From Permianibacter aggregans (GTDB lineage: Bacteria > Pseudomonadota > Gammaproteobacteria > Enterobacterales > Permianibacteraceae), in the NCBI RefSeq assembly GCF_009756665.1, contig NZ_CP037953.1, forward strand, positions 1,736,001 to 1,800,000: a stretch of 64,000 bases of DNA, read 5' to 3'. Within the stretch, counting starts at the first letter, position 1, and the number at the start of each line of letters is the position of its first letter. Below, piece by piece: positions 1-64,000 of the stretch. The notes below the pieces were generated by a model. That model was given only the letters and a program-made list of their open reading frames with translations. It was not told the origin of the DNA and made no database searches. Position numbers and translations under genes: made by a program.

Positions 1-784
1 ACTAGCCACCGGCGTTGGTGACTTGAAACGCGTGCTGACCAACGTTAAAGCGCGCGGCACCTGGGGTGAGGTGCAACTCGGCGCGTTGCTGGAACAAATT
101 CTGGCACCGGAGCAATTCGAAGCGAATATTGCAACCGGCGCCAAATCCTCAGAGCGAGTCGAGTACGCGATCAAGTTGCCGGGCCGTCACGACGATACGC
201 CAGTGTACTTACCGATTGATGCCAAGTTTCCGATTGAAGATTATCAACGCCTGCTCGATGCTCAGGAGCGCGCCGATTTGCCAGCCATTGAAGAAGCAGG
301 GAAATTGCTGGAATCGCGCCTGAAACTGGAAGCAAAAACCATTCGGGAAAAATACTTGAATCCTCCACATACCACCGATTTTGCCGTGCTGTATTTGCCG
401 ACCGAAGGCTTGTACGCCGAAGCGCTGCGTCGGGCGGGACTCGCCGAATGGTTGCAACGCGAACATCGCGTAACGATTGCTGGCCCGACAACGTTGGCAG
501 CGATGTTGAATTCGCTGCAGATGGGCTTTAAAACCCTGGCCATTGAAAAGCGCTCCAGCGAAGTCTGGCAAGTGCTGGGCGCCGTAAAAACCGAGTTCAC
601 CAAGTTTGGTGATGTGCTGGCAAAAACCAAGAAGAAACTGCAAGAAACGGTCAACACCATCGATAGTGCCGAAGTACGCAGCCGTGCCATCTCACGCAAG
701 CTGAAAGGCGTAGAAGCCTTGCCCGGCAGCGAATCGCAAGCGGTACTCGATATGCCGGATGATAACGATAACAACGACGAGTAA
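1..784 (+). CDS. rmuC: DNA recombination protein RmuC, C-terminal part
   Basis: The reading frame is already open at base 2, so the gene starts outside the window and only about 260 C-terminal residues are present. The conserved RmuC core is visible (GVGDLKRVLTNVKARGTWGE near the left edge, then LPIDAKFP and VLYLPTEGLYAEAL). RmuC is a membrane-tethered, nuclease-like protein that limits inversions between short inverted repeats in Escherichia coli; the N-terminal membrane segment and coiled coil would lie upstream. The acidic tail (DMPDDNDNNDE) is poorly conserved in the family. The next gene starts 6 bases after the stop, so the two are probably cotranscribed. Confidence 0.93.
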   Translation, partial: LATGVGDLKRVLTNVKARGTWGEVQLGALLEQILAPEQFEANIATGAKSSERVEYAIKLPGRHDDTPVYLPIDAKFPIEDYQRLLDAQERADLPAIEEAGKLLESRLKLEAKTIREKYLNPPHTTDFAVLYLPTEGLYAEALRRAGLAEWLQREHRVTIAGPTTLAAMLNSLQMGFKTLAIEKRSSEVWQVLGAVKTEFTKFGDVLAKTKKKLQETVNTIDSAEVRSRAISRKLKGVEALPGSESQAVLDMPDDNDNNDE

Positions 785-790
785 AACGCC

Positions 791-1504
791 ATGAACGAGC
801 AGGCCATTCCGGTTTCGATTACCACCAATCAACCATACAAGTATTTTTCCTATGTCATGGTGGGTTTTGTCACGGTATTGCTTTGCTCGAATCTGATTGG
901 CCCGGCCAAGATCGCGGAAGTGGCCGGCTACACCTTCGGCGCTGGCGTGCTGTTCTTTCCGTTTTCGTATATTTTCGGCGACGTGTTGACCGAGGTGTAC
1001 GGTTACGCGCGTGCTCGTCGCGTCGTGTGGACCGGCTTCGCTGCGTTGGCGTTTGCCACCATTATGAGTCAAGTCGTGCTGGCGTTTCCGCCAGCACCTG
1101 GCTGGGCAGATCAGGCTGCTTTACAAACGGTATTTGGCACCACTTGGCGTATCGCCTTGGCAAGTTTGATCGCGTTTTGGGCCGGGGAGTTTGTAAATGC
1201 TTACGTGATGGCGAAAATCAAAGTCTGGATGACGGGACGCTTGCTATTTGTCCGTACGATTGGCTCAACCATTGCCGGCCAAGGTGTTGATTCGCTGTTG
1301 TTCTACTCAATTGCGTTTTATGGGCTCTGGAGTAATGAGCTGCTGTTGACGGTGATGGTCAGCAACTATTTGTTGAAGGTGCTCTGGGAAGCCTTGATGA
1401 CACCGTTCACCTACAAGCTCGTCGGCTTTCTGAAACGCCATGAGCATATTGATGTCTACGACACCCAAACCAATTTCAACCCGTTCGCAAAGGTAAGCAA
1501 GTAG
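791..1504 (+). CDS. yhhQ: Queuosine precursor transporter, YhhQ/VUT family
   Basis: This 237-residue protein is very hydrophobic, with about six predicted membrane helices, and carries the family pattern SNLIGPAKI near residue 36, FPFSYIFGDVLTEVYGY near 55-71 and GQGVDSLLFYSIAF near 165-178. The family imports the queuosine precursors preQ0/preQ1 across the inner membrane for tRNA modification. The length is normal. The TAG stop lies inside the GTAG head of the first REP palindrome, and the last ~85 bases of the gene are repeated twice downstream in degenerate form (see the repeat entries). The short gap after rmuC suggests cotranscription. Confidence 0.9.
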   Translation: MNEQAIPVSITTNQPYKYFSYVMVGFVTVLLCSNLIGPAKIAEVAGYTFGAGVLFFPFSYIFGDVLTEVYGYARARRVVWTGFAALAFATIMSQVVLAFPPAPGWADQAALQTVFGTTWRIALASLIAFWAGEFVNAYVMAKIKVWMTGRLLFVRTIGSTIAGQGVDSLLFYSIAFYGLWSNELLLTVMVSNYLLKVLWEALMTPFTYKLVGFLKRHEHIDVYDTQTNFNPFAKVSK

Positions 1505-1574
1505 GTGCGAATTCATTCGCACAAATAATAATGAGCGCCACTCCTGATGATTGTCCGAATGAATTCGGACCTAC
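1501..1574. repeat. REPIN 1 (two inverted REP elements)
   Basis: The left REP begins GTAGGTGCGAATTCATTCGC and the right REP is its inverse, GTCCGAATGAATTCGGAC followed by CTAC; about 30 bases separate them. A GTAG tetranucleotide outside a short palindrome is the hallmark of REP sequences mobilised by RAYT transposases. The GTAG head supplies the yhhQ stop codon. Confidence 0.8.
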
Positions 1575-1663
1575 CTCCGCGCTTCTCAGCCTTCTGAAGC
1601 AACATGAGCATGTTGCCGTCAACAGCACCAAAGCGGACTTTAACTTTTCGCAAAATCCCGTTC

Positions 1664-1737
1664 GTAGGGGCGAATTTATTCGCACAAATAACGGTGAGCG
1701 CCACTCCTGATAATTGTCCGAATGAATTCGGACCTAC
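1664..1737. repeat. REPIN 2
   Basis: Same arrangement as the first pair: a left REP starting GTAGGGGCGAATTTATTCGC and a right REP GTCCGAATGAATTCGGAC + CTAC. The spacer (AAATAACGGTGAGCGCCACT...) is nearly the same as in REPIN 1. Confidence 0.8.
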
Positions 1738-1827
1738 CTCTGCGCTTTTCAGCCTTTTGAAGCAACATGAGCACGTTGCCGTCAACGGCACCAAAAGCAG
1801 ACTTTAACTTTTCGCCAAATCCTGTTT

Positions 1828-1901
1828 GTAGTTGCGAATTCATTCGCACAGATAACGCCGATCGTTCCTCCGAATTATTGTCCGAATAAATTCGGACCTA
1901 C
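1828..1901. repeat. REPIN 3
   Basis: Third inverted pair: left REP starting GTAGTTGCGAATTCATTCGC, right REP GTCCGAATAAATTCGGAC + CTAC. It is the most diverged in the spacer. From its end to the small gene at 2127 (about 225 bp) I see no gene, only a weak GC hairpin near 2057-2078. Confidence 0.78.
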
Positions 1902-2126
1902 TATGGTGCCGAGAGTTTTCCATTTTGACGTTGGATTATTTCCGTGTTGGGTTCAACAGCTCATCGTTCCATCTGTTCGGAAGTTTTTATCGCATTCTAC
2001 TTGGACATGACGGCGTGTTCCTCGTATATCTGGAAGGCATCGATCGAGAAAAGGCGAGTTGGGCGCGCTGAATGCGCCCGAGCTCAGCGCATTATTTCCC
2101 TGCCAACACAGACAACAGGGACTGCC

Positions 2127-2285
2127 ATGAACCCGAAACTTTCTCACCCCCACATTGGGCCGACTCCGTCGGCCACTTTTTTCGAATCCAATGATCAACG
2201 CGAGCGTCAGGAAGATAATCTTTACCTGATTGGACTTGCGGTGGTGTTTATCATCGTAGGCATTCATGCTTTGCTGACCGCCTAA
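2127..2285 (+). CDS. Small single-helix membrane protein, unknown function
   Basis: This 52-residue ORF starts with ATG after a weak purine-rich site (ACAGGGA). The protein has a polar N-terminal half with several charged residues (ESNDQRERQEDN) and one clear C-terminal membrane segment (LIGLAVVFIIVGIHALL). I do not recognise the family. In favour of it being real: a plausible start, a clean hydrophobic helix with a charged cytoplasmic-type flank, and a stop placed right at the terminator hairpin. The same frame can be read from an upstream ATG at 1944, but that extension has no ribosome site and looks non-coding. Confidence is moderate. Confidence 0.5.
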   Translation: MNPKLSHPHIGPTPSATFFESNDQRERQEDNLYLIGLAVVFIIVGIHALLTA

Positions 2286-2312
2286 AAAAAGGCGTGAGCA
2301 AGCTCACGCCTC
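2284..2312 (-). terminator. Rho-independent terminator of the M28 peptidase gene
   Basis: Read on the minus strand, a perfect GGCGTGAGC/GCTCACGCC stem is followed by seven T residues, 20 bases after the peptidase stop codon. Confidence 0.85.
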
Positions 2313-2331
2313 TGACTACACATTCTCCTTC

Positions 2332-2992
2332 TTACGGAAAGGTGATCTTCCAGCGATCGATGTAGCCGGTATCAACCCGGGCCAAGTCGCGAACGCGCAG
2401 GTTCCAGGTGCCCGCCCGTGGTTTGCTGCCAACATTGACCGAATAGGTCTGGTTAATGTTGTCAGCGGAACCACCGCTACGGTTATGGACGTTGTAAACG
2501 GTACCATCCGGGGCAATGACATCGACAATCAAATCGCCGATGTAGGTATGCACAATCGCCACCTCAACGCTAATCGTGCCGGCATTGCCGCTACCGGTTA
2601 CCGCCAGCGGGCTTTGCACGCCGGTGCTGTTGTTATCCGGGATGTTGTAGTTGTTGATGTTCTCGAACGAATCACCACCACCAGTGCCATCCTGATAAGC
2701 GCCTTTCAACGTCACACCCGAGTAATTGCTGTAGGCACGCAGCATCACGTAGTAGCGACCGGTTTGCGGAGCCGCAAACGAGCAGTTCTCGACATTACCG
2801 TTGCGATACGGCCGGCAATCGTAGCTGCTGGTTGTCGGTTTGCTGCCGAAACGTACATACATATCGGCATCACCGGAGCCACCGGAAATATCGAACGCCA
2901 AGTTGCTGGAGCCGGTTGGCACATCCAGGTAGAAATGCCGCTCTTGGCCTTGACTGCCACTTAGATTCGACACTGGCACATTGTTTTGCAGT
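2332..2992 (-). repeat. C-terminal PPC + P-domain cassette, copy 1
   Basis: About 660 bp that recur with a 2076-bp offset in the M4 protease gene, reaching exactly to the stop codon in both. The encoded ~219 residues differ at only about five positions, and many silent sites are also shared, so the two copies are recent duplicates or are being homogenised. Confidence 0.85.
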
Positions 2993-4224
2993 TCGCCTTC
3001 ATCAGGTGGTGGTGGTGTCGTGCCGGTTTTGCCGGTTTCGTAGGCGAACGCGACACCGAGTTTGGCGAACGCTATCGAATGATTGGCGGTACCACCCGAT
3101 GCACTCAGCGTATCGTTAACGGTGTGCAGATTCGGATTGGTTTGATTGAACGTGGTTTCGGCATACATCGCCGAGGGAAAACCAGCGCGATTCCACGAGG
3201 CATGATCCGAACAGCCGTAACCACAACGGGTGTCGCCGCGTGTCAACCCGGTCGGTGCCAGATAGGCATCAAACAGATCGCGCAAAAACTGAATCAAGGT
3301 GCTGTTGCCGTTATCGGTCATGATCCAGACATCAGCGCCGGTGCCCGCGTAATTGGTCATGTCGAACTGAACTACGGCGTAGACGTTTTTGCTCTGACTC
3401 TGATACTCATTGGCAATCGCCTGTGAACCGCGCAAGCCCACTTCTTCTGCCGCATAAGCCATAAATTGCACGGTGCGTTGCGGCCGGAAATTATTGGCCA
3501 TGGCTACGCGCAACACCTCGGTGATTACCGACACGCCCGAAGCATCGTCATCGGCGCCCGGTGCCCGCGAATTGGTGGTCATGCCACCGATAATCGAATC
3601 GGCGTGGGCGCCCAACACAACAACTTCATTGGGCAGCGTTGAGCCGGGAATGGTCAAGATAACGTTTTGCTGAATACCGCAAGTACTGCAGCTTTTCAGC
3701 TCAACGCTGATGTCGGAACGAGAGCTGGCGATCTGCGCCCATTGGTCGCTTATCCATTCCGATGAACTTTTTCCGTAGCTGGCGTTGTAATAGCGATTCT
3801 GGAACGCCGATAAATCGGTGATCATCTGGCGTAGTCGGGATTCACTGACTTGCGATAGCAACGGTGTAACGACCGACTGCTGATCAATCGTATACGTTGC
3901 CAGCGTCAACAACGGCTGCTCCACCGGCTGCAACGCTTGCATGGCTACCGCCAAATTTTCATGCGCAAAAAACCCACCACAGCGGTGTTGTTGTTCGTGC
4001 ATGAATTGCGAAAGCTGCTGCAGCTGCTGATCATTCAAACGTAACAACACAGTATCCTGTTGCACCGCAATTCTTTGCGGTTGTTCGGCGCTCATTCGAA
4101 ATTGTGCTTGCCAGCTTTGCCAATCGCTTTGCGCCATGCTGATCAGGTGTTCTTCAGCCGATGCAGGCGTCATGAACTGCGCGACACCAAAAGCCGCCGC
4201 GAGTAATGGTAATAATCGTTTCAC
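2332..4224 (-). CDS. Secreted M28 leucyl-type aminopeptidase with PPC and P domains
   Basis: A 630-residue exported zinc peptidase. I chose the GTG at 4224 because AGGAGT precedes it and a signal peptide follows at once (VKRLLPLLAAAFGVAQ..PASA); the longer reading from 4380 would run through the terminator of the upstream gene. The catalytic domain closely resembles Vibrio proteolyticus aminopeptidase: zinc ligands H207, D226, E261, D288 and H367, general base E260, and the C334/C338 pair matching its disulfide. A proline-rich linker leads to a PPC domain (about 412-510) and a proprotein-convertase P domain (about 515-630). The last ~219 residues are almost identical to those of the neighbouring M4 protease. 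Function: release of N-terminal amino acids from extracellular peptides. Confidence 0.9.
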   Translation of the reverse strand: MKRLLPLLAAAFGVAQFMTPASAEEHLISMAQSDWQSWQAQFRMSAEQPQRIAVQQDTVLLRLNDQQLQQLSQFMHEQQHRCGGFFAHENLAVAMQALQPVEQPLLTLATYTIDQQSVVTPLLSQVSESRLRQMITDLSAFQNRYYNASYGKSSSEWISDQWAQIASSRSDISVELKSCSTCGIQQNVILTIPGSTLPNEVVVLGAHADSIIGGMTTNSRAPGADDDASGVSVITEVLRVAMANNFRPQRTVQFMAYAAEEVGLRGSQAIANEYQSQSKNVYAVVQFDMTNYAGTGADVWIMTDNGNSTLIQFLRDLFDAYLAPTGLTRGDTRCGYGCSDHASWNRAGFPSAMYAETTFNQTNPNLHTVNDTLSASGGTANHSIAFAKLGVAFAYETGKTGTTPPPPDEGELQNNVPVSNLSGSQGQERHFYLDVPTGSSNLAFDISGGSGDADMYVRFGSKPTTSSYDCRPYRNGNVENCSFAAPQTGRYYVMLRAYSNYSGVTLKGAYQDGTGGGDSFENINNYNIPDNNSTGVQSPLAVTGSGNAGTISVEVAIVHTYIGDLIVDVIAPDGTVYNVHNRSGGSADNINQTYSVNVGSKPRAGTWNLRVRDLARVDTGYIDRWKITFP

Positions 4225-4347
4225 GTCAACACTCCTGTTCCAAGCATCGCCTGCTGTTCCGCTAGCGCGCCAATCCGGCTTTGGTGGTCGGAACAACATG
4301 GGAACTCGGGCAGGAGCTGAACTGCGAAAGCAATGCTTATATTCGTA

Positions 4348-4378
4348 GAAAAAAGCTGCCGTCAGCGACGGCAGCTTC
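4348..4378 (-). terminator. Rho-independent terminator of the M4 protease gene
   Basis: Minus-strand hairpin AGCTGCCGTC/GACGGCAGCT with a three-base loop, followed by a T-run, about 30 bases past the M4 protease stop. It separates the two protease transcripts. Confidence 0.85.
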
Positions 4379-4407
4379 AAGTGACTTGCAATCAGACCGA
4401 AGTGAAC

Positions 4408-7176
<2,769 letters not shown>

Positions 7177-7208
7177 CGAAAAAAAGGGCGACCGAGGCCG
7201 CCCTTTCT
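7177..7208 (-). terminator. Rho-independent terminator of the giant adhesin gene
   Basis: On the minus strand an AAAGGGCG/CGCCCTTT stem is followed by a seven-T run, beginning about 12 bases past the adhesin stop codon. Confidence 0.85.
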
Positions 7209-7219
7209 TTTAGGTACTG

Positions 7220-10200
7220 TTACGGCCCACCATCAACACGCAACGTGCCGTTGGCGATCATCTGCGCAATGATATCGGCATCCGACAAGCTGCCTGCCGC
7301 CGTCAAATCAACTCCCTGCAGATGAATGGTTTGATCATAGCCATGGCTTTGGTCGCCGTCGCTCCAGATTTGGATAATCGTGCCGCCACTGCCATCGGAA
7401 ACGAATTGCAAGTGCGACTCCAGCGAACCACTTTCCTCGCCCTGCAGAAGCGCCGATAGATCCAGAACATCGCCCTCGGCCGCTGAAAAGTCAGTGATCG
7501 TATCGTTCGCCGCTGTAGCTGGCGTACCCGCATCCGCTAAGGTCCAGGCGAAGGTATCCGCACCCGCACCACCACTCAGTGTGTCATCACCCGCCCCCCC
7601 CTGCAGCAGATCTTGATCGCGTCCACCAAACAATGCGTCACTGCCACTGCCGCCGAACAACCGATCATCGCCGTCTTGCCCGCGAAGCACGTCATTGCCA
7701 GAACCTCCATACAGCGCGTCATTGCCCGCGCCGCCTTCTAACAGATCGTTGCCTGCGCCACCGAACAGTTCGTCGTTGCCGACTCCGCCCAGAAGAATGT
7801 CATTTCCGGTTCCGCCATCGAGCAGATCATCACCCTCATCGCCAGCAAGGTGATCATCATCGTCACCACCAAACAACTGATCATTGCCTGCACCGCCGGA
7901 TAGATAGTCACGTCCTGCGTTACCGTGCAACGTATCGTTTCCGGCGCCGCCGGAAATCGTATCGTGACCGGCACCGCCAGAAACAATATCATCACCAGCG
8001 CCGGCAACAATGGCGTCATTCAAGTTGGAACCCAGGATGTTATCCACGCTATCGGTGCCGTTCAGATGGCGGTCAATAGCATAAATCGCCAGCTGCGCTG
8101 CGTCCGACTGACCATCGCTATCGGTTAACCAATAACTAATCGCTTCTGGCGCAACCACTGAGTTGTTGGCCGCTGGCTGGTAACTGACACCAGTCAAACC
8201 AACATACGTGGAAACCCCGGTATTCAAATCGCCTGGTCCAGCGTTGGTTGGCGCCGCCGTAATCGTAACGCTACGAATATAGTCATAAGCTGACAGGTCA
8301 ATCCTTGCACTGTCGAATACCTGATTGTTGACCAGCACAACGCCGAAACGGTCCACGATCGTGATGTAGACCGCTTCGCCAACGCTGTAGCTGCCCAGCG
8401 ACAACACAACATTATTCGCACCATGGGGTAATGTCGATGTGCTGAAATTAATGGTCAAACTCTCACCCGCTTCCAAGGCCTCACCAGCTCCATCGGTAAA
8501 GTCGCCGCTACGATTTACAATTGCGCCGCGTGGGCTGAAGTCAACACTACCTTCAGATGCGACCAAGCTAATTGCACTTCCTGACATAGCGGCAGCGGAG
8601 GTGGTATTGACATTGACGGTCGCCGGTTGACTTTGTGCGGCGGAAGACGCGTACGAGTAATAACCATTGGAGCCCATGGTGAAAATCGTTCCGTCGCTAC
8701 TGTCAGTTACTGTCGCGCGTACAATTAAATTGCCATCGTTGTCTCGCTCAGCACTATAGGTGTACGACAATGTTCCCTGAGATCCACCGTTGGTAACAAC
8801 CGATGGCTGCGTTGGCGCATAGTTAATACCAGCAACTCGCATACTGCCGTTGCTGGCCGCAATCTCAACGGCACCAATCCCTTGATAAGCGCTTAGGTTA
8901 ATTTCATTACCTGTCGCCGCCGATCGGACATGAGTAAACTCCGCCATCACATTGCCGCTAGCGTCAAATATCCGTACCAGCACGGATTCTCCATTGCTAA
9001 AACCACCCATGGTGAAACGCAAATTGTTGACGCCATAGGGCAATGGCACACCATTGAAATCGAAGCGTAAACTCTCGCCACTATTCAAATCGTTGTTGCT
9101 GCCACCACTCATACCGATACCGCTACTGTTGAAATGCAGGGCTCGCAAACCTGAAACCGTAAACGGTGCATTCTGTATCGACGTTGCACTGGTAAAAGTA
9201 CGGTTATCGGCAATGCCCGTGGCAGCCGGCGTTGCGTTCAAATTGATTGTCAGACCACGGAATTCGAATGCACTGACCGTTGCATTGTCCACTACTTTGT
9301 CGACGCCACCGCCCTGCACCGCAAATGGCGTAAAGTCGGAGCCTAGAGCCGGACCACCGTCGGTACCGATACCAGTGACAACGTTGCCCGTTGCCACTTC
9401 GTTGAAGCGAATGGTATGCAGGTCATCACGCGCTTCAGGTACATCATCGACAATCGAGAATGTTGCCGTTGAGCTAGCGACATCACCGTCTCCATCAATG
9501 ACTGAGTAGTCAAAACTGAACGAAGCAGGCGCCGTGCCGTTCGGCGCGGTGAACAGATAATTGCCTGTAGCAAAATCAAATACAAACGTACCGTAGCTGA
9601 AACCATCGTTTGCGTTAAGGGTAATACGCGAGCCATTGATCTCAACAGTTGCAGCAATACTTGATGGGACGGTTATCGTTGAGCCGTTGTAGCTGATGAT
9701 ACCGATACCTGGCAGCACAATGGATTGCACGTAACCACCATCCGCACCGAAATCGATGCGAGTAATCGTGCCTTCCTGTGTCAGATTGCCGCCGAATGCC
9801 GTAGGCACCGTGCTGAGCAGTTCTGATTCAAGCAATGAGACATCCGAGACAATTAACGCCTGATCAATCTGACCACTACCACGGCCCAACTGATCGACGT
9901 TGTGCATATAGTTCAGGTCACTCAAGCTGCTGGGCAAGCCAGTGCCAATACCCACTGAATACGATGACACCCCATTGGCATTCATGAAATCCCGGAAGCC
10001 AGTACTGCTCAGGGTGATTTCCGTATCCTGCGTGATCGCTCCATCAGAAAGGAAATAAGAAATATTTTGTACGTTCGCTGCCGGGTTCTGCGTGCTGATT
10101 TGCTGCATTAAAATGGCACGAATAAGTGCCGCAGGATCAACATAACTTGTCCCATCATTGACGAACGCGTTTGTGTCACTTCCCGGATCACCGGGGCCTC

Positions 10201-13200
10201 CATTGCTCGTTAGCAAATCGTTTCGATAGTTATTGCCACCAGCGTACACAACCCCCGACACCGCTGCAGAGAAGGAGGCAAAATCAGTAAACGTTCCAAG
10301 ACGATGTGCGCCATCGGCAAACAAGACAACCGTTAGCGTGACATTGCCGGACTGATTGAAATACTCCTGGCCAAGACTAATCAGCGCATCTTTTGCCAAC
10401 TGCAATCTTGTTTGACCGGTTCCGCCAACTAGTGTGGCCATACTGGTGGAAATATCCAGCGTGAACACCAGATTGAACGTTTGCTCTTCTGACTCAGGAA
10501 TGGTTTGCACAACAGGCGCGGCGACCGGTGTGTCATCAATGATATTGACCGTCAGCGTGTCGGAGAACGTGCTGCCATTATTGAAGGAATAGGTAAACTG
10601 CTCACTAACATCGTTGCCAGAGCTATTGGCTTGATTCAGTTGATAGCTGTAATCACCGGTAGAGGCGTTAACGGTCAGCGTACCGTGAGCGGTGTTAATC
10701 GTGATAACGCCAGCGACAGCATTATAAGTTGTGCCGTTGTGGATGATATTGGCCACCGGTCCGTTGGCTGCTGCATCATTGGCAAACAGATTACCCGTCG
10801 CCACCGCCAGTTGATCGGGCGATTGCGTACCGCCGGCCAAGCCGGATTCGTAAACCGTTGCCGTATCCGGGTCGGTAGCGCCGACATTGATGGTCGTCGC
10901 GCCAGGGGTGGTGAACTCGCCGTCGCTGACCGTGTAAGTGAATTGGCCGGTGCCGTCGCTGGCACCTGCATCAAACACCAAGCTCGAGAGTTGCGCAGCC
11001 GTCAAGGTTTGTCCGACGGTAACGGGTGTTACGCCATCGGGCAACATGACGCTGCCGATACCGCTTGGCAAACCAGTGACGGTAATCACCAGATCATTAA
11101 GATCATGGTCGGCATCAAACGGCATGGCGATGTTCATCGCGACATTGTCGGCACTGCCCAACGCGTAAACATTATTGGCATAGGTTTGTGGCGCATCGTT
11201 CACTGGCGTGACGTTCAGCACAGCGCTATCTGAACTGAAGATATTGGCAAAGTTCTGATCATAGGCCGCTACGGTAACGGTGCGTGTCGCCGCTGATGGA
11301 TTATCGGAACTGTTCTGATAGGTCAATGATTGCAATACCGTCAGGTATTCATTGATATCCGCACCGCCGGACAGCGTTAACTGCCAGGTATTGCCATTGG
11401 TGGTAATCGCTGCATTGATGCTGGTGCCTGCCGTTTGCAGATTCAGTACATCTTGGCTCGGTATGTAACCGCTCAGCGTCACCACCACAGAATTCACGTT
11501 GGCGCTATCGGCATCCGTAATTTGAATCGCCGGCAGCAACGCCATCTCGTTCTGATTTTCGATGTATTGCAAATCATTGACACCCGTGACCACCGGCGCC
11601 TGCACGCTGGCACCGGTAACTTGAATCGTCACGGTTGCCGTATCGGTTTCGCCGTCGGCATCGGTCAACGTGTAGGTGAACGTATCGGCACCAACAAAAC
11701 CGTTTGCGGGTGTATAAGTAAAAGTGCCATCGCCGTTGTACACCACACTGCCGCCGTTGACGCTGGTCGCGCTGAATCCGGTGATTGTGGCGTTGTCGAC
11801 CAGCGTGTCGTTGATCAACACGTTGCCAGTCGTCAATGCCGTATCCGGTTGACCGACATAGCTATCGTCCGCCGCCACCGGTGCACCATTGTTGGCGCCA
11901 ATCTCACCAATGGCACGAACGCCACCGCTGATCAAATGCGAGCCAGGCGCAAAGTTGACCAGTTGATTGAAGCCGGTCAGATTGACGAAGAAGTTCTCAT
12001 CGCCTTCAAAGAAATTGCTATCGCTGTTGACGGTGATGGTAATCGTTGTCGAGGTTTGTCCGGCAAGAATGGTACCGACCGTTGACGCCACGCCGAGATA
12101 ATCAGCACCCGCCGTCGCGCTGCCATTCACGGTTTGATAATTGAACGTCAGGTTGCTGCTTGGCGCGCTATCAACGGTAACCGTAAAGGTCATGGTAACG
12201 GTGCCCGAGGAAGGTTCCTGCACCGAGACATCGCTAATCGAAACCGTCGGCACTGGCGTCATCGTGATCGTCGTTGTCGCCACGTTGCTGATGTTGGCGC
12301 CATCATTGACTTCAACGGTAACGTTACGCGACACGCCGCTGGCTGAGCCATCATTGATGAATTGAATCGCACGAATCGCCGCTTGATAATCGGCCAGGCT
12401 GGCGACGCCACTAAGCGTAATCGTGCCAGTAGCCGGGTTGTAGGCCGACGCGCTAATACCCGCTGGCAGTGAACCTACACTCAGCAGATCGCCGGCTTCG
12501 GCGTTGGTGATACGAATAGTCGCGCTAACCAAGGTACTGCTATCGGCATCCGTGATCGTAATGTCAGTATCGGCAATACGAACTGGACTGCCACCTTCAA
12601 TGTAGTTGACTTGATAACCACTACCATTGATTCCGGAACTGTTGTTGCCGTCGAGATCGAGTTGCGGTGCGGCGTCGTTAACATTGGTGACATTCAGCGT
12701 GATGTTCTGCGCAGTCGATGCATTGCCATAAATATCCACAGCCTGCACCGCGTATACAAAGCTGTTGCCGCCAACTTCAAAGTCATTGTTGGCAACGCCG
12801 GTTGCGACACCCGCTGCCGTGATGCGAATATTGCCGGCATTATCGATCGTGTAGAAACCATCGGCGCTGGTGTTGGTACCCGTCGCGGCAAATCGGAAAC
12901 CCGCGACGCCATTGCTGTCTGTTGCGACGACCGTGGCTACCGTGCTGTTGGCGATTTGATTTTCAGCATAACCAAAAGTTTGCGCGCTCAAAGTCGGCGC
13001 CGACATATCAACCGTGTACGACTGGGTATCAACCACGGTGAATGGATTGCCGGCGGCATCGCTGCCACTCAAAGTAGCGGAGACAATGTTGTTGTTGGCC
13101 AGCAAGCTACCGAGCACATCAACGGCGAAGGTCATGCCAGGCAAAACGGTAGTCGTGAAATTCAAACCACCTATCGTGACCACAACCATATCGCCTACCT

Positions 13201-16200
13201 CCGCATCGCCAGCTACCGTGCCGGTGACCGTCACATAGTTTCCGGTTGTCGCTTCGGCGCTATTGATGACGTTATCAGCGGTAATATCGTCCAGCGTGAT
13301 GGTGGCGTTGGTGGTGGTATCGACGCTATAAGTCTGGCTGTCGTTGGCGGTGAACGGATTGCCCGCGGCGTCGCTGCCCGACACACTGGCATCAATGTTG
13401 TTGTTCGCCGCCAATACCGAGCCCGGCACATCAATACTGAACACGCCTCCTGCTTGCACGGTGCCGAAATATGTATTGCTACCAATGGTGATGGTGATCG
13501 TGTCACCAACCGCTGCATCGCCAGTAACGGAACCCGTGATGGCAACCGTACCACCCGCTTCCGCCGCGTTGATGATGTTGTCCGCCGTAACATTATTCAG
13601 GGTAATGGTCGCACTGACTTGAGTATCAACGAGGGCGGAATCCGAGTTCGTAGCGCCGACGTTTCCGGCGAGATCAGTGATGCTGGCGCTGACATTCAGC
13701 GTACTGCCTTCGCCAGGATTGGCCGTGGAAATGGCAACCAACCCGGCCGTAATGTGCGCCGCTGTCAACGTGATCGATTGACTGACACCGTTGATCACAA
13801 CATTCAGGACATCATTGGCGCGTGCATCGCCAGGCAGATCAACGCGTACGGTTAATGTCGCCGCCGATTCTGCAGCATTGATAAAGCCATCATTGTTGGC
13901 GTCATCAATAATAGTCACGGTTGGAGCTGACGGTGGCGTGGTATCGATGATGTTTACGGCTGCGGAGGTGGGTGTCGTCACCACATCATCGCTGACACCG
14001 TACTGCAGCGACACGACGCCAGAAGTCCCAGCGGCTGGCGTGAATGTCCAGGTCCCATTACCGTTGTCGGTCAACGTTCCGGCCGATGCATCCACCAGTG
14101 CCAATCCGACCACACTCAGTGTTGCGCCAGCATCGATATCGCTGGCATTGACCAACAACTGAGCAGCAGAAATCAGTAACGAACTGCTGTCATTCATGTT
14201 GCCAAGATCGGTCGCCGCGCTAACCTGTGGCGCATCGTTGCTGCCAGTAATTGTGATAACGACATGGTGTGTTGTACCGTCTACTGAGGCGACCATAATC
14301 GTGTCAGTCACCACTTGGCCAGCCGCCAGGCTCTGCACGGCGTTGCTGGCATTATCTAGTGAGTAAACCCAGTTACCATTGTTATCGATACTGAATGAAC
14401 CATAGGTCGCCGCCACATTAGTCTGTTCAATAAATGCTTGCTCGACCGCGCCATCAATATCACTGATGGTCAACGATCCGCTGGCACTGATGCTGACGTC
14501 TTCCTGCGCGGCGCCATTATCGGTACCGCCGATCACAGCGGCATCGTTCACCGCATTGACCGTGACATCGACCGTCGCCGTCGAGCTGCCACCATGGCCA
14601 TCACTGATCGTATAGCTGATGACCGCAACGCCGTTGAAGTTCGCTGCCGGTACAAAGTTCAGCGTGCCATTGGCGTTGATCGTTACCGTACCTTGCGTCG
14701 GGTCCACACTCGCGGCGGTAACAGTCAGTGTGTCGCCATCGACATCAGTGTCATTGCTGAGTACGGTGATGATGACTGCGGTATCTTCATCGGTCGCCGC
14801 CGTGTCATTCAATGCTGCCGGTGCGTCATTAACAGCGCCAATATTGATGCTGACCGAGCTCACCACGCTGCCACCATTTCCGTCGCTGACGATCACGGTG
14901 AAGCTATCGCTACCGTTGTAGTTCGCGTTCGGTGTGTAAGTGAACGTGCCGTCAGCATTCAGCGTCACGGAACCGTTGCTTGGGCCAGTGCCCAGCGCAT
15001 AACTCATGCTATCGCCATCGACATCCGAGGCGACAATCGAGCCATTCACCGCCGTATCTTCGTTGGTGTTCAGTGCGACATCGCTGGTTGTCGGCGTGTC
15101 ATTGACGGCAGCAACATTAATGCTGACGTTGCTCATTACCGTGCCACCGTTTCCGTCACTGACGAGCACAGTGAAGCTATCGCTACCGTTGTAGTTCGCG
15201 TTCGGTGTGTAAGTGAACGTGCCGTCAGCATTCAGCGTCACGGAACCGTTGCTTGGGCCAGTGCCCATTGCGTAACTCAAACTATCACCGTCGACATCTG
15301 CAGCAACAATCGAGCCATTCACCGCTGTATCTTCGTTGGTGTTCAGTGCGACATCGCTGGTTGTCGGCGTGTCATTTACGGCAGCAACATTGATGCTGAC
15401 GTTGCTCACTACCGTACCACCATTACCGTCACTAACGATCACAGTGAAGCTATCGCCGCCGTTGTAGTTCGCGTTCGGTGTGTAAGTGAACGTGCCATCG
15501 GCATTCAGCGTCACGGAACCGTTGCTTGGGCCAGTGCCCAGCGCATAACTCAAGCTATCGCCATCGACATCCGAGGCGACAATCGAGCCATTCACCGCCG
15601 TATCTTCGCTGGTATTCAACGCGACATCGCTGGTTGTCGGTGCATCATTGATTGCATCGACCGTTACATTAACGGTCGCTGTCGAGCTGCCACCATTGCC
15701 ATCGTTAATCGTGTAAGTGATTACCGCAACGCCATTGAAGTTGGCTGCCGGCACAAAATTCAGCGTGCCATTGGCGTTGATCGTTACCGTACCCTGCAAT
15801 GGGTCAATTGTCGCCGAGATTACGGTCAGCGTATCGCCATCGGCATCCGTGTCATTTCCGAGCACATTGATGACGACCGTCGTGTCTTCGGTTGTCGTGG
15901 CCGTATCGTCAATGGCGATCGGGGCATCATTGGTTGCCGTGATGTTGATACGCACAGTTCTGGTGCTGCTGTTGCGTGCTCCGCCCGTGCCTTGATCACC
16001 GGTATTGCCGTCGTTCAATATGGCATTCAATATCACCGAAGCTGGCGGCGCGTCTGAACTGTTACTGTAAGCAATTTGACGCAACACGCTGTTGGCTTGC
16101 GCATTGGTCGTGCCGTTGGCAAACGTGATGATCAACTGACCATTGCTTAATGCCGTTTCGTTGTAGCTACCGACCACAACACCGTTCAATACTACGTTAC

Positions 16201-19200
16201 CTGCGGTCAGATTCAGGGTGCCGCTGCCGACGAACCTGTCTTCACTGTTGGCGCCGGTATTGCGATTGATGGTCAGCGTCATACCACCATAATTGTTTGA
16301 AATCGCCAGCTCGCCATCGGTAATCGTGGCATTGTTGTCGAGCACCACGGCTGCGCCACCTTCGACATGTGTGCGTGTGCCACCGAAGTTGCCGATATTG
16401 GGCGCATCATTACGTGAGACGACATTGATGGTCATGTTGTGGACGACTGTATCGCTGCCACCGTTGGCCGTACCATCACCATCAGTCAACGTCATCGTGA
16501 CGCTGCGTGGAGTGGTATCAGGCAACTGCGATGCGTTGCCATAATTCAATCGCTGAATCAGCGCATCAACGGCTGCGGGAGTGGCGTTGCCATTGAACGT
16601 GATTTGCAACAAACCCGAATTGAGTCCGGTTGCCGTACCAATGACGACAGCTCCAGAACCGAAGTTGTAAAGCACATTGCCACCGGAGACACTGATCTGT
16701 CCCGGATTACCCGCCTGACCACTGATACCAAGTTGATCCTGACCGGCGACTGCATTGTTGATTTGTACAGTTAACGTACCGCCATCAAAATTGTCCGAAT
16801 CACGATCAGCAAAGCTCACGCCGCTATCCAGCTGCACACGGGTGATGCCTGAGCCCGTATTTTCGCTGTAGGTGAATGATGTGCGCATGCCGGCTAACGT
16901 CGGCGCGTCATTGGTGCCGTTAATGGTTACCGTAACGTTCTGAGGCGTGCCATCCGTTGTGTAAACAGTGAACACCTCTGTCAGTATCTCCCCGGCACCG
17001 AGATCTTGAATTGCTGCCTGGCTGTTGCTTGCCGAGTACGTCCAGCTACCACTGTTATCGATGGCAAAGCTGCCGTAAGCTCCTGTGAGGTTGGCGGCTT
17101 GCATACCTGATTCCCCGGCATCCGGATCGGATACGTTCAAGGAACCGGTAACGGAAAGGTTGCCACCGACGACATCAACATCCTCAGTCAGACTGCCTGA
17201 GATGTCGCCTCCGATAATGGGCGCATCAGCAACCGGGTTAACGGTGACATTCACGGTCGCGGATGACGTACCGCCGTTACCATCGCTGATCGTGTAGCTA
17301 ATAACGGCGACACCATTGAAGTTGGCGGCAGGAACAAAATTCAGTGTGTTATCCGGATTGACCGTCACCGTACCTTGCACTGGATCGACACTGGCGGCGA
17401 TGACGTTAAGCGCATCACCATCGATATCGATGTCATTACCTAAAACACTGATTGTGACGGCGGTATCTTCATCTGTTGCCGCTGTGTCGTTACTGGCAAT
17501 CGGTGCGTCGTTGACGGCACTAACACTGATATTTACCGTGCTGGTCGTGGTGCCACCATTACCGTCACTAACGATCACCGTGAAGCTATCACTACCGTGG
17601 TAATTGGCATTCGGCGTGTAGGTAAATGTGCCATCAGCATTCAATGTCACCGCACCATTCGTAGGGCCAGTACCGACCGCGTAACTCAAGCTATCACCAT
17701 CAATGTCATTGGCGACAATTGCGCCATTGACCGCTGTGTCCTCATCGGTGTTCAGCGCCACATCACTGGTGGTCGGTGCATCGTTGATCGCGGCAACATT
17801 GATGCTAACTGTGCTGGTCGTGCTGCCACCATTGCCGTCACTAACGATCACAGTGAAGCTATCGCTGCCGTTGTAATTGGCGTTCGGCGTGTAGGTAAAC
17901 GTGCCATCAGCGTTCAGTGTCACCGCACCATTGCTTGGTCCAGTGCCAACCGCGTAACTCAAGCTGTCACCATCAATGTCATTGGCGACAATTGCGCCAT
18001 TGATCGCGGTGTCTTCGTCGGTATTCAGTGCGACATCGCTGGTTGTTGGCGCGTCGTTGATCGCGGCAACGTTGATGGATACTGTGCTGGTTGTGGTGCC
18101 ACCATTACCATCACTAACGATCACAGTGAAGCTATCGCTGCCGTTGTAATTTTCGTTCGGCGTATAGGTAAAGGTACCGTCTGCATTCAGAACCACGACA
18201 CCGTTTGTCGGCGCGCTACCAATTACATAACTCAATGCGTCGCCATCGACATCATTGCCAATCACGGCACCATTGACTGCTACATCTTCGTTTGTTGAGA
18301 GATGAACATTAGTGGTAGTCGGAGCATCGTTGGCCGCTGCGACACTAACGTTTACCGTACTGGTGGTGCTGCCACCGTTACCATCGCTCACGATAACGGT
18401 AAACGTGTCGCTACCATGGTAGTTGGCGTTCGGCGTGTAGATGAACGTGCCATCGGCATTCAGTACTACGACACCGTTTGTCGGAGTGCTGCCGATCGCA
18501 TAACTCAACGCATCGCCATCGACATCATTGCCGACTACGGCACCATTGACCGCTACATCTTCATTGGTGCTCAGCGTGACATCACTGGTGGTTGGAGCAT
18601 CATTGATCGCAGCAACATTGATGGTGACAGTGTTGGTCGTGCTGCCGCCGTTGCCGTCGCTTACCGTAACAGTGAAGCTGTCATCACCGTGGTAATTGGC
18701 GTTCGGCGTGTAGGTAAACGTGCCATCTGCATTCAATGTCACGACGCCATTCGTTGGGCTGCTGCCAACGACATAACTCAGACTATCGCCGTCAACATCG
18801 GCCGCGACAATTGCGCCATTCACCGCTGTGTCTTCGCTGGTGTTCAGCGTCACATCGCTGGTTGCTGGCGCATCGTTAACGGCATTGACCGTGACATTCA
18901 CTGTCGCCGTCGATGTGCCTCCATTACCATCGCTGATCGTGTAGCTGATCACGGCAACGCCGTTGAAGTTCGCGGCTGGTACGAAGTTCAGCGTGTTATC
19001 GGCGTTGATCGTAACGGTACCTTGCGCTGGATTCACGCTCGCCGTGGTAACAGTCAGCGTGTCACCGTCTGTGTCGGTGTCGTTCGTCAACACGCTGATC
19101 GTGACACTGGTGTCTTCATCAGTAGTCGCTGTGTCATTCACCGCCACTGGCGCATCATTAACAGCGCCAACGCCGATGCTGACGTTGCTCACTACCGTAC

Positions 19201-21571
19201 CACCGTTACCGTCACTGACGATCACGGTAAAGCTATCGATACCGTTGTAGTTGGCATTCGGCGTGTAAGTGAACGTGCCATCAGCGTTCAGTGTTACGGT
19301 GCCGTTGCTTGGGCCAGTGCCCAGCGCATAACTCAAACTGTCGCCATCGATATCCGCGGCAACAATTGAGCCATTCACCGCAGTGTCTTCGTTGGTATTC
19401 AACGCCACATCGCTGGTTGTCGGCGCGTCATTGACGGCAGCAACATTGATGCTGACGGTACTCATTACCGTGCCACCGTTACCGTCACTGACGATCACGG
19501 TGAAGCTATCGCCGCCGTTGTAGTTGGCATTCGGCGTGTAAGTGAACGTGCCGTCAGCATTCAGCGTCACGGAACCATTGCTTGGGCCAGTGCCCAGCGC
19601 ATAGCTCAAGCTATCGCCATCGATATCCGAAGCGATGACCGAACCATTCACCGCTGTGTCTTCGTTGGTATTCAGTGCGACATCGCTGGTTGTCGGCGCG
19701 TCATTGACGGCAGCAACATTGATGCTGACGGTACTCATTACCGTGCCACCGTTACCGTCGCTAACGATCACGGTGAAGCTATCGCCGCCGTTGTAGTTCG
19801 CATTCGGCGTATAGGTGAACGTGCCATCAGCATTCAGCGTCACGGAACCGTTGCTTGGGCCAGTGCCCAGCGCATAACTCAAGCTGTCGCCATCGATATC
19901 CGAGGCGACAATCGCACCGTTCACGGCGCTGTCTTCGCTGGTGTTCAAGCTGACGTTCGAAGTGGTTGGCGCATCGTTCACGGCATTAACGGTAACGTTC
20001 ACCGTTGCGGTCGATGTGCCGCCATTGCCATCGCTGATCGTGTAGCTGATGGTGTCGCTGCCGTTGTAATTGGCGTTCGGTGTGTAAGTCAGCGTGCCAT
20101 TGGCGTTGATCACCACTGAACCGTTCAGTGCGCTAGCCGTCGTAACCGTCAGTGTGTCGCCATCGGCATCGGTGTCGTTTGCCAGTACGTTTACAATGAC
20201 CGAAGTATCTTCATCGGTGATCGCCGTGTCATTCACCGCCACTGGCGCATCATTGACGGCGCCAACATTGACGCTGACGGCGCTGACAACACTACCGCCG
20301 TTACCGTCGCTAACGATCACGGTAAAGCTATCACTACCGTTGTAGTTGGCATTCGGCGTATAGGTGAACGTGCCATCAGCATTCAGCGTCACGGAACCGT
20401 TGCTTGGGCCTGTGCCCAGCACATAACTCAAGCTGTCGCCGTCAATATCCGAGGCGACAATCGCACCACTCACGGCCGTATCTTCGCTGGTGTTCAGCGA
20501 AACATTGGAAGTTGTCGGCACATCATTGACCGCATTGACGGTGACATTAACGGTCGCCGTCGACGTGCCGCCATTACCATCGCTAATCGTGTAGCTAATA
20601 ACGGCAACGCCATTGAAGTTCGTTGCTGGCACAAAGTTCAGCGTGCCATCAGCGTTGATCGTTACCGTGCCTTGTGCGGGATTGACGCTCGCTGCACTGA
20701 CGGTCAGGGTGTCGCCATCAACATCGCTATCGTTGCTCAACACGTTGATGGTGACCGCCGTATCTTCGTTCGTTGTGACGGCATCGTTTTGCGCCACTGG
20801 CGCATCGTTGACGGCATTGACGGTGACGTTGATCGTGGCGGCACTGATGCCGCCCTGGCCGTCGCTGACTTGAATCGTGAAAGTATCGTTGCCGTTAAAG
20901 TTGGTGTTTGGCGTGTAAACGTAACTACCGTCGGCGTTAATGACGAGCGTACCGTTGGCCGGGCCGGTGGCAACGGTGTAGGTCAGCGTATCACCATTCG
21001 GATCGAAAGCATTGAGATTGCCGCTGAGTGAGCCGTCTTCATTGATCGAAACGGTTTGATCGCTGACAACGGGCGGTTGATTTTCTTCGTCGACGGACGT
21101 GCTCGGGAAAGTAATCGGCTGGATGGCGGCAACCGGATCAACGCTGGTTGGTTCGCTGCCTTCCGTCGTTTCGGCAATGCGCATCAGGCGCACGAAGCTG
21201 TGGCCACCGCCACCACCGCCTGCGCCGGCAGCGGTTGGCGCCAACAAGGTGCTCGGGTCGGCACCATCGGCAATCTGCTGCAGAATACTGTCGAGCTCAC
21301 TCGGTGCCAGCGCGACGACAGCCTCATCAGCCGACTCAGCCGCTTCCGAAGCCGGGTTCAACGCCTCGGCCATTTGCACGGTTTCCTGCTGACGAATAAT
21401 GAACGGCGCTTCTTCGCCCATGGTCAGTTCGACGTAACCATCTTTGCCGGTATCGACGTATTCATTGGCGTAAATCGCATCGCCGAGTTTCAGCACGCGC
21501 TCGCCGCCTTCTTTGGTGCGGGCGACAACGGTGCCACGGATAGCTTTTACGTAGGAAACGACCTGGGCCAT
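7220..21571 (-). CDS. Giant LapA-type RTX adhesin, 4783 residues, type I secreted
   Basis: The start at 21571 (MAQVVSYVKA) follows GGAG; a further ATG four codons upstream overlaps that site. Domain order: a LapA-like retention module (1 to about 110) with a TAAG at 113-116 and a glycine-rich linker ending GHSFVRL, as at LapG-cleaved sites; about 20 tandem-95/cadherin-like repeats with interspersed VCBS-like units (about 165-2450); bacterial Ig-like repeats with NAAE motifs; a Calx-beta segment; a vWA domain with MIDAS DISTS at 3706-3710; RTX nonapeptides (about 4513-4675); and a C-terminal type I signal. Family knowledge: such proteins are surface fibres for attachment and biofilm, retained in the outer-membrane exporter until LapG cuts the N-terminus. 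The exporter genes lie directly upstream. Confidence 0.95.
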   Translation of the reverse strand: MAQVVSYVKAIRGTVVARTKEGGERVLKLGDAIYANEYVDTGKDGYVELTMGEEAPFIIRQQETVQMAEALNPASEAAESADEAVVALAPSELDSILQQIADGADPSTLLAPTAAGAGGGGGGHSFVRLMRIAETTEGSEPTSVDPVAAIQPITFPSTSVDEENQPPVVSDQTVSINEDGSLSGNLNAFDPNGDTLTYTVATGPANGTLVINADGSYVYTPNTNFNGNDTFTIQVSDGQGGISAATINVTVNAVNDAPVAQNDAVTTNEDTAVTINVLSNDSDVDGDTLTVSAASVNPAQGTVTINADGTLNFVPATNFNGVAVISYTISDGNGGTSTATVNVTVNAVNDVPTTSNVSLNTSEDTAVSGAIVASDIDGDSLSYVLGTGPSNGSVTLNADGTFTYTPNANYNGSDSFTVIVSDGNGGSVVSAVSVNVGAVNDAPVAVNDTAITDEDTSVIVNVLANDTDADGDTLTVTTASALNGSVVINANGTLTYTPNANYNGSDTISYTISDGNGGTSTATVNVTVNAVNDAPTTSNVSLNTSEDSAVNGAIVASDIDGDSLSYALGTGPSNGSVTLNADGTFTYTPNANYNGGDSFTVIVSDGNGGTVMSTVSINVAAVNDAPTTSDVALNTNEDTAVNGSVIASDIDGDSLSYALGTGPSNGSVTLNADGTFTYTPNANYNGGDSFTVIVSDGNGGTVMSTVSINVAAVNDAPTTSDVALNTNEDTAVNGSIVAADIDGDSLSYALGTGPSNGTVTLNADGTFTYTPNANYNGIDSFTVIVSDGNGGTVVSNVSIGVGAVNDAPVAVNDTATTDEDTSVTISVLTNDTDTDGDTLTVTTASVNPAQGTVTINADNTLNFVPAANFNGVAVISYTISDGNGGTSTATVNVTVNAVNDAPATSDVTLNTSEDTAVNGAIVAADVDGDSLSYVVGSSPTNGVVTLNADGTFTYTPNANYHGDDSFTVTVSDGNGGSTTNTVTINVAAINDAPTTSDVTLSTNEDVAVNGAVVGNDVDGDALSYAIGSTPTNGVVVLNADGTFIYTPNANYHGSDTFTVIVSDGNGGSTTSTVNVSVAAANDAPTTTNVHLSTNEDVAVNGAVIGNDVDGDALSYVIGSAPTNGVVVLNADGTFTYTPNENYNGSDSFTVIVSDGNGGTTTSTVSINVAAINDAPTTSDVALNTDEDTAINGAIVANDIDGDSLSYAVGTGPSNGAVTLNADGTFTYTPNANYNGSDSFTVIVSDGNGGSTTSTVSINVAAINDAPTTSDVALNTDEDTAVNGAIVANDIDGDSLSYAVGTGPTNGAVTLNADGTFTYTPNANYHGSDSFTVIVSDGNGGTTTSTVNISVSAVNDAPIASNDTAATDEDTAVTISVLGNDIDIDGDALNVIAASVDPVQGTVTVNPDNTLNFVPAANFNGVAVISYTISDGNGGTSSATVNVTVNPVADAPIIGGDISGSLTEDVDVVGGNLSVTGSLNVSDPDAGESGMQAANLTGAYGSFAIDNSGSWTYSASNSQAAIQDLGAGEILTEVFTVYTTDGTPQNVTVTINGTNDAPTLAGMRTSFTYSENTGSGITRVQLDSGVSFADRDSDNFDGGTLTVQINNAVAGQDQLGISGQAGNPGQISVSGGNVLYNFGSGAVVIGTATGLNSGLLQITFNGNATPAAVDALIQRLNYGNASQLPDTTPRSVTMTLTDGDGTANGGSDTVVHNMTINVVSRNDAPNIGNFGGTRTHVEGGAAVVLDNNATITDGELAISNNYGGMTLTINRNTGANSEDRFVGSGTLNLTAGNVVLNGVVVGSYNETALSNGQLIITFANGTTNAQANSVLRQIAYSNSSDAPPASVILNAILNDGNTGDQGTGGARNSSTRTVRINITATNDAPIAIDDTATTTEDTTVVINVLGNDTDADGDTLTVISATIDPLQGTVTINANGTLNFVPAANFNGVAVITYTINDGNGGSSTATVNVTVDAINDAPTTSDVALNTSEDTAVNGSIVASDVDGDSLSYALGTGPSNGSVTLNADGTFTYTPNANYNGGDSFTVIVSDGNGGTVVSNVSINVAAVNDTPTTSDVALNTNEDTAVNGSIVAADVDGDSLSYAMGTGPSNGSVTLNADGTFTYTPNANYNGSDSFTVLVSDGNGGTVMSNVSINVAAVNDTPTTSDVALNTNEDTAVNGSIVASDVDGDSMSYALGTGPSNGSVTLNADGTFTYTPNANYNGSDSFTVIVSDGNGGSVVSSVSINIGAVNDAPAALNDTAATDEDTAVIITVLSNDTDVDGDTLTVTAASVDPTQGTVTINANGTLNFVPAANFNGVAVISYTISDGHGGSSTATVDVTVNAVNDAAVIGGTDNGAAQEDVSISASGSLTISDIDGAVEQAFIEQTNVAATYGSFSIDNNGNWVYSLDNASNAVQSLAAGQVVTDTIMVASVDGTTHHVVITITGSNDAPQVSAATDLGNMNDSSSLLISAAQLLVNASDIDAGATLSVVGLALVDASAGTLTDNGNGTWTFTPAAGTSGVVSLQYGVSDDVVTTPTSAAVNIIDTTPPSAPTVTIIDDANNDGFINAAESAATLTVRVDLPGDARANDVLNVVINGVSQSITLTAAHITAGLVAISTANPGEGSTLNVSASITDLAGNVGATNSDSALVDTQVSATITLNNVTADNIINAAEAGGTVAITGSVTGDAAVGDTITITIGSNTYFGTVQAGGVFSIDVPGSVLAANNNIDASVSGSDAAGNPFTANDSQTYSVDTTTNATITLDDITADNVINSAEATTGNYVTVTGTVAGDAEVGDMVVVTIGGLNFTTTVLPGMTFAVDVLGSLLANNNIVSATLSGSDAAGNPFTVVDTQSYTVDMSAPTLSAQTFGYAENQIANSTVATVVATDSNGVAGFRFAATGTNTSADGFYTIDNAGNIRITAAGVATGVANNDFEVGGNSFVYAVQAVDIYGNASTAQNITLNVTNVNDAAPQLDLDGNNSSGINGSGYQVNYIEGGSPVRIADTDITITDADSSTLVSATIRITNAEAGDLLSVGSLPAGISASAYNPATGTITLSGVASLADYQAAIRAIQFINDGSASGVSRNVTVEVNDGANISNVATTTITMTPVPTVSISDVSVQEPSSGTVTMTFTVTVDSAPSSNLTFNYQTVNGSATAGADYLGVASTVGTILAGQTSTTITITVNSDSNFFEGDENFFVNLTGFNQLVNFAPGSHLISGGVRAIGEIGANNGAPVAADDSYVGQPDTALTTGNVLINDTLVDNATITGFSATSVNGGSVVYNGDGTFTYTPANGFVGADTFTYTLTDADGETDTATVTIQVTGASVQAPVVTGVNDLQYIENQNEMALLPAIQITDADSANVNSVVVTLSGYIPSQDVLNLQTAGTSINAAITTNGNTWQLTLSGGADINEYLTVLQSLTYQNSSDNPSAATRTVTVAAYDQNFANIFSSDSAVLNVTPVNDAPQTYANNVYALGSADNVAMNIAMPFDADHDLNDLVITVTGLPSGIGSVMLPDGVTPVTVGQTLTAAQLSSLVFDAGASDGTGQFTYTVSDGEFTTPGATTINVGATDPDTATVYESGLAGGTQSPDQLAVATGNLFANDAAANGPVANIIHNGTTYNAVAGVITINTAHGTLTVNASTGDYSYQLNQANSSGNDVSEQFTYSFNNGSTFSDTLTVNIIDDTPVAAPVVQTIPESEEQTFNLVFTLDISTSMATLVGGTGQTRLQLAKDALISLGQEYFNQSGNVTLTVVLFADGAHRLGTFTDFASFSAAVSGVVYAGGNNYRNDLLTSNGGPGDPGSDTNAFVNDGTSYVDPAALIRAILMQQISTQNPAANVQNISYFLSDGAITQDTEITLSSTGFRDFMNANGVSSYSVGIGTGLPSSLSDLNYMHNVDQLGRGSGQIDQALIVSDVSLLESELLSTVPTAFGGNLTQEGTITRIDFGADGGYVQSIVLPGIGIISYNGSTITVPSSIAATVEINGSRITLNANDGFSYGTFVFDFATGNYLFTAPNGTAPASFSFDYSVIDGDGDVASSTATFSIVDDVPEARDDLHTIRFNEVATGNVVTGIGTDGGPALGSDFTPFAVQGGGVDKVVDNATVSAFEFRGLTINLNATPAATGIADNRTFTSATSIQNAPFTVSGLRALHFNSSGIGMSGGSNNDLNSGESLRFDFNGVPLPYGVNNLRFTMGGFSNGESVLVRIFDASGNVMAEFTHVRSAATGNEINLSAYQGIGAVEIAASNGSMRVAGINYAPTQPSVVTNGGSQGTLSYTYSAERDNDGNLIVRATVTDSSDGTIFTMGSNGYYSYASSAAQSQPATVNVNTTSAAAMSGSAISLVASEGSVDFSPRGAIVNRSGDFTDGAGEALEAGESLTINFSTSTLPHGANNVVLSLGSYSVGEAVYITIVDRFGVVLVNNQVFDSARIDLSAYDYIRSVTITAAPTNAGPGDLNTGVSTYVGLTGVSYQPAANNSVVAPEAISYWLTDSDGQSDAAQLAIYAIDRHLNGTDSVDNILGSNLNDAIVAGAGDDIVSGGAGHDTISGGAGNDTLHGNAGRDYLSGGAGNDQLFGGDDDDHLAGDEGDDLLDGGTGNDILLGGVGNDELFGGAGNDLLEGGAGNDALYGGSGNDVLRGQDGDDRLFGGSGSDALFGGRDQDLLQGGAGDDTLSGGAGADTFAWTLADAGTPATAANDTITDFSAAEGDVLDLSALLQGEESGSLESHLQFVSDGSGGTIIQIWSDGDQSHGYDQTIHLQGVDLTAAGSLSDADIIAQMIANGTLRVDGGP
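7548..8035 (-). repeat. RTX calcium-binding nonapeptide repeats
   Basis: Around 18 glycine/aspartate-rich nonapeptides of the GGxGxDxLx type (GGAGNDTLH, GGTGNDILL, GGAGNDLLE). They fold into a calcium-bound beta-roll outside the cell after type I export, just ahead of the C-terminal secretion signal. Confidence 0.92.
14540..21060 (-). repeat. Tandem-95 / cadherin-like repeat array within the adhesin
   Basis: Units of about 285-300 bp encode roughly 95 residues each (APTTSDVALNTNEDTAV...GDSLSYALG...FTYTPNANYNG...SDGNGG...VND). I count about 20 recognisable units, interrupted near 15900-17250 by VCBS-like and other segments. Two sub-blocks (about 14830-15650 and 19160-20000) contain nearly identical units, pointing to recent duplication or gene conversion. 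Confidence 0.88.
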
Positions 21572-21583
21572 AGGAAACTCCAT

Positions 21584-21673
21584 CGAACGACTTTTCGGGT
21601 TATTACCGACGGAGATTAAAGACTCAAGGCTTATTGCACATCGTACCTAGGTACAGGTGCATGAATTAAGGCA
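21584..21673. promoter_or_regulatory. Regulator-adhesin intergenic region with a 12-bp palindrome
   Basis: The 12-bp perfect palindrome GTACCTAGGTAC (21643-21654) is flanked by outer inverted arms TGCAC (21635-21639) and GTGCA (21657-21661). It lies between the LuxR-type regulator gene and the adhesin start, about 70 bases upstream of the latter, where an operator would sit. I see no convincing -35/-10 pair or terminator hairpin, so the adhesin could be read from its own promoter or from the exporter transcript. Confidence 0.45.
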
Positions 21674-22282
21674 TCAGCGCTTTAACTTGGCGACCAGCTG
21701 CAGTCGGTCGCGGACTTCCAGCTTGGCGAATATCGAGGTCAGGTGGGCTTTGACGGTGCGCACCGTAATGGCCATGCGATCGGCGATTTCTTTGTTGGCG
21801 AGGCCATTGATGACCAGCTGCACGACTTCCTGCTCGCGCTCAGACAATTGTGCCAGTAAGGCCTCATTGGCGCTGGTTTGTGGCCATTGTGGTTTCAGCG
21901 CCGTCAGCATTCGGGTCATCAGCTCTCGACCGACCCACATCTCGCCGGCATCCAGCACATCAAGAATCTGTTTCAGCTGTTCGGAAAAGGTGTACAGGTG
22001 GCAGTAGCCGACACAGCCGGTTTGCATCGCGGCCATGCCGCGCTCGGCTTCGGGCGTCGGGTCGCCGAACAGCACACGATGCCGGCTGACCAAACGCGCC
22101 CAGTCACGACGACCGGCGAAATCGACGATGTCCGGTGCGGCGCCATCGAGAATGACCAGTCCCGATGGCATGTTCAGCAGATGCTCAATCGCGAACACCT
22201 GCACAAACTCAAATTCCTTGATCGTCGTTTTCCAACGCTCAACCAAATCGAAATTGCGCACACAACACAGCACTTTCACCAT
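21674..22282 (-). CDS. LuxR/NarL-type transcriptional regulator with atypical receiver
   Basis: A 202-residue protein. The last ~65 residues are a LuxR-type helix-turn-helix (LSEREQEVVQLVINGLANKEIADRM, split here only by description, followed by VRTVKAHLTSIFAKLEV). The N-terminal half has receiver-like size and hydrophobic pattern, with an aspartate in VILDGAAPD, but begins VKVLCCVRNF where a true receiver carries an acidic pair, so phosphorylation is doubtful. The ATG shares one base with the stop of the HlyD gene, giving translational coupling. Placed between exporter and adhesin, it probably controls adhesin expression; that role is inferred from position. Confidence 0.85.
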   Translation of the reverse strand: MVKVLCCVRNFDLVERWKTTIKEFEFVQVFAIEHLLNMPSGLVILDGAAPDIVDFAGRRDWARLVSRHRVLFGDPTPEAERGMAAMQTGCVGYCHLYTFSEQLKQILDVLDAGEMWVGRELMTRMLTALKPQWPQTSANEALLAQLSEREQEVVQLVINGLANKEIADRMAITVRTVKAHLTSIFAKLEVRDRLQLVAKLKR

Positions 22283-23676
22283 CAGGACTCTCCGAGGGCC
22301 TGTTGGGTGGCGCGCAAGATCGGTTTCATCAAATAAGCAAGCACGGTGCGTTTGCCGGTCAACAAATCCACCTCGGCGACCATGCCAGGAATGATCGGTA
22401 ACCGGGCCGAGCCAAGAAACGCACTATCGGTGCGCACTTTGACGATATAAAACGCGTTGCCTTTTTCATCGACAACGGTGTCGGCACCAATGTTTTCGAC
22501 GGTGGCATCCAAACCGCCATACACCGCGAAATCGTAAGCAGTGAACTTCACCAATGCTTTCTGGCCAGGACGAATAAACGCGATGTCTTTCGGCAGAATG
22601 CGCACTTCCAGCAGCAGATTATCTTCGAGCGGGACGATCTCAACGACCGGTTGAAACGGCTGCACAACACCACCAACCGTATTGACCAACATTTGTTTGA
22701 CCGTGCCACGCACCGGCGAACGAATTTCCGCGTGCTTGACCCGGTCGGCCAAGCCCTCGCTACCTTCGGTCATCGCACGCAGTTTGGCGCTTACGTCGGT
22801 TAATTGCGTGCGCATATCGTTGGCAAAAGTGAGCTGTACTTCAGTAATTTTTTGTTTTGCCTCGTTGATCGCCGCTTCGATGCGCGGGATCTGCGCCTCA
22901 GCGGTACCTTTTTCGCCGCGCAGGCGGCTGACCTCGCGCTCCAAGCGCAACAACTCGACGTTGGACACCGCGCCGGTTTGCACCAGCGGTTTGGTGACAT
23001 TCAATTCCTGCTGCGCCAACTCCAGACTCTCGCGGGCTTGCTGGTAACGCGCTTTCACTTCCATCAGTTCCTGACGGCGCTGAATAAGCTGTTCCTCAGC
23101 AATGCCAACAGCGGCAGCTAGACGCCGCTTTTCCGCTTCGAACAGTTCTTTCTCTTGTGCTACCAATTCCGGCAAACGCGTTGCCAGTTTCTCTGGCGCC
23201 TGAAACTCGCTGCCATCGGCCAACGCCTGCAGGCGTGCGGCTTTGGCCTGCAAGGCTTCCAATTGCGTCGTGGTTTCCCTTAAAGAAGAAACAAACCGGG
23301 TCGGATCAATACGCAACAGCGTTTGATCTTTCTCGACGACAAAACCTTCGCGCACCAGAATTTCTTCGACGACACCACCATCAAAACTTTGCAGCACTTG
23401 CACCTGCGAAGACGGAATCACCTTGCCTTCGCCACGCGCCACTTCGTCGATGCGTGCCATCGCCGCCCAGGCGATCAGCGTCAGCAATAAAATGCAGCAC
23501 ATCCAAATCACCGCGCGTAAACCGCGTTCGTCCTGGACCAAAATCTCGGCATCGGCATCTTCGACAAAATTGATGTCGGTAGCCATCTCGCGGTGTTCCT
23601 GCCACTCGCGAAAATGCTCCCACTGAAAACGCAACCAGCGACGCGCGCGGGCAAGAAACGATTCGCGCGGGCTCAT
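22282..23676 (-). CDS. HlyD-family type I secretion adaptor (LapC-like)
   Basis: This 464-residue membrane-fusion protein has a cytoplasmic N-terminus, one membrane helix (about 56-72, IWMCCILLLTLIAWAAM), a lipoyl/barrel start (VIPSSQVQVLQSFDGG), a long coiled-coil hairpin of about 200 residues, and a C-terminal beta-barrel (RSPVRGTVKQMLVN). It links the inner-membrane ABC exporter to the outer-membrane TolC-like channel. Its start overlaps the exporter gene by four bases (ATGA), showing a tight operon. In length and order it matches LapC of LapA-type systems. Confidence 0.93.
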   Translation of the reverse strand: MSPRESFLARARRWLRFQWEHFREWQEHREMATDINFVEDADAEILVQDERGLRAVIWMCCILLLTLIAWAAMARIDEVARGEGKVIPSSQVQVLQSFDGGVVEEILVREGFVVEKDQTLLRIDPTRFVSSLRETTTQLEALQAKAARLQALADGSEFQAPEKLATRLPELVAQEKELFEAEKRRLAAAVGIAEEQLIQRRQELMEVKARYQQARESLELAQQELNVTKPLVQTGAVSNVELLRLEREVSRLRGEKGTAEAQIPRIEAAINEAKQKITEVQLTFANDMRTQLTDVSAKLRAMTEGSEGLADRVKHAEIRSPVRGTVKQMLVNTVGGVVQPFQPVVEIVPLEDNLLLEVRILPKDIAFIRPGQKALVKFTAYDFAVYGGLDATVENIGADTVVDEKGNAFYIVKVRTDSAFLGSARLPIIPGMVAEVDLLTGKRTVLAYLMKPILRATQQALGES

Positions 23677-25811
23677 ACTGTCGCCCCCTTGATGCGCCCT
23701 TCCTGCAGCGCTTTCAGCACCTCGGCTTTCGGGCCATCGGCAATCAGCTTGCCGTTATCGAGCACGATGATGCGATCAACAAAATCGAGTAGCGTCGTGC
23801 GATGGGTGACCAGCAAAACGGTGTGGCCAGGCAACACTTGCGTCAGCTGTTTTTTCAGCCGGTCTTCGCTGATGAAGTCCATATGACTGGTCGGTTCATC
23901 AAGCAGCAGAATCGGTGGGTTTTGCAACAGCGCACGGGCAATGGCGATCGATTGTTTTTGTCCGGAGGATAACGACTCACCGCGCTCGCTGACCGGCATC
24001 GAAAATCCCGCTGGGTGGCGATTGGCAAAATCGCTGACGCCAGCGCGGAATGCCGCACTAAGAATTTCCGCATCGGTCGCGTGCGGCGCACCGAGCGCAA
24101 TATTGTCGCGCAGTGTGCCAAACACCAACCCCGGATCTTGCGGCACATAACCAATGGCACGGCGTAGCTCAACCGGATCGAGCTGACGTAGATCAATACC
24201 ATCGATCAGAATGGCGCCATCGCTCGGTTGATACAACCCGGAAATCAGGCGATGAATCGACGATTTACCGGAACCAATGCGGCCAATGATGCCTACCCGC
24301 TCACCAGGGCTAAGGCGAAAGCTGACATCGTTCAAGGCATCTTGTTCGGAGTTTGGGTAGCGCAACGAAACATGACGGAACTCGATACCCCCGTCGAACT
24401 TTTCCCGGCTCAAGAACTGCGCATCAGCCGGTCGCTCGATGGGTGTGCTCATCATCTCGTCGAGCGATTTCAGTGACGTTGTCGTGTTCTGCAACTGCGT
24501 CAGCAGCGCAGCAATTTGCCCCATCGGCGCGATACAGCGTGACGACAACATCATCGCCGCAATCAAACCGCCCATGGTCATTTCGCCTTCGCTCATCAAA
24601 TAAATACCGGCAACCAGCACCGCCACCGACGTCAGTTGTTGAAAGCCGGCAACGAATGAATAAGCGCGCTGCGTCAGTTGACGCATGCGACCATTCAAGT
24701 GAGCAAGAAAACGAGTGCTCTGTTCCCAACGGGTTTGCACCATGGTGCTGGCGTTGAACGCGCGCATCGTTTCCAAACCGGTCAAGGCTTCGACCAGGAT
24801 GGCGTTGCGCTGAGCGCCAGCGCGGTAACTCTGTTCAGCCAATTCCGATAACTGGCGATGAGTCCAGTAGGAATGCAAACCAATGACAAGCATCGCCAGC
24901 ACGACGGGAATGATCAGCGGCCAGCCAATTACGCCGAGCACCAGAATGAAAATCAGACCAAAAGGCAAATCGATAAACGTCGTGACTGAAGCGGTGGCAA
25001 TAAAATCGCGCACCGATTCAAAAGCGCGCACGTTGTTGGCAAACGAACCCACCGATGCCGGTTTGTTTTCCAGCCGCATGCCGAGAATTTGTTCCATCAA
25101 CTTCGCTGACAATTTGGTGTCGATGCGTTTGTTGGCGAGCTCCAATACCCAGACCCGCATATTGCGCAGCAAGTAATCAAAACCGAGCACCAGAATAACG
25201 CCGAGCGCCAACACCCAGAGCGTTTCAAACGCCAGGTTTGGCACCACGCGATCGTAAACATTCATCGTGAACAGCGGCATTGCCAGCGCCAGAATGTTCA
25301 ACACAAACGCCAGCAGAAAAATATCGCGATAAAGATGGCGCGAAGTAAAAATCACCGACCAGAACCAGTGCTCGCTTTTTCGCTTCAGCACTTCCGGGGT
25401 GCGAGCATCGAACAGGAATTTTGGCCGCAGATAAATGGCGATACCGGCGTATTGCTCGTTCAGCTCCGCTTCGCTGATGCGCACCTGGACATCACCCTGC
25501 TCCGGCACGACGATATCGACATAACCATCGTCATGCCAGGCCGTCAACACGCAGGCGCGATTGTTTTTCAAGATCAGCAAGCACGGCAGCAACACCCGGG
25601 CAATTCGATGCACCGGCCGACGGACAATGCGGGTATAGAGTCCAGCCCGTTTCGCGGCGCGGCCGACCAACGACGGCGTCAGCAAACCGTTTTGCAAAGG
25701 CAAACCGGCCGTCAGGTTCAACGCCGAATGAGCCCGGCCATGATGACGACAGACCCATTGCAGCCCTTGCAGCAATGGGTCCAATTTTGACGGTGGACTT
25801 ACCTCATTCAT
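23673..25811 (-). CDS. Type I secretion ABC permease/ATPase (LapB-like)
   Basis: A 712-residue exporter. The N-terminal ~140 residues form a C39-like domain that lacks the catalytic cysteine context, as in exporters that bind but do not process their substrate. Then follow six membrane helices and an ATPase with Walker A GRIGSGKSS (about 510), signature LSSGQKQ (about 613) and Walker B ILLLDEPTSHMD (about 637). It powers adhesin export from cytoplasm to exterior in one step. It starts 32 bases after the TolC-like gene and overlaps the next gene by four bases. Confidence 0.94.
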   Translation of the reverse strand: MNEVSPPSKLDPLLQGLQWVCRHHGRAHSALNLTAGLPLQNGLLTPSLVGRAAKRAGLYTRIVRRPVHRIARVLLPCLLILKNNRACVLTAWHDDGYVDIVVPEQGDVQVRISEAELNEQYAGIAIYLRPKFLFDARTPEVLKRKSEHWFWSVIFTSRHLYRDIFLLAFVLNILALAMPLFTMNVYDRVVPNLAFETLWVLALGVILVLGFDYLLRNMRVWVLELANKRIDTKLSAKLMEQILGMRLENKPASVGSFANNVRAFESVRDFIATASVTTFIDLPFGLIFILVLGVIGWPLIIPVVLAMLVIGLHSYWTHRQLSELAEQSYRAGAQRNAILVEALTGLETMRAFNASTMVQTRWEQSTRFLAHLNGRMRQLTQRAYSFVAGFQQLTSVAVLVAGIYLMSEGEMTMGGLIAAMMLSSRCIAPMGQIAALLTQLQNTTTSLKSLDEMMSTPIERPADAQFLSREKFDGGIEFRHVSLRYPNSEQDALNDVSFRLSPGERVGIIGRIGSGKSSIHRLISGLYQPSDGAILIDGIDLRQLDPVELRRAIGYVPQDPGLVFGTLRDNIALGAPHATDAEILSAAFRAGVSDFANRHPAGFSMPVSERGESLSSGQKQSIAIARALLQNPPILLLDEPTSHMDFISEDRLKKQLTQVLPGHTVLLVTHRTTLLDFVDRIIVLDNGKLIADGPKAEVLKALQEGRIKGATV

Positions 25812-25843
25812 CGCTGTTCACCAGCGAGTTACCCCAAGCGTGA

Positions 25844-27214
25844 TCAGCGAGCCTGAACACAGGGGTCCATAAGCGGTGCCGGGAACGGCTTGGTGACTTC
25901 CATCGGCATGTTGGCAGCCAAGCCCTGCACTTGCAGTGCTGGCAGCAGACGACCGAATGCCGCGAGTACCCGAGCTTTGGCAATCTGCCAGTCAAACTGG
26001 GCATTGACCATGGCGCGGCGAGCCTGGAACAACTCGTTCTCGGTGTCGAGCAGGTCAAGTAGCGAGCGCTGGCCGAGGTCGAATTGCTGGAAATAGGCAT
26101 CACGCACTTTCGAGGTCGAGGCCTGGTGCTGGGCCAGGTACTCTTTCTGCTCGCTGAGTTTGGCAAAGTCATTGCGCGCTATCGCCACCGTTTGGCCCAG
26201 TTCGCGACAGGCTTTGTCACGCAAGTCACGGGCGTAGTTTTCTTCATTGCGGCGCCGCGACACCTGCGCTTCGCTGCTGCCACCGTTGTACAGATTGTAG
26301 TTCAGTACCAGCTCGACCACTTCGGTGTCGTAGGTGCCCTGCAGGCCATCAAGGTCGTTGCCCAGATCTTTACGGGCACGCAGTTCGAGCTGCGGGTAAC
26401 GATGCGATTTGGCGACGGTTACCGCTTTCTTTGCCGCTTCCAGAAACGCCAATGAAGCCTGGATGTTCGGGCTTTGACCGGCCCAGTCAGCCAGCACCGC
26501 CTCATCAGGCAAGGCACCAACCAGCTCCGGCACCGGGCCCAGATTCTTGCCGGCACTGGCGCCGACCAGACGCAGAAAGCGCGATTCGACATCATTCAGA
26601 TTGGCTTTTTCGGTAATCAGATTGGCCTGCGCCAGCGCTAAGCGGCCGGTTGCCTGTTCCAGGTCAACGGCACGGCTGACGCCGGCTTGCGCCCGTTGCT
26701 GCAGACGGTCGAACAGGGATTTATGGTTGTCGTAATTGGTTTGGGCCAGGGTTACCAATTCGCGGTAACGCTGGATGTCGAGGAAGGTGCGGGTGGTCGC
26801 CAAGGCCAGCTCTTCGGAAATGCCAGCCAGCTCCTGAAAACGACCGCGCTCTACGAATTCGGCGCGCTGATGGTCGCCCTGCACGGCAAAGCCGCGGAAG
26901 ATCGATTGACGCAGCGTAACCGAATAGCCATCGCGCTCGAAATCGCGCGGAGCCAGATAATCCGGGCGCTCACGGTATTCATCGCCGATTTGTGCGCTCA
27001 AGTCGAGTTGCGGCAGATACTGACCAAATGCGGCACGGCTTTCGTCGCTGCTGGCCATCAATTGGTGATAGCGCGATAGCACTTCCGGGTTCTCGGCAAC
27101 GGCCTTGGCGACCGCCTCGCTGAGTCGCTCAATACCCGGTTCGGCGGCCAGTGCTGATGCCGAAACCCCAGCCAGTAAAAATGCCGCATAGAGCGGCCGT
27201 AAACACCCTTTCAT
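25844..27214 (-). CDS. TolC-family outer-membrane channel (LapE-like)
   Basis: A 456-residue protein with a signal peptide (about 1-23, ending SALAAEPG) and the repeated long-helix organisation of TolC proteins, including SDESRAAFGQYLPQLDLSA in the first repeat and LDLLDTENELFQARRAMVNA in the second. It forms the outer-membrane tunnel of the type I exporter and, in LapA systems, is where the adhesin is held. It is the first gene of the exporter operon. The ribosome site is weak (CAGGGG about 10 bases before ATG). Confidence 0.9.
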   Translation of the reverse strand: MKGCLRPLYAAFLLAGVSASALAAEPGIERLSEAVAKAVAENPEVLSRYHQLMASSDESRAAFGQYLPQLDLSAQIGDEYRERPDYLAPRDFERDGYSVTLRQSIFRGFAVQGDHQRAEFVERGRFQELAGISEELALATTRTFLDIQRYRELVTLAQTNYDNHKSLFDRLQQRAQAGVSRAVDLEQATGRLALAQANLITEKANLNDVESRFLRLVGASAGKNLGPVPELVGALPDEAVLADWAGQSPNIQASLAFLEAAKKAVTVAKSHRYPQLELRARKDLGNDLDGLQGTYDTEVVELVLNYNLYNGGSSEAQVSRRRNEENYARDLRDKACRELGQTVAIARNDFAKLSEQKEYLAQHQASTSKVRDAYFQQFDLGQRSLLDLLDTENELFQARRAMVNAQFDWQIAKARVLAAFGRLLPALQVQGLAANMPMEVTKPFPAPLMDPCVQAR

Positions 27215-27419
27215 GGAAAAAATCCCCTGCCAAAATGAATCACGACCCTGTGCTTGTCGTCCGGCCTTTCCGCTGCCGAACCCGTTTTGTGATGTCGCTC
27301 ACAGATTGCGGGCGGAACGGCCATCCGGCCGTCCTGTCTCTTGCCCGGGGATGCTGGTGTGCAAACCCCGTACCAACTGGCAGCAGTTTGTTGGCTGCCA
27401 TCCGTTTATTGGAAATCGT

Positions 27420-27956
27420 TTACAGCAATCGGAACCACAGCCCACGACTAAACAGGCCGTACTGGTCCTCTTGATCTGGCAGGGTTTCCACCTGCTCGAC
27501 CAGCCGGTAGTAACAGGGCCGTGACAACAAGCCCCAGAGCCCGTCACGAACATGGGCATAAGGCTTGGTCTCATCCCCCTCGCCGAGCATTTTGATCGGA
27601 TGCTCGGCATCGAGCTCGAACACCTCGCCGAGTGTCGTCTTCATCTGCACCCGTTGCTCAGGCTGGCCTTCGGCCAGCAAATCGGCATCGGCGATCAGGA
27701 ACGGCGCGTCTTCGACTTGAATCCGCAGCTTCTCAACTGGCGTCACCAGAAAGTACTCGCCTTCTTCGAAGCGCAAGACGCTGGCGAACAATTTGACCAG
27801 CTCCAGGCGCTGAATCGGCGAATCAAGGTAATGCCACTGACCATCGCGATCGATGCGAATATCAATATCGCCACAGTGGCTCGGCGACCAATTTCTACTA
27901 TCGCGCCCAGCCTGACCGAGGCGGGCCGACAGTGCCTCCAATTTTTCGTTGCTCAT
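27420..27956 (-). CDS. DUF1285 domain protein
   Basis: A 178-residue soluble protein with the DUF1285 pattern: GDIDIRIDRDGQWHYLDSPI near the N-terminus, LVTPVEKLRIQVEDAPF in the middle and a C-terminal half ending YGLFSRGLWFRLL. Structures of the family are two small beta-rich domains; the biochemical function is unknown. It stands alone, in the same direction as the exporter operon and about 205 bp upstream of it. That gap holds a GGCAGC/GCTGCC hairpin without a T-run. Confidence 0.85.
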   Translation of the reverse strand: MSNEKLEALSARLGQAGRDSRNWSPSHCGDIDIRIDRDGQWHYLDSPIQRLELVKLFASVLRFEEGEYFLVTPVEKLRIQVEDAPFLIADADLLAEGQPEQRVQMKTTLGEVFELDAEHPIKMLGEGDETKPYAHVRDGLWGLLSRPCYYRLVEQVETLPDQEDQYGLFSRGLWFRLL

Positions 27957-28073
27957 CGACGTGCAGATTCACCTGACCGCAAACGGTGGCCATGGTAACG
28001 TGCCCGGCGCTTGTTCGCATCAGATTGGGGCAAAACCAATGGAATGTGATCGCAAACCACAGGAGTCGATTCG

Positions 28074-28901
28074 ATGACAGCGCTGCGTGTCGCGGAATTG
28101 TTTCTTTACCCGGTGAAAAGTTTCCGGGGTCAGTCAGTCAAGACCGCCATGGTCGAGGCACGTGGATTGCGTGACGACCGGCGCTGGATGCTGGTCGATC
28201 AGCACGGCAAGTTCATGAGCCAGCGCACACTGCCGGCACTGGCCCGCTTTTCCGCCAGCATTGAACCGTGTGGCCAGCATCATCGGCTGACCATTGAGCA
28301 TGTTGACGGTGCCCGGCTGCATATCGACAGCGATACCGCCGGTGAAAGTATCGACGTCACCGTTTGGAGCGATACGGTGCGCGCCCATTTGCCCACACAC
28401 GCCATCCACGAACAATTGAGCGAACTGCTCGGCCAACCGGCCCGCTTGGTTTACATGCCGGACGAGAGTCTGCGCGCCACCGACCCGACTTACTCGCAGC
28501 CAGGCGATATCGTCAGCTTCGCCGATGGCTTTCCGGTGCTGGTGACCACCACAGCCTCGCTGCAGGCGGTCCGGGAACTGACTGGCCAGGACATCGACCG
28601 GCGCCAGTTCCGACCCAATATCGTCATCGCCAATGACGAACCCTGGCAGGAAGAACAATGGTCACAGCTGCAGATCGGCGAGCTGGAACTGGACCTCGTC
28701 AAACCCTGCACCCGCTGCGTGATGACGACGTTGAATCCGGATACCGGTGAACAAGACGCCAACCGTCAGCCACTGAAAGCACTGGCCGGCAACAAACGTG
28801 GTCACCAAGGCGTGGTGTTCGGCATGAATGCCATTGCCCGCCGTCTTGGTTCCCTGAAAATTGATGATGCGGTGCAGCCAAAATTCCCCGACCAGCGGTG
28901 A
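28074..28901 (+). CDS. MOSC domain protein (YcbX-like)
   Basis: This 275-residue protein has an N-terminal MOSC beta-barrel (LFLYPVKSFRGQSV; RGLRDDRRWMLVDQHGKFMSQ in two parts) and a C-terminal MOSC domain with the conserved cysteine in KPCTRCVMTT (about 208-217). MOSC proteins bind a molybdenum cofactor sulfurated at the metal and reduce N-hydroxylated compounds or move sulfur. The C-terminal ferredoxin domain of E. coli YcbX is absent, so an outside electron donor would be needed. The start is supported by AGGAG eight bases upstream. Confidence 0.9.
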   Translation: MTALRVAELFLYPVKSFRGQSVKTAMVEARGLRDDRRWMLVDQHGKFMSQRTLPALARFSASIEPCGQHHRLTIEHVDGARLHIDSDTAGESIDVTVWSDTVRAHLPTHAIHEQLSELLGQPARLVYMPDESLRATDPTYSQPGDIVSFADGFPVLVTTTASLQAVRELTGQDIDRRQFRPNIVIANDEPWQEEQWSQLQIGELELDLVKPCTRCVMTTLNPDTGEQDANRQPLKALAGNKRGHQGVVFGMNAIARRLGSLKIDDAVQPKFPDQR

Positions 28902-28965
28902 TGACGAATTGACCAATTGCGACTAGGCTTAGCCGCTTGAGTAAACCCCGGACACGATAATAAAA

Positions 28966-30858
28966 GTGAAGAACTGGTTCGCCCTGGCGCTATTGCTGTG
29001 CGCCGGCGTCGCTGCCGCGCTGCCACGCGAAACGGAACAGCGTCTGCAGCAATTGCTGGTCGATAATCCGGCCGAGCTGCTGGCGCAATTACCCAAACCG
29101 GAACAGCGGCTAACCCGGCTGGAGCTGGCCGAGTACGGCCTGTTTGAGTCAGAAGCGATGCAACTGCTGGCCCGCGGCGAGGAAGGCTATCAGGCGGCCA
29201 CCCGCAGCCTGCAACACCTGCAGGACCGCCGCTCTCCATTGGCAGTGCGCTTGATGCTCAGCCAAACCCTGAACCTTGATCACCTCGGTCGTCAGGAGCA
29301 CGCGTTCAAAATTCTCGACGAACTGCAAAACGACCCATCAGTATTGCGCAGCGAGGCCCTGCGCCGGGAATACCGCTTTGCGCGCGCCGTGCTGCTGACC
29401 AGCATCGATCGCAGCGCTGATGCGCTTGAATTGTTGCTGCCATTGCAGGAGCAGTCGAACAGCGACTCGATGCGACCGAGCAGCAGCGATATTGCCAACG
29501 CCATCGGCAATGCCTACGCCAATTCCGGCAATTTGAACAACGCGCTGCGCTACTACCTTGATGCCCATACCTTGGCGCAAAGCGAACAAGCGCGAATGCT
29601 GCAAAACATCGCCGCCTATAACCTCGGCATCACCTACTGGGATATGCGCGATCCGCGTTTGGCCAAACGGTTCTTCGAAGAATCACTGGAATTGTCGCTG
29701 ATGTTGGACGATCAACAGGGCATCGCCTACCTGCAACAAGTCTTGGCCGAAGTTGCCATTAGCGAACAACAGTTTGTCGAAGCAAAACAATACCTGGTTG
29801 CCGCCGCCGAAGGATTCCAGCGCAGCCAGAATCCGTTCATGGCCAATCGCGTCATCGTCACCCGGGCCGAATTGGCGATGGCACAGCAGCAGTTTGCGCA
29901 AGCCCATCAGTTGCTTGATCAAGCCGAAGCGGAAGCGGACAAGCTGAACAAACCGCGACTGCTGGAGGACGTGTACCTGCTGCGCGCTGAAGTGTTCGCC
30001 GAACAAGGTCAGTTCGAACAGGCGCTGCAATCCCATCAGCAGTATCACCGCTCAGTCATGGGCGCATTGAGCACGGATCAACGCTTGCGTACCGACGAGC
30101 TGCGCATCAAATTCGAAACCGAACGCAAAGATCGGGAAAACCACATCCTGCAACAACAAACCGAACTGCAGCAGGCGCTGTTGACCAAGCAGCGACAAAC
30201 AATGGCGCTGGTATTGACGGTGACCCTGCTGCTGATGACCTGGGTGGCATTTCTGATTTATCACGCCCACAAGAACAAAAAACTACGCCAGCACCTGGAT
30301 CAATTGGCCTACACCGATGAGCTGACCGGCATGGCCAATCGCCGTCATATTCTTGATCTGCTGCATAAAGAGCGCGAGCGCGTGCACCGCTACCATCGCC
30401 CGAGCGCGATTGCGTTGATCGACATTGATCATTTCAAGCTGATCAACGACGTGCATGGTCACGTTCAAGGCGACGCTGTGTTGAAACATTTCACCGGCCT
30501 GTGCGCCAACGTGCTGCGCAGTACCGACACCATCGGTCGTTTTGGTGGCGAGGAATTTTTGCTGATCCTGCCGGAAACCACCTTGCATGACGCGCAAGTA
30601 CTGCTCGAGCGCTTACGCCAAACCGTACAGCACCATCAGTTTCCAGATTTACCGGCAGATTTCCAGGTGACCATCTCCATTGGCGTCACGGCGCTGGACC
30701 TGCTCGATATCACACCGGAAGAAAGTCTGAAGCGCGCCGACGATGCCGTGTACGAAGCGAAACGTAACGGCCGTAACCGTATTATCGTGCAAAGCCGGGA
30801 ACAGGCGCTACTGCGTATTGAACAGGAAAGGGAAAAACGCAGCTTCGAGTTATTGTGA
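28966..30858 (+). CDS. TPR-containing membrane diguanylate cyclase
   Basis: A 630-residue protein starting at GTG with a signal-like segment (about 1-19). About 370 residues of TPR-type helical repeats follow in the periplasm, then a coiled coil, one membrane helix (about 410-425, LVLTVTLLLMTWVAFLIYH) and a GGDEF domain. The active site is GGEEF, and RSTD five residues before it is an intact product-inhibition (I) site, so this should be an active, feedback-controlled c-di-GMP synthase. The periplasmic TPR region presumably senses a protein or envelope signal. A second protein of the same design is at 54150. Confidence 0.92.
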   Translation: MKNWFALALLLCAGVAAALPRETEQRLQQLLVDNPAELLAQLPKPEQRLTRLELAEYGLFESEAMQLLARGEEGYQAATRSLQHLQDRRSPLAVRLMLSQTLNLDHLGRQEHAFKILDELQNDPSVLRSEALRREYRFARAVLLTSIDRSADALELLLPLQEQSNSDSMRPSSSDIANAIGNAYANSGNLNNALRYYLDAHTLAQSEQARMLQNIAAYNLGITYWDMRDPRLAKRFFEESLELSLMLDDQQGIAYLQQVLAEVAISEQQFVEAKQYLVAAAEGFQRSQNPFMANRVIVTRAELAMAQQQFAQAHQLLDQAEAEADKLNKPRLLEDVYLLRAEVFAEQGQFEQALQSHQQYHRSVMGALSTDQRLRTDELRIKFETERKDRENHILQQQTELQQALLTKQRQTMALVLTVTLLLMTWVAFLIYHAHKNKKLRQHLDQLAYTDELTGMANRRHILDLLHKERERVHRYHRPSAIALIDIDHFKLINDVHGHVQGDAVLKHFTGLCANVLRSTDTIGRFGGEEFLLILPETTLHDAQVLLERLRQTVQHHQFPDLPADFQVTISIGVTALDLLDITPEESLKRADDAVYEAKRNGRNRIIVQSREQALLRIEQEREKRSFELL

Positions 30859-30972
30859 AGGCAACGTCGTCCTCTGTGGCGAATCGTTTTCTGAATTGGT
30901 TTTTACCGCTGAATCCTTTCGAGGTTTTAAGCTCCTTGCTTCAGTCACTGATCAATAAAGGAGAAAGTCGTT

Positions 30973-31485
30973 ATGGATGAGATCGAAGGTGACCGTGGCT
31001 TTTATTGCGAGTCCTGTGGTGAGCGGCATGAAGGGTTAACCAAAGATTTTGGCTTTCAACTTCCAGACGAGGTCTGGAATCTATCGTGTTTGGAGGACTA
31101 CCTACGCAGCAGACACAACAAGGACTTCTGCACGCTGGATGAAAATCGATTTTTCATCAGAGGTATTTTGCAAATCCCATTCACGTATGAAGATGATAGC
31201 TTTGGCTGGGGGCTATGGGTTGAAATTTCTAGGGAAGACCATCAGATTGCCATCGCAACCTGGGAAACGGGCGCTGATGAAATCCCGGAATTCGAAGGAC
31301 GTATAGCGAATGAAATCGCCATTTTCGGCGACATTCTCGGCCAGACAGTTCACGTGAAACTATTCGACGAGCATCGGCCACTGTTGAGTTTTCCAACGGA
31401 ATCTGGCCATTTGCTGGCGAAAGAGCAACGGGATGGCATTAGCTTGGAACGCCATCACGAATACATAAAAGTTAAAGCATCCTAG
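30973..31485 (+). CDS. DUF2199 domain protein
   Basis: A 170-residue protein with the DUF2199 layout: a CxxC pair at the start (YCESCGERHEG), then CTLDENRFFIRGILQIPF and FGWGLWVEIS. The cysteine pair may bind zinc; the function of the family is unknown. AAGGAG sits about nine bases upstream of the ATG. It stands alone, with a single REP element just downstream. Confidence 0.88.
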   Translation: MDEIEGDRGFYCESCGERHEGLTKDFGFQLPDEVWNLSCLEDYLRSRHNKDFCTLDENRFFIRGILQIPFTYEDDSFGWGLWVEISREDHQIAIATWETGADEIPEFEGRIANEIAIFGDILGQTVHVKLFDEHRPLLSFPTESGHLLAKEQRDGISLERHHEYIKVKAS

Positions 31486-31493
31486 CCAGTCCT

Positions 31494-31515
31494 GTTCGAA
31501 TGAATTCGAACCTAC
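31494..31515. repeat. Solitary REP element
   Basis: GTTCGAAT-GA-ATTCGAAC followed by CTAC: the same 22-bp design as the REPs near yhhQ, here as one unpaired copy between two converging genes. Confidence 0.72.
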
Positions 31516-31519
31516 CTTT

Positions 31520-31807
31520 TTACCCCAAGCCTTTTTTCAACAAATACAAATACGGCAAGGCATCGGTGCGCGACGCACACAAGCGATGCTCCATGAATGT
31601 ACAGAACTTCGGCACATCGCGGGTCGTTGCCGGGTCATCGGCAATCAACAGCAGCGTTTCATTATCGGCCATCGCGCGCATTTTCATCCGTAGCATCATG
31701 ACCGGCTCCGGGCAGCGCAAACCAAGCGCATCGTAAATATGCTGCGGTGACTGGAACGCCTCGGGTAAAGTCGCCAGCCATTCGGTGTTGATGGTTACCT
31801 CACTCAC
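31520..31807 (-). CDS. tusA: TusA-type sulfurtransferase
   Basis: A 95-residue protein with the TusA signature [11 protein letters not shown]; the cysteine (C32 in CPEP) carries the persulfide. TusA relays sulfur from IscS to the TusBCD-TusE system for 2-thiouridine in tRNA and to other acceptors. TusA-fold proteins are diverse; the length and motif fit TusA proper. It lies just downstream of hemW in the same direction, with a three-base gap, so it is likely cotranscribed. Confidence 0.85.
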
Positions 31808-31810
31808 TAT

Positions 31811-33013
31811 TTAACCTGCCTGAATCGGAATGATATTGCGGACACCGTGTTGCTTCAGTGAGTCCGGTAAAAATTTCTGCAGCACGCTGTTCAAATAACG
31901 CATGCCAAGCTCGGTGGGCGCCAAGGTGTCGGCGTCATCATGCAACAACTGTTGTTGTCGCAGCTCGCGGATCAGCGGCTGCAATGGCTCAAGACGCAAA
32001 CCGGTACGCTGTGGATAAAATGCCGCCGGCACACCGTCCACCAAACGCAGGGCGTTCATGAAAAATTCAAATGGCATATCCTCGGCGCCTATCGGTTCTT
32101 CGCCGGCAACAAATCCTTCGCCTTTCAAATAGGCTTTTGGATGACGATGCTTGTGGGTACGATAAACTTTTTGTGCCTGCATATCGGTGATCTTGCCGTG
32201 GGCACCGGCGCCAATGCCGAGATAATCACCAAACTGCCAGTAATTCAGATTGTGCTGCGAACGCCGCGCCGCGCTGGCATAAGCCGACACTTCGTAGCGC
32301 GGAAAACCATGCGCATGCAAGAACTGATGGCCTTGTTCCTGAATATCGGCGAGCACATCGTCTTCCGGTAATACTGGCGGATCAAAAGCAAAACGGGTAT
32401 TCGGCTCAATGGTCAACTGATACCAACTGATATGGGTCGGTTGCATCGCTACCGCGATCTCCAAATCGCGCATCGCCTGTGCCACCGTTTGTCCCGGCAA
32501 GCCGTGCATCAAGTCGATATTGAAGTTATCAAAACCGGCGGCTCTCGCCCATTCAATCGCGCGCCTGGCTTCGACTTCGCCATGAATGCGGCCGAGCGCC
32601 TGCAATTGCACTTCGGCAAAACTCTGTACGCCAATTGACAAGCGATTGACACCGGCTTCGCGAAAACCTTTGAATTTTTGCGCTTCGGCCGTGCCGGGAT
32701 TGGCCTCCATAGTGATTTCGATATCGCCCATGAATGGCAACAACGCCCGAATACCAGACAGCAGGCGATCGATACCTTCTGCCGAGAACAGCGACGGCGT
32801 ACCACCACCGATAAAAATACTTTGCAGGCGTCGGCCCCAGACCCGCGGTAAATCCTGTTGCAAATCGAGCAGCAGTGCGTCGAGGTATTGCGCTTCCGGA
32901 ATGTCATTTTTCGCTTCGTGCGAATTGAAATCGCAGTACGGGCATTTACGTACACACCAGGGAATGTGCACGTACAGGCTTAATGGCAGTGGTGAATCAA
33001 ATTGTTGATACAT
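31811..33013 (-). CDS. hemW: Radical SAM heme chaperone HemW
   Basis: This 400-residue protein has the HemW iron-sulfur motif CVRKCPYCDF near residue 20, the GGGTPS segment, MEANPGT, and RLSIGVQSF. HemW resembles coproporphyrinogen oxidase HemN but delivers heme to membrane cytochromes. It starts eight bases after the rdgB stop, a pairing conserved across gammaproteobacteria. Confidence 0.94.
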   Translation of the reverse strand: MYQQFDSPLPLSLYVHIPWCVRKCPYCDFNSHEAKNDIPEAQYLDALLLDLQQDLPRVWGRRLQSIFIGGGTPSLFSAEGIDRLLSGIRALLPFMGDIEITMEANPGTAEAQKFKGFREAGVNRLSIGVQSFAEVQLQALGRIHGEVEARRAIEWARAAGFDNFNIDLMHGLPGQTVAQAMRDLEIAVAMQPTHISWYQLTIEPNTRFAFDPPVLPEDDVLADIQEQGHQFLHAHGFPRYEVSAYASAARRSQHNLNYWQFGDYLGIGAGAHGKITDMQAQKVYRTHKHRHPKAYLKGEGFVAGEEPIGAEDMPFEFFMNALRLVDGVPAAFYPQRTGLRLEPLQPLIRELRQQQLLHDDADTLAPTELGMRYLNSVLQKFLPDSLKQHGVRNIIPIQAG

Positions 33014-33021
33014 GATGTCGT

Positions 33022-33630
33022 TCAGCGGGTAATCGGTAATTTTTCCGGCAGCCGGCGCAATAGCTCGCGCAAGGCCTGGCCACGATGACTGAGTGCGGCT
33101 TTTTCTTCTTTATTCAATTCTGCCGAGGCACAACCGCGTTCCGGCACAAAAAATAATGGGTCGTAACCAAAACCATTTTGCCCTTGCGGTTCGCGCAGGA
33201 TGCGACCGCGCCAATAACCTTCGGCGATCAGCGGCGTGGCGTCATCGGCATGACGCACCAGCGCCAGGACGCAACAGAAACGGGCGCCGCGTTTGCTGTC
33301 TTCAACCGCGTTCATTTCTGCCAGCAGTTTGTCGTTATTAGCTTTGTCGTTTGATGGTTCACCGGCGTAACGCGCTGAGTAGATCCCCGGTGCGCCATTC
33401 AGTGCATCGACTTCCAAACCGGAATCATCGGCCAGTGCCGGCAGCCCGGTCAGCTTCGCGGCATGGCGCGCTTTCAGAATCGCGTTCTCGACAAAACTCA
33501 AACCGGTTTCCTCGACATCCGGTATCCGGAATGCCGTTTGCGGCAGCACTTCAATACCGATCGGTGCCAGCATAGCCGACAATTCGCGGATCTTGCCGGC
33601 ATTGCCGGAAGCGAGAACCAGTTGTTGCAT
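33022..33630 (-). CDS. rdgB: XTP/dITP diphosphatase RdgB
   Basis: This 202-residue protein has the full Ham1/RdgB pattern: [11 protein letters not shown] at the N-terminus, [34 protein letters not shown] and a C-terminal SHRGQAL. It hydrolyses ITP, dITP and XTP to monophosphates and so keeps deaminated purines out of DNA and RNA. First gene of the rdgB-hemW-tusA run. The 269-bp gap to the divergent gene at 33900 holds no further gene. Confidence 0.95.
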
Positions 33631-33899
33631 AGGATTTCCGTCGCGATGAGAGAAGGTATCGGCGCGTGCGTGCCGGTTGAATTCAATGCGTGCCCGAACC
33701 GTTGAAAAACGTAGCGAGCGATGGCAGGTGAGGTGTCGCTGGCGCGCAAAAAGCGGAGTTTATATGGCAATAAATGAGCATTTTGGGCACCACCGACGCC
33801 TCAGATGCCGAGCGCAGTAGTTTTTCAGCGGTTCGGCGGAAATTATAGAGGAATCGCCGTATCATGTTCTTTCAATCTACTGAACAAAGGAGTGCAGCG

Positions 33900-34556
33900 A
33901 TGAAAGTAGCAGTGGTGTTATCCGGCTGCGGCGTCTTTGACGGCGCCGAAATTCACGAAAGCGTGCTGACCCTGCTGGCGCTGTCGCGCGCCGGCGTCGA
34001 GGTGCAGTGCATGGCGCCGAACGTCGCGCAGAAACAGGTGATCAACCACCTGACGGGTGAAGAAGCCAAGGGCGAGGGCCGCAATGTGCTGGTCGAAGCG
34101 GCGCGCATTGCTCGCGGCAATATCATCGATATCGCCAAAGCCAACCCAAAAGACTACGCTGCGGTGTTTTTCCCCGGTGGCTTTGGCGCCGCCAAGAATC
34201 TCTGTGATTTTGCCTTCAAAGGCAGCGACTGCACGGTGCAACCAGATGTGCTGCGCTTTGCCCAGGGCATGGCCGAGCTGAAAAAACCGGCCTGTTATAT
34301 CTGCATCGCGCCGGCGATGATTCCGCGCATCTACGGTAAAGGGGCGGAATTGACCATTGGCACCGATGCCGGCACCGCCGACAAAATTGGCGCCATGGGC
34401 GGCCAACATCGCCAATGCCCAGTCACTGAATTTGTCGTCGATAAAGCCCGCAATATCGTCAGCACACCGGCTTACATGTTGGCCAACAATATTGGAGAAG
34501 CCGCGACCGGCATCGAAAAAGCGGTCAAAGCAACGTTGGAGTTGGTACACGCTTGA
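33900..34556 (+). CDS. elbB: Glyoxalase ElbB (DJ-1/PfpI family)
   Basis: I take the ATG at 33900, preceded by AGGAG; a further ATG twelve codons upstream has no ribosome site. The 218-residue protein is a class I glutamine-amidotransferase-like fold with GCGVFDGAEIHE at the N-terminus, FPGGFGAAKNL, and the nucleophile cysteine in CYICIAPAM (about 134-142). E. coli ElbB has glyoxalase activity and was once linked to isoprenoid synthesis. The stop overlaps the start of the next gene. Confidence 0.92.
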   Translation: MKVAVVLSGCGVFDGAEIHESVLTLLALSRAGVEVQCMAPNVAQKQVINHLTGEEAKGEGRNVLVEAARIARGNIIDIAKANPKDYAAVFFPGGFGAAKNLCDFAFKGSDCTVQPDVLRFAQGMAELKKPACYICIAPAMIPRIYGKGAELTIGTDAGTADKIGAMGGQHRQCPVTEFVVDKARNIVSTPAYMLANNIGEAATGIEKAVKATLELVHA

Positions 34557-35311
34557 GCGCCACGGGTTGTACGCTCGGCATCATCGGCGCGCCGGGTTTT
34601 GAACGCGAAGCCGAGATACTGTCGGCCTTGCTGGCGATTCCGCTCGGTGAGGCCGACGCGACCTTGTATGTCGAGGCGACTTGGTGGCTGCAACTGAGGC
34701 AGGGCGACGAGACGCTGAAACTCAGCGCCGATTTCGCCCATGGCCAACTCGATTGGCGGCGCAAGCACAGCAGCGGCAAAGCGGAGCCGGTCGTCAAAGC
34801 GGTGTGGGGCCGGGCCAATACGCCGCCCTCGGTTTTTGATGCCACCGGCGGTCTTGCCCGCGACAGCTTTCTGCTGGCAGCCAGTGGCTGTCAGGTGCAG
34901 GCAATGGAGCAGCACCCATTGATCGCCGCGTTGATCGATAAGGCCTTGCAAGATGCAGCGCTCAGCGACGACCCGGCTCTGCAATCGGTGCTGCAGCACT
35001 TGCACTATGGCCACGGCAACAGCGCCGAATTTCTGCCATTGCAATCACCAGGATTTGTCGACGTTATTTATCTCGACCCGATGTTTCCACCGCGCCCTAG
35101 CGCCGCCAAAGTCAAAAAAGACATGCAGGTGTTGCAGGCACTGACCGAAACGGGTCTTGGCGATGAGTTGTTGCCTTTGGCACGCGCCAAAGCCGGCCAG
35201 AAAGTGATCGTCAAACGTCCTAGCTACGCGCCGCCATTGGCCAACAGCAAACCGAGCGCGCAGTTGCCGGCGGGTTTGAATCGCTTCGATATTTATCCCA
35301 CTCAGCGCTAA
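34553..35311 (+). CDS. rsmJ: 16S rRNA (guanine1516-N2)-methyltransferase RsmJ
   Basis: The 252-residue protein begins at a TTG that overlaps the elbB stop (TTGA), with GGAG eleven bases upstream. It is a class I SAM-dependent methyltransferase: SAM motif DATGGLARD from residue 96 and catalytic-type YLDPMFPPR at 173-181, with KVKKDM downstream as in RsmJ. It methylates G1516 of 16S rRNA. RsmJ is largely confined to gammaproteobacteria, which helps place the organism. Confidence 0.93.
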   Translation: MSATGCTLGIIGAPGFEREAEILSALLAIPLGEADATLYVEATWWLQLRQGDETLKLSADFAHGQLDWRRKHSSGKAEPVVKAVWGRANTPPSVFDATGGLARDSFLLAASGCQVQAMEQHPLIAALIDKALQDAALSDDPALQSVLQHLHYGHGNSAEFLPLQSPGFVDVIYLDPMFPPRPSAAKVKKDMQVLQALTETGLGDELLPLARAKAGQKVIVKRPSYAPPLANSKPSAQLPAGLNRFDIYPTQR

Positions 35312-35472
35312 TCACTGTCGCTATCATTTTTGTTCTGTACGTACGTGCGTTGCCAATTTTTTGCGCCGTACATTTATCAATAGCATTGTTGTTATCAATC
35401 GAACGCATACCTCCTTAGCCGACTCGAATCAGCGTCTAAACTTATTTGCGTGCGCCAGCAAAGGAGATGACG

Positions 35473-35739
35473 ATGAATTACGAAAAAGCCTTGCAAAACC
35501 CGACCAGTGTTTTTTTAAAGCCGGAACATGTGTTGACCCAGAAAGAGCTATCACGCGATCAGAAAATCAAGATTTTGCGTCGCTGGGAATACGATGCCCG
35601 TGAATTGGAAGTTGCCGAAGAAGAAAACATGGGCGGCGGCCCACCGGATATGCTGCAGCATGTTCGCAACGCATTGAATCAGTTGAATGCCGGTGGCGAT
35701 TTGGAGCATGTACCGCCGACCAAGCAGGGTGGCGAATAA
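35473..35739 (+). CDS. Small conserved-looking hypothetical protein
   Basis: An 88-residue acidic protein with a good AAGGAG site seven bases before ATG. Notable segments are LSRDQKIKILRRWEYDARELEVAEEENMGGGPP. I do not recognise a named domain, and nothing suggests export or membrane insertion; it looks helical with a flexible end. It is followed by the palindrome into which the insertion sequence has jumped, so it ends shortly before a mobile element. Confidence 0.75.
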   Translation: MNYEKALQNPTSVFLKPEHVLTQKELSRDQKIKILRRWEYDARELEVAEEENMGGGPPDMLQHVRNALNQLNAGGDLEHVPPTKQGGE

Positions 35740-35781
35740 TACACCACGGCAATCAAACAAAAAGGCTTCACCACCCCCTAG

Positions 35782-35795
35782 CCCCCTCCTCGATC
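35782..35795. repeat. Left half of an intergenic palindrome split by the insertion sequence
   Basis: CCCCCTCCT followed by the loop CGATC; the other arm AGGAGGGGG is at 37322-37330, beyond the element. With the element and one target copy removed, the site is a 9-bp stem with a five-base loop between two converging genes, which may have served as a terminator or repeat. Confidence 0.65.
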
Positions 35796-35797
35796 AG
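35789..35797. repeat. 9-bp target-site duplication, left copy (CTCGATCAG)
   Basis: CTCGATCAG stands directly outside the left end of the element and again outside the right end at 37315-37323. Nine bases is the duplication made by the IS50/Tn5 group. Confidence 0.92.
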
Positions 35798-37314
35798 CTG
35801 TCTCTTGATCACATCTTCGGTCCAGAGACAGCTGCGATATCGAGCGAGCGGAGTAAGTTAAATCCCTGAACACGCTCATCGAGTCGAGTCAGGCCAAGGT
35901 GTATCGTCGCCCAACTGGCGCGACCGGTGCGTTTGCTGTCATAAAAACCGCCGAGTTTAGCGATGTACTGGTAAGCCCAATGCAGTGTGGGTGTTTGTCT
36001 CGGCAATGGTTTGGCGGATGGCTGGTTGCCCATAACACTTTCCATTCGACTTCGCTCAATACCTGGGTGCAGGGCAACTCAGCAATGGTCGTGTTGTCCA
36101 ACACCTCACGCAATTGCAACAGCCGGACGGCAACGAAGCCCAAGATGACCGCCATGCGTTGCAGGTTGTCGGCGCTTTGCTGGCGTTGCTGCTCAACGCC
36201 ACAACCGCTTTTCCAGGCTTTATGGAAGTCCTCGATGCGCCAGCGTCGACGATAATGGTGCAAGATCTCCTGTATCTTTTGTTCATCCGCTATCGACTCA
36301 CTGGTCAGCAGTACCCAGTTCAAAGCATCTTTTGATGCGCTTTCCTCGCAGGCCCAGACGACGTTGACACGCAATGATTCACGGTGGTCGGTATCGGTTT
36401 TCGGTGGCGCCAATTCGACTTGAACGGCGCGTAAACTCAGCGTCGCTTGACACGCCGGTCGGCCACCGCGTTGCGACACCTCGACTCGACTTTCGCCATA
36501 TTTGGGGGCGTCGCTTAACGCTTCGGACAGGCGTTCATCCGACTCCGATAGTCGCCGGTCCTGGGCGGCGCGTACGATGAAGCGCTCGCCGTGTTGCACC
36601 TTGTCGAGCAAGTATTCATAGATGTCACTTTCCCGATCGCTGACGGCAATAACATCGACCATTTTATCCGCCAACCGTTGCCGCATCAGCTCGGCATGGT
36701 GTTGCCATTTGTAGCTTTCTTTTTCGGCATAACAGCGCTGCTTGCGCTGATGTCTTTGGCCGCGTTCGGCTTCATCCCGGCACCAAAAGGTTTGCGCGAT
36801 CAAGCCTTCAGTCGTGCCACGCTCGGCATCGACCAACAAGGTGCTATGCACCAGATAGCCGCGCGTGCTGACATCGGGACGCGGGCCGATATCACCAAGC
36901 GATTCACGAACGCTATGGGTGTAGGACAGACTCGTGGTGTCATCGATGGCCAACAGGCATTGGCAACTGGCTACCCGCTGCGCGGTTACTTCAAATCCGG
37001 CTTCCATGATCGCTTCTGCATTGACGGAGGGATTGCGGATCAGACGATACGCAGCTTCCTTGGCGGCTTCAAATCCGCGTGTCGCTGCGCACAAGTTGCC
37101 ACCACCGTTCTGGGCCAGCGCCGTCGCCACTTGCACCAAGCGCCGGCTGCGCCGTTTGTCACCCAGCTGACAATGACCGAATTGCTGTTCGGCCCACTGT
37201 GCTGCATCCATTTCATTCGGCATTGTCGATCTCCATCGCCTAAGTGATGGAGATCGGATCGTCTATTTTCTCTAAAGTTCTGTTCTTCCAACAAAAAATG
37301 TGTAGAAGAGACAG
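35798..37314 (-). mobile_element. IS50/Tn5-type insertion sequence (IS4 family), 1517 bp
   Basis: The ends are CTGTCTCTTGATCACATCT (left, 35798-35816) and, read inward on the minus strand, CTGTCTCTTCTACACATTT (right, 37296-37314), matching at 15 of 19 positions. The left end differs by one base from the Tn5 inside end and the right end resembles the Tn5 mosaic/outside end. Perfect 9-bp target duplications flank it, so insertion is recent. One transposase gene fills it, and it carries no passenger genes. The left end contains a GATC Dam site as in Tn5. Confidence 0.93.
35809..37223 (-). pseudogene. Tn5-like transposase, frameshifted near its C-terminus
   Basis: From 37223 the frame encodes a protein aligning with Tn5 transposase: GDKRRSRRLV, AAYRLIRNP, then the catalytic triad in AIDDTTSLSY, AVSDRESDIY and RWRIEDFHKAWK (with the YREK residues). 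After VLWATS (about 36025) it shifts into a wrong frame and ends at 35889. The other frame continues the family sequence (QPSAKPLPRQTPTLHWAYQ, then LGGFYDSKRTGRASW) to a TGA at 35809 inside the left end, just as in IS50R. One frameshift in the segment about 36015-36040 therefore separates the catalytic core from the dimerisation region. It may be inactive, a sequencing error, or (less likely) programmed frameshifting. Confidence 0.88.
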
Positions 37315-37323
37315 CTCGATCAG
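37315..37323. repeat. 9-bp target-site duplication, right copy (CTCGATCAG)
   Basis: Identical to the left copy at 35789-35797. Confidence 0.92.
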
Positions 37324-37342
37324 GAGGGGGAACGGGTAATCG

Positions 37343-38155
37343 CTAACGCTTATCCAAATCCAGCGCCAGCGCATCCCAGAGTTTTACTCGTGCGGCCACG
37401 GCCGTGCGAGCTGCTTTCAACAACTCCATTCGTCGCGCCATATCATCCTGCAATAACTCATCGATCAACGCTTCGGCAGCCGGACCATGCGCGTCGCCGT
37501 CGAGCTCGATATGGCGTTTCAGGTAGTACACAAACGTCGGTGCCGATGCCGGATCGACGGTCCAGTTCTCCAGCAAGGTCGTGAACATATTCGGGATAAC
37601 GTTTTCGCGGCCAAAGAAAAAGCCGCCAAGCACTTCGTGGGTCTGGCCATACAGTGAAAGTGAAATCGTTGATTCGACAAATTCAGCCACGGCCTCCGGC
37701 ATACCGACACGCTTTACCGCTGCCGTTACAGAAACGTGATTGCAGATATGGTGCAGGAAGGGCATCACTTCGCTGTTATGAATGCCGACTTCACGCATCG
37801 CTTCCAGATACAACTCAAAATGACTGGCGTAACCGCCATTTGGCGCTTCGTCAGATTCTTCACCGAGCACAATCTCGTTGATCAGGCGCGCCGCTTTCGG
37901 ATTGGCTGGCGGCATCCACGGCAGCTGGCTACCAGTCAAATCGCGCTGCAGGCGTTTGACCAGCGACATGAAATCCCAGACAGCGAAAACATGCCAACGC
38001 ATGAATGTGCGTAAGTCATCCATGTCGCGCACCTTGCCGAATACCGGATGATTTTTCAGTTTATCCATCTCAGCGCGCAGCGCGTCCATCTCGACGACAA
38101 GGGCGGTAACGGGATTGCTGGAACGCAGCGAGACTACGGAAGCTTGCGACATCAT
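37343..38155 (-). CDS. DUF3050 domain protein (heme-oxygenase-like fold)
   Basis: I take the tandem ATG at 38155 with GAGGTG just upstream, giving 270 residues. The sequence shows the DUF3050 pattern: HPVFGKVRDMDDLRTFMRWH near the start, VWDFMSLVKRLQ, INEIVLGEESDEAP, and FFFGRENVIPNMF. Conserved histidines and glutamates at such sites resemble helical metal- or heme-oxygenase-like proteins, but no activity is established. It converges on the small gene at 35473 across the insertion sequence; its own downstream region begins with the split palindrome. Confidence 0.88.
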   Translation of the reverse strand: MMSQASVVSLRSSNPVTALVVEMDALRAEMDKLKNHPVFGKVRDMDDLRTFMRWHVFAVWDFMSLVKRLQRDLTGSQLPWMPPANPKAARLINEIVLGEESDEAPNGGYASHFELYLEAMREVGIHNSEVMPFLHHICNHVSVTAAVKRVGMPEAVAEFVESTISLSLYGQTHEVLGGFFFGRENVIPNMFTTLLENWTVDPASAPTFVYYLKRHIELDGDAHGPAAEALIDELLQDDMARRMELLKAARTAVAARVKLWDALALDLDKR

Positions 38156-38539
38156 GACACCTCGACGAAGGGAAACAGGAGCAATTTTTCGCATTGATCC
38201 AGACGCATCAGTGCGAAACCTGTATCCACAGTAGTTCGAGGGTTTTAGTAAATTTGCGGGCCAGTTCGCAAAGCTACAGTTACCGACAATCCGCTACAGT
38301 TCGATACGTTGCCGGATGACCATTTTGTTGCAACACGCAAATAAATTGTCAAGCAATTGAATTGCTGGAGAATATTTTCGTTTTGCCAGAAGCGGCATCA
38401 ACATTGTCGGTAGAGACGATAGCCAAGTTTGCGCAGCGCGCGGGCGAAAATCGCACAGAAAAATACGACAGCGATGGCTCATGCTCGCTGTCGCCGTTTT
38501 GGCATCAAGGCCAATTGCAGTGAAAAGCATTACCCGTCA
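38156..38539. other. Intergenic region between two minus-strand genes
   Basis: About 384 bp with no believable gene. It lies downstream of the oxidoreductase gene and upstream of the DUF3050 gene, so its left part (38160-38290, with TTTTAGTAAATTTG) probably holds the DUF3050 promoter. I see no strong terminator hairpin after the oxidoreductase stop. Confidence 0.5.
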
Positions 38540-39553
38540 TCACGCCGCCATATCGATAACGGTTTTGCCGACCGCACTGCCGCTACCAACATGTTCCCAA
38601 GCATTGCGATATTCATGAAAAGCAAAAGTCCTGTCGATCACCGGACGAATCTGCTGCGCACTGATGGCGCGATTCATCATTTGAAAATGTTCGCGGCTGC
38701 CAACACTCTGGCCCAGTAAACGGGCACGTTTGACCAGCATCGGCAGGGTCAGATCCGGCGCGGCATCGAAACCGCCAAGAAAACCCACCATGGCGATGGC
38801 ACCACCACCGCGCAGCGCCGCCAGCGATTGCGCCAGCGTGACGTTGCCGCCGACATCGACAACACCATCGACACCGCGATCATCGGCTGACTGATAAACC
38901 TGTTTGCCCCACTCCGGTCGATCACGAGTCAGCAGCACCTCATGGGCACCGAGTTCACGTAATATCGCCATTTTGTTTTCACTGGTGGTCGTAGCAATCA
39001 CCTGCAAGCCTTGGGCACGGGCGAATTGCAAGGCGAATAACGAGACGCTGCCGCTACCCTGAACCAACAGCCAGGCACCGGTCGGCAAGGCCAGATCCTG
39101 CAAAGCATTCCAGGCCGTCAGCGCCGCCACCGGTAAGGTAGCCGCCTCCCGGTCCGATAAGTGCTCCGGAGTTTTCACCAGCGCCGTTTCCGGTAGCACC
39201 CGGAACTCCTGCAACAAACCGTCTAGCGGCCCGCCGAGTTTGCTCTGGTGATAACGCTCATCAAAGCGGCCGTTCTGCCAAGCCGTCGTGTAATGACCGA
39301 TGACCCGATCACCCGGTCGCCATTCGCGCACCTGCGGTCCGGCCGCCACGACCACGCCGGCGCCGTCGGACAGCGGCACGAACGGCAACGGTAGATGAGT
39401 TTGGTAGCGACCGGTGGCCAGCGCAAAATCACGGTAATTGAGACTGGTGGCACGTAAATGCACCAGTACCTCATTGCCTTTCGGTTCGGGAATCGGCTGG
39501 GTGATGGCCCGCAGCAGATCAAGCCTGTGGCCAAACAATTGCACCGCTTTCAT
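38540..39553 (-). CDS. Zinc-independent MDR-family alcohol dehydrogenase / quinone oxidoreductase
   Basis: A 337-residue medium-chain reductase: GroES-like N-terminal half (SLNYRDFALATGRY, FVPLSDGAGVV, WRPGDRVIG) and a Rossmann half with LVQGSGSVSLFALQFA for NAD(P)H and VVDVGG further on. No cysteine is visible in the whole protein, so it lacks both the catalytic and structural zinc sites and fits NADPH:quinone reductase or enoyl-reductase-like members. Substrate unknown. It is divergent from a LysR regulator, the classic arrangement for a regulated target gene. AGGAG precedes the ATG. Confidence 0.88.
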   Translation of the reverse strand: MKAVQLFGHRLDLLRAITQPIPEPKGNEVLVHLRATSLNYRDFALATGRYQTHLPLPFVPLSDGAGVVVAAGPQVREWRPGDRVIGHYTTAWQNGRFDERYHQSKLGGPLDGLLQEFRVLPETALVKTPEHLSDREAATLPVAALTAWNALQDLALPTGAWLLVQGSGSVSLFALQFARAQGLQVIATTTSENKMAILRELGAHEVLLTRDRPEWGKQVYQSADDRGVDGVVDVGGNVTLAQSLAALRGGGAIAMVGFLGGFDAAPDLTLPMLVKRARLLGQSVGSREHFQMMNRAISAQQIRPVIDRTFAFHEYRNAWEHVGSGSAVGKTVIDMAA

Positions 39554-39570
39554 CGCTTGTCTCCTGTTTC

Positions 39571-39582
39571 AAACTGGAGTTT
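39571..39582. promoter_or_regulatory. Small palindrome in the oxidoreductase-LysR intergenic region
   Basis: AAACT-GG-AGTTT, a dyad 18 bases upstream of the oxidoreductase start. The heptamer GCGGTAA also occurs twice in the same orientation at 39595-39601 and 39613-39619. Either could bind the LysR protein, but neither fits the T-N11-A rule clearly. Confidence 0.3.
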
Positions 39583-39669
39583 CAGACTACTCTTGCGGTA
39601 ATCATCGAAATAGCGGTAAACAAGCAATTCATTTTTGCGTAATAAAGCGATATAGCGAGCGCACCCCTG

Positions 39670-40572
39670 ATGAAAACCTCCGACCGCTACAGTGAAATTC
39701 AGGCCTTTGTGTTCGCCATTCAGCGTCAGGGCATAGGCCAGGCAGCCGCCGCACTGAATGTTGCCGCCTCGGTGATCAGCCGACGTCTGAGCGCGCTGGA
39801 AAAGCGCCTTGGCACCCGGTTGGTCGAACGCAGCACCAGAACGCTGCGACTGACCGAAGCAGGCAGCTTCTATTACCAGCGCATGCAGGATTGGTTGGCC
39901 GATGTCGACGATGCCGACGCCCGTCTGGCGGACTGGCAACAGCGAGTGACCGGTAATTTGCGAATGGCGTTACCGAATGTGCTGGGTCGCTTGCACATTG
40001 CGCCACTGCTGCCGACGCTGCTGGAACGCTACCCGGAGTTGCGTCTGGAGCTGATCTTTTCTGATCGGGTGGAAGACTTGCTGGCCGGCGGTTTTGATCT
40101 GGCGATACGCACGGGTCAACTGCACGACTCGCGCCTGGTCGCCCGCAAACTTGCCGACAGTCATCGGCTGTTGGTCGCGTCACCCGATTACCTGCAGAAG
40201 CACGGCACGCCGACTCACCCTGCTGAACTCGGTGACCATGTTTGCCTGCCGTTTGCCGTGCGCGATCAGCTGCCGCAATGGCAATTCCAACGCGGTAACG
40301 AACAGCTACAGGTAACGATTGACGGTCGCCTGCAAGCAAACCAAGGCGAAGCGCTGCTGAGCGCGGCACTGGCCGGTTTTGGTATTACCCAGTTGGCACG
40401 CTACCTGATTAATCCGGCATTGGAGCGAGGCGAATTGGTGGCGCTGTTGCCGGATTGGCGGGTGCCGGCCACCGGCATCTACGCGGTATGGCCGAGCGCC
40501 CGGTTCACGCCATTGAAAGTGCGGGTCGTGCTGGAATTTTTTGTCGATTACTTTCGTCAACAAGCGTTTTGA
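39670..40572 (+). CDS. LysR-family transcriptional regulator
   Basis: A 300-residue protein with an N-terminal winged helix (IGQAAAALNVAASVISRRLSA, then LGTRLVERSTRTLRLTEAG) and a periplasmic-binding-protein-like effector domain (GNLRMALPNVLGRLHIAPLL, FDLAIRTGQL). The pattern is that of the CrgA/DsdC-like LysR group that often controls a neighbouring oxidoreductase. It most likely regulates the divergent gene at 38540 and itself. It converges with the DUF2589-like operon, the two stops lying nine bases apart. Confidence 0.92.
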   Translation: MKTSDRYSEIQAFVFAIQRQGIGQAAAALNVAASVISRRLSALEKRLGTRLVERSTRTLRLTEAGSFYYQRMQDWLADVDDADARLADWQQRVTGNLRMALPNVLGRLHIAPLLPTLLERYPELRLELIFSDRVEDLLAGGFDLAIRTGQLHDSRLVARKLADSHRLLVASPDYLQKHGTPTHPAELGDHVCLPFAVRDQLPQWQFQRGNEQLQVTIDGRLQANQGEALLSAALAGFGITQLARYLINPALERGELVALLPDWRVPATGIYAVWPSARFTPLKVRVVLEFFVDYFRQQAF

Positions 40573-40581
40573 CCGCACCGC

Positions 40582-41337
40582 TTAATGCTCATCATCTTTG
40601 ATATCACCGGTGGCTTTGGTGTTCATTTTGACGATGTTCAGTTTGTGCTGGGTGCGTACATATCGTTTCAGTTTTTCCGATTTGCTTAGCGGTGCTGCAC
40701 CAGCCGTTTCCGCGTCTTCCGCTGCTTTCTCATCGCCGGTTTTTTCATCAAAACGGGGCGCCGCCGCGAACAACGGTCCTTCTGGCGAAAGTCCACCTTC
40801 GTCTCCTGAGGGTTCCGGCTCTGGCGGTGGCTCGGTTTCTTTCGGCCGCTCGTATGGCTGAATCATATTGGTGTAATGCTCGATCAACCGGGCAATGCCT
40901 TCCGGCGGCCGGCAACGGGTAAAGGCCATCTCAACATCGACAATATCGGTATGGCGACGAACGCTATCCGGACTTTTCGGCGCCAGATACACCTTGAATG
41001 CGGTACGGCCGGCATTCAGATTGTCGACTTCGTGGGTGGCTTTTTTCAGCTCGCTTTCGGTCACCTGAATCGACAGTTCGAAACGCATTTTTTCCAGGGC
41101 AATCCCTTGCGGATTGACCATCGCGACTAGCGGTACCAGCATTTCGTGTTTTTCATCGACCTGAACTTTGACCATCTTGGCCGAAATGCTGCCGTCGACG
41201 GGATCGGTGTCGAAGAATTGCTGGAACATCATGATGTACTGCTGGGCAATCATCGAACCGGTGGTGTTCACCGCATGATGAATGCCTCGGGTGATGTCGG
41301 TCAGCATCTGGGCATTCATTTTCTTCCGGCCAAACAT
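40582..41337 (-). CDS. DUF2589-like protein, third gene of the operon
   Basis: A 251-residue protein with AGGATG before the ATG. Residues 1-160 show a DUF2589-like plan: a helical start (ITRGIHHAVNTTGSMIAQQY), then a beta stretch (MLVPLVAMVNPQGIALEKM, ELSIQVTESE) and the motif RPPEGIARLIEHYTN. The beta stretch and the PPE motif match the first gene of this operon (IPLLAALTHPN..IEEG and GPPEALMRVIDFLTD), so the two are paralogues. The C-terminal ~85 residues are low-complexity and rich in proline and acidic residues, ending in a basic stretch. No signal peptide. Function unknown; the family assignment is by eye. Confidence 0.68.
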   Translation of the reverse strand: MFGRKKMNAQMLTDITRGIHHAVNTTGSMIAQQYIMMFQQFFDTDPVDGSISAKMVKVQVDEKHEMLVPLVAMVNPQGIALEKMRFELSIQVTESELKKATHEVDNLNAGRTAFKVYLAPKSPDSVRRHTDIVDVEMAFTRCRPPEGIARLIEHYTNMIQPYERPKETEPPPEPEPSGDEGGLSPEGPLFAAAPRFDEKTGDEKAAEDAETAGAAPLSKSEKLKRYVRTQHKLNIVKMNTKATGDIKDDEH

Positions 41338-41361
41338 ATTGTTACATCCTGGTTATCGTTA

Positions 41362-41715
41362 TCAGTCGGGAGTGTGAGCGCGAATATTGTTGAGTCGTTG
41401 TTGCATTTGTTCCGGCGTCAAATCGGCGGTGTGACGTGCCGCGTGATACGACAGCAAATCGATGACACGCTGTTCGCTACGCCAAGCCCGCGCCGAGACT
41501 TGCGTGCTGCAACGATGGCGAGAATCACTGCGTCGACACGAAAGATTGTTCAATTGAATCAGCAGCGCCGAAGATGGCGTGCTCGACGAAGAGGTAAGCG
41601 CTTTATTATTAACAGCGATTTCCGGACATGCTCCGGGCGATGAACGCCAACGCCCGGCAATCCATTGCTGGATTGCCGACCACCAGGACTGCCAGCGTTG
41701 CCGCAAGGCCATCAT
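41362..41715 (-). CDS. Small hypothetical protein within the DUF2589-like operon
   Basis: A 117-residue basic protein starting at ATGATG with CCAGGA upstream, eleven bases after the first operon gene and 24 before the third. The N-terminus is tryptophan-rich and amphipathic (LRQRWQSWWSAIQQWIAGRW) and could bind membrane. The C-terminal half holds RVIDLLSYHAARHT, which resembles the RVIDFLTDAATKP of the first gene. I do not recognise the family. The operon position supports it being real. Confidence 0.65.
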   Translation of the reverse strand: MMALRQRWQSWWSAIQQWIAGRWRSSPGACPEIAVNNKALTSSSSTPSSALLIQLNNLSCRRSDSRHRCSTQVSARAWRSEQRVIDLLSYHAARHTADLTPEQMQQRLNNIRAHTPD

Positions 41716-41726
41716 AAATCCTGGGT

Positions 41727-42350
41727 TTATGGATTAGCTGGCGGACCAGCGATCTCGGCCACGGTATCTTTCGACAGATCTTTCTTGATGGAGCTGTCGA
41801 TCATCGTTGGCTTGGTCGCGGCGTCAGTCAGAAAATCAATGACACGCATCAGCGCTTCGGGTGGACCCTGACGCTTGATACCGGTGTGAATGGAATACTT
41901 GGCGCGGGTATCGGTTTTCCGGGTTTGTTCGGATTTATGCGAAACTTTGCCATGCACTTTTACCGTGAACGGCCCCCAGCCTAGTGAGGCTTCCAATGAG
42001 GCTTCACCCGCAGTTTCTTCGTGCGACTCTTCCGATTGACTGACTTCCAATTCAAAATCAATCGAGCCTTCTTCGATGCAAATATTCGGGTGTGTTAACG
42101 CCGCGAGCAGCGGAATGCGCATGGTTTTGCGAATGGTGCCTTTAAAATTGCCTTCGCTGTCGACAATGGTTTCATCGTATTCAAACTGCACATTGACGGC
42201 TTTGCCATCCTTGATGCACACCGACATCAAGAATTCCGCGTAGGCACGGCTTGCCTGCACCTGTGCACTGATCATCGCGCGCAACGGCCCGGCAATCATC
42301 CGGTCCAGCGGCAAGGCATTGATGACCGAACCAATCAGACTGTTATCCAT
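41727..42350 (-). CDS. DUF2589 domain protein, first gene of the operon
   Basis: The start at 42350 is set by AGGAG eight bases upstream. The 207-residue protein has the DUF2589 hallmark start LPLDRMIAGPLRAMISAQVQ (a helix binding-like segment) followed by AYAEFLMSV, an all-beta middle (VQFEYDETI, MRIPLLAAL, SIDFELEVSQSE) and a charged region SEQTRKTDTRAKYSIH. No signal peptide or membrane segment. DUF2589 proteins are widespread small cytoplasmic proteins with no known biochemical role. Here it heads a three-gene operon with a paralogue and is divergent from the vWA/CxxCH gene at 43035. Confidence 0.8.
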   Translation of the reverse strand: MDNSLIGSVINALPLDRMIAGPLRAMISAQVQASRAYAEFLMSVCIKDGKAVNVQFEYDETIVDSEGNFKGTIRKTMRIPLLAALTHPNICIEEGSIDFELEVSQSEESHEETAGEASLEASLGWGPFTVKVHGKVSHKSEQTRKTDTRAKYSIHTGIKRQGPPEALMRVIDFLTDAATKPTMIDSSIKKDLSKDTVAEIAGPPANP

Positions 42351-43034
42351 TCGCTTTCTCCTGTCTGCGTATTTCAAGCCACGACAGCACGCTAGCTGGC
42401 AATGCCTGTCGCTCCACGGTGATGCCTTGTGCTTTCCCGACAGACAGCGTTCACCATCCAGCGGTATCGACTATGCCGGTGATGAAATATCGAGAGCGGA
42501 AGATGCGTTAGTAAAGGATGATGGGGCGGTAAACCTTTCCTCCATGAATGATTAAGCAGCTCGTCCTTGCACGTTGGATCTACTCGGAAGCTAGTTAGCT
42601 ATATGGCCAATGTCAAGAACGCGTCGGGATCCATTACACAAAATTCGAATAACAAGCATTTGTTATTCGCTATCGCGCTTTTTATTAAAGCCCTTATCAC
42701 CAAGCCGTCTTGAACTGGGCTGGCGTTTTGCCGGTGGCTTCGCTAACGTAAAAATGAGGCGGCATAACATGATGTTTGCCGCGGCATTGACAACATTGAT
42801 GCCTTTCGGTGGCGTTAGCCAAAACGCCATCGCGTAATGCGGTTACGTCGAGGTGCTCTCCTCGCGCTAATCGGACGCTCACTCGGACCTCGCAGGGATC
42901 GCTGCTCTGATGGGACGATCATTCGCAACAGCGCTTGCTGTTGTGCGCCGTACGCCTCTTGCCCAGCCCTCCTCTGCGCTTGCCATCGATTGCGCGAACA
43001 CTGGATATGTCCGTTATCGGCAAAGGAGGCTGAT
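42351..43034. other. Divergent intergenic region between the DUF2589 operon and the vWA gene
   Basis: About 684 bp, long for this chromosome. AT-richer stretches at 42590-42690 could carry promoters for either side. A very short ATG frame at 42770-42838 (22 codons, signal-peptide-like) lacks a ribosome site. The right part (42840-43030) is GC-rich and keeps the vWA reading frame open upstream of its real start, but its composition there is cysteine- and arginine-rich and looks non-coding. Confidence 0.5.
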
Positions 43035-46000
43035 ATGTCAGGTTTATCAAAACATACGATGCAATGGACCGTCGGATTGTTGTTGTTTTCTACGTCATTG
43101 CTGGCGGTCGAGATGCCGGCGCCAGCACTGCAGAATGAACCCATTGCGTACATCGGGCATGGCCAGATGTTCGATGCGCAGGGCCGCGCGATTCCGGTGA
43201 CCCCGGATTTTTTGCGTGATATCCAGCAATACTATCTGGATGCGTTGTATCAACAAGCTGACCAACAACTGAGACAGCGCATCGACAACGAAACCTCGCG
43301 CCTGTTCAAGGGTCGCAAATGGAGTCATCAGGATGAGTTGCTCGCCAAGACAGAATTGATTCTTTGGCTACTGGACGAAGTCAATCCGCGCAATGGCCAT
43401 GAAGCCAAGGGCAAGATCAATCTGGTTCGTCGTCATCTTGGCAAACATTTGGCTGGTGCCGAAAAAGGTCAGCGTTATCAGCCACCGAAAGCACTGCAAG
43501 AGTTGCTACAGCCGATTCGACAACAGCGCAAACAACGCCAGCAAGCCCGTGGCTTCTCGACCATGTTGAGCGGTCAGGCCTATATTGATGAATGCGCAGC
43601 TAACGGCGTGCCCATTCCCCCCGATTGGGGCAGCAATCAATGGCAACACGTCGGCAACTTGAGCGATGCCCAGGAATTCATCAGCCAGGGTGCCGAGGCA
43701 CGTGTTTACAAATATGCCAGCAACAGTACCGAAGGCGCCTGCATCGCGCTGCCACGTGTCACCGGCAGTGATATTGTTTTGCTTGGCATTATTTGCTTGG
43801 GCAAACAAACCGGCAAAGCGTGCTTCTGGGACAACCAACAAAACGATGTCGGTTTCGATATTCCGGTTGGTGCATCAATGCCACTGAGCAACTTCGCTGG
43901 TGGTGCCGAATTGTTCGAAGGGAGCGGCGGCACTTGCACCAGTTGTCATGCCGGAGAAAACCCTTACGTATTGCATCCGGGCACACCGCTAGGCATGCCG
44001 GCACTCGGTACGCTGCAAGTGATGGCCGACGTCTGGTACGACCCGCTCGTGCATCCGCAGTGGCCACAGAACGCCGGTCCGGATTTCATTCTCGACACGG
44101 TGCCAAGCACCGGTCAGTGCACGAGTTGTCATGTTCAAGGCAACGCCGGGCGTTTTCCGAAAATTTCCACGTTGATTAACGGTGGCTATTGCAATGCGGT
44201 GCTGAACAATGCGGTAACTCGCACGATGCCAATTGGGAATCCTGGCGATCCGGCTTACGCGGCCCATGTCACGGCACTACAGAATCAATGCGGCGCGAGC
44301 CCGAGCCCAATGCTGCGAGTTGATTCGGTGCTCGACTTCAAGGAAGTGGAGTTGGGCTTTGCCTTCAAGAAAGCTGTCGTCATTCATAACGATGGCGATG
44401 CAGCGTTGACGGTTTCGGCAACGATCACGACTCCAGCCAGTGATCCGATGCGCGATCAATGGAGTGAGCTGAACGAAATCACGCCGGTGATTATCCAGCC
44501 GGGTGGTGCGCCGGTCATTCTGCAACAAGTATATGAACCGGATGCGCTCGGCGATCACAGCATCCAGATGCAAGTCAGCAGCGATGACCCGAGCACACCG
44601 ACCCAGAACATCACATTCACCGGCAGCGGTGTGGCGCCGATTCCGCTCGATACCGTGCTGGTACTCGATCGTAGCGGCAGCATGAAAGATCCGGCGGGCG
44701 ACCGGAAAAAAATCGATGCGATGCGTGATGCGGCAATGCTTTACACCGACTTGTTGCGTGAAGATGTTGGGGGCACCGGCACCGGTGACAAACTCGGTTT
44801 CGTCAAATACAACGATAGCAATAGCGTCTACATGGCACTCGACTTGATCACCAATGCCAAGAAAAATGCCATTGAAGCCGACCAGTTGAGCAACTCCGCA
44901 TTAACCCAGAGCAACAAATTGAAACCGGAAGGTACAACGGGTATTGGCGGTGCCATGCAAACCGCCGCAGGACAAGTTGGCGGCGCACTCACTGATCGCA
45001 AACAGGTGATGGTGGTATTGACTGACGGCATCGAAAACGAGAAACCGTATATCAGCGAAGTACTCGGCGGCATCGAGTCCGGCAACGACAATCTGCAGCT
45101 GTACAGCGTCGGTCTCGGTTTTGATATTGAGCCAACCAAGCTGCAGAACATCACCAACATGGGTACCGGCGGCTATCACCAGGTGTCTGGCGAACTGACC
45201 GAGGAAAACCTGTTCGATCTGGAAACGTTCTACTTCAAGATTTTCGCCAATGCCACCGGCATGGATCTGGTGGTCGATCCAACTCATGCCATCAGTTTGT
45301 TGACGCCGGACCCCATCATTGTCGATACCGCGACGATCATCTCTTCTGACCGTCACGCCAATTTTCTGGTGCTTGATGATCCGGTACTGCGGGCGTTTTA
45401 TGATTTGGAGTTCGTCAGCCCAACCGGTGTCATTCTGAAACCCGGTGCCAGTGTCGGCGGCATTCCGATTCAGGAAATGAGCCGGCATACCTACAAAGTC
45501 TATCGCGTTGTGTTCCCGGACTTGTCGCAGGAAATCGAGTATGTCGGCAACTGGATTTTGCGCCTGACACCGAATGGCAAATGGAGCCGGGAAGCCGTGA
45601 AAAATGCGCTGGCCGAATCGAGTATTCAACACAGCGGTTACATCAGCCCTTACAGTGGTTTGGTGCCGATTGGTTTCGCCGCGGCGGTTGCCTCGAATTA
45701 CCAACTTGATGTGCAGTTGATGCCGTCGAGTTATTTGCCCGGCGCCGACGTACGCATGACCGGCAGCTTAAGCGATCGAGGCTGGCCGGCAGTGCAAGGC
45801 AAAATCGATGTGACCATCACCTCGCCTAACGATACCGCGTATCAGCTGGCGCTTTACGATGATGGAACACATGGCGATAGCGAAGCGCACGATGGCACCT
45901 GGACCAATCATTTTCAACAGACCGGTGTCGCCGGTGTTTACAAATTCTTGTTCCAGTCGATTGGACAGAACGAACGCGGTGAACTGGCGCCACGCGAAGC

Positions 46001-46154
46001 CAGCCGTTATCTGACGCTGCAACAACCGGAAGGCAATCCGCGTGACGATGACGAACGCTGCATTCCCTGTTTGCTGCTGCGACTGCTGATCATTTTTGGT
46101 CTGATGTTACTGATCGCCATGTGGTACTGCTGCTGTTATCGTAAGCGCGGGTAA
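43035..46154 (+). CDS. Exported vWA protein with two CxxCH motifs and C-terminal membrane anchor
   Basis: I chose the ATG at 43035 because AAGGAGG precedes it and a signal peptide follows (residues 1-25, WTVGLLLFSTSLLAVEM). The 1039 residues contain two CTSCH heme-attachment-type motifs (301-305, 362-366), an ASH-like beta domain (about 426-533), a vWA domain with MIDAS DRSGS at 545-549 (about 540-760), a further beta domain resembling choice-of-anchor domains (about 895-995), and near the end ERCIPC, one membrane helix and the tail CCCYRKRG. It should sit in the inner membrane facing the periplasm, or at the surface. The combination of CxxCH with vWA is unusual and I cannot name a function. 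A terminator follows directly. Confidence 0.85.
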   Translation: MSGLSKHTMQWTVGLLLFSTSLLAVEMPAPALQNEPIAYIGHGQMFDAQGRAIPVTPDFLRDIQQYYLDALYQQADQQLRQRIDNETSRLFKGRKWSHQDELLAKTELILWLLDEVNPRNGHEAKGKINLVRRHLGKHLAGAEKGQRYQPPKALQELLQPIRQQRKQRQQARGFSTMLSGQAYIDECAANGVPIPPDWGSNQWQHVGNLSDAQEFISQGAEARVYKYASNSTEGACIALPRVTGSDIVLLGIICLGKQTGKACFWDNQQNDVGFDIPVGASMPLSNFAGGAELFEGSGGTCTSCHAGENPYVLHPGTPLGMPALGTLQVMADVWYDPLVHPQWPQNAGPDFILDTVPSTGQCTSCHVQGNAGRFPKISTLINGGYCNAVLNNAVTRTMPIGNPGDPAYAAHVTALQNQCGASPSPMLRVDSVLDFKEVELGFAFKKAVVIHNDGDAALTVSATITTPASDPMRDQWSELNEITPVIIQPGGAPVILQQVYEPDALGDHSIQMQVSSDDPSTPTQNITFTGSGVAPIPLDTVLVLDRSGSMKDPAGDRKKIDAMRDAAMLYTDLLREDVGGTGTGDKLGFVKYNDSNSVYMALDLITNAKKNAIEADQLSNSALTQSNKLKPEGTTGIGGAMQTAAGQVGGALTDRKQVMVVLTDGIENEKPYISEVLGGIESGNDNLQLYSVGLGFDIEPTKLQNITNMGTGGYHQVSGELTEENLFDLETFYFKIFANATGMDLVVDPTHAISLLTPDPIIVDTATIISSDRHANFLVLDDPVLRAFYDLEFVSPTGVILKPGASVGGIPIQEMSRHTYKVYRVVFPDLSQEIEYVGNWILRLTPNGKWSREAVKNALAESSIQHSGYISPYSGLVPIGFAAAVASNYQLDVQLMPSSYLPGADVRMTGSLSDRGWPAVQGKIDVTITSPNDTAYQLALYDDGTHGDSEAHDGTWTNHFQQTGVAGVYKFLFQSIGQNERGELAPREASRYLTLQQPEGNPRDDDERCIPCLLLRLLIIFGLMLLIAMWYCCCYRKRG

Positions 46155-46158
46155 ACCC

Positions 46159-46187
46159 AAGGCCGGCAGATTGTCGGCCTTTTTTTT
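46159..46187 (+). terminator. Rho-independent terminator of the vWA/CxxCH gene
   Basis: AAGGCCG/CGGCCTT stem followed by eight T residues, five bases after the stop codon. Confidence 0.88.
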
Positions 46188-46204
46188 ACGACGGGAAAAG
46201 TGGT

Positions 46205-47299
46205 TCAGGTCTCAGAGAACAGCGTTTCAGTGTGCGCAGATTCTGCATACCTGACACAGTTGCGGCCGGAATGTTTGGCTGCATACAACTGCTGATCAGC
46301 CCGATGCATCAACGATTCACTGTTGTCGTCGGCATGACTGATAGCAATGCCGATGCTCAGCGTTAAATGCAACACTTCACCTTCCGACGGCTTTGGTAAC
46401 ACCAGCGGCGTATTGGCGATGGCCTGGCGAATACGCTCCGCGACGGCTTTGGCATTGTCCAACGAGCACTGGGGCAGCATCACTGCAAACTCTTCGCCGC
46501 CAGTGCGACCAATAACATCACTCGGCCGTAGTTGCGCGGCAATAATCGTTGCGCTGGTTTGAATGGCGACATCGCCAGTCAAATGGCCATGACGATCGTT
46601 AATCGATTTGAAATGATCGATATCGATGGCCAACAATGCCATGGATGGGTTGGAACGGTTCTGCAGTTGCTGATTCAATAGCTGAAAAAACCGGCGCCGA
46701 TTCAGCACGCCAGTCAAGCCGTCGGTAAACGCCAAGTGCGACAATTTCGCTTGGTAATGTGAATCCTTGCGCAAGCGGCGAATCAGCAAGTCTCCGAGAA
46801 TCAGCAGCATGCTGGCACCACACAGCAGGAATACCGCGTACTGAATCCATACCTCGGGTTCAGGGTTGGCCTGAAATAATGCCAACGTCGGCCACAATAA
46901 AAAGCCCAGAATATTGGCCCACAACAAACGACGCGAAGTGGAATACACCAGAATGGCAAAGCCAAACATGTACACACCGGGCAAACCCATGATGAAACCG
47001 TTCGGCAGCAGCACGAACACCTGGCACATCGCGAACAGACCCCACCAGATGCTGAGCGCGCCCAGTTCAGCCTGCCGGTTCGTGAATGACGGAATAAAAC
47101 TTAACGCTCCCGCCAGCACAAACCCGAAAGCGCCCGCCACCCGCCAGGACAAGGTTTGCTGCCAGGCACCGGGCAACAACCAGTTGTCCCAGAACACAAA
47201 GGCCAGCATATAAGCTGCCGCCGCAAATTCGATGACGCGAAACAGCACCAGCGTACGCCGGTGCATACCGTCATTGCTTGGCTGGCGTTGCTCGCTCAT
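46205..47299 (-). CDS. Membrane diguanylate cyclase (multi-helix N-terminus + GGDEF)
   Basis: The start at 47299 (MSEQRQPSND) has a GGGAC site; a GTG 15 codons upstream gives an unlikely extension. Of the 364 residues the first ~185 form about six membrane helices of a MASE-like sensor (FAAAAYMLAFVFWDNWLL, YMFGFAILVYSTSRRLLWAN). The GGDEF domain has GGEEF and an I site RPSD five residues ahead, so it should be active and product-inhibited. Ligand or signal unknown. It converges with the vWA gene. Confidence 0.9.
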   Translation of the reverse strand: MSEQRQPSNDGMHRRTLVLFRVIEFAAAAYMLAFVFWDNWLLPGAWQQTLSWRVAGAFGFVLAGALSFIPSFTNRQAELGALSIWWGLFAMCQVFVLLPNGFIMGLPGVYMFGFAILVYSTSRRLLWANILGFLLWPTLALFQANPEPEVWIQYAVFLLCGASMLLILGDLLIRRLRKDSHYQAKLSHLAFTDGLTGVLNRRRFFQLLNQQLQNRSNPSMALLAIDIDHFKSINDRHGHLTGDVAIQTSATIIAAQLRPSDVIGRTGGEEFAVMLPQCSLDNAKAVAERIRQAIANTPLVLPKPSEGEVLHLTLSIGIAISHADDNSESLMHRADQQLYAAKHSGRNCVRYAESAHTETLFSET

Positions 47300-47361
47300 G
47301 AATGTCCCGCGGCCTTGCTTGCCAATGCAGTGTAGTCCGCTCACGGCATTTCATGGTGGAA

Positions 47362-47754
47362 TCATTTGTTAACGGCTAGACTATCCAGAATTGGGCAATG
47401 GGCGTCGTGACTGCCGGGGCAAGCATCGGCGATGCGCTGTAATATTTCACGCATTGCCTGCAGTTCGGCAATTTGCGTATCAAGCTCAGCAATATGCGAT
47501 TCAGCAATGCTTTTCACTTTGGCGCTGGGCCGTTGCTGATTGCGCCACAGTTTCAATAACTCACCGATTTTTTCCAGCGAGAATCCCATCGCTCGAGCAC
47601 GACCGATAAAGCGCAGAGTTTCCAGATCGCTTTCTGAATAGAACCGGTAATTAGTGTAAGAGCGCGCGGCCTTTTTGATTAAGCCTTTGCTTTCGTAATA
47701 GCGAATCATTTTCGCTGATATGCTGCTGGCTTTCGCGGCTTGACCGATGTTCAT
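47362..47754 (-). CDS. cueR: Copper-responsive MerR-family regulator CueR
   Basis: A 130-residue protein: winged-helix N-terminus ([20 protein letters not shown]), dimerisation helix, and a metal-binding loop with C112 and C120 ([10 protein letters not shown]), the positions and spacing that bind Cu(I) in E. coli CueR. It activates copA when Cu(I) rises. Its ATG overlaps the copA stop (ATGA), so it is cotranscribed with its target, and GGAG within the copA end serves as its ribosome site. Confidence 0.92.
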
Positions 47755-50222
47755 GATTGCGCTCCTTTGTTGTGGTTTGACGGTAGCCAGCGCTTTAACA
47801 GCAAGGCATTGCTGACGACGCTGACACTGGAAAAGGCCATTGCGGCACCGGCGATGACCGGGCTCAACAAACCAATGGCCGCGAGCGGAATACCAATAAT
47901 ATTGTAGATAAACGCCCAGAACAGATTCTGCTGAATTTTCCGGTAGGTGCGACGCGAAATGTCGATGGCATCGGCTACCAGCAACGGATTACCACGCATC
48001 AGGGTAATTCCGGCGGTGTGCATCGCGACGTCAGTACCGGTGCTCATCGCGATGCCGACGTCGGCGGCAGCCAGCGCCGGCGCATCGTTGATGCCATCAC
48101 CGACCATGGCAATCACCGTTTCCCGATCTTCGCGCAGACGAGTAATCGTTGCCGATTTTTCTTCCGGCAGGACTTCGGCAAATACCTGATCGATACCGAG
48201 TTGCTGTGCGACAGCGGACGCAGCACCCTTGTTATCTCCCGAAATCATCACAGTAGAGATGTGTTGTTGATGCAGTCGTTGCACGGCCGCAGCACTTTCC
48301 GGCTTCAACATATCACCAAAAGCAATGAGCCCCAGCAGGCGTGGTTTCGGATCGATGTCAGCAAGCCAGGAACAGCTGTAGCCTTTCTCAGCCAATACCT
48401 GGGCACGAGTCGCCAGTGACGCCGTATCGATACCCAGCTCCTGCATTAACCGTTGACTGCCGAAACGCAAGTCAAGTTTGCCAACCCGGCCGCTAATACC
48501 TTTACCAGCAATCGCCCGCACGTGTTCAGCTTCGGGTACGCTGATCGATTCCGCATCCGCCATGCGCAGCACGGCTTTTGCCAATGGATGTTCACTCTGT
48601 TCGTTCAGCGCTGCCGCCAAAGCCAGCACCTCACCGCGTTCGGTGGCTTTGGCTTCAACAGCGACCACTTGCGGCTGGCCCAGTGTCAGCGTGCCGGTTT
48701 TATCAAACGCGACGGTGCGCACCCGATGAGCGATTTCCAATGCCACCGCATCTTTGATCAAAATCCCATATTTAGCCGCCACGCCGGTGCCTGCCATTAA
48801 CGCCGCCGGTGTCGCCAAGCCAAGCGCACAGGGGCAGGCGATGACCAGCACCGCCACAGCGTTCAGCACGCCGCCTTCAAAATCACCACCGAACCACCAC
48901 CAACCCAGCCAGGTCAGCAGCGCAATGACGATGACCACCGGCACAAAAACCGCGCTGACTTTATCGACCAGGTGTTGCACCGGTGCTTTCGCCCCCTGGG
49001 CGCTTTCGACCAAGCGAATGATCTTGGCCAGCACCGATTCGATACCGACGGCCGTGGTGTCGATTTCCAGCACGCCTTCGCCGTTAATGGCGCCCCCAGT
49101 CACTTGATCGTTAATGCTTTTCGCCACCGGCAGCGGCTCGCCGGTCAGCATCGATTCGTCGACATGGCTGTCACCTTGTATCACACGGCCGTCAACCGGA
49201 ATGCGTTCACCAGGTTTGACGATGACCCGGTCGCCGACCCGTACCTCGGCAATCGTCAGCACCGACTCTTTGCCGGCTCTACGCACCGTGGCCACATCCG
49301 GCCGCAATGCCATCAAGGCCCGTATCGCTTCCGTCGTTTGCCGCTTTGCCCGCGCTTCCAGCCATTTGCCGAGCAGGATCAAGGTAATGACCGCCGCCGA
49401 GGCTTCGAAGTACAAAGCCGGGTGCGCGACTGATGGCGCTAGTAGGTGGAAAACCGACAGGCCATAGGCCGCGCTGGTACCGAGCGCCACCAGCAGATCC
49501 ATATTTCCAGTGCCAGCTGTAATCGCCGCCCAACCAGCACGATAAAAACGCGCACCGAGCCAGAACTGCACCGGCGTCGCCAGCAGCAATTGCCACCACC
49601 CGGGCAGCATCCAGTGTTGACCAAACAGATCACCAAGCATCGGTATAATCAAAGGCAGAGTCAGCAACGCCGCCCACCACACGGCCCGGCCTTCATGGTT
49701 GGCTTTTTTATCGGCGACTTTCGGCGATTCGATAGCCGCTTGACTTGTCGTGTCGAGAACCCGTGCTCCATACCCGGCCAAGGCTACCGCCTTCAGCAAG
49801 ACATTCGGGTCGAGCGTTGGTGGGCCGATGACGGTGGCTTTCTCTGCAGCGAAATTAACACTGGCCTGATTCACGCCGGGCACCGCGGAAAGCGCTTTTT
49901 CAATGCGGGCCACGCAACTGGCACAGCTCATCCCGGTCAGTTGCAGCGTCCACTCTCGGGTCTCGATTCGTGGTGCCTCATCTCTGGGCACGCGGTATCC
50001 GGCGGCCATCACGGCGTCACGGAGCCGTTGTTCGCTGACTTCCGGCGAATGCGAAATTTGCGCCTTCTCGACGGCAAAATTAACGCTGACCTTGGACACA
50101 CCGGATATTGCATACAGGGCTTTTTCGACGCGACCGACGCAGCTCATGCAGCTCATGCCTTCGATGGGCAGGCTGGTGTTCAAGCTGACGGGGGCGGCTT
50201 CAGTGTGAGTCGTGGTGTTCAT
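47751..50222 (-). CDS. copA: Cu(I)-translocating P-type ATPase CopA
   Basis: I take the ATG at 50222, six bases after GGAGG. The 823-residue pump has two N-terminal heavy-metal domains (GMSCMSC at 22-28 and GMSCASC about 70 residues later), eight membrane helices, the transport motif CPC ([11 protein letters not shown]), the phosphorylation site DKTGTLT and SEHPLA in the nucleotide domain, ending with [16 protein letters not shown]. It pumps Cu(I) out of the cytoplasm. It is first in copA-cueR and divergent from a CopZ-like gene, with a MerR-type dyad between them. Confidence 0.95.
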
Positions 50223-50268
50223 CGTGGCCTCCATTGACGGGACGAACACAGCATCCACCTTACCACGT

Positions 50269-50289
50269 GGTCAAGGGCAAGCCTTGACC
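50269..50289. promoter_or_regulatory. Candidate CueR operator between copA and the CopZ-like gene
   Basis: GGTCAAGG-GCAAG-CCTTGACC, a perfect 8-bp dyad with a five-base centre. MerR-family activators bind such dyads placed between a widely spaced -35 and -10. It lies 47 bases upstream of copA and 80 upstream of the CopZ-like gene. I could not fit a clear -10 box on either side, so which promoter it serves is open. Confidence 0.6.
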
Positions 50290-50368
50290 CGCAAAAACTT
50301 TTTCTGGCGGTGCACCACAGGGCAAGGTTCAGGCTAAGCGTTCCACTCATTTCATTTGGAGAAATTCC

Positions 50369-50569
50369 ATGCACGAATTCCATGTTCCTGAACTGCACTG
50401 CCAGTCCTGTGTGACAACCCTGGCGGCACAAATCCGAAGACTTGACCCGGTAGCCGAGGTCAATGGCTTGGTATCTGAACGCCGACTGCTGGTGAAAGCC
50501 GATTTGTCGGAGTCGGAACTGTTGCTGGTGCTTTCTTCGGCCGGTTATGCCGCGACACCCATTACCTGA
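50369..50569 (+). CDS. Heavy-metal-binding (CopZ/HMA) protein
   Basis: A 66-residue single HMA domain with the Cu(I)-binding motif LHCQSC at 9-14 and the usual beta-alpha-beta-beta-alpha-beta plan (LLVKADLSESELLLVLSSAGY). It has the size and context of a cytosolic copper chaperone delivering Cu(I) to CopA, though the sequence between motif and end is more divergent than typical CopZ. GGAG precedes the ATG. Divergent from copA. Confidence 0.85.
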   Translation: MHEFHVPELHCQSCVTTLAAQIRRLDPVAEVNGLVSERRLLVKADLSESELLLVLSSAGYAATPIT

Positions 50570-50592
50570 ATTCAACGAATTGAAACTGGCCC

Positions 50593-50614
50593 CCTGCGTC
50601 ACCAACGACGCAGG
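50593..50614 (+). terminator. Hairpin after the CopZ-like gene
   Basis: CCTGCGTC-ACCAAC-GACGCAGG, a perfect 8-bp stem 23 bases past the stop, followed only by AGTTTCC. With no T-run it is a weak terminator candidate, but it would separate copper genes from the heat-shock gene. Confidence 0.4.
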
Positions 50615-50683
50615 AGTTTCCACCGGTGGCATCGATCACCACATCCTCCCAGAAAGCCCGACGCGGAATCATGCAAGCAAACA

Positions 50684-50710
50684 CTTGAAATGGATTTTCG
50701 TGTCCCCATT
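50684..50710 (+). promoter_or_regulatory. Sigma-32 (RpoH) promoter of the hsp20 gene
   Basis: CTTGAAA (50684-50690), a 13-base spacer and CCCCATT (50704-50710): an almost perfect match to the RpoH consensus. It places transcription start near 50717, about 80 bases before the Hsp20 start codon. Confidence 0.88.
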
Positions 50711-50775
50711 TTTTGTTTCGTCGGCGGGATGTCGCAATCGAGTTCCGCGATGACAACATCCATGTTTTAACCGTA

Positions 50776-50790
50776 TTGCTTCCAAAGGAG
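50776..50790 (+). promoter_or_regulatory. ROSE-like RNA thermometer at the hsp20 ribosome site
   Basis: In the leader, TTGCTT (50776-50781) can pair across a CCA loop with AAGGAG (50785-50790), the Shine-Dalgarno sequence. The pairing includes the G-G mismatch opposite the U-U-G-C-U strand that defines ROSE elements of ibpA-type genes. At low temperature the site would be hidden; heat would melt it. Upstream leader hairpins were not modelled. Confidence 0.65.
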
Positions 50791-50797
50791 AATACAC

Positions 50798-51262
50798 ATG
50801 AACACCATCGACCTTACCCCTTTGTACCGCAGTTATATTGGCTTTGATCGCCTGGCCAACTTAATTGATAACGCGATGCGCGGTGACAACACCAGCGCCG
50901 GTTATCCGCCGTACGACATCGAGTCACTCGATGAGAATCAATACGCGATCACGCTTGCCGTTGCCGGCTTTGATATGAGCGAACTGGACATCACCGTCGA
51001 GAAGGGCGTGTTGACCGTTCGCGGCCGTAAGAGCAACGACAAAGCCGAACGCCGGATGCTTTATCAAGGCATCGCCAATCGTGCGTTCGAACGCAAATTC
51101 AACCTGGCCGATTTCGTCGAAGTGATCGGCGCCAACTTGCACAACGGTTTGCTGACCATCAAGCTGGTCCGTGAAATTCCGGAAGCAATGAAGCCGAAAA
51201 CGATTCAGATCGAAACCGGCAAAGTGCTGGAACACAAAGCAGGTACTGACAAAGCCGCTTAA
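50798..51262 (+). CDS. ibpA: Small heat-shock protein, Hsp20/IbpA family
   Basis: A 154-residue alpha-crystallin-type chaperone close to E. coli IbpA (PLYRSYIGFDRLANLID at the N-terminus, AGFDMSELDITVEKGVLTVRG in two strands, GLLTIKLVREIPE near the C-terminus). The Ile-x-Ile-type tail is IQIE. It holds unfolding proteins for refolding by DnaK/ClpB. Regulation looks double: an RpoH promoter and a ROSE-like thermometer in the leader. Confidence 0.95.
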   Translation: MNTIDLTPLYRSYIGFDRLANLIDNAMRGDNTSAGYPPYDIESLDENQYAITLAVAGFDMSELDITVEKGVLTVRGRKSNDKAERRMLYQGIANRAFERKFNLADFVEVIGANLHNGLLTIKLVREIPEAMKPKTIQIETGKVLEHKAGTDKAA

Positions 51263-51280
51263 ACATTTCCTGGTTGTTGG

Positions 51281-51312
51281 AAAAAGAAAGGGCCGTTCGG
51301 CCCTTTCTTTTT
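51281..51312. terminator. Bidirectional terminator between hsp20 and the DUF4426 gene
   Basis: AAAAAGAAAGGGCC-GTTC-GGCCCTTTCTTTTT: the stem extends into A/T runs on both sides, so it can end transcripts from the plus-strand hsp20 and the minus-strand DUF4426 gene. Confidence 0.88.
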
Positions 51313-51327
51313 GCGTGAATTTTTTGC

Positions 51328-51756
51328 TTAGTGAACGTGCATCAACTGATTGAATTCCAGTTGTAAAGGATTGGCGCCTTCCGGTGTCAGCTGAAGATCG
51401 AATACCAAGGTATCCTGATCGTCAAAACGATAGCCGGCCAGATAATAAATCGCCTCGCCATCACGCACTTCTTTGAAGTTCAGGTTGGCACGCTGCGACA
51501 ACAAATTGCGCACCGAACCTTCGACTTTTGCCACGGCGGCTTTGTCACCACCATCGCCCTTGTTCAACACGACGATATTGACCACGCCTTGATTGGCGCC
51601 GCGAATCAAACCATAACGCTTGGCAATTTCCGGTGACAGCGAGCTGCTGTTGAACGCATTGTAGTGAACGACGTAATCACCAAAGGTCTTGCTTTGCTCC
51701 GCGACCGCCGCAACGCTGAATGCTACAGCGGCCATTGCGATACCTGTGCGCCACAT
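51328..51756 (-). CDS. DUF4426 domain protein
   Basis: A 142-residue exported protein with a signal peptide (about 1-19, IAMAAVAFSVAAVAEQ) and the DUF4426 pattern (FGDYVVHYNAFNSSSL, GLIRGANQGVVNIVVLN, and QLTPEGANPLQLEFNQ near the end). Periplasmic, function unknown. In many gammaproteobacteria it sits in the yggS-proC-yggT...rdgB-hemW neighbourhood; those genes are here too but spread out. A GGAGG site precedes the ATG. Confidence 0.9.
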   Translation of the reverse strand: MWRTGIAMAAVAFSVAAVAEQSKTFGDYVVHYNAFNSSSLSPEIAKRYGLIRGANQGVVNIVVLNKGDGGDKAAVAKVEGSVRNLLSQRANLNFKEVRDGEAIYYLAGYRFDDQDTLVFDLQLTPEGANPLQLEFNQLMHVH

Positions 51757-51924
51757 GCTCTACCTCCTTTGCGGGTTGCTGCCGGTTGCCATGCACCGGC
51801 AGGCTGTCTTTTCTTGGGTGGCTGCTGGCCACCGAAAGTTCCCGTTTCCTGGTTAATCGATATCCGGTTTGTCGATCTTATCTATTCAGGATTGTTACGC
51901 CAGTTTCACGTTCAGCGATCAGCC

Positions 51925-53895
51925 TTAGCGCTGCCACGCCCGGCTGAAGGCGACGACATTGCTGTCTTCGTCTTCCGGTGGTGGCGAGCGCAAGGTTTCG
52001 AGCATCTGTGCGGCTTGCGCGGCTTCGCCGTCCAGATCCATGACCAATGTGTTCAAGGCCTTGATGCGACCCGCCGCGGTAGCGCCGGTGCGCTGCATGT
52101 TCTGCAGTTGTTGCAGGTGCTGCTCGACAGTCAGCTTCTGTGAAGCCAGCTGCTGCGACAACGGCGCCAGTGCATTCTGGCCCCAGCTATGCAATTCGCG
52201 GCGCACCGCTTGCAGGAATTCCGTGATCTGCGCAACCGTAGTCGTGAAGAAGCGGCGCACCGCCAGCGATTCAAAATTCAGGGCAATCTGCATCAGGCGC
52301 GACAGCTCATCGGCATCATGAATGAATTCATGCAGGCGGCGACGGAAACCGCGAGCCGGCAACAAGCGCGGCTCGATGCGCTGCAAACCGAATTCATTTT
52401 CGAATTTGCGGTACACCGATTCGGCCATACGGTTCGATAAATCGGCCTGATGCGATAGCTCGCCGATAATCGCGTCAATTTCAGTGAAAAACTCGCGCAT
52501 CGCGCGCACCAGACCAACGGTCGTGCGGGCGTTCATCAAACGGCCCTGGGTGCGTTCGATCAGCTGACTGATCACCTCGTTGGAAATAATGCCCTGCAGA
52601 ATATTGGATTGCCGATCCATCAGGCGTTGGGTCGGAGTCAGCGCTGTTTGCTTGCGCTTGAATTCCTCGTGCAGTTTCTGCGCTTTCTGCACCATACCGG
52701 TCAGCGCCTCGACATTGCTTTCCTGCAGGTTTTCCAGGTCGTGTTTCTGGCTCAGCAGTTGTTCGCGACGAGTGTTCAGCAGTTGCAGGCTGTTCTCGAC
52801 ATGAGCGGCGCATTCTTCAATGACCGACTCCCACAGTGCCTGACGACGGTAACCGAGCACCGCATCAGACAACAGCTTTTCCAGCTCCAAAATATGGGAG
52901 CGCAGCAGCAATGCCTGGTCGTCGCGTACTTTTGCCAGCAAGCCTTGCTTGGCTGATACCGGCACGATGTCCGACTCTTTCAATTCCAACTGGCGTGAGG
53001 TGGCGCGCACCACGCGGGACAAGGCTTTTTCGATTTTCTTGCGCGAATCGAGTTCGTCCCAGAGGGTATCGACCTTGTTCAGCACCGCGTACAAGCCAAG
53101 ATTCGGCCGGTCTTTCAGTGAGGCGACGTGTTCATTCCAAATGGCCATGTCGGAGGCGGTCACGCCTTGGTCGGCCGCCATGACGAACACCACCGCCTGA
53201 GCTTGCGGCAGCAGGCTCAAGGTCAGTTCCGGCTCGGAACCGAGCGCGTTCAGGCCAGGGGTGTCGAGAATGCACAGGCCCTGTTGCAACAGCGGGTGCG
53301 GGAAGGAGACCAGGGCATGACGCCAGGCCGGGATTTCGACTTTGCCTGGCTCGTTTTCGCTTTCGTCGAGCAGCTCTTCCTTGAAGCCGAGCTTGACGGC
53401 GTCCGCAACCGGCACCACCTTGGTCTCAGTCAGCGACATCATGACCCGGGCCATTTCGCTCGGGTTATCGGCCATCAGCGGGATTTCCACCCACTGGCCC
53501 GGCATGCCGCGGTAATCGGCAATCGGGATATCGGTCAGCCGGGTTTCAATCGGCAACAGACGTAAATAAGAGGTGCGAGTTTCCCGGTCGTAGAACAGCT
53601 CGGTCGGGCACATTGTGGTGCGGCCGGCCTGCGAGGGTAGGATGCGTTGACCGAAACCGGAGAAGAAAATGGCGTTGATCAGCTCAGTTTTGCCGCGCGA
53701 GAACTCACCGGCAAAAGCAATGGTCACATAGTCGGAACGCAGCGTTTCCAGCAGCTGGTACAGGCGCATATCGCCTTCCGGCGTGAACAGGTTGTTCCGC
53801 CGCAACCAGAGCCGGTAGGCACGAATTTCCTTGGCGACCTGTGCTTTCCATAGCGAATAGGTCTCAATGTGACGCGAAAACACTTGAGCTGTCAT
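51925..53895 (-). CDS. Bacterial dynamin-family GTPase
   Basis: A 656-residue protein with a G domain near the N-terminus: P-loop GEFSRGKT (63-70), the conserved threonine region TTMCPTEL (about 92-99), DTPGLN (about 211-216) and NKVDTLWDE (about 268). The rest is almost all helical with long coiled-coil stretches (VEALTGMVQKAQKLHEEFKR), as in dynamin stalks. No signal peptide; no certain membrane helix. Bacterial dynamins remodel or protect membranes, often as paired genes; this one stands alone. Divergent from the TPR-diguanylate cyclase, with about 250 bp between. Confidence 0.88.
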   Translation of the reverse strand: MTAQVFSRHIETYSLWKAQVAKEIRAYRLWLRRNNLFTPEGDMRLYQLLETLRSDYVTIAFAGEFSRGKTELINAIFFSGFGQRILPSQAGRTTMCPTELFYDRETRTSYLRLLPIETRLTDIPIADYRGMPGQWVEIPLMADNPSEMARVMMSLTETKVVPVADAVKLGFKEELLDESENEPGKVEIPAWRHALVSFPHPLLQQGLCILDTPGLNALGSEPELTLSLLPQAQAVVFVMAADQGVTASDMAIWNEHVASLKDRPNLGLYAVLNKVDTLWDELDSRKKIEKALSRVVRATSRQLELKESDIVPVSAKQGLLAKVRDDQALLLRSHILELEKLLSDAVLGYRRQALWESVIEECAAHVENSLQLLNTRREQLLSQKHDLENLQESNVEALTGMVQKAQKLHEEFKRKQTALTPTQRLMDRQSNILQGIISNEVISQLIERTQGRLMNARTTVGLVRAMREFFTEIDAIIGELSHQADLSNRMAESVYRKFENEFGLQRIEPRLLPARGFRRRLHEFIHDADELSRLMQIALNFESLAVRRFFTTTVAQITEFLQAVRRELHSWGQNALAPLSQQLASQKLTVEQHLQQLQNMQRTGATAAGRIKALNTLVMDLDGEAAQAAQMLETLRSPPPEDEDSNVVAFSRAWQR

Positions 53896-54149
53896 TGGAT
53901 ACCGCCACTCCCCAAACCTACCCTTTCTCGGGCTTTAACGAATAAGTGTAACAGCGGAAAGCGCCGGGTCAATGTTCGCCTTCACAGTTTCGTCAAGCCG
54001 TAACGGCCGCGCCGGGCTTGACGGAGGTCGACAAGCCTTACGTTCAACGGATAAAAATTATCGGGGTTTTCAATCATTTACCGGATTGCTGCTACGCTTA
54101 TTACCATCTTCCGCCAACCGTCCGAAGCCCTATCCCGGTGAGCGCCCCG

Positions 54150-56228
54150 ATGTTGAATGCTGTTGTCCGTCTACCGGGCCTTTTCGCCGGCCTGCTGTCG
54201 CGGTTTTTGGTCATTGGCTTGCTGGTATTCGTCGGCCTCGCCGATGCTGCTGAAACCGATCCGAAGCTGGAATCGGCGCTTGATGACTACCTGCTGCAAC
54301 TGGAAGAGGACCCCAAGCAGGCTTATCAAACCATAAAGGCAATGGCCGAACGGGTCGACGCCGATACCCCGCTCGGTAGCCGCACCCGCTTTATTAGCTA
54401 TCTGTCCGGTGCCCACCTGCACAACCAGCAAAAGGAACAAGCGATAGCGCTGAATCAGCAAATTTTCGATTGGGCCAGTGAAAGCGGTGATCCGGATGTC
54501 TGGGCCGAAGGGCTGGCTACCCAGATTGAACGACTGATGTTCGACAACGAACGCAAGGCGGCGTTGGAGCGGGTCGAGCAATTGCTGACGTACTTGCCGA
54601 AAGCCGAATCGCTGCGGGTGCGTTACTTCGGCCACAACACAGCGGCCTATGTATATGCCCGTGCCAGCCGATTTGCAGAAGCCTTGCAGCAATATCAGCT
54701 GGCGTTGGAAGTGGTCAACCAGACCGATGATCAACGCACGCCCATTCGCCGCCTGTACTTGAAATCGCAACTGGCCAGCATGTACAGCACAATGAAAAAC
54801 TATTCGTTGTCGCTGAGCCTTAGCGATGAAGCCATCAACGAAGCCAAGGAACGCGAGCTGCACGGTTTTCTGCCGGATTTATATATTTTGCGCGGCTACG
54901 TACTCGTTGAAATGGGCAAGCTCGGCGACGCCATCGCCGCCAATGAGCAAGGCTTGGCCTGGGCAGATAAACAGGGCTATAACGGCGCCCGACTGACGCT
55001 ACTGAACAATATTGGCGATATCCACATGCGCGAAAACCGACTCGGTGAAGCACGCCAATATTTCGAGCGGGCACTGACCGATGCGCTGAAGCTCGACGAT
55101 CACCACACCGAGAATTTGCTGCGCTTCAACCTCGGTTATATCCAGGTGAAATCCGGCCTGCATCGACAGGGTCTGGAATGGATGAAGCAAGCTCTGCAAT
55201 ATTTTCGTGAATTGGAGTTGGACACCGATGTCGAATTGATGCTCGGGGAGCTGGCCGACGCCTATCATCTTGCTGGCGAGTTCGCACAGGAAGCGACCAC
55301 TCGCCAGGAGCAGTACCAGCTAAGCAAGAAAATTTTCCAGCGCGAGCGCGACAAACGCACCACGGAATTGCAGGAACAATTCGCAGCCAAAGAAAAAGCG
55401 CGTCAAATTCAGTTACTGGAACAGGAGAATGCGCTGAAACAAACCGATCTGGAAAACAAGAAATTGCAGCAACGCATTGCGCTGCTGTTGATAGCGGTTG
55501 GATTGCTGGCGTCGATTCTGATTTTTCAGTTGTATCGCAAAGCCCGCGACAGCAATCTGCGCTTGCGGGAAGCCAATGCCAAGCTGGCTTACCAATCCTT
55601 GCGCGACCCGCTGACCGGCTTGTTCAATCGCCGTTCGTTTCAGGAGCAAATGCAGCATCGCTCGCATGCAATCGAGCGTCGGCACTCATCGACCACCGCC
55701 ATCGACGGATTGATCTTGTTCGATGTCGACCATTTCAAGCATATCAATGATCACTATGGCCATGCTGCCGGTGATGCGGTGCTGGTAGAGCTCAGTGAAC
55801 GGCTGATGAAAATCTCGCGCACCGACGACATGGTCATGCGTTGGGGTGGCGAAGAATTCTTGATGCTGCTTCGCCATGTTGACAGCAATTCCTTGACCAT
55901 GCTTTGTCAACGGGTATTGAACGCCATTGGCGAAAAACCGGTGGAATTCCAGGGCCATACTATTCGGGTGACCGTGTCGGCCGGTTTCTTGACCCTGCCG
56001 TTTTCCGGCATGAGCGAACAGGAGTTCAATTGGGAGAAAGCGGTGCAACTGGCCGACATGGCACTGTATCTAGGCAAGGTTCATGGTCGCAATCGTGCCT
56101 ACGGTTTATTGCATTTGAAAACGCCTTACGAACAAATCCGTCATACCTTGGAAACCGATTTGTCGAAAGCCATCGACAACGATTGGGTTGAAGTGACCGT
56201 GATCAACGGTCCGGCGGCAAACGGCTAA
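54150..56228 (+). CDS. TPR-containing membrane diguanylate cyclase (second copy)
   Basis: The ATG at 54150 is chosen because GGTGA precedes it and a signal peptide follows (to about residue 35, ending GLADAAE); the frame is open further upstream without a ribosome site. The 692 residues have about eight TPR-type repeats, a coiled coil, one membrane helix (about 480-495, IALLLIAVGLLASILIF) and a GGDEF domain with GGEEF and the I site RTDD five residues ahead. Same design as the protein at 28966, so the two are probably paralogues. Its 3' end overlaps the converging DUF167 gene by 26 bases. Confidence 0.9.
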   Translation: MLNAVVRLPGLFAGLLSRFLVIGLLVFVGLADAAETDPKLESALDDYLLQLEEDPKQAYQTIKAMAERVDADTPLGSRTRFISYLSGAHLHNQQKEQAIALNQQIFDWASESGDPDVWAEGLATQIERLMFDNERKAALERVEQLLTYLPKAESLRVRYFGHNTAAYVYARASRFAEALQQYQLALEVVNQTDDQRTPIRRLYLKSQLASMYSTMKNYSLSLSLSDEAINEAKERELHGFLPDLYILRGYVLVEMGKLGDAIAANEQGLAWADKQGYNGARLTLLNNIGDIHMRENRLGEARQYFERALTDALKLDDHHTENLLRFNLGYIQVKSGLHRQGLEWMKQALQYFRELELDTDVELMLGELADAYHLAGEFAQEATTRQEQYQLSKKIFQRERDKRTTELQEQFAAKEKARQIQLLEQENALKQTDLENKKLQQRIALLLIAVGLLASILIFQLYRKARDSNLRLREANAKLAYQSLRDPLTGLFNRRSFQEQMQHRSHAIERRHSSTTAIDGLILFDVDHFKHINDHYGHAAGDAVLVELSERLMKISRTDDMVMRWGGEEFLMLLRHVDSNSLTMLCQRVLNAIGEKPVEFQGHTIRVTVSAGFLTLPFSGMSEQEFNWEKAVQLADMALYLGKVHGRNRAYGLLHLKTPYEQIRHTLETDLSKAIDNDWVEVTVINGPAANG

Positions 56229-56466
56229 GTACCGTTTCAGCATCGGCATCAATGCACAACTTTTTGTGCCGATTGGTTTGCCCGCTTTCCAGTGTTATTC
56301 GGCTTTTGGCAATGCCCAGCGTTTTACTGAGCAAGCCAATCAAACGGGCGTTGGCTTCGCCATCAACCGGCGGAGCCGTCACCGCAATTTTCAATTCACC
56401 TTGATGCCAGCCGAGAATGCGATCACGGCTGGCTCGTGGCTGCAACAATACCGCCAGTTCCATCAT
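56203..56466 (-). CDS. yggU: DUF167/YggU family protein
   Basis: An 87-residue protein with the YggU pattern: LQPRASRDRILGWHQGELKI, then APPVDGEANARLIGLLSKTLG and SGQTNRHKKL. Structures exist for the family but the role is unknown. It follows yggT by five bases, so it is the last gene of the yggS-proC-yggT-yggU run. Confidence 0.9.
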   Translation of the reverse strand: MMELAVLLQPRASRDRILGWHQGELKIAVTAPPVDGEANARLIGLLSKTLGIAKSRITLESGQTNRHKKLCIDADAETVLSRLPPDR

Positions 56467-56471
56467 CAGCT

Positions 56472-57014
56472 TTACGAAAACAAACCAAACATCCAGAACG
56501 GCAGTCGTTCAACAAACCAGCGCGCCAAATAAAGCGCCAAAATAGCGAACAAGGCCGACAAGTCGATCATGCCGATCGGCGGAATCAAACGACGGAACGG
56601 CGCCAGAATCGGATTGGTCAGTTGACTCAAGGGCCGCTGCATCGGCTGCTGCTGGTAAGGGTCAACCCAGGACAAAATCACTTTGATGAATACCAGGAAC
56701 AACAGCAGGTTGATCAACATGATGGTCGCCGTGAACGGCAACATGATCAGCATACCGAGCAAACTGCCACCAAAACCGAACAACACTTGTCCCAACAACA
56801 CCAGCGCCAGGAACAGCAGCAGTGATGACCAGTCGATGCCGCGACTGCCGGGAATGATTCGGCGCAGTGGCGACAAAATCCATTGCGTCATCGTCACGAC
56901 AAACTGCGAGAACGGGTTATAGAAATCGGCGCGCACCAGTTGCAGCAAAAAGCGCAGCAGCACGATGTAGACAAACAGGTCATAGAGAAATTTGAGAATT
57001 TCGACGGGGCTCAT
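56472..57014 (-). CDS. yggT: YggT family membrane protein
   Basis: A 180-residue inner-membrane protein made of two YggT repeats, each with paired helices (LYDLFVYIVLLRFLLQLV, SSLLLFLALVLLGQVLFGF; second repeat LINLLLFLVFIKVILSWVDP). The PLRRIIPG and PFRRLIPP turns between helices are typical. It has been linked to osmotic or ion tolerance, without a defined activity. It follows proC by 58 bases. Confidence 0.92.
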   Translation of the reverse strand: MSPVEILKFLYDLFVYIVLLRFLLQLVRADFYNPFSQFVVTMTQWILSPLRRIIPGSRGIDWSSLLLFLALVLLGQVLFGFGGSLLGMLIMLPFTATIMLINLLLFLVFIKVILSWVDPYQQQPMQRPLSQLTNPILAPFRRLIPPIGMIDLSALFAILALYLARWFVERLPFWMFGLFS

Positions 57015-57072
57015 CGTTATGGTTTTCCGTTTTCGGTTTTCATTGGTGGCCGTGTTTCAAGGGTAACGACGT

Positions 57073-57897
57073 TCAGCTATTGGCCAATTCCCGGCCTCTT
57101 TGTACGGCGGCGCGGATCATCTGGTCGACAATATCACTAATGCCGGCCGCTTCCAGCGATTTCAAGGCCGCCTCGGTGGTGCCGCCTTTCGAGGTCACGC
57201 GCTGGCGCAGCTCATCAACTTTTGGCGCACCACGGCGCGCGGCCAGCGCGCCGGCACCGAGCGCCGTTTGGGTAACCAGGATGGTCGCGGTTTCCTTACT
57301 CATGCCTTGGGCAACGGCGCTGGCAATCATTGCCTCGATAAAGCGATAGAAATAAGCCGGACCGGAACCGGCGATGGCGGTGACCAGATCCATCTGCGCT
57401 TCGTCATCAATCCAGACCCAGCGACCGATCGCCGAAAAAATCTGCTCGCTCCATTCCCGCTGCTCGGCACTGACCAGCGCATTGGCATACAGCCCGGTCG
57501 CGGCCAGTTTCAGCTCGGCCGGGGTATTTGGCATGCTGCGCACAAACGCCACGCTCTGTTCCAGCCAGGCCTCATACCGGTCAATCGGCAAGCCGGCCGC
57601 GACACTGATCAAGAGTTTGCCATGCCAGTCGAGCTCGGCCAGTTCGCTGCATAGCTGGGCCATCTGTTGCGGTTTAACGGCCAGAATGGCGATATCGGCG
57701 CCCTCCGCGGCCTGGCGATTATCAGCACCGGTCTTGCAGCCGTAACGCCCTTTTAATTGCTGCTGGCGCTCCAGCCGTCGCGACGTCAGCCAGAGATTGC
57801 CTGGCGGCAGGCCCTGCTCGATCAAGCCGGCGACCAGACTTTCACCAAGATTGCCGCAGCCCAGCACGGCGATTTTCCGTTTGAACAATAGATCCAT
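57073..57897 (-). CDS. proC: Pyrroline-5-carboxylate reductase
   Basis: The start at 57897 (MDLLFKRKIAVLG) has AGGA upstream and puts the Rossmann motif GCGNLGESL at the normal place. The 274-residue protein carries VKPQQM, SVAAGLPIDRY, VRSMPNTPAEL and the C-terminal signature GSGPAYFYRFIEA, with the substrate-binding TSKGGTTEAAL. It makes proline from pyrroline-5-carboxylate with NAD(P)H. Eleven bases separate it from yggS upstream. Confidence 0.96.
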   Translation of the reverse strand: MDLLFKRKIAVLGCGNLGESLVAGLIEQGLPPGNLWLTSRRLERQQQLKGRYGCKTGADNRQAAEGADIAILAVKPQQMAQLCSELAELDWHGKLLISVAAGLPIDRYEAWLEQSVAFVRSMPNTPAELKLAATGLYANALVSAEQREWSEQIFSAIGRWVWIDDEAQMDLVTAIAGSGPAYFYRFIEAMIASAVAQGMSKETATILVTQTALGAGALAARRGAPKVDELRQRVTSKGGTTEAALKSLEAAGISDIVDQMIRAAVQRGRELANS

Positions 57898-57907
57898 GGT
57901 TGCGTCC

Positions 57908-58597
57908 TTAGCGTTTAGTACGCGGGCCAAAAAGCGCGGTACCGACCCTGACCATCGTGCTGCCTTCGGCGATGGCGGCTGAGAGATCGGCGCTCATCCC
58001 CATCGACAGCGTGTCGATGCCTTCGAAGTGATGTTGCAGTTGCTGGTAAACGGCCTTTGCCTCGGCAAAGTAGTGGCGCTGCTCGGGCACCGAGTCCGAC
58101 GCCGGAGGAATGCACATGACGCCGCGCAAGCGAAGATTCGGCAGCATCACGACCGCTTCGGCCAGCGCCAGGGCTTCCGCTGGCATTACCCCGCTCTTGC
58201 TCGCTTCATCGCCAATATGCAATTGAATGCAGCACTGCAGCGGCGCCAGATGGCTCGGCCGCTGCTCCGACAGCCGGCGCGCCAGCTTCAGGCTGTGCAG
58301 GCTCTGGCACCAGGCAAAATGCTCGGCCACCAGCCGACTTTTATTACTCTGCACCGGACCGATGCAATGCCATTCAATGGTCGGTGAACAGTTCGGCTGT
58401 TTTGCCAGCGCTTCCTGAATATAGTTCTCACCAAACGCGATCTGGCCCAGCGCGTGTAAAGCATTGATCTGAACTGGTTCTTGCGTTTTACTGACGGCCA
58501 ATAAGCGGATGCCGGCCGGATCACGGCCCGCGGCCTTCGCCGCCTCAGCGATTTGCTGCTGCACGGCGTGGAATCGGGGTGCCAAACTGGTCGTCAT
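57908..58597 (-). CDS. yggS: PLP-binding protein YggS (PLPBP)
   Basis: A 229-residue single-barrel PLP protein with the lysine in LLAVSKTQEP (about 36), FGENYIQEAL and, near the end, LSMGMSADLSAAIAEGSTMVR for phosphate binding. It has no known catalytic activity and keeps vitamin B6 pools balanced. It heads yggS-proC-yggT-yggU and is divergent from pilT, a strongly conserved arrangement in gammaproteobacteria. Confidence 0.95.
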   Translation of the reverse strand: MTTSLAPRFHAVQQQIAEAAKAAGRDPAGIRLLAVSKTQEPVQINALHALGQIAFGENYIQEALAKQPNCSPTIEWHCIGPVQSNKSRLVAEHFAWCQSLHSLKLARRLSEQRPSHLAPLQCCIQLHIGDEASKSGVMPAEALALAEAVVMLPNLRLRGVMCIPPASDSVPEQRHYFAEAKAVYQQLQHHFEGIDTLSMGMSADLSAAIAEGSTMVRVGTALFGPRTKR

Positions 58598-58663
58598 GAG
58601 CTATTGTGATCCGTGGTTGCCACCTGAATAAAAGCCATCTTAAAAACCTTAAAGGACCCTTCG

Positions 58664-59698
58664 ATGGACATTACTGAGCTGTTAGCGTTCTCTGTCAAAA
58701 ACCGCGCCTCCGACTTGCACTTGTCGTCCGGTCTGCCGCCGATGATTCGCGTCGACGGTGATGTGCGCCGGATCAATGTGCCGCCGCTCGATCACAAGAC
58801 TGTGCACGGTTTGGTCTACGACATTATGAACGACAAACAGCGCAAGGATTACGAAGAATTTCTGGAAACCGATTTTTCATTTGAGCTGCCAGGCGTCGCG
58901 CGTTTCCGCGTAAACGCGTTCAACCAGAACCGCGGCGCCGGCGCCGTATTTCGTACCATTCCTTCGCAAGTGCTGACACTGGAGGAATTGCAAGCACCAG
59001 CCATTTTCAAAGACATTTCGATGAAGCCGCGCGGCCTTTGCCTGGTCACCGGTCCAACCGGTTCCGGTAAGTCGACAACGCTGGCCGGCATGATCAACTA
59101 CGTCAACGAAAACAAATATGAACATATTTTGACCGTTGAAGATCCAATCGAGTTTGTGCACGAATCGAAAAAATGTCTGGTCAACCAACGCGAAGTGCAC
59201 CGCGACACGCTCGGCTTCAACGAAGCCCTGCGTTCGGCACTGCGGGAAGACCCGGACATCATTCTGGTCGGTGAGATGCGCGACCTGGAAACCATCCGCC
59301 TGGCATTGACCGCGGCCGAAACCGGCCACTTGGTGTTCGGCACGCTGCACACGACCTCTGCGGCAAAAACCATCGACCGTATCATCGACGTGTTCCCGGC
59401 CGCAGAGAAAGGCATGGTCCGTTCGATGCTGTCGGAATCGCTGCAGGCGGTCATCTCGCAAACGTTGCTGAAAAAAGTCGGCGGCGGCCGGGTCGCGGCG
59501 CACGAGATCATGATCGGCACACCGGCGATTCGAAACCTGATCCGCGAAGACAAAGTCGCGCAGATGTACAGCTCGATTCAAACCGGTGCCCAGTTCGGCA
59601 TGCAGACGCTGGATCAGTGCTTGAAGGACTTGATTGGCAAAGGTCTGGTCACCCGTCAGGATGCGCGCGAAAAAGCCAAGAACAAGGAAGATTTTTGA
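58664..59698 (+). CDS. pilT: Type IV pilus retraction ATPase PilT
   Basis: A 344-residue hexameric ATPase. Walker A GPTGSGKST is at 130-138, followed by the Asp box (TVEDPIEFVH), the Walker B region (EDPDIILVGEMRDLET) and the His box (TGHLVFGTLHTTSA). The retraction-specific AIRNLIRE motif is present near the C-terminus. PilT depolymerises the pilus, driving twitching and DNA uptake. AGGA lies upstream of the ATG. pilU follows after 120 bp; the pilus structural genes are elsewhere. Confidence 0.97.
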   Translation: MDITELLAFSVKNRASDLHLSSGLPPMIRVDGDVRRINVPPLDHKTVHGLVYDIMNDKQRKDYEEFLETDFSFELPGVARFRVNAFNQNRGAGAVFRTIPSQVLTLEELQAPAIFKDISMKPRGLCLVTGPTGSGKSTTLAGMINYVNENKYEHILTVEDPIEFVHESKKCLVNQREVHRDTLGFNEALRSALREDPDIILVGEMRDLETIRLALTAAETGHLVFGTLHTTSAAKTIDRIIDVFPAAEKGMVRSMLSESLQAVISQTLLKKVGGGRVAAHEIMIGTPAIRNLIREDKVAQMYSSIQTGAQFGMQTLDQCLKDLIGKGLVTRQDAREKAKNKEDF

Positions 59699-59818
59699 GA
59701 CCTGCTCCGCAAAGCGGCAGCCTGAAAAGCGAAGCAAAGCGCGGCCGCTTTACACTGAGCGGTCGCAACCCAACGCATTTCCCGGCGTTGACTTATTGGC
59801 AGTGCAACGAGGTGTAGC

Positions 59819-60958
59819 ATGGATTTTGAAGGTCTGTTGAAATTCATGGTCGGCAAGAAAGCGTCCGACTTGTTCATCACGGCGGGCATTCCGCCGAGCA
59901 TGAAGATCAACGGCAAAGTCGTGCCGGTAACCCAGAAAGATCTGTCGCCGGAAAAAGCCCGCGAAGTCGTGCTGTCGATCATGAACGAGGAACAGCGCCG
60001 CGACTTCGCCCGTACCCGTGAGTGCAATTTTGCGATTTCCGCGACCGGCGTTGGCCGCTTCCGGGTCAGTGCGTTTCAACAACGTAACAATGTTGGCATG
60101 GTACTGCGCCGCATCGAAACCAAAATCCCGACATTGGAAGAACTGCGTCTGCCGGAAGTGTTGAAACAATTGGCGATGACCAAGCGCGGCCTGATCATTT
60201 TCGTCGGCGCCACCGGCACCGGCAAGTCAACTTCGCTGGCGGCGATGATCGGCTATCGCAACCGCAACTCGACCGGCCACATCATCACCATCGAGGACCC
60301 GATCGAATTCATTCACAACCACGAAAAATGCATTGTCACCCAACGCGAAGTTGGTATCGATACCGAAAGCTTTGAAGTGGCGCTGCGCAACACCCTGCGT
60401 CAGGCGCCCGATGTCATTCTGATCGGCGAGGTGCGTTCAGCCGAAACGATGGATTACGCCGTCGCGTTCGCCGAAACTGGTCACTTGGCGCTGTGCACTT
60501 TGCACGCCAACAACGCCAACCAGGCTCTCGACCGCATTCTGCATTTCTTCCCGAAAGAGAAGCACAACCAGGTGCTGCTCGACCTGTCGCTGAACCTGAA
60601 AGGCATCGTCGCCCAGCAGCTGATCCCGACTCCGGATGGCGCCGGTCGCCGCCCGGCCATTGAAATCATGATCGGCACGCCGCTGATCAGTGATCACATC
60701 CGCAAAGGCGAAGTGCACCTGCTGAAAGAAGTCATGAAGCGCTCGAATGAGCTCGGCATGCAGACCTTTGACCAAGCTCTGTTCAAACTCTACAAAGCCG
60801 GCGAAATCACCTACGAAGACGCCCTGCACCACGCCGACTCGGCCAATGACCTCCGCCTGCTGATCAAACTCGATAGCGGCGAAATCGGTCACGAAGCCGA
60901 CCAACAAGGCGGCTTGTCGTTGGAGGGTCGTTCGAATCCAGGCCGATTAATTCGCTGA
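59819..60958 (+). CDS. pilU: PilT-dependent retraction ATPase PilU
   Basis: The 379-residue paralogue of PilT. Walker A GATGTGKST is at 130-138, with TIEDPIEFIHN, APDVILIGEVRSAET and LALCTLHANNANQ following. The C-terminal extension after LLIKLDSG is typical of PilU. PilU works with PilT to boost retraction force and cannot act alone in the species tested. AGGTG precedes the ATG by seven bases. Confidence 0.95.
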   Translation: MDFEGLLKFMVGKKASDLFITAGIPPSMKINGKVVPVTQKDLSPEKAREVVLSIMNEEQRRDFARTRECNFAISATGVGRFRVSAFQQRNNVGMVLRRIETKIPTLEELRLPEVLKQLAMTKRGLIIFVGATGTGKSTSLAAMIGYRNRNSTGHIITIEDPIEFIHNHEKCIVTQREVGIDTESFEVALRNTLRQAPDVILIGEVRSAETMDYAVAFAETGHLALCTLHANNANQALDRILHFFPKEKHNQVLLDLSLNLKGIVAQQLIPTPDGAGRRPAIEIMIGTPLISDHIRKGEVHLLKEVMKRSNELGMQTFDQALFKLYKAGEITYEDALHHADSANDLRLLIKLDSGEIGHEADQQGGLSLEGRSNPGRLIR

Positions 60959-61513
60959 AAGTAGCGATCTCAATGATCAATGCGTAGGCATTTGTCAGCC
61001 CATTTACATTCGGTAAATTATTTCCCCAATGACTCCCGCGAAAGCGGTAGTGGTGTTTTTCAATGAGCCAGCGAGAATGAACGAAATCGGCAACAATGCG
61101 CTAATTTTGCTCAACTCGATAGCTCGGTGCCAAAAAATTTGGCCCACCTAATACATACAAGGGCGATAACCCCTTGAATCACTGAGCATCAGGCTGCGTC
61201 AAGCACCGTCAGATCTGTTCGTCGAAAGGCCTTTGAAAAAAAGCAAAGACTGCTTCCACTGATCCTCCACTTGTCGTTAGAGTGCTACCGACTCAGAAGT
61301 TGATTGTTTTTTATACAGCGCTTTTGTAATTATTACGCTGTTATTCCATGCATTTCTTCCTAAAAATGTATCAGTTCGCAGGATTATCGTTTGTGCACGT
61401 GCGGCGCATCACATAGTATCCGTGTGGCTTTACGCAGCGGATGAGTTGTGTAGCGCTTTGCTATGGGAGCTCAGAGAGCACACTGCCTAAAATAACTTAC
61501 GGAAGAATCATAC
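60959..61513. other. Intergenic region upstream of the TonB-dependent receptor
   Basis: About 555 bp with no gene I can support. The right half is AT-rich (61290-61370, with TTTTTTATACAGCGC and TTGTAATTATTACGC) and probably holds the receptor promoter and regulatory sites. An AAGGG/CCCTT inverted repeat near 61169-61186 has no T-run. I do not see a clear Fur box, tRNA or terminator for pilU. Confidence 0.5.
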
Positions 61514-64000
61514 ATGTTGAAGAAAACCCCCTTGTTTGAATACGCCAAGTCACCGTTGGCACATGCCATTACTGGCATTATGGCGATGACATCATTGAAT
61601 GTTGTCGCTCAGGAAGCTGCCGAATCGGAGTCGAAGGCTGAAGAAGAACGCGTGATCGTTGTCGGTTCGCGCATCCGTCGCGACAGCTTCAATTCGGAGC
61701 AGCCCGTCGACATCATCATGGCTGAAGACGCCATCAAGTCCGGCGTCTCCAACGTCGCAGAACTGTTGCAGCGTCTGACCGTTGCCTCCGGTTCGCCGCA
61801 GGTCACCTCCGCTACCTCGAGTGAATTTGTGCAGGAGGGCGGTATTGGTGTCGAGACTTTCTCGCTTCGTGGTCTGGGCCCGAACCGCACCTTGGTGCTT
61901 CTGAACGGTCGTCGTGCCGGTCCGGCCGGTACCCGAGGTGAGACGTCGGCATTTGACTTCAACACGCTGCCGATTTCGATGGTTGAACGTATCGAAATCC
62001 TGAAGGATGGCGCTTCGTCCCTGTATGGTTCTGATGCCGTCGCAGGTGTCGTCAACATCATCACCAAAACCGGTGATGAAAGCGCGATCGATGCGTTTAT
62101 TTCTCAGCCAGAAGAAAGTGGTGGTGAGCGTTCTCGTCTGTCGCTGACTTTTGGTCGCTCGTTTGACGGCGGCTCGTTCCGGGTAACCGCCGATTATGAC
62201 AAACAACAGGAACTGGCTCGTGGTGACCGCGATTACTTTGCCTGCGGTCAGCGCTATATTTTTGATGCGGTAACCGGCGAGCGCGCCGATCCGATCGATC
62301 CACGCACAGGCACTTACCACTGCCGCGATCTGCTCTGGGGCCATGTCTGGATTTACGACTATCAGGATGCCGGTGGCAACGTGTTGCCTGGCATGTTGGC
62401 TCAATACGACTACGATGGTGATCTCGGCAACTACCTGACGCCATTCCCGAACATGGTCGACCCAAACAATCCGGACTTCATGGTCACGCCTCCAGGCTGG
62501 TTCCCGGTCAACTATGATCGCACCTCGGACGGCCTTGCCAACGCTGATCATCCCTTCCAGGATCGTCAATCGCTGGTGCCGGAATCCGAACGTGCCACCA
62601 TCTACGGCCAAGCCGAGTTTGATGTCAGCGACAACGTCAATCTCTATACTGAAGTGCTGCTGAACCGTCGTAAAACCGACGTAAATGGCTACCGCCAGTT
62701 CTGGGGTTACGTCTACAACGAAAACTTCTTCGCTGGTAACCCGCTGAGCGCTGGTTGGCAGGGCGCTCAATGGCTGAGCCCGACGCCGATCACCGATCAC
62801 AGCTTCAATAAAATCACCGTTGATTACCAACGCTACGTTGTTGGTGCCACCGGCGATATCGGCGACTGGTATTGGGATGCGTCCTATCAGTTCAGCCGTT
62901 CTGAAGGTGAATACACTAACGCCGTCATCTTTGATGATTCGATCACTGATCAGAACTTCCTGGATGGTTCCTGCGTCGGCATGACTACCTCGGTTCGCGG
63001 TGTGCCTTGTATTGACATCCCGTGGCTGGATCCGCAATTCCTGGCCGGCAATATTTCGCCAGAGATGCGCGCGTTCCTGTTCGGTACTGACACCGGCGAA
63101 ACCGTTTACGATCAAAGCTCGTTCGACGTGGTGTTTTCTAATGGTAACCTGCTGGAGTTGCCGGCTGGTGATCTCGGTATCGCTGTCGGCGCTCACTACC
63201 GCACCGACGAAATCACCGACACACCTGGAGCCACGACACTGGCGAGCAATGCTTGGGGTGCCAGCAGTGCCGGCATCACCGCCGGTGACGACACGACAAC
63301 GGCGTTTTTTGGCGAGGCTCGTATACCACTGCTGCGTGACCTGCCAGGTGCCTATAACGTTGAGTTGACGCTCTCCGCGCGTTATACCGATGTTGATACC
63401 TCCGGTAGCGATACCACCTACAAGGCAGGTTTGAGCTGGGCCGTCGATGAAACCTTCCGGATTCGTGCTTCGCACGGTACCTCGTTCCGGGCACCAGCAT
63501 TGTTCGAACTGTATCTGGCCGATCAAACCTCGTTCATCAGCCAGCGCGCCGTTGACCCATGTATCCGCTGGGCCCAGAACCTGACCGATGGCAACATCAC
63601 CCAACGCATGGCCGACAACTGTGCTGCCGAAGGCATTGCTCCGGACTATGCTGGTGGTGCCATCACTGCCACCGTGGTTACCGGTGGCGGACTCGGCATT
63701 CTGGAATCAGAAACTTCGGAAGCAACGACATACGGCTTTGTCTGGAAGCCAACGTTTGCCGATCTGAGCGTCTCTGTTGATTATTTCGACTTCCTGATCG
63801 AAGGCGAGATTACCCAGCTGGGCGCCGGCAACATTGTGTTCCAGTGCTACGACTCGACATTCTTCCCGACCGATCCGCTGTGCTCGCAGTTCGAGCGTAG
63901 TGCCCTCGATAACCGCATTGAAACCGTTCGCGATCAATTCATCAATATCGCCGAACAAACCAACCGCGGTTACGACGTGAAAATTGAATACCGCACCGAT
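61514..64000 (+). CDS. TonB-dependent outer-membrane receptor, N-terminal 829 codons
   Basis: The frame stays open from ATG 61514 to the window edge, so the C-terminus is missing. A signal peptide (about 1-35, ending NVVAQEA) is followed by an acidic linker and a TonB-box-like VIVVGSRI (about 49-56), then the plug (SLRGLGPNRTLVLLNGRRAG, ERIEILKDGASSLYGSDAVAGV in two pieces, NIITKTG) and long beta-barrel repeats. This GSRIRR-type plug is common in Alteromonadales-like receptors for sugars, peptides or other polymers; the substrate cannot be told from sequence here. Neighbours give no clue within the window. Confidence 0.93.
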   Translation, partial: MLKKTPLFEYAKSPLAHAITGIMAMTSLNVVAQEAAESESKAEEERVIVVGSRIRRDSFNSEQPVDIIMAEDAIKSGVSNVAELLQRLTVASGSPQVTSATSSEFVQEGGIGVETFSLRGLGPNRTLVLLNGRRAGPAGTRGETSAFDFNTLPISMVERIEILKDGASSLYGSDAVAGVVNIITKTGDESAIDAFISQPEESGGERSRLSLTFGRSFDGGSFRVTADYDKQQELARGDRDYFACGQRYIFDAVTGERADPIDPRTGTYHCRDLLWGHVWIYDYQDAGGNVLPGMLAQYDYDGDLGNYLTPFPNMVDPNNPDFMVTPPGWFPVNYDRTSDGLANADHPFQDRQSLVPESERATIYGQAEFDVSDNVNLYTEVLLNRRKTDVNGYRQFWGYVYNENFFAGNPLSAGWQGAQWLSPTPITDHSFNKITVDYQRYVVGATGDIGDWYWDASYQFSRSEGEYTNAVIFDDSITDQNFLDGSCVGMTTSVRGVPCIDIPWLDPQFLAGNISPEMRAFLFGTDTGETVYDQSSFDVVFSNGNLLELPAGDLGIAVGAHYRTDEITDTPGATTLASNAWGASSAGITAGDDTTTAFFGEARIPLLRDLPGAYNVELTLSARYTDVDTSGSDTTYKAGLSWAVDETFRIRASHGTSFRAPALFELYLADQTSFISQRAVDPCIRWAQNLTDGNITQRMADNCAAEGIAPDYAGGAITATVVTGGGLGILESETSEATTYGFVWKPTFADLSVSVDYFDFLIEGEITQLGAGNIVFQCYDSTFFPTDPLCSQFERSALDNRIETVRDQFINIAEQTNRGYDVKIEYRTD

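Follow-up and report, generated by a model that had tools for sequence, protein, structure and literature searches.

Several described systems share features with the protein studied here. Cytochrome c4 and the class I c-type cytochromes (PDB 6q2u, 1etp, 8q1v) resemble it in the context of its second CxxCH motif, CxxCH...(F)PKL...(T)MP, which includes a Met as candidate ligand, and cytochrome c4 also carries two hemes per chain, the number predicted for our module. However, there is no whole-domain match, the similarity depends on CxxCH, and our module has an extra N-terminal region with invariant cysteines and a candidate His in place of the second Met. The choice-of-anchor X/vWA surface proteins (NF041940) show the same succession of a vWA domain, an X segment and a variable C-terminal anchor, but the NF041940 model spans the 37-residue X segment only and a diheme head was seen in no described member that we found. 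A homologous vWA-X half with an N-terminal redox domain also occurs in tyrosinase-vWA-X fusions (L012, L013, L015), in which, however, the head is a copper tyrosinase instead of a diheme module and no signal peptide is evident. A pair of c-type hemes, with His and Met in the distal positions, as predicted for our module, is also a feature of the bacterial di-heme peroxidases (CCP/MauG); in contrast, our protein has no Pfam match to them and its CxxCH motifs are only 61 residues apart. Finally, in the MYXO-CTERM tag, a cysteine precedes a C-terminal membrane helix and basic residues follow it (PMC11980579). The tail of our protein keeps the same order of cysteine, helix and basic residues, but it matches no model, has cysteines also after the helix, and has no tagged cohort in its genome.

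Gene, domain layout and spread

The window is the whole stretch of DNA that was analysed, 64,000 nucleotides of the Permianibacter aggregans genome, and positions are given within it. It contains, on the forward strand, an open reading frame for a 1039-residue exported protein (43035-46154, ATG at 43035), combining a predicted diheme module with ASH, vWA and X parts, whose start and stop are the same as in the original prediction. A strong ribosome binding site, AAAGGAGG (43022-43029, +), was read in the sequence 5 bases before the ATG. Residues 1 to about 25 (43035-43109, +) form a signal peptide with the hydrophobic stretch TVGLLLFSTSLLAV, and the orthologues likewise begin with hydrophobic residues. 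An intrinsic terminator with a 10-bp stem and a T-run is located directly after the stop codon (46159-46181, +); together with the flanking genes, which lie on the opposite strand, it suggests a single-gene transcript. The locus gave no match when scanned against Rfam.

The signal peptide is followed by a c-type cytochrome-like module (residues ~36-425, 43140-44309, +). Next comes an ASH/HYDIN-like Ig domain (residues 425-532, 44307-44630, +), for which a weak match to PF22544 was seen in all five aligned proteins, that of the window protein (425-530, 7e-4) being below the Pfam cut-off. The vWA domain (residues 539-711, 44649-45167, +; Pfam PF00092, 1e-8) has a complete MIDAS, and the set D545-x-S547-x-S549, T635 and D664 is invariant in 5/5 aligned full-length proteins. 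A choice-of-anchor X segment comes next (residues 938-973, 45846-45953, +; NCBIfam NF041940, choice_anch_X, 1.7e-8), with 34 bits for a cut-off of 25. The protein ends with CIPC (1009-1012), a transmembrane helix reaching to about residue 1031 (hydropathy segment 1007-1036), CCC (1032-1034) and RKRG, that is, CIPC-LLLRLLIIFGLMLLIAMWY-CCC-YRKRG (residues 1009-1039, 46059-46151, +). All the elements listed in the original prediction were thus found again (exported ORF, two CTSCH motifs, ASH-like domain, complete MIDAS, further beta domain, CIPC-helix-CCC), and its "further beta domain" turned out to include the choice_anch_X segment. With the terms tried, a literature search found no paper describing the diheme/ASH/vWA/X architecture.

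Five full-length orthologues were found: in two gammaproteobacterial genomes, one of them a MAG (L003) and the other L008, and in a Woeseiaceae MAG (L004, same contig as G224), a Nitrospirales MAG (L005) and an alphaproteobacterial MAG (L006). The four aligned first are 52-67% identical to the window protein. A search of 59 related genomes, among them one from the same genus and another from the same family, did not find the gene. The distribution of the full-length protein is sporadic and looks like the result of horizontal transfer. No relatives turned up among viral contigs and phage records, where the only pattern match (L024) was ruled out. The neighbours of the orthologue genes vary from locus to locus, with no conserved partner gene adjoining.

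The N-terminal module and its candidate heme sites

Relatives of the module were found with a profile of residues 27-425, and they show that it is separable from the rest of the protein. It is fused to another region in G422 (L010) and in L068 and L069, which come from two genomes of the order to which G669 belongs. In these three proteins the fused region reads GDPHI.T.NGI.YDFQAAGEF, which we take to resemble a von Willebrand type D (VWD) domain, a call that Pfam does not make. The same fusion, with a frame break, is carried by a Thiothrix subterranea plasmid, and the module stands alone in G669 (L019) and Rhizobium sp. TH2 (L023). We aligned 11 copies from the three architectures, with pairwise identities of 21-92%. 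The first candidate heme-c attachment motif, CTSCH in the window protein (residues 301-305, 43935-43949, +), and the second, also CTSCH (residues 362-366, 44118-44132, +), are kept as CxxCH in 11/11 copies, as are C187, C236, C254, C263, C386, His314 and Met398; C419 is common to 9/11. Since both CxxCH motifs are invariant in all aligned copies, they are not there by chance, and the possibility that homologues might lack them, which would have spoken against heme, did not materialise. Outside these motifs, a single His, His314 (43974-43976, +), and a single Met, Met398 of the (T/S)MP motif (44226-44228, +), are invariant, which makes them the candidate distal ligands, the latter for the second heme. 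His340 was rejected as a general ligand, being present in the vWA orthologues only and missing from the VWD-like and standalone copies.

For the module, no cytochrome model of Pfam or NCBIfam scored above cut-off, and most members gave weak matches to the cytochrome c7, paired-CxxCH and CBB3 models. A profile of its second half (residues 352-425) was searched against all PDB sequences and matched cytochrome c4 (E = 2e-4 and 1.4e-3) and the putative lipoprotein 8q1v (2e-3, aligned from CxxCH through TMPLGNP); the remaining matches were mainly c-type cytochromes. With a profile of the first motif, 26/26 PDB matches were c-type cytochromes or cytochrome subunits, the best at 6e-4. As a control, CxxCH was masked in the second-half profile. 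The signal was then lost and, of the cytochromes, only 8q1v was left (E = 0.47), which ties the cytochrome similarity to the motif and the residues immediately around it; a common fold is not proven by it. AlphaFold2 models built from five sequences were too poor to use (pLDDT 53 for the module, 43 for the full protein and about 25 in the heme region), and Foldseek with the low-confidence model of the module returned nothing below E = 0.2. The genome contains three Cytochrom_C_asm (PF01578) loci, two of them adjacent at 3.931-3.933 Mb and CcmC/CcmF-like. The protein has a signal peptide for export in a genome with a heme-c assembly system and, judged by sequence, conserved distal His and Met candidates, as expected of a c-type cytochrome.

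Altogether, the invariant CxxCH motifs, His314 and Met398, the PDB matches and the Ccm-type genes make it very probable that the module binds heme. The heme and redox part of the original prediction is well supported by this indirect evidence, but neither its link to a DUF2589-like operon nor a conserved function for the cysteine-rich tail is, as detailed below. The window protein most likely contains a new diheme cytochrome c module, in an architecture for which we found no description, and we assign it to no named family. The module is probably an unannotated, mobile diheme cytochrome building block, contained in no protein-database model and used alone or fused.

Other relatives of the module were also observed. 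In two standalone loci (L023:2916-8696 and L037:3619-9440), a BTAD/TPR-type regulator, YcaO, a TfuA-like protein and the module are found in the same order, and this shared gene order suggests that the standalone module takes part in the work of a cluster for thioamide-type peptide modification. A family of lipoproteins of about 310 residues in Nitrospirota (L053-L062) shares window residues ~170-320 (profile positions 144-294), with CTxCHRGNN, CX3CH as second motif and a conserved PMGP, and is devoid of His314. Broken copies were seen at L022:5872-8162 (the frame break of the Thiothrix plasmid) and L066:1462-2838 (in-frame TGA, G1401), and reflect either decay or sequencing error.

Proposed mechanism and alternative readings

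We consider it rather likely that the window protein is a diheme c-type cytochrome that is tethered to the membrane outside the cytoplasm and docks a partner through its vWA part. It would be exported by Sec, after which the Ccm system would attach heme to C301/C304, with H305 as proximal ligand, and also to C362/C365, with H366. Met398 would most likely complete a small His/Met site of class I type at the second heme. For the remaining distal position, whichever heme it belongs to, the best candidate is His314. Disulfides between the conserved cysteines 187, 236, 254, 263, 386 and perhaps 419 probably surround the heme core. The ASH and vWA domains would keep this redox head away from the membrane, and the C-terminal helix would anchor the whole protein. 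Binding of a partner by the vWA domain is plausible from its intact MIDAS, which, in a Mg2+-dependent manner, could dock a partner protein or matrix, and the two hemes would relay electrons between this partner and periplasmic carriers. Counting against such a diheme carrier are the lack of a family model above cut-off, the loss of signal with masked CxxCH, the lack of a conserved partner gene beside the gene, and the distant Nitrospirota family, which has no His314 and CX3CH as second motif.

The CxxCH motifs could instead have a structural role, as zinc sites or disulfides, in an adhesion protein that is rich in cysteine and binds no heme. The five or six further conserved cysteines would fit such a protein, as would the lack of a cytochrome family model above cut-off and a PDB signal driven by the motif. 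However, the full CxxCH, including its His, is invariant together with His314 and Met398, the genome encoding this exported protein is Ccm-positive, and the PDB profile matches with the motif are nearly all cytochromes c; we regard this explanation as very unlikely. If heme is bound, the module might still be an enzyme and not a carrier, with one heme, possibly open or His-capped, acting on a phenolic or peptide substrate by peroxidase- or oxidase-type chemistry and the vWA domain binding the substrate or a partner enzyme, in functional parallel to the copper tyrosinases. In the Woeseiaceae MAG, the gene next after the orthologue, on the same strand, encodes a Tat-type tyrosinase (L004 11116-12666), tyrosinase-vWA-X fusions exist among the related proteins (L012, and L015 by sequence), and tyrosinase genes are present in four distinct module-carrying genomes, G794 and G1047 being counted as one, versus 11/185 background genomes of the class. 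Moreover, YcaO and TfuA-like genes adjoin standalone modules, and the Nitrospirota relatives do without His314. Yet the genome of the window has no tyrosinase, the adjacency was observed once, and the sample is small and not free of habitat effects, so that the tyrosinase association is a lead only. In addition, the CCP_MauG di-heme peroxidase families are not among the Pfam matches at E<=10, and the invariant His314 and Met398 fit six-coordinate carriers. An enzymatic role for the module is the main alternative to that of a carrier and appears unlikely to us.

A further alternative concerns the tail only and is compatible with heme binding by the module. The CxPC-helix-CxC tail is kept in the gammaproteobacterial orthologues only: the Nitrospirales orthologue ends in CPITCLKKCIPCLKKCLKDMKCS, with Cys present and no membrane helix, and the alphaproteobacterial one has a different C-terminus. 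The tail is not kept across phyla, and a conserved role for its cysteines is not supported. The Cys-helix-basic tail could be a sorting tag of the kind of MYXO-CTERM or GlyGly-CTERM, cleaved or lipidated to bring the protein to the cell surface, and neither a permanent inner-membrane anchor nor a redox site. Its tripartite layout (Cys motif, helix, basic end) resembles that of MYXO-CTERM in PMC11980579 and the C-terminus is swapped among orthologues, but no CTERM model of NCBIfam matches at E<=1 and cysteines are also found after the helix; we hold this explanation to be unlikely. A genome-wide sorting tag was rejected, as the CxPC-LLL pattern occurs once in the genome and there is thus no cohort of tagged clients. 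The tail is likelier to be an anchor, perhaps processed, than a redox relay.

The vWA-X scaffold and neighbouring genes

The vWA-X half also occurs without the diheme head. It is combined with ASH-type repeats in L011 and with a tyrosinase domain (Pfam 2e-27) in L012; L015 reads as a tyrosinase-vWA-X fusion, and in L013 the half shares an open frame with a tyrosinase match. This suggests that it is a reusable scaffold able to carry a heme or a copper redox head, which would give a handle on the function of the large uncharacterised bacterial vWA proteins. More speculatively, and with less chance of being right than wrong by a wide measure, the module may found a new, widespread diheme cytochrome c family acting as a plug-in redox head: on vWA-X scaffolds, where a copper tyrosinase head could take its place, on VWD-like scaffolds, or standalone in YcaO-TfuA (thioamide-type peptide) clusters. 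It would then act outside the cytoplasm on proteins, peptides or phenols, either as an enzyme or as an oxidative partner. The module offers a clear ligand prediction, and the standalone copies beside YcaO/TfuA a genetically compact system for finding its reaction. The three tyrosinase fusions have a cysteine-bearing C-terminus. A trypsin-like domain followed by vWA and a C-terminal membrane helix, with no evident signal peptide, can be read in L014:352-3297.

Two DUF2589 proteins flanking a 117-residue protein without Pfam match are encoded beside the window gene (40582-42377, -). They are the only DUF2589 copies in the genome, and none was found by tblastn in the orthologue loci examined, so that the proposed link to this operon is not supported. 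On the other side, one gene beyond the ORF, the stretch 47362-50258 (-) encodes a regulator of the MerR type and a P-type metal ATPase whose N-terminus carries two CxxC metal-binding domains, a pair that we take to be CueR/CopA-like. Further on, at 51925-53895 (-), the window encodes what reads as a dynamin-like GTPase of 656 residues.
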